Assembly: GCA_012270595.1 (NCBI GenBank)
Contig: JAAXIA010000101.1
Coordinates: 1 to 10,965 of the forward strand
Reading direction: 5' to 3'
Origin: Rhodanobacteraceae bacterium
Lineage (GTDB): Bacteria; Pseudomonadota; Gammaproteobacteria; Xanthomonadales; Rhodanobacteraceae
Length of the DNA stretch: 10,965 nucleotides
The position numbers were made by a program, and so were the translations under genes. The notes under the pieces are model-generated. The model ran no database searches. It was not told the origin of the DNA and saw only the letters and a list, made by a program, of their open reading frames with translations. Positions 1 to 10,965 of the stretch are shown piece by piece (position 1 is the stretch's first letter; every line of letters starts with the position of its first letter).

Positions 1-1147
1 CTGAATAGATCAGAGATTCCCTAAGTGCATGCAGGCGTTCATGATCCAGGGCATCGTGCTGCCATGTTGTTTTTTCAAGGTGTGCAGCCTTGTAAGCTTT
101 TCTTAGTTGATGGAAATATTGGGCTTCAAAAAAAGTCTTGCTTTCGGGGTCATGTTTTTCATTATCAGACTTTTTGCTTGGCCGGTACGAGCACAGGTTA
201 AAGCGTTCATCATTGCTAATCTCCAGTGCCGTTCTCATTTGCTTGTAGCTGAGCTTGCTCGTTTCAAAAGGCAGTCGCGCACATTGTCGCCTTTCCTCAG
301 AGGAGAGTGGACGACTTTCACGTGGACCTTCTATCTTGAGATTATTGAGTTTTTGCCATAGGGAAAAACGCTCAAAATAAATGCTGGCTTTGGGTATGCG
401 TTTCTCTTGAGGTTCGAAGGTGCATGTGCCGACCATTTCAAGTAATTGTTCACCACTTAGCGCGGCCCGGCGTGACATCAGCAAGGTGTGAACCTCCTCT
501 TCAAGGATCCGGTCTGTATGGGGATTGCCCAGTGCACGCTGGCGCTCAAAGAGCTTTGCAAGTTCATGCTCAAGTTGACTACGATCAAAGGTATGCGTAT
601 AGCTACCTTCCTTGTTGCGTTTCTGCCCGGCAAAGCGGGGGTCTCGCGCTGCCAGTTCACCTACGGTGCGGTAGCCATCGTTTTCCATGACGTCCTGGTT
701 CTTTTGGACTCCGTTTAGCATCTCCCCGGCCTTTTGGTCGGTCTTAAGCTCAGACTTGCGGTTGGATTGAAAGCCGCGATGCTTGACCAGGTGATAAAGC
801 ACCGCCCCCCATTCTTTGGGCAGAAGTTGTCGATCCAGACCTTCGGCGCGCAGCTGCCAGCTGGTGATGGGCAAGTTGCGTAGCGTTTCGATCTTGCTAT
901 CGGGAAGAATCCCATGGCGCGCAAACGCTTCGCGTAGGCGCGTGAGCCGGTAAGCGCGGCGGCGTAGGCGGCGCCGAATGAGGCGGGCTTCACGGCGAAC
1001 CTTGTTGAGCGAATCACCTTCCTTGGCAGTTTCGGCCTTGTCGAAGGTTCTAACGTGCAGGGCCAGAATATTTTTTTGGGTGAGTAGTGCTGCACCGACC
1101 GAAGCGATACCAATATCCAGACCAAGGGTGTATTCGGGGGTTGTCAT
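1..1147 (-). CDS. cas9: Cas9, type II-C (N-terminal 382 residues; runs off left edge)
   Basis: RNA-guided DNA endonuclease of a type II CRISPR-Cas system. Reading back from the ATG at 1147-1145, the frame stays open for 382 codons to the window edge. Residues 9-18 (GLDIGIASVG) form the RuvC-I motif with catalytic Asp11. Residues 50-75 are the arginine-rich bridge helix (RREARLIRRRLRRRAYRLTR). KHRGFQSNRKSE at 122-133 and TCTFEP at 241-246 match the start of the REC lobe in N. meningitidis-type Cas9 (HRGYLSQRKNEG and HCTFEP, from memory). This points to subtype II-C of roughly 1,050-1,100 residues. The HNH, RuvC-II/III and PAM-interacting parts lie outside the window. The tryptophan usual after SVG is alanine here. 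Position 1147 is the only reasonable start near RuvC-I; the ribosome site is weak (GAGA about 9 bases upstream). There is no frameshift or stop in the visible part. I am confident of family and subtype, but activity is unknown. Confidence 0.95.
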   Translation of the reverse strand, partial: MTTPEYTLGLDIGIASVGAALLTQKNILALHVRTFDKAETAKEGDSLNKVRREARLIRRRLRRRAYRLTRLREAFARHGILPDSKIETLRNLPITSWQLRAEGLDRQLLPKEWGAVLYHLVKHRGFQSNRKSELKTDQKAGEMLNGVQKNQDVMENDGYRTVGELAARDPRFAGQKRNKEGSYTHTFDRSQLEHELAKLFERQRALGNPHTDRILEEEVHTLLMSRRAALSGEQLLEMVGTCTFEPQEKRIPKASIYFERFSLWQKLNNLKIEGPRESRPLSSEERRQCARLPFETSKLSYKQMRTALEISNDERFNLCSYRPSKKSDNEKHDPESKTFFEAQYFHQLRKAYKAAHLEKTTWQHDALDHERLHALRESLIYS

Positions 1148-1170
1148 GGCTATGTTCTCTAGATTAGAAT
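1141..1170 (+). promoter_or_regulatory. Probable tracrRNA promoter overlapping the cas9 start
   Basis: A -35 box TTGTCA (1141-1146, 5/6 to consensus) and a -10 box TAGAAT (1165-1170, 5/6) are separated by 18 bases. Transcription would begin near 1177, exactly where the anti-repeat of the tracrRNA starts. The -35 box shares bases with the cas9 ATG (1145-1147, opposite strand), so the two divergent units overlap at their 5' ends. This is inferred from box match and position. Confidence 0.65.
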
Positions 1171-1176
1171 GAGCGG

Positions 1177-1290
1177 CGTTGTAGTCTTCCGGGGTGAGAG
1201 CCGTTACTACAATAAGTTAGAGTACCAACGAGCCCGGTTCGCAGCAATGTGAACCTGAACAGGGTCCTGCTTGCAGGGCCCTGTTCTTTA
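1177..1290 (+). ncRNA. tracrRNA of the type II-C CRISPR system
   Basis: Trans-activating crRNA that pairs with crRNA repeats, allows RNase III processing and loads Cas9. The anti-repeat at 1178-1213 runs GTTGTAGT ... GTGAGAGCCGTTACTACAAT, followed by AAG. It aligns without gaps over 38 positions to the N. meningitidis tracrRNA as I remember it, sharing the TGAGA-CCGTT-CTACAATAAG blocks. Next comes a stem-loop at 1236-1255 (GGTTCGCA / TGTGAACC, one G-U pair) capped by a GCAA GNRA tetraloop. The RNA ends in a 14-bp hairpin at 1257-1286 followed by TTTA. It lies directly upstream of cas9, is transcribed away from it, and has a good promoter ending at 1170. Ends are approximate, about 114 nt. The anti-repeat ends (1179-1185 and 1206-1212) are themselves complementary, as expected for a repeat with GTTGTAG...CTACAA termini. 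Confidence 0.88.
1257..1290 (+). terminator. Terminator hairpin of the tracrRNA
   Basis: GAACAGGGTCCTGC pairs with GCAGGGCCCTGTTC through 14 pairs, including one U-G, around a two-base TT loop; the stem is followed by TTTA. The U-tract is short, but type II-C tracrRNAs commonly finish with such a stem, which may also contact Cas9. On the minus strand the hairpin is followed by AGGTTC with no U-tract, so it should not act as an efficient intrinsic terminator for hflD. Confidence 0.75.
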
Positions 1291-1343
1291 AGGGGAGTTG
1301 TAAACACCCAGGATTTCAAGAGTGTGAATGGTGCTTTTAAGCA

Positions 1344-1985
1344 TCAGCCACTCTCCAGCGTGGTGCCAGTGAGCAGGCCGCGGGCAAGCATGCAGCAAGT
1401 GCGGCGGTGGAGTAGAAGTTGCCATTGCCTGCCGCCAACCTGTCGCCACAGTACCGCCGAGCGTATGGCGGCAAGCAGGCAGGCACGGATTTTTTCGACC
1501 ACGGCATCCTGTTTCAGACACTGTGGGTTGCCGTTGACCATGATGCGTGGCCGTAGCGTGGAGAGCGTCGTGCTGTAGAGCTGGGCCATACGGCTGATCA
1601 CTGGTGCCGAGATATGGCCGATATGTGCGACCTGACGCTGCACCGAAAGGATGCCTTGTTGTAGCGATTCGCGTAGATCGCGGCGACTGTTCAGGCGTCG
1701 TTCGAGGCGCAGTACCATCACGGTCATGCGTGGGACGGCCAGATCGCTGGGGGTGTTGTCCAGGTACTTGATGAGTGTGCGCAAGCCTAAGCGAACCTGG
1801 GATACCTGGCCGTATACGCCGACGACTGAGGGCGCGTTCAGGCGCAGTACGCTTTGCAGGCTGGCTTCTAGATCCTGTGCGTCGCAGCAGCCTTTGTTAG
1901 CCAGTTGCTGCGTGAGCGCGGTGGCTTGGAACAGGCCGGCAAGTGCGAGTACACGTTCTTCGTTTATGGCAAAACTTTCAAACAC
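1344..1985 (-). CDS. hflD: HflD, high-frequency lysogenization protein homologue
   Basis: Peripheral inner-membrane or cytoplasmic helical protein. In E. coli it is known for binding phage lambda CII and favouring its degradation; its native role is unclear. The 213 residues equal the E. coli length. Conserved stretches include LAGLFQATALTQQLANKG near the N-terminus, MVLRLERRLNSRRDLR in the middle, and RPRIMVNGNPQCL followed by IRACLLAAIRSAVLWRQVGG near the C-terminus, which match the E. coli protein closely. The start is GTG at 1985-1983 with only a weak ribosome site. It begins 12 bases after the mnmA stop, so it is probably translated from the same message; mnmA-hflD adjacency is common in gammaproteobacteria. 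Downstream lie the tracrRNA (opposite strand) and cas9 (same strand). Confidence 0.93.
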   Translation of the reverse strand: MFESFAINEERVLALAGLFQATALTQQLANKGCCDAQDLEASLQSVLRLNAPSVVGVYGQVSQVRLGLRTLIKYLDNTPSDLAVPRMTVMVLRLERRLNSRRDLRESLQQGILSVQRQVAHIGHISAPVISRMAQLYSTTLSTLRPRIMVNGNPQCLKQDAVVEKIRACLLAAIRSAVLWRQVGGRQWQLLLHRRTCCMLARGLLTGTTLESG

Positions 1986-1997
1986 GGTGTAGTGACT

Positions 1998-3119
1998 CTA
2001 AATAAAGGAAGCAGGGTCGCCATAGGCGGCATCCGTGGCGGTGATGACGGCCCCGCCCAGACAAACCTCGCCATCATAGAGGACAACCGACTGACCCGGC
2101 GTTACCGCGCGTTGTGGGCGTTCAAAATGAATGTCGAGGTGGTCATCGCGGCATTGTACCTGACAGCGTTGGTCGATTTGCCGGTGGCGGGTTTTGGCCG
2201 CGCAATGAAACTGCCGCGCTGGCGCCTGGCCGGCAATCCAGTGTGGTGCGTCGGTACGCAAACGGTGCGAAACAAGCCAGTGATTGTCGTGACCTTGCGC
2301 CACTACCAGTACACGCGACGCGATATCTTTGCCGACCACGTACCAGGGCTGATCGTTGGTACCAGCCAGTCCACCGATGCCAAGGCCTGCGCGTTGGCCT
2401 AGCGTATAGTACATCACGCCTTGATGTGTGCCAATGCAACGACCATCCGGAGTGTGTATTTCCCCGGGACGTGCGGGAATGTATTGGGCTAGAAAATGGC
2501 GAAAATCGCGCTTGCCGATAAAGCAGATGCCGGTGGAGTCTTTCTTGGCATGGGTGGGCAGCGCGGCCGCCCGGGCCATGCTTCGCACCTGTGTTTTCTT
2601 GAGATCACCCAGTGGAAAGAATGTGCTGGCTAACTGAATCTGGCTCAGACTGTGCAGGAAATAGGTTTGATCTTTGGCCGGGTCGGCGGCGCGCGCTAAT
2701 TGGTAGCTGTTGCCACGTTGCGTGATACGGGCATAGTGGCCGGTAGCGATTTTATCCGCCCCCAGGCTTTTGGCTGCATCGAGGAAGGTAGCGAACTTGA
2801 TTTCACGGTTGCATAGTACATCGGGGTTGGGTGTGCGACCATGGCGGTATTCGTCAAGAAAATTGGTGAACACCTGGTCCCAATAGGCGGCGGCGAAGCT
2901 GCGTGCATGGAAGGTGATCCCCAGCTTTCCGCATACGGCGACGGCATCTTTACGGTCGATGTCGGCATGACATGGACCCTGTCGTTCGTTTTCTTCCCAG
3001 TTGCGCATGAACAGAGCTTCAACGGTGTAGCCGGCGCGCTGGAGCATGAGTGCGGCAATGGAGGAATCGACACCGCCGGACATGCCTACGATCACTTTGC
3101 ATGAATTATCTGCTTTCAT
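1998..3119 (-). CDS. mnmA: tRNA-specific 2-thiouridylase MnmA (TrmU)
   Basis: Cytoplasmic enzyme that thiolates U34 of tRNA-Lys, -Glu and -Gln to 2-thiouridine, taking sulfur from the IscS/TusE relay and activating the base with ATP. The 373 residues are normal for the family. The PP-loop ATP pyrophosphatase motif GMSGGVDSS is at 12-20. The nucleophile Cys103 sits in [12 protein letters not shown] and the second catalytic cysteine, Cys199, in [14 protein letters not shown]; these match E. coli C102 and C199. GHYAR at 127-131 and [14 protein letters not shown] in the central domain are also typical. The ATG at 3119 lies just before the PP-loop, as in relatives; no clear ribosome site is visible. 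It is 21 bases after the Nudix gene and 12 before hflD, which suggests one operon. Confidence 0.97.
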
Positions 3120-3140
3120 GGGATGCCCGACCCGGAAAAG

Positions 3141-3605
3141 TCAAGAGAGGATGGCCAGAGGCCAGCGTGCGCCGCCCAGCCAGTCGTCGATGCTCGTAAG
3201 CACCAGTGGGCTGCGCAGGCGCATGCCCAGCGCGGCAAGCTCACTTCGGGTGAGCCACAAGGCACGCTGGATATCGCTGTCGAGCTTTCGTGTCGGGTCG
3301 TGCCGCAAGGCACGTGCCGCAAAACAAAAGCGCAGCACGCTGTCGCCGTGCTCGCTGCTGCGCCACTGATACACACCTACCAGGTGCTTGAGTTCCACTG
3401 TCCAGCCGGTTTCTTCCAGAGCTTCGCGCACGCCGGCCTGGGTGAGGGTTTCATTATTCTTAAGGTGTCCTGCCGGCTGGTTGTAGACGGGTTTGCCGTT
3501 GATTTTTTCTTCCACGACCAGGTAGCGCTCCGCATCGGTGACGATGCAGGCGACGGTGACATAAGGACGCCAGCGCTGGCTGGCTGAAAGTGGTGAAATG
3601 GGCAC
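3141..3605 (-). CDS. nudJ: Nudix hydrolase, NudJ-like phosphatase
   Basis: Nudix pyrophosphatase/phosphatase of 154 residues, equal in size to E. coli NudJ, which acts on nucleoside di- and triphosphates and on the thiamine intermediate HMP-pyrophosphate. The complete Nudix box G-x5-E-x7-R-E-x2-E-E-x-G is present, from GHLKNNE through REALEETGW. Just before it come VEEKINGKPVYNQPAG, and RSPLV near the C-terminus; both are shared with NudJ. Start choice: GTG at 3605-3603 gives an N-terminus that leads into RPYVTVACIV as in NudJ. There is no ATG in frame nearby and the ribosome site is poor, so the start is less certain than the family. It heads the mnmA-hflD operon, an arrangement seen in other gammaproteobacteria. 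The exact substrate is not shown by the sequence. Confidence 0.88.
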   Translation of the reverse strand: MPISPLSASQRWRPYVTVACIVTDAERYLVVEEKINGKPVYNQPAGHLKNNETLTQAGVREALEETGWTVELKHLVGVYQWRSSEHGDSVLRFCFAARALRHDPTRKLDSDIQRALWLTRSELAALGMRLRSPLVLTSIDDWLGGARWPLAILS

Positions 3606-3727
3606 GGCGTTATGGAAAAAGGAGATGGTTCAAGTGGGTATTGTGCCATCATCTTCGTGCGCATTTGTGCTTTGGCGGTGTTTTTGCGGTGCGCAGTTTA
3701 TGATGCCGTGTGTGGGGGTGGGCGGTT

Positions 3728-3733
3728 TATAAT
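3728..3733 (+). promoter_or_regulatory. Candidate -10 box for clpS
   Basis: A perfect TATAAT lies 30 bases before the preferred clpS start and predicts a transcript starting near 3740. No good -35 box is found at 16-18 bases upstream, and there is no TGn extension, so this is a suggestion only. The intergenic region 3606-3763 between the divergent Nudix gene and clpS must contain promoters for both; I could not identify one for the Nudix operon. Confidence 0.4.
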
Positions 3734-3763
3734 CACAGGCGTGTGTGGTGCCAGATGATACTT

Positions 3764-4087
3764 ATGACCCGGGAATGTGACGACGACGAACAGGCTCAAG
3801 GCGTGGCTACCCTGGCTGAGTTGCCAGAGCGCGTACGCCCGCCAATGTTTCAGGTTATTTTGCTCAATGATGACTTCACTCCGATGGATTTTGTCGTGGA
3901 GGTGTTGCGGAGTTTTTTCGCGCTTGATCAGGAGCAGGCCGTGCAGGTGATGCTGCATGTGCATACACGCGGCAAGGGTGTGTGCGGTGTATTTACCCGT
4001 GAGGTAGCTGAGACGAAGGTTACCCAGGTTAACGATTATGCACGTTACCATCAACATCCGTTATTGTGTGCCATGGAAAGGCTCTGA
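3764..4087 (+). CDS. clpS: ClpS, ATP-dependent Clp protease adaptor
   Basis: Small cytoplasmic adaptor that binds N-end-rule substrates (bulky N-terminal Phe, Leu, Trp, Tyr) and delivers them to ClpAP. With the ATG at 3764 the protein is 107 residues, against 106 in E. coli. The N-degron pocket is intact: [10 protein letters not shown] with N35, D36, D37, T39, P40 and gatekeeper M41, and H67 in [20 protein letters not shown] and the C-terminal HPLLCAMER, which help contact the ClpA N-domain, are conserved. An ATG at 3755 would add three residues and cannot be excluded. The frame is open further upstream to 3710, but that extension precedes the likely transcript start and does not resemble the family. 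clpA follows 79 bases downstream on the same strand, the standard pairing. Confidence 0.95.
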
Positions 4088-4166
4088 TCGCTTTTTTCTG
4101 CTTTAATCTTTGAGGTATTTAGAGCACACGGCGACATTTGTGCCACATGAAACGGAGAAGGTCTGC

Positions 4167-6440
4167 ATGTTCAGCAAGGATCTCGAAGTCACCATTGGTC
4201 AGTGCTATAAGCAGGCTCGCGATAAGCGTCATGAGTTTATGACGGTGGAACACCTGTTGTCGGCGCTTGCCAATGGGAACCAGTCGGCACAGCGCGCACT
4301 GCGCGCCTGTGGGGTCGATCTGTCGAAACTGTTTGCCGATCTGGAAACCGTCATTGCCGAGATTGTGCCCGTTCTTCCGTATGGTGATGAGCGTGATACC
4401 CAGCCGACGCTGGGGTTTCAGCGGGTCTTACGGCGTGCGGTTTATCACGTGCAGTCTTCCGGAAGAAAGGAAGTAAGTGGTGCCAATCTGTTGGTGGCCA
4501 TCTTTGGCGAAAAGGATTCGCATGCTGTGGATCTCCTGCATCGGCAGGAGGTAACGCGGCTGGATGTCGTTAATTATCTGTCGCACGGTATTGCCAAGAG
4601 TGGCTGCGAATTTTCCATTGAGACGGTGGACGGTGAACGCGAAACCGAGTCTCAGAATGCGTCAGGGGGTGGTACACTCGTTGAATATGCAACCAACATT
4701 AACAAGTTGGCTAAAGAAGGTCACATCGACCCATTAATTGGTCGCAGCGACGAGATAGAGCGCACCATTCAGGTTCTTTGCCGTCGGCGCAAGAATAATC
4801 CGTTATATGTGGGTGAGGCGGGTGTCGGCAAAACCGCGCTGGCCGAAGGACTGGCCCAGCGCATTGTGGATGGTCAGGTACCTTCGGCACTGGAAAACGC
4901 CACCATCTGGGCGCTTGACCTGGGCGCGCTGGTGGCGGGAACCAAGTATCGCGGTGATTTTGAAAAGCGCCTGAAAGCGGTTATCAGCAAGCTCAAGGAA
5001 CGGCCAGGGGCGATTTTGTTTATCGATGAGATTCACACCATCATTGGTGCCGGTGCGGCATCGGGCGGCACCATGGATGCGTCTAATTTGATTAAACCCA
5101 TGCTGGCATCCGGTGAACTGCGCTGCATTGGTTCGACCACTTTCCAGGAGTTTCGCGGTGTTTTTGAGAAAGATCGTGCATTGGCCAGACGTTTCCAGAA
5201 GATTGATGTGCTCGAGCCTTCGGTAGCCGACAGCATTGAGATCCTTAAAGGCTTGCGTTCGCGTTTTGAAGCGTACCACCAGGTGGTTTACGCCGATGAG
5301 GCGTTACAGGCGGCTGTTGATCTGTCGGTGAGGTATCTTCCTGATCGTCTTTTGCCAGATAAGGCGATTGATGTGATAGACGAAGTGGGAGCGCGCCAAC
5401 GGCTTTTGCCGGAAGCCGTGCGCGTAGAAAAGCTGGGCCTTCCGGAAGTGGAATATATGATCGCCAAAATGGCGCGTATTCCAGCCAGACAGGTGTCTAG
5501 CTCGGATCGTGATGTACTGAAAAATCTGGAACGTAACCTGAAAATGGTGGTGTTTGGGCAGGATGCGGCCATTGAGGTACTGACTGCTTCCATCAAAATG
5601 GCACGATCGGGTTTGGCAGACCCATCCAGGCCCATTGGTAGTTTCCTGCTGGCTGGCCCAACGGGGGTGGGTAAGACTGAGCTGACCCGGCAGTTGGCCA
5701 TGCAGCTTGGTATTGAGATGATCCGTTTTGACATGTCTGAGTATATGGAGGCGCATTCGGTATCGCGTTTGGTCGGCGCGCCTCCGGGGTATGTTGGGTT
5801 CGATCAGGGCGGCTTGCTTACCGAGGCTATTGCCAAAAATCCACATGCTGTCCTGTTACTGGATGAAATCGAGAAAGCGCACCCAGACGCATACAATATC
5901 CTGTTGCAGGTCATGGATCGTGGTGTGCTGACCGACGCCAATGGGCGTGAGGCAAACTTTAAAAACGTGATTGTGGTGATGACTACCAACGCCGGTGCGG
6001 CGCAGGCAGCACGGCGCAGCATGGGCTTTGTGGAGCAAAACAACGAAATTGATGCGATGGAGATCATCCGTCATAGCTTCACACCAGAGTTCCGCAACCG
6101 TCTGGATGCCATTATTCAGTTCGCGGCGCTGGAATTCGAGCACATCGTGCGTGTGGTAGATAAATTCTTGATCGAACTGGAAACACAACTCGCCGACAAA
6201 CACGTCACCCTGGATGTGGATACTGCAGCGCGTCACTGGTTGGCCGAGCAGGGTTTTGATCCGCAGATGGGCGCGCGTCCGATGGCGCGCCTGATTCAGA
6301 ACAAGCTAAAGCGGGAGCTTGCCGACGAGCTGCTGTTCGGCAAGTTGACCGAGGGTGGGCATGTGGCGCTTGGCGTATCAGATGGCGAGCTGGAGCTGCG
6401 TATTGAGGTGGCAGATCAGCTTCCCGCTGTTGTGGAGTAG
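4167..6440 (+). CDS. clpA: ClpA, AAA+ unfoldase subunit of ClpAP
   Basis: Hexameric ATP-driven unfoldase that threads substrates into the ClpP peptidase, including N-degron proteins delivered by ClpS. The protein has 757 residues against 758 in E. coli. The N-domain (about 1-140) begins [12 protein letters not shown] and contains [11 protein letters not shown], matching ClpA. D1 has Walker A GEAGVGKT (216-223), pore loop KYRGDFE (260-266) and Walker B ILFIDEIH (283-290). D2 has Walker A GPTGVGKT (497-504), pore loop GAPPGYVG (537-544), Walker B LLLDEIEK (563-570), arginines in [10 protein letters not shown] (638-647) and sensor-2 GARP (702-705). The ClpP-docking loop reads MGF (619-621) where E. 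coli has IGL. The ATG at 4167 is preceded by GGAGAAGG and gives the family N-terminus; an upstream in-frame TTG at 4110 adds 19 unrelated residues. The convergent neighbour is infA, as in E. coli. Confidence 0.98.
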
Positions 6441-6561
6441 TCGCCACAAGCGTATTCATGCAGGCGACCAGTTAGCCTTAAATTCAGGGCTTGCGCGCCT
6501 GTTGCACTTGGGTCTTGCCAGGCCGCGATGGGAGCAGATGCGCCTTGGGCGGAGGGTTTCT

Positions 6562-6588
6562 CTGGCTCTTAAAGCAGAGCCAGGCTCT
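6562..6588. repeat. Inverted repeat between the convergent clpA and infA genes
   Basis: CTGGCTCT (6562-6569) and AGAGCCAG (6576-6583) form a perfect 8-bp stem around a 6-base loop. The right arm also begins a second palindrome, AGAGCC-A-GGCTCT (6576-6588), so two alternative hairpins compete. Neither strand has a U-tract after the stem, so it is not a classic terminator, though it may stabilise 3' ends. The rest of the clpA-infA gap (6441-6667) shows no gene; I looked for a tRNA there and found none. Confidence 0.5.
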
Positions 6589-6667
6589 AAAATCGTCAGG
6601 TTCCATGTGTGGCCTGTCAATCATCGAGCGTACCTGCCTGTATGAGCCTTGTCTGTATGTATGTGTG

Positions 6668-6886
6668 TTACTTCATGCGGTAAGTGATGCGTCCCTTGTT
6701 GAGGTCATAAGGGGTCATCTCAATTTTGACCCGGTCACCGGTCAAAATGCGGATGTAATGCTTGCGCATGCGCCCGGAAATATGGGCGATCACTACGTGT
6801 TGATTTTCCAGTTGCACGCGGAACATGGTGTTAGGCAGTGTTTCAAGGACAGTGCCTTCCATTTCGATAACGTCGTCTTTGGCCAT
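6668..6886 (-). CDS. infA: Translation initiation factor IF-1
   Basis: Small OB-fold protein that occupies the 30S A site during initiation together with IF-2 and IF-3. The 72 residues equal E. coli IF-1. [19 protein letters not shown] and the C-terminal [20 protein letters not shown] are nearly identical to that protein, and the MRKHYIRI basic stretch that contacts 16S rRNA is present. The ATG at 6886-6884 is preceded by a clear ribosome site AAGGGA five bases upstream. It is monocistronic here, convergent with clpA, and has its own promoter. Confidence 0.98.
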
Positions 6887-6938
6887 GTGTTCCCTTAAAG
6901 GATGGGCTTATTGGGAATGATCATCTATTTGGCCGCAC

Positions 6939-6966
6939 ATTGTCCCATGTTTAGGACTTTAGTCAA
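6939..6966 (-). promoter_or_regulatory. Candidate infA promoter
   Basis: On the minus strand TTGACT (6966-6961, 5/6) and GACAAT (6944-6939, 4/6) are 16 bases apart, giving a start near 6932 and a leader of about 46 bases before the infA ATG. This is a reasonable sigma70-type promoter inferred from match and position. Confidence 0.5.
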
Positions 6967-7040
6967 CATTTTTTGTCACAATGTATGCACCAGGTCACGG
7001 TTACGTCAGGCGTATGGTTTGCGGCCATGGAGGAGGAAAC

Positions 7041-8030
7041 GTGAAAGGGCACGCCTGTAGATTTTTTATTATGTCATGGTGCGATCAATGTTGCCGGCGT
7101 TTCTGGTCGGTTGTCTTTCTCCTTGAGATCATGTTTGCGAAAATCAGGCGCTTCCTCTTTCATAGGGGACATGCAAATGATGCGAAGACGGTGCACAAGA
7201 AGGCGGCGCACAAATTGACAGTGCGTATCGAGTTTCCTTATTCCAGCCGCCCTCCTTTTCTATGGACAAGCTCACAGCTATGTATTGGCAGCGCTGGCGA
7301 TAACGATCTGGTTGTGGTGACCGGGCAGGTCAGGGCACACCATCTCCTTTTAAAACGTGATGCTGCCAGCATCTGGGTTCAGGTATTGCCGGAAGCAGGT
7401 CGCATCTATGTCAATGCGCGACCGGTGCGCGAGCGCGCCATGTTGCGCCTGGGCGACAGGCTTGGTTTCGGGATGTGTCATATGTTGCTCTGTGCTGAGG
7501 AGGATGCCACTCAGGGGTGGTTATGCCCAAGAGATGCCAAGCAGCGCTGTACAGCTGCACTCCGTGCTGTAGCCGGCCCGCTTTCTGGGCGTGTGCTGGC
7601 GCTACATGATCAACTCATGCTGGGTTTGCACGGTGATGTACCCTTGGAACTGCCGCAGGGGAAAACTATTGCCTTATCTTTGGGCTGGCGTGATGGGCAA
7701 TTGTGGCTGGACGGTGTCGAGACAGTACCCGCGCCTTATGTATTGCGTCGCAATGGCGTGGCATTACACAGGTCTACACAGCTGTTTCCCGGGGATCAGA
7801 TCGCCCTGGCGATGTATCGTTTCGTGATCGATGTGCCGGGGATGCAGGTAGAAGCGGTACGGGACAGGTCGCACCCGGCTGTTTTGCCGGATACGCGACA
7901 GGTGCCGGCCAGTTCACGTGGTGAGATAGGGTGGATTATTGTCACCGCTGCGCTGATTGCGCTTGGCATCACGTTGCTGTTGGCACGGCTTTACCATGGG
8001 CTAAATGTTCACTTTAACCCGGCTATGTGA
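7041..8030 (+). CDS. Membrane-anchored protein with two FHA-like domains
   Basis: I do not know a gene name for this 329-residue protein. Residues 60-150 look like a forkhead-associated domain: CIGSAGDNDLVV, then RAHHLLL, IYVNARPV and LRLGDRLGFG. Residues 180-267 look like a second, more diverged copy (GRVLAL, LSLGWRDGQLWLDG, VLRRNGVALHR, FPGDQIALAMYRF). In both, phosphothreonine-binding residues are altered: the GR-type arginine is Ser84, the S-R-x-H serine is Val97 (VRAH), and the NG asparagine-glycine is NA in copy 1. A hydrophobic helix (IGWIIVTAALIALGITLLLA, 296-315) sits 14 residues from the C-terminus, so the bulk is probably cytoplasmic and tail-anchored. GTG at 7041 follows a very strong GGAGGAGG site. 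The first 30 residues are cysteine-rich and hydrophobic, so an ATG at 7131 is a possible alternative. It ends 12 bases before serC, probably in one transcript. The function is unknown. Confidence 0.75.
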   Translation: MKGHACRFFIMSWCDQCCRRFWSVVFLLEIMFAKIRRFLFHRGHANDAKTVHKKAAHKLTVRIEFPYSSRPPFLWTSSQLCIGSAGDNDLVVVTGQVRAHHLLLKRDAASIWVQVLPEAGRIYVNARPVRERAMLRLGDRLGFGMCHMLLCAEEDATQGWLCPRDAKQRCTAALRAVAGPLSGRVLALHDQLMLGLHGDVPLELPQGKTIALSLGWRDGQLWLDGVETVPAPYVLRRNGVALHRSTQLFPGDQIALAMYRFVIDVPGMQVEAVRDRSHPAVLPDTRQVPASSRGEIGWIIVTAALIALGITLLLARLYHGLNVHFNPAM

Positions 8031-8042
8031 AGGAATGACATC

Positions 8043-9128
8043 ATGCGTCAGGTTTGGAATTTCAGCGCGGGTCCAGCAGCCTTGCCGAAGGCGGTACTCG
8101 AACGTGCTCAAGCTGAACTGCTCAATTGGCAAGGCAGTAGTCGCTCGGTGATGGAACAGTCGCATCGTAGCCGGTCTTTTATCGCCATGACTGAGCAGGT
8201 GGAAGCCGATCTGCGTGAGTTGTTAGCGATTCCACCGGACTATGCCGTTTTGTTTTTGCAAGGTGGTGCGACCCAGCATTTCGCGCAGATTCCAATGAAC
8301 CTGGCAAGCGAGGGTGATAGTGCCAGTTACATTATCAGTGGTCACTGGAGTGCCAAGGCCGCCATCGAGGCAAGTCCTTATGTGCGCGTCAAGCTGGCGG
8401 CCAGCAGCAGGAATGATGCCTACCGACGTCTGCCAGCGTTTGATAGCTGGGCGTACGATCCGGACGCGGTTTACGTGCATTACACGACCAATGAAACCAT
8501 TCATGGCGTGGAGTACCATGCCATCCCGGATGTGGGTGAGATCCCGCTGGTCGCCGATATGTCCTCGAACATTCTTTCTGGGCCGTTGGCGGTGGAACGT
8601 TTTGGCCTGATTTATGCGGGTGCGCAGAAAAATATTGGTCCGTCTGGTGTAGTACTGATGATTGTGCGTCGTGACCTGCTTCAGTGCACAGTAAGGCCCA
8701 TGGCACGCATTTTCCGTTACGCCGCGCATGTGGCCGCTTCTTCCATGCTAAATACACCCAATGTCTGGGGCTGGTACTTGACTGGTCTGGTGTTCCAGTG
8801 GTTGAAAGAGCAGGGGGGTATGCGCGCTATGGAGCAACGCAACAAGGCCAAGGCCGAGTGCCTCTATGCGGCTATTGATGGCTCTGGTGGTTATTACCAA
8901 AACAGGGTTGATCCAGCGTCGCGCTCACGAATGAATGTGCCTTTTACCCTGCACGATCATGCGCTCGATGCCGATTTTTTGAAAGAGGCCGAGCTTGCCG
9001 GCTTGATGGCAATCAAGGGGCACAAGGCACTTGGCGGCATGCGTGCCTCACTCTATAACGCAGTGCCACCGGAGGCGGTAGAGGCATTGGTGTCGTTTAT
9101 GGCCGATTTTGCACGTCGTCACGGCTGA
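8043..9128 (+). CDS. serC: Phosphoserine aminotransferase SerC
   Basis: PLP enzyme that converts 3-phosphohydroxypyruvate plus glutamate to phosphoserine in serine synthesis, and also acts in the DXP-dependent pyridoxine pathway. The 361 residues match the 362 of E. coli. WNFSAGPAALP starts the protein; SVMEQSHRSRSF (35-46) holds the phosphate-binding His-Arg. GGATQHF (74-80) and SGHW (99-102) line the cofactor site, Asp172 lies in ADMSSNILSGP, and the PLP lysine is Lys196 in YAGAQKNIGPSG. GGMRASLYNAV (331-341) closes the active site. The ATG at 8043 is eight bases after AGGA, which itself overlaps the stop region of the upstream FHA gene. A terminator follows at 9182. Confidence 0.97.
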   Translation: MRQVWNFSAGPAALPKAVLERAQAELLNWQGSSRSVMEQSHRSRSFIAMTEQVEADLRELLAIPPDYAVLFLQGGATQHFAQIPMNLASEGDSASYIISGHWSAKAAIEASPYVRVKLAASSRNDAYRRLPAFDSWAYDPDAVYVHYTTNETIHGVEYHAIPDVGEIPLVADMSSNILSGPLAVERFGLIYAGAQKNIGPSGVVLMIVRRDLLQCTVRPMARIFRYAAHVAASSMLNTPNVWGWYLTGLVFQWLKEQGGMRAMEQRNKAKAECLYAAIDGSGGYYQNRVDPASRSRMNVPFTLHDHALDADFLKEAELAGLMAIKGHKALGGMRASLYNAVPPEAVEALVSFMADFARRHG

Positions 9129-9181
9129 TATGAAGCGTGTGAACTGACCACAATGATGCTCCTTACTGTTGCCGTATAAAG

Positions 9182-9211
9182 CCTGGTCTTTCTTTTTGAA
9201 GGCCGGGTTTT
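9182..9211 (+). terminator. Intrinsic terminator after serC
   Basis: CCTGGTCTTTC (9182-9192) pairs with GAAGGCCGGG (9198-9207) with two U-G pairs and one bulged T around a TTTTT loop, and is followed by TTTT (9208-9211). It lies 53 bases after the serC stop, which implies that pheA needs its own promoter or read-through. Confidence 0.65.
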
Positions 9212-9238
9212 GACTGTCGGGTTGATCATGCTTTAACT
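9210..9238 (+). promoter_or_regulatory. Weak candidate pheA promoter
   Basis: TTGACT (9210-9215, 5/6) is followed after 17 bases by TTAACT (9233-9238, only 3/6). If used, transcription would start near 9245 and include the structured region at 9262-9338 in the pheA leader. A second weak candidate ends in TACATT (9336-9341), with TTGTGT 18 bases upstream, and would exclude that structure. I cannot choose between them. Confidence 0.25.
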
Positions 9239-9261
9239 ATGTGAAAAACCAATAGATTTAA

Positions 9262-9338
9262 GTACCCATGCTTCGCGTGGCGCGTTATGCCTGACTGGCT
9301 TTCATCTTGGGTTGTGTTGAAAGGCATAACCGGGGTAC
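9262..9338 (+). promoter_or_regulatory. Nested inverted repeats upstream of pheA (possible RNA leader)
   Basis: Four complementary pairs fit one fold: GTACCC (9262-9267) with GGGTAC (9333-9338); CGCG-TGG-CGCG (9274-9284); GTTATGCC (9284-9291) with GGCATAAC (9323-9330); and CTTTCA (9299-9304) with TGAAAG (9318-9323). One base is shared between adjacent stems at 9284 and at 9323. Together they span 77 bases between the serC terminator and the pheA start. No phenylalanine-rich leader peptide or U-tract is present, so it is not an E. coli-style pheA attenuator. A structured leader, a small RNA or a protein-binding site are all possible. Confidence 0.4.
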
Positions 9339-9373
9339 ATTGGTAGTCTTAACAATAACGCTAGGAATGGACA

Positions 9374-10474
9374 TTGCCAGGAACATCTGCTGAGAAACCT
9401 CCGTTAACTCAGGTGCGTGAGCGCATCGACGCGATCGACCAACAGATTCAGAAGCTGATCTCTGAACGTGCGACTTGGGCCAGGGAAGTGGCTGAAGTCA
9501 AGGGCAAGGGTTTGTCGGCCATCGACTATTATCGTCCTGAGCGCGAAGCGCACGTGCTGCGCATGGTGGTGGATCGCAACAAGGGGCCTTTGTCCGATGT
9601 GGAGATGGTGCGCCTGTTTCGTGAGATTATGTCTTCCTGTCTGGCTCAGGAGGCACCGCTAAAAATCGCCTATCTGGGTCCTGCGGGTACTTTTAGTGAG
9701 CAGGCAGTGCGCAAGCATTTTGGTCACGCTGCTTACGGGTTACCTTTATCGAGCATTGAGGAAGTGTTTCAGGAGGTTGCTTCCGGGCATGCCGATTTCG
9801 GTGTGGTGCCAGTAGAAAACTCCTCCCATGGGATGATTCAGATAACTCTGGATATGTTTCTGACTTCCGATGCGCACATTTGTGGTGAGGTAGAACTCCA
9901 TGTGCACCAATACCTGTATTCCAGGGCCAGTGAGCTAAACGCCATTAGACGCGTTTATGCGCATGCGCAGTCGCTACAGCAGTGTAAAACCTGGTTGCGT
10001 ATCAATCTTCCTGGCGTCGAGCTTAAGGAAGTCAGCAGCAATGCCGAAGCTACGCGCATGGTGCGAGGTATTAATGATGCGGCTGCCATCGCTGGTGATA
10101 CAGCAGGTAAAATCTATGAGATCAATACCCTGGCGAGTAATATCGAAGATCGTGCCGATAACGCCACACGCTTTCTGGTGATTGGACGCTCACTTTTTCC
10201 GCCGTCGGGCAATGACCGTACCTCACTTCTGATTACAGTGAACGACAAGCCTGGCGCTTTATACGATGTACTTAGCCCCTTTGTGCGCCATGATGTGAGT
10301 CTTAACCGTATCGAGTCACGTCCGGCACATGCGGAAAGACGGTGGCAGTACGTGTTTTTCATTGATGTTTCCGGACACGTCCACGATCAGGCACTACAAG
10401 AAGCTTTGTCGGAGATTGGAAAAACGAGAGTGAAGCTGCGCCTGCTTGGTTCCTATCCAGTAGCTTTGCCATGA
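9374..10474 (+). CDS. pheA: Bifunctional chorismate mutase-prephenate dehydratase (P-protein)
   Basis: Converts chorismate to prephenate and then to phenylpyruvate, the precursor of phenylalanine. The 366 residues match proteobacterial P-proteins. Residues 11-90 are an AroQ-type chorismate mutase (VRERIDAIDQQIQKLISER, then YYRPEREAHVL and FREIMSSCL). Residues 97-272 are the dehydratase (IAYLGPAGTFSEQA, VPVENSSHG, and catalytic NATRF at 263-267). Residues 282-360 are the ACT regulatory domain with PGALYDVL and ESRP (314-317), which bind phenylalanine for feedback inhibition. The start is TTG at 9374, seven bases after AGGA. No in-frame ATG exists before the mutase domain; GTG at 9413 would cut into the conserved N-terminus. 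An out-of-frame ATG at 9367 opens only an eight-codon ORF. The aroA start overlaps its stop by ATGA. Confidence 0.96.
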   Translation: MPGTSAEKPPLTQVRERIDAIDQQIQKLISERATWAREVAEVKGKGLSAIDYYRPEREAHVLRMVVDRNKGPLSDVEMVRLFREIMSSCLAQEAPLKIAYLGPAGTFSEQAVRKHFGHAAYGLPLSSIEEVFQEVASGHADFGVVPVENSSHGMIQITLDMFLTSDAHICGEVELHVHQYLYSRASELNAIRRVYAHAQSLQQCKTWLRINLPGVELKEVSSNAEATRMVRGINDAAAIAGDTAGKIYEINTLASNIEDRADNATRFLVIGRSLFPPSGNDRTSLLITVNDKPGALYDVLSPFVRHDVSLNRIESRPAHAERRWQYVFFIDVSGHVHDQALQEALSEIGKTRVKLRLLGSYPVALP

Positions 10475-10965
10475 GCGTCAGACTCAATTGGAGCAGCATG
10501 CCAGGCGGACCCTTGCACGGTTATGCTGACCTTCCCGGTGACAAATCGGTTTCGCATCGTGCGCTGATATGTTCTGCCCTGGCCTCTGGTGTGTCGCGCA
10601 TCTTTGGCTTTCTGGAAGCTGAAGATACCCTTGCCACGGCCAACGTGTTGCAGCGACTTGGTGTGCGTATTGACACGCCGGTCTATGGCGAACGCTTGGT
10701 GTACGGTGTGGGTTTGCATGGTTTGCGTGGCAGTGCCCGGACGCTTGATTGCGGTAATGCAGGTACTGGCATGCGGTTGCTGACTGGATTACTGGCCGGA
10801 CAGGTCTTTGACAGCACCCTGGTGGGTGATGCTTCATTGTCGAAACGACCCATGCGACGCATTACCGCGCCGCTTACCGCCATGGGTGCACGTATCGACT
10901 CCTGTGATGGTTTGCCGCCCCTGCGTGTCCATGGTGGTCAAGCCCTGCGTGGCATCCGTTATGAG
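10471..10965 (+). CDS. aroA: EPSP synthase AroA (N-terminal 165 residues; runs off right edge)
   Basis: 3-phosphoshikimate 1-carboxyvinyltransferase, the sixth shikimate step, joining shikimate-3-phosphate and phosphoenolpyruvate. The frame is open from ATG 10471 to the window end. LPGDKSVSHRALI (21-33) carries the substrate-binding Lys25, Ser26 and Arg30. DCGNAGTGMRLLTG (93-106) is the PEP/glyphosate loop and GDASLSKRPMRR (119-130) carries the next binding arginine. The loop reads GTGMRL where E. coli has GTAMRP, which is closer to Bacillus- and Pseudomonas-type enzymes (from memory). The ATG overlaps the pheA TGA in ATGA, which indicates translational coupling; an ATG at 10498 is a less likely alternative. 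The C-terminal domain is not in the window. Confidence 0.95.
   Translation, partial: MSVRLNWSSMPGGPLHGYADLPGDKSVSHRALICSALASGVSRIFGFLEAEDTLATANVLQRLGVRIDTPVYGERLVYGVGLHGLRGSARTLDCGNAGTGMRLLTGLLAGQVFDSTLVGDASLSKRPMRRITAPLTAMGARIDSCDGLPPLRVHGGQALRGIRYE

Follow-up and report, generated by a model that had tools for sequence, protein, structure and literature searches.

The window, the whole stretch of 10,965 nucleotides that was analysed, makes up all of contig C37 of a metagenome assembly (G000; 1.45 Mb in 213 contigs, 85.8% complete). At its left end lies the 5' part of a cas9 gene, and a tracrRNA is encoded next to it in the divergent direction (Table 1). Pfam domains identify the genes of the window as hflD (DUF489), mnmA, a NUDIX gene, clpS, clpA, serC and pheA, the names from hflD to pheA being our interpretation of those domains; this agrees with an earlier reading of the same DNA made from the letters alone (the sequence-only reading), which had placed cas9 and the tracrRNA beside a conserved housekeeping operon. 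A protein with an FHA domain (PF00498, PF16697) is encoded at 6981-8030 on the forward strand, with clpA on one side and serC on the other.

A type II-C CRISPR-Cas system on two contigs

The reverse-strand frame that runs from position 1147 to position 2 matches the NCBIfam Cas9 profile TIGR01865 (E 9e-78, profile positions 1-373 of 1070), and the Cas9 alpha-helical lobe domain of Pfam is also present in it. Its top matches in the PDB are compact Cas9 chains, 6je3 (E 5.6e-74) and 6jdv (E 7.2e-74), which we take to be N. meningitidis Cas9. The profile and the solved chains together bear out the proposal of a Neisseria-like type II-C Cas9 N-terminus. By the usual order of Cas9 domains, this part of the gene presumably encodes RuvC-I, the bridge helix and the start of the REC lobe. 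Full-length matches to Cas9 rule out a degenerate RuvC protein unrelated to CRISPR.

A search of the assembly for Cas1 located a second contig, C66, and on it the rest of the system. Its gene order is fabD-fabG-fabF-pabB-pabC-mltG-tmk-holB (names that are our interpretation of the open reading frames), then the CRISPR array, then cas2, cas1 and a C-terminal piece of Cas9, which reaches the right end of the contig. This piece aligns with solved Cas9 chains, its middle being matched by shorter, single-domain Cas9 chains. The remainder of cas9, cas1, cas2 and a repeat array were what the sequence-only reading had proposed to look for, and every one of them is present in the same assembly. The cas operon consists of cas9, cas1 and cas2 alone, without the csn2 of type II-A or the cas4 of type II-B. 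An orphan cas9 is ruled out by the presence of cas1, cas2 and the array in the assembly.

The repeat, GTTGTAGTTCCCTCTCTCACCCCGAAAGACTATAAT, is present twice around the single spacer, and no further copy was found in the assembly at up to three mismatches. A one-spacer array is by itself no sign of decay, since the array of one relative, L014, likewise has just two repeats.

Table 1. Features of the CRISPR-Cas locus and its neighbourhood. Positions are those of the window unless contig C66 is named.
Feature	Position	Strand	Basis
Outer 20 bp of IS5-like element, reading GGAATCTCTGATCTATTCAG into the element	1..20	-	Motif recurs, 64 sites in all; contig ends here
4-bp target-site duplication, TTAG on the cas9 strand	21..24	.	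Repeated beside the opposite IS end on C66
cas9, 5' part, 375 codons, IS-interrupted	21..1147	-	TIGR01865, PDB matches, blastp junction in 4 relatives
tracrRNA, divergent from cas9	1177..1290	+	Fold and similar RNAs in relatives
Anti-repeat of tracrRNA	1178..1212	+	Pairs with the C66 repeat (36 bp)
Middle stem-loop of tracrRNA	1236..1255	+	Fold
Terminator-like hairpin of tracrRNA, then TTT	1257..1286	+	Fold and sequence
hflD, conserved neighbour	1344..1985	-	PF04356 (DUF489), E 1.2e-64; context, outside the CRISPR locus
CRISPR array	C66 9152-9253	Opposite to cas operon	2 repeats of 36 bp, one 30-bp spacer
cas2	C66	Opposite to array	TIGR01573, E 1.7e-22
cas1, type II	C66	Opposite to array	TIGR03639, E 4.6e-83
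cas9, 3' part, 704 codons	C66 (L085:10572-12688)	-	TIGR01865 positions 389-1070, E 2.8e-155

The tracrRNA and its pairing with the repeat

The stretch 1177-1295 folds with a z score of -4.07, and none of 200 dinucleotide shuffles comes as low. Of 80 relative loci, the best of 119 encoding stretches, 78 have a similar RNA in the same place, directly upstream of cas9 and on the other strand; they were scanned, without shuffled controls, by a script that started from the GGTGAGA core. The two loci lacking such an RNA are L010 and L051, and in the latter the cas9 match begins 88 bases from a contig end. Rfam gave no match in the window at the gathering threshold, two weak matches lying below their gathering scores, so the identity of the tracrRNA rests on the relatives and on its pairing with the repeat.

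The duplex between the anti-repeat and the C66 repeat has a predicted energy of -45.8 kcal/mol, compared with a mean of -14.8 and a best value of -26.5 for 1000 shuffled repeats. Fold, relatives and pairing thus uphold the suggestion that this Cas9 has its own tracrRNA beside it. The match between C66 and the window is not a specific one, because the repeats of three of the eight relatives tried (L002, L013 and L004) pair with the window tracrRNA as well or better. In all eight relatives the locus's own repeat and tracrRNA pair more strongly, at -51.0 to -55.6 kcal/mol, than those of the window and C66.

The window tracrRNA also carries about 19 extra nucleotides (1217-1235) before its middle stem when set against the four relatives that were folded (L002, L006, L013 and L014), in which this stem begins within a few bases of AATAAG. 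The displacement may reflect a diverged scaffold or decay.

What the two contigs hold is, as judged from sequence, what a type II-C system would comprise: a Cas9 with predicted RuvC and HNH regions, encoded by a split gene, together with cas1 and cas2, an array and a tracrRNA that pairs with its repeat. An uninterrupted cas9 frame, which interference would require, is not among these components, an IS end being found on both sides of the break in the assembly.

Ends of an insertion sequence at the break in cas9

Reading outward, the window ends in TTAG-GGAATCTCTGATCTATTCAG and C66 in CTAA-GGAATCCCTGATCAATGGAT, the opposite termini of an inverted-repeat element. C66, too, stops after 20 bases of IS end, and its cas9 sequence gives way to them at the same codon as that of the window. 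Past the cas9 residues the terminal repeat reads GGAATCTCTGATCTAT on the window and GGAATCCCTGATCAAT on C66, and TTAG flanks both. The sequence-only reading had named in advance a break of the cas9 frame soon beyond the window edge as telling against it; the frame is in fact interrupted at codon 375 by the IS end, 20 bases inside the window. The Cas9 sequence printed with that reading therefore stands for positions 21-1147, but its residues 376-382 are encoded by the IS end at 1-20.

The two pieces of Cas9 are continuous to the single codon. In blastp alignments, residue 375 of the N-terminal piece and residue 7 of the C-terminal piece meet on one and the same residue in four relatives: L002 (residue 448), L006 (381), L011 (415) and L013 (374). 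No Cas9 residue is therefore missing in comparison with these four. In L020 and L042, the other two of the six relatives shown, the N-terminal alignment ends at residue 363 and is uninformative on the junction. The ends of the two contigs have no exact overlap, and no contig seen spans the whole element with both flanks, so that we infer, rather than observe, that one IS copy joins the window to C66.

The terminal motif of the element occurs at 64 sites in the assembly, 54 of them exact and 10 with one mismatch (30 window-like, 32 C66-like and 2 mixed); a reversed-pattern control gave 0. Thirty loci of the 64 were fetched, and in every one the contig stops at most 191 bases from the start of the motif. 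The 4 bp adjoining the motif fit YTAR at 24 of these 30 ends (TTAG 7, CTAA 6, CTAG 6, TTAA 5), where chance would give about 0.5; the cas9 site itself accounts for two of the 24. The remaining six flanks are CTCA (twice), CAAA, TGAG, CTTA and TAAG. YTAR is given as the conserved target-duplication motif of IS5 insertions by Sheng et al., 2023 (PMC10359306).

The transposase profile PF01609 has 0 matches in the assembly, where the longest stretch of an IS end is 216 bp, and the internal transposase gene seems to be missing from the bin. We call the element IS5-like because it is identified by its ends and its target, without a transposase. Neither plasmids (blastn) nor the 14 further genomes of the genus gave a match to this 216-bp right end. 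On contig C143 (L133) the motif is found at 1685-1707, 1.7 kb inside the contig, without a recognisable element behind it; the flank of this motif, GCTGAAGTAGCTAA, is also present on C94 (L131) and C41 (L138), perhaps as a repeated or MITE-like target. The 64 motif sites lie in an assembly of 1.45 Mb that is 85.8% complete, and the 14 other genomes of the genus measure 2.9-4.2 Mb. The abundance of IS copies and the small size of G000 possibly reflect an IS expansion with genome reduction, or else an incomplete bin broken at IS copies.

We hold it to be very probable that this is a complete Neisseria-like type II-C locus in which cas9 was inactivated by one copy of the high-copy IS5-like element, inserted after codon 375 with duplication of TTAG. 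The joined locus would run array (forward), cas2, cas1 and cas9 (all reverse) and tracrRNA (forward), between holB and hflD. The insertion would split Cas9 within its REC lobe and presumably separate RuvC-I from RuvC-II/III, HNH and the PAM-interacting domain, if the usual domain order is assumed. Before the insertion the system would have worked as other type II-C systems do, the crRNA repeat pairing with the tracrRNA and Cas9 cutting DNA that matches the spacer. Interference has most likely been lost and the system switched off. We infer that any such loss would be recent, because both pieces of Cas9 are fully open.

The open frames can also be read differently. Both pieces align along their length with solved Cas9 chains, so that decay is at most recent, and cas1, cas2, the array and the tracrRNA are all there, as they would be if the system were intact and functional and the contig break an assembly artefact, or if the IS were present in a minority of cells. 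A metagenome-assembled genome is the consensus of a population, and for this reason cells with an uninterrupted cas9 may exist. An intact system nevertheless fits poorly with what the two contigs end in, namely the opposite termini of one high-copy IS, each flanked by TTAG. Nor does the assembly contain an uninterrupted cas9: an N-terminal cas9 query finds a single copy, and the match stops at the contig edge. We consider this explanation unlikely.

The number of IS ends in the assembly makes recombination between two copies plausible, in which case the two halves of Cas9 would be separate loci brought about by a rearrangement. Such an origin is very unlikely in our view, given that the flanking 4-mers agree and that the codon phase meets exactly. 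As YTAR stands for four possible words, the agreement of the 4-mers has a chance expectation of about 1 in 4, and a matching pair of flanks was compared solely at the cas9 site; the fit to a single codon is the stronger point, yet it is compatible with an insertion that was later rearranged.

Only the faintest of chances can be given to continued expression of the two halves and their assembly into a split Cas9, with the IS serving either as a reversible switch or as a tolerated break in a linker. The C-terminal piece does have an early in-frame ATG (a 663-aa open reading frame) and its frame shows no further decay, but the N-terminal frame would reach a stop codon after roughly twelve codons of IS sequence, to judge from the longer left ends L106 and L119, and a naturally split function is speculation. 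The variant in which the IS acts as a reversible or tolerated switch and the REC-split halves, separately expressed, reassemble on the tracrRNA with its displaced middle stem would be extremely doubtful.

Relatives and distribution of the Cas9

Thirteen relatives (L002-L014) have 52-59% identity to the N-terminal piece and 51-58% to the C-terminal piece; the remaining ones have about 40-44% over the N-terminal piece, apart from L064, where the wrong frame was cut, and L071, where the frame is partial. Trees of the N-terminal piece (support 100/100) and of the C-terminal piece (100) place both in the same 14-row Cas9 clade, each tree having 69 rows and covering 68 of the 80 relatives after exclusion of 12 with incomplete or wrong frames. 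The branch of the window is long in both (1.05 for the N-terminal and 0.82 for the C-terminal piece), and long branches are possibly misplaced.

Each of the 13 relatives has cas9 as one uninterrupted frame of 1059-1217 codons from stop to stop, and in their core the repeats and tracrRNAs of this clade are similar to those of C66 and the window. A script detected arrays in 10 of these relatives, with 2 to 39 repeats; none was seen in L005 or L007, and L009 is masked. The record titles of the clade name Rhodocyclaceae, Sulfurimicrobium, Thiobacillus, Rhodanobacter, Paraperlucidibaca and other bins. Among them are names from the alpha-, beta-, gamma- and deltaproteobacteria as well as one Alistipes bin. 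This spread makes transfer likely, although bins can be mixed.

Within the genus, none of the 14 other genomes has a match to this Cas9. Seven of 233 genomes of the family do, this one included; G182 is close (57%) and the others are at 26-48%. G182 is identical to L007 over the 4.1 kb compared. The Pasteurellaceae are gammaproteobacteria. The sequence-only reading had remarked that type II-C systems are uncommon in gammaproteobacteria, which holds for the genus and the family given here but not for the class as a whole, to judge from the many Pasteurellaceae in a published table of Nme1Cas9 orthologues (PMC9433092). Rhodanobacter is not mentioned in the literature on II-C Cas9 among the matches listed.

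Comparison with known systems

The locus resembles the type II-C systems of N. meningitidis and the Pasteurellaceae in having cas9, cas1 and cas2 only, a 36-bp repeat, a tracrRNA beside cas9 and a Cas9 of the same family. Its array runs opposite to the cas operon, and both gene content and array direction fit the description of type II-C in PMC3936727. It differs from the N. meningitidis and Pasteurellaceae systems in its IS-interrupted cas9 and one-spacer array, and from the other members of its own clade in the interruption of cas9.

Natural IS insertions in cas genes are documented by Sheng et al., 2023 (PMC10359306), who count 163 transpositions by 20 IS families. The present case is like those in that an IS with a target duplication lies within a cas gene; it is unlike those described in that text in consisting of two contig ends in a metagenome assembly, with no complete element. 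IS damage of this kind is thus already documented in other bacteria, and the system itself is an ordinary one. What our analysis adds is a further example from nature of CRISPR immunity disabled by a mobile element, if the reading preferred here is right, and a correction, as a gene that would have been recorded as a new Cas9 fit for use meets an IS 20 bases from the window edge. Where truncated genes lie at contig edges, a check for IS ends is warranted before they are called promising. For a Cas9 of the L002-L014 clade, the relatives with uninterrupted genes are better candidates, for example L013 (Paraperlucidibaca), which comes from a named strain.

Spacers, a second CRISPR cluster and solitary repeats in phages

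The single spacer of C66 has no exact match in viral contigs, no match in plasmids and, besides itself, no target in the assembly at up to three mismatches. When the C66 array was compared with phages, only the repeat or the terminator region was matched, among the matches listed (20 of 22). The sequence-only reading had supposed that this Cas9 may have its own PAM; these searches gave no target beside which a PAM could be read. From 10 relatives 158 spacers were extracted, and the arrays of L013, L011 and L012 were searched, in phages only. The L011 array had no match there. The L013 array matched through its repeat alone, in two microviruses, and the L012 array matched the same two.

A type I-G cluster lies on contig C199 (L086, 1-3664), with Csb2 and a Cas4-Cas1 fusion (TIGR02165, NF049935), after which an apparent start of cas2 is cut by the contig end. 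The Cas4-Cas1 fusion belongs to this separate cluster and not to the II-C operon. Since C199 is not among the sites of the IS motif, another type of CRISPR system may remain in the genome.

The two microviruses are complete genomes from rodent faeces, L150 (PQ006227.1, 3098-3136) and L151 (PQ007086.1, 3102-3141). Both carry one solitary II-C-like repeat in a stretch that separates annotated genes, and an ATG follows shortly after it. The repeat is identical to that of L013 at 31 of 34 bases, and its predicted duplex has an energy of -45.9 kcal/mol with the L012 tracrRNA and of -33.9 to -38.6 kcal/mol with those of four other loci. Solitary repeats that encode RNA anti-CRISPRs have been described (PMC10651486); in the main text of that paper the terms 'II-C' and 'Microvir' have 0 occurrences. 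The microvirus repeat is a putative anti-CRISPR RNA or tracrRNA decoy.

Two larger viral contigs from IMG/VR likewise have one match each to a II-C repeat, L152 at 718-751 (IMGVR_UViG_2710723518_000003) and L153 at 887-920 (IMGVR_UViG_3300042453_004886), in both cases directly before an ATG. The TACAAT in which these two repeats end could serve as a -10 promoter box; the microvirus copies are without it. A third viral contig, L154, found with a looser pattern, has two copies 69 bases apart and resembles part of an array.
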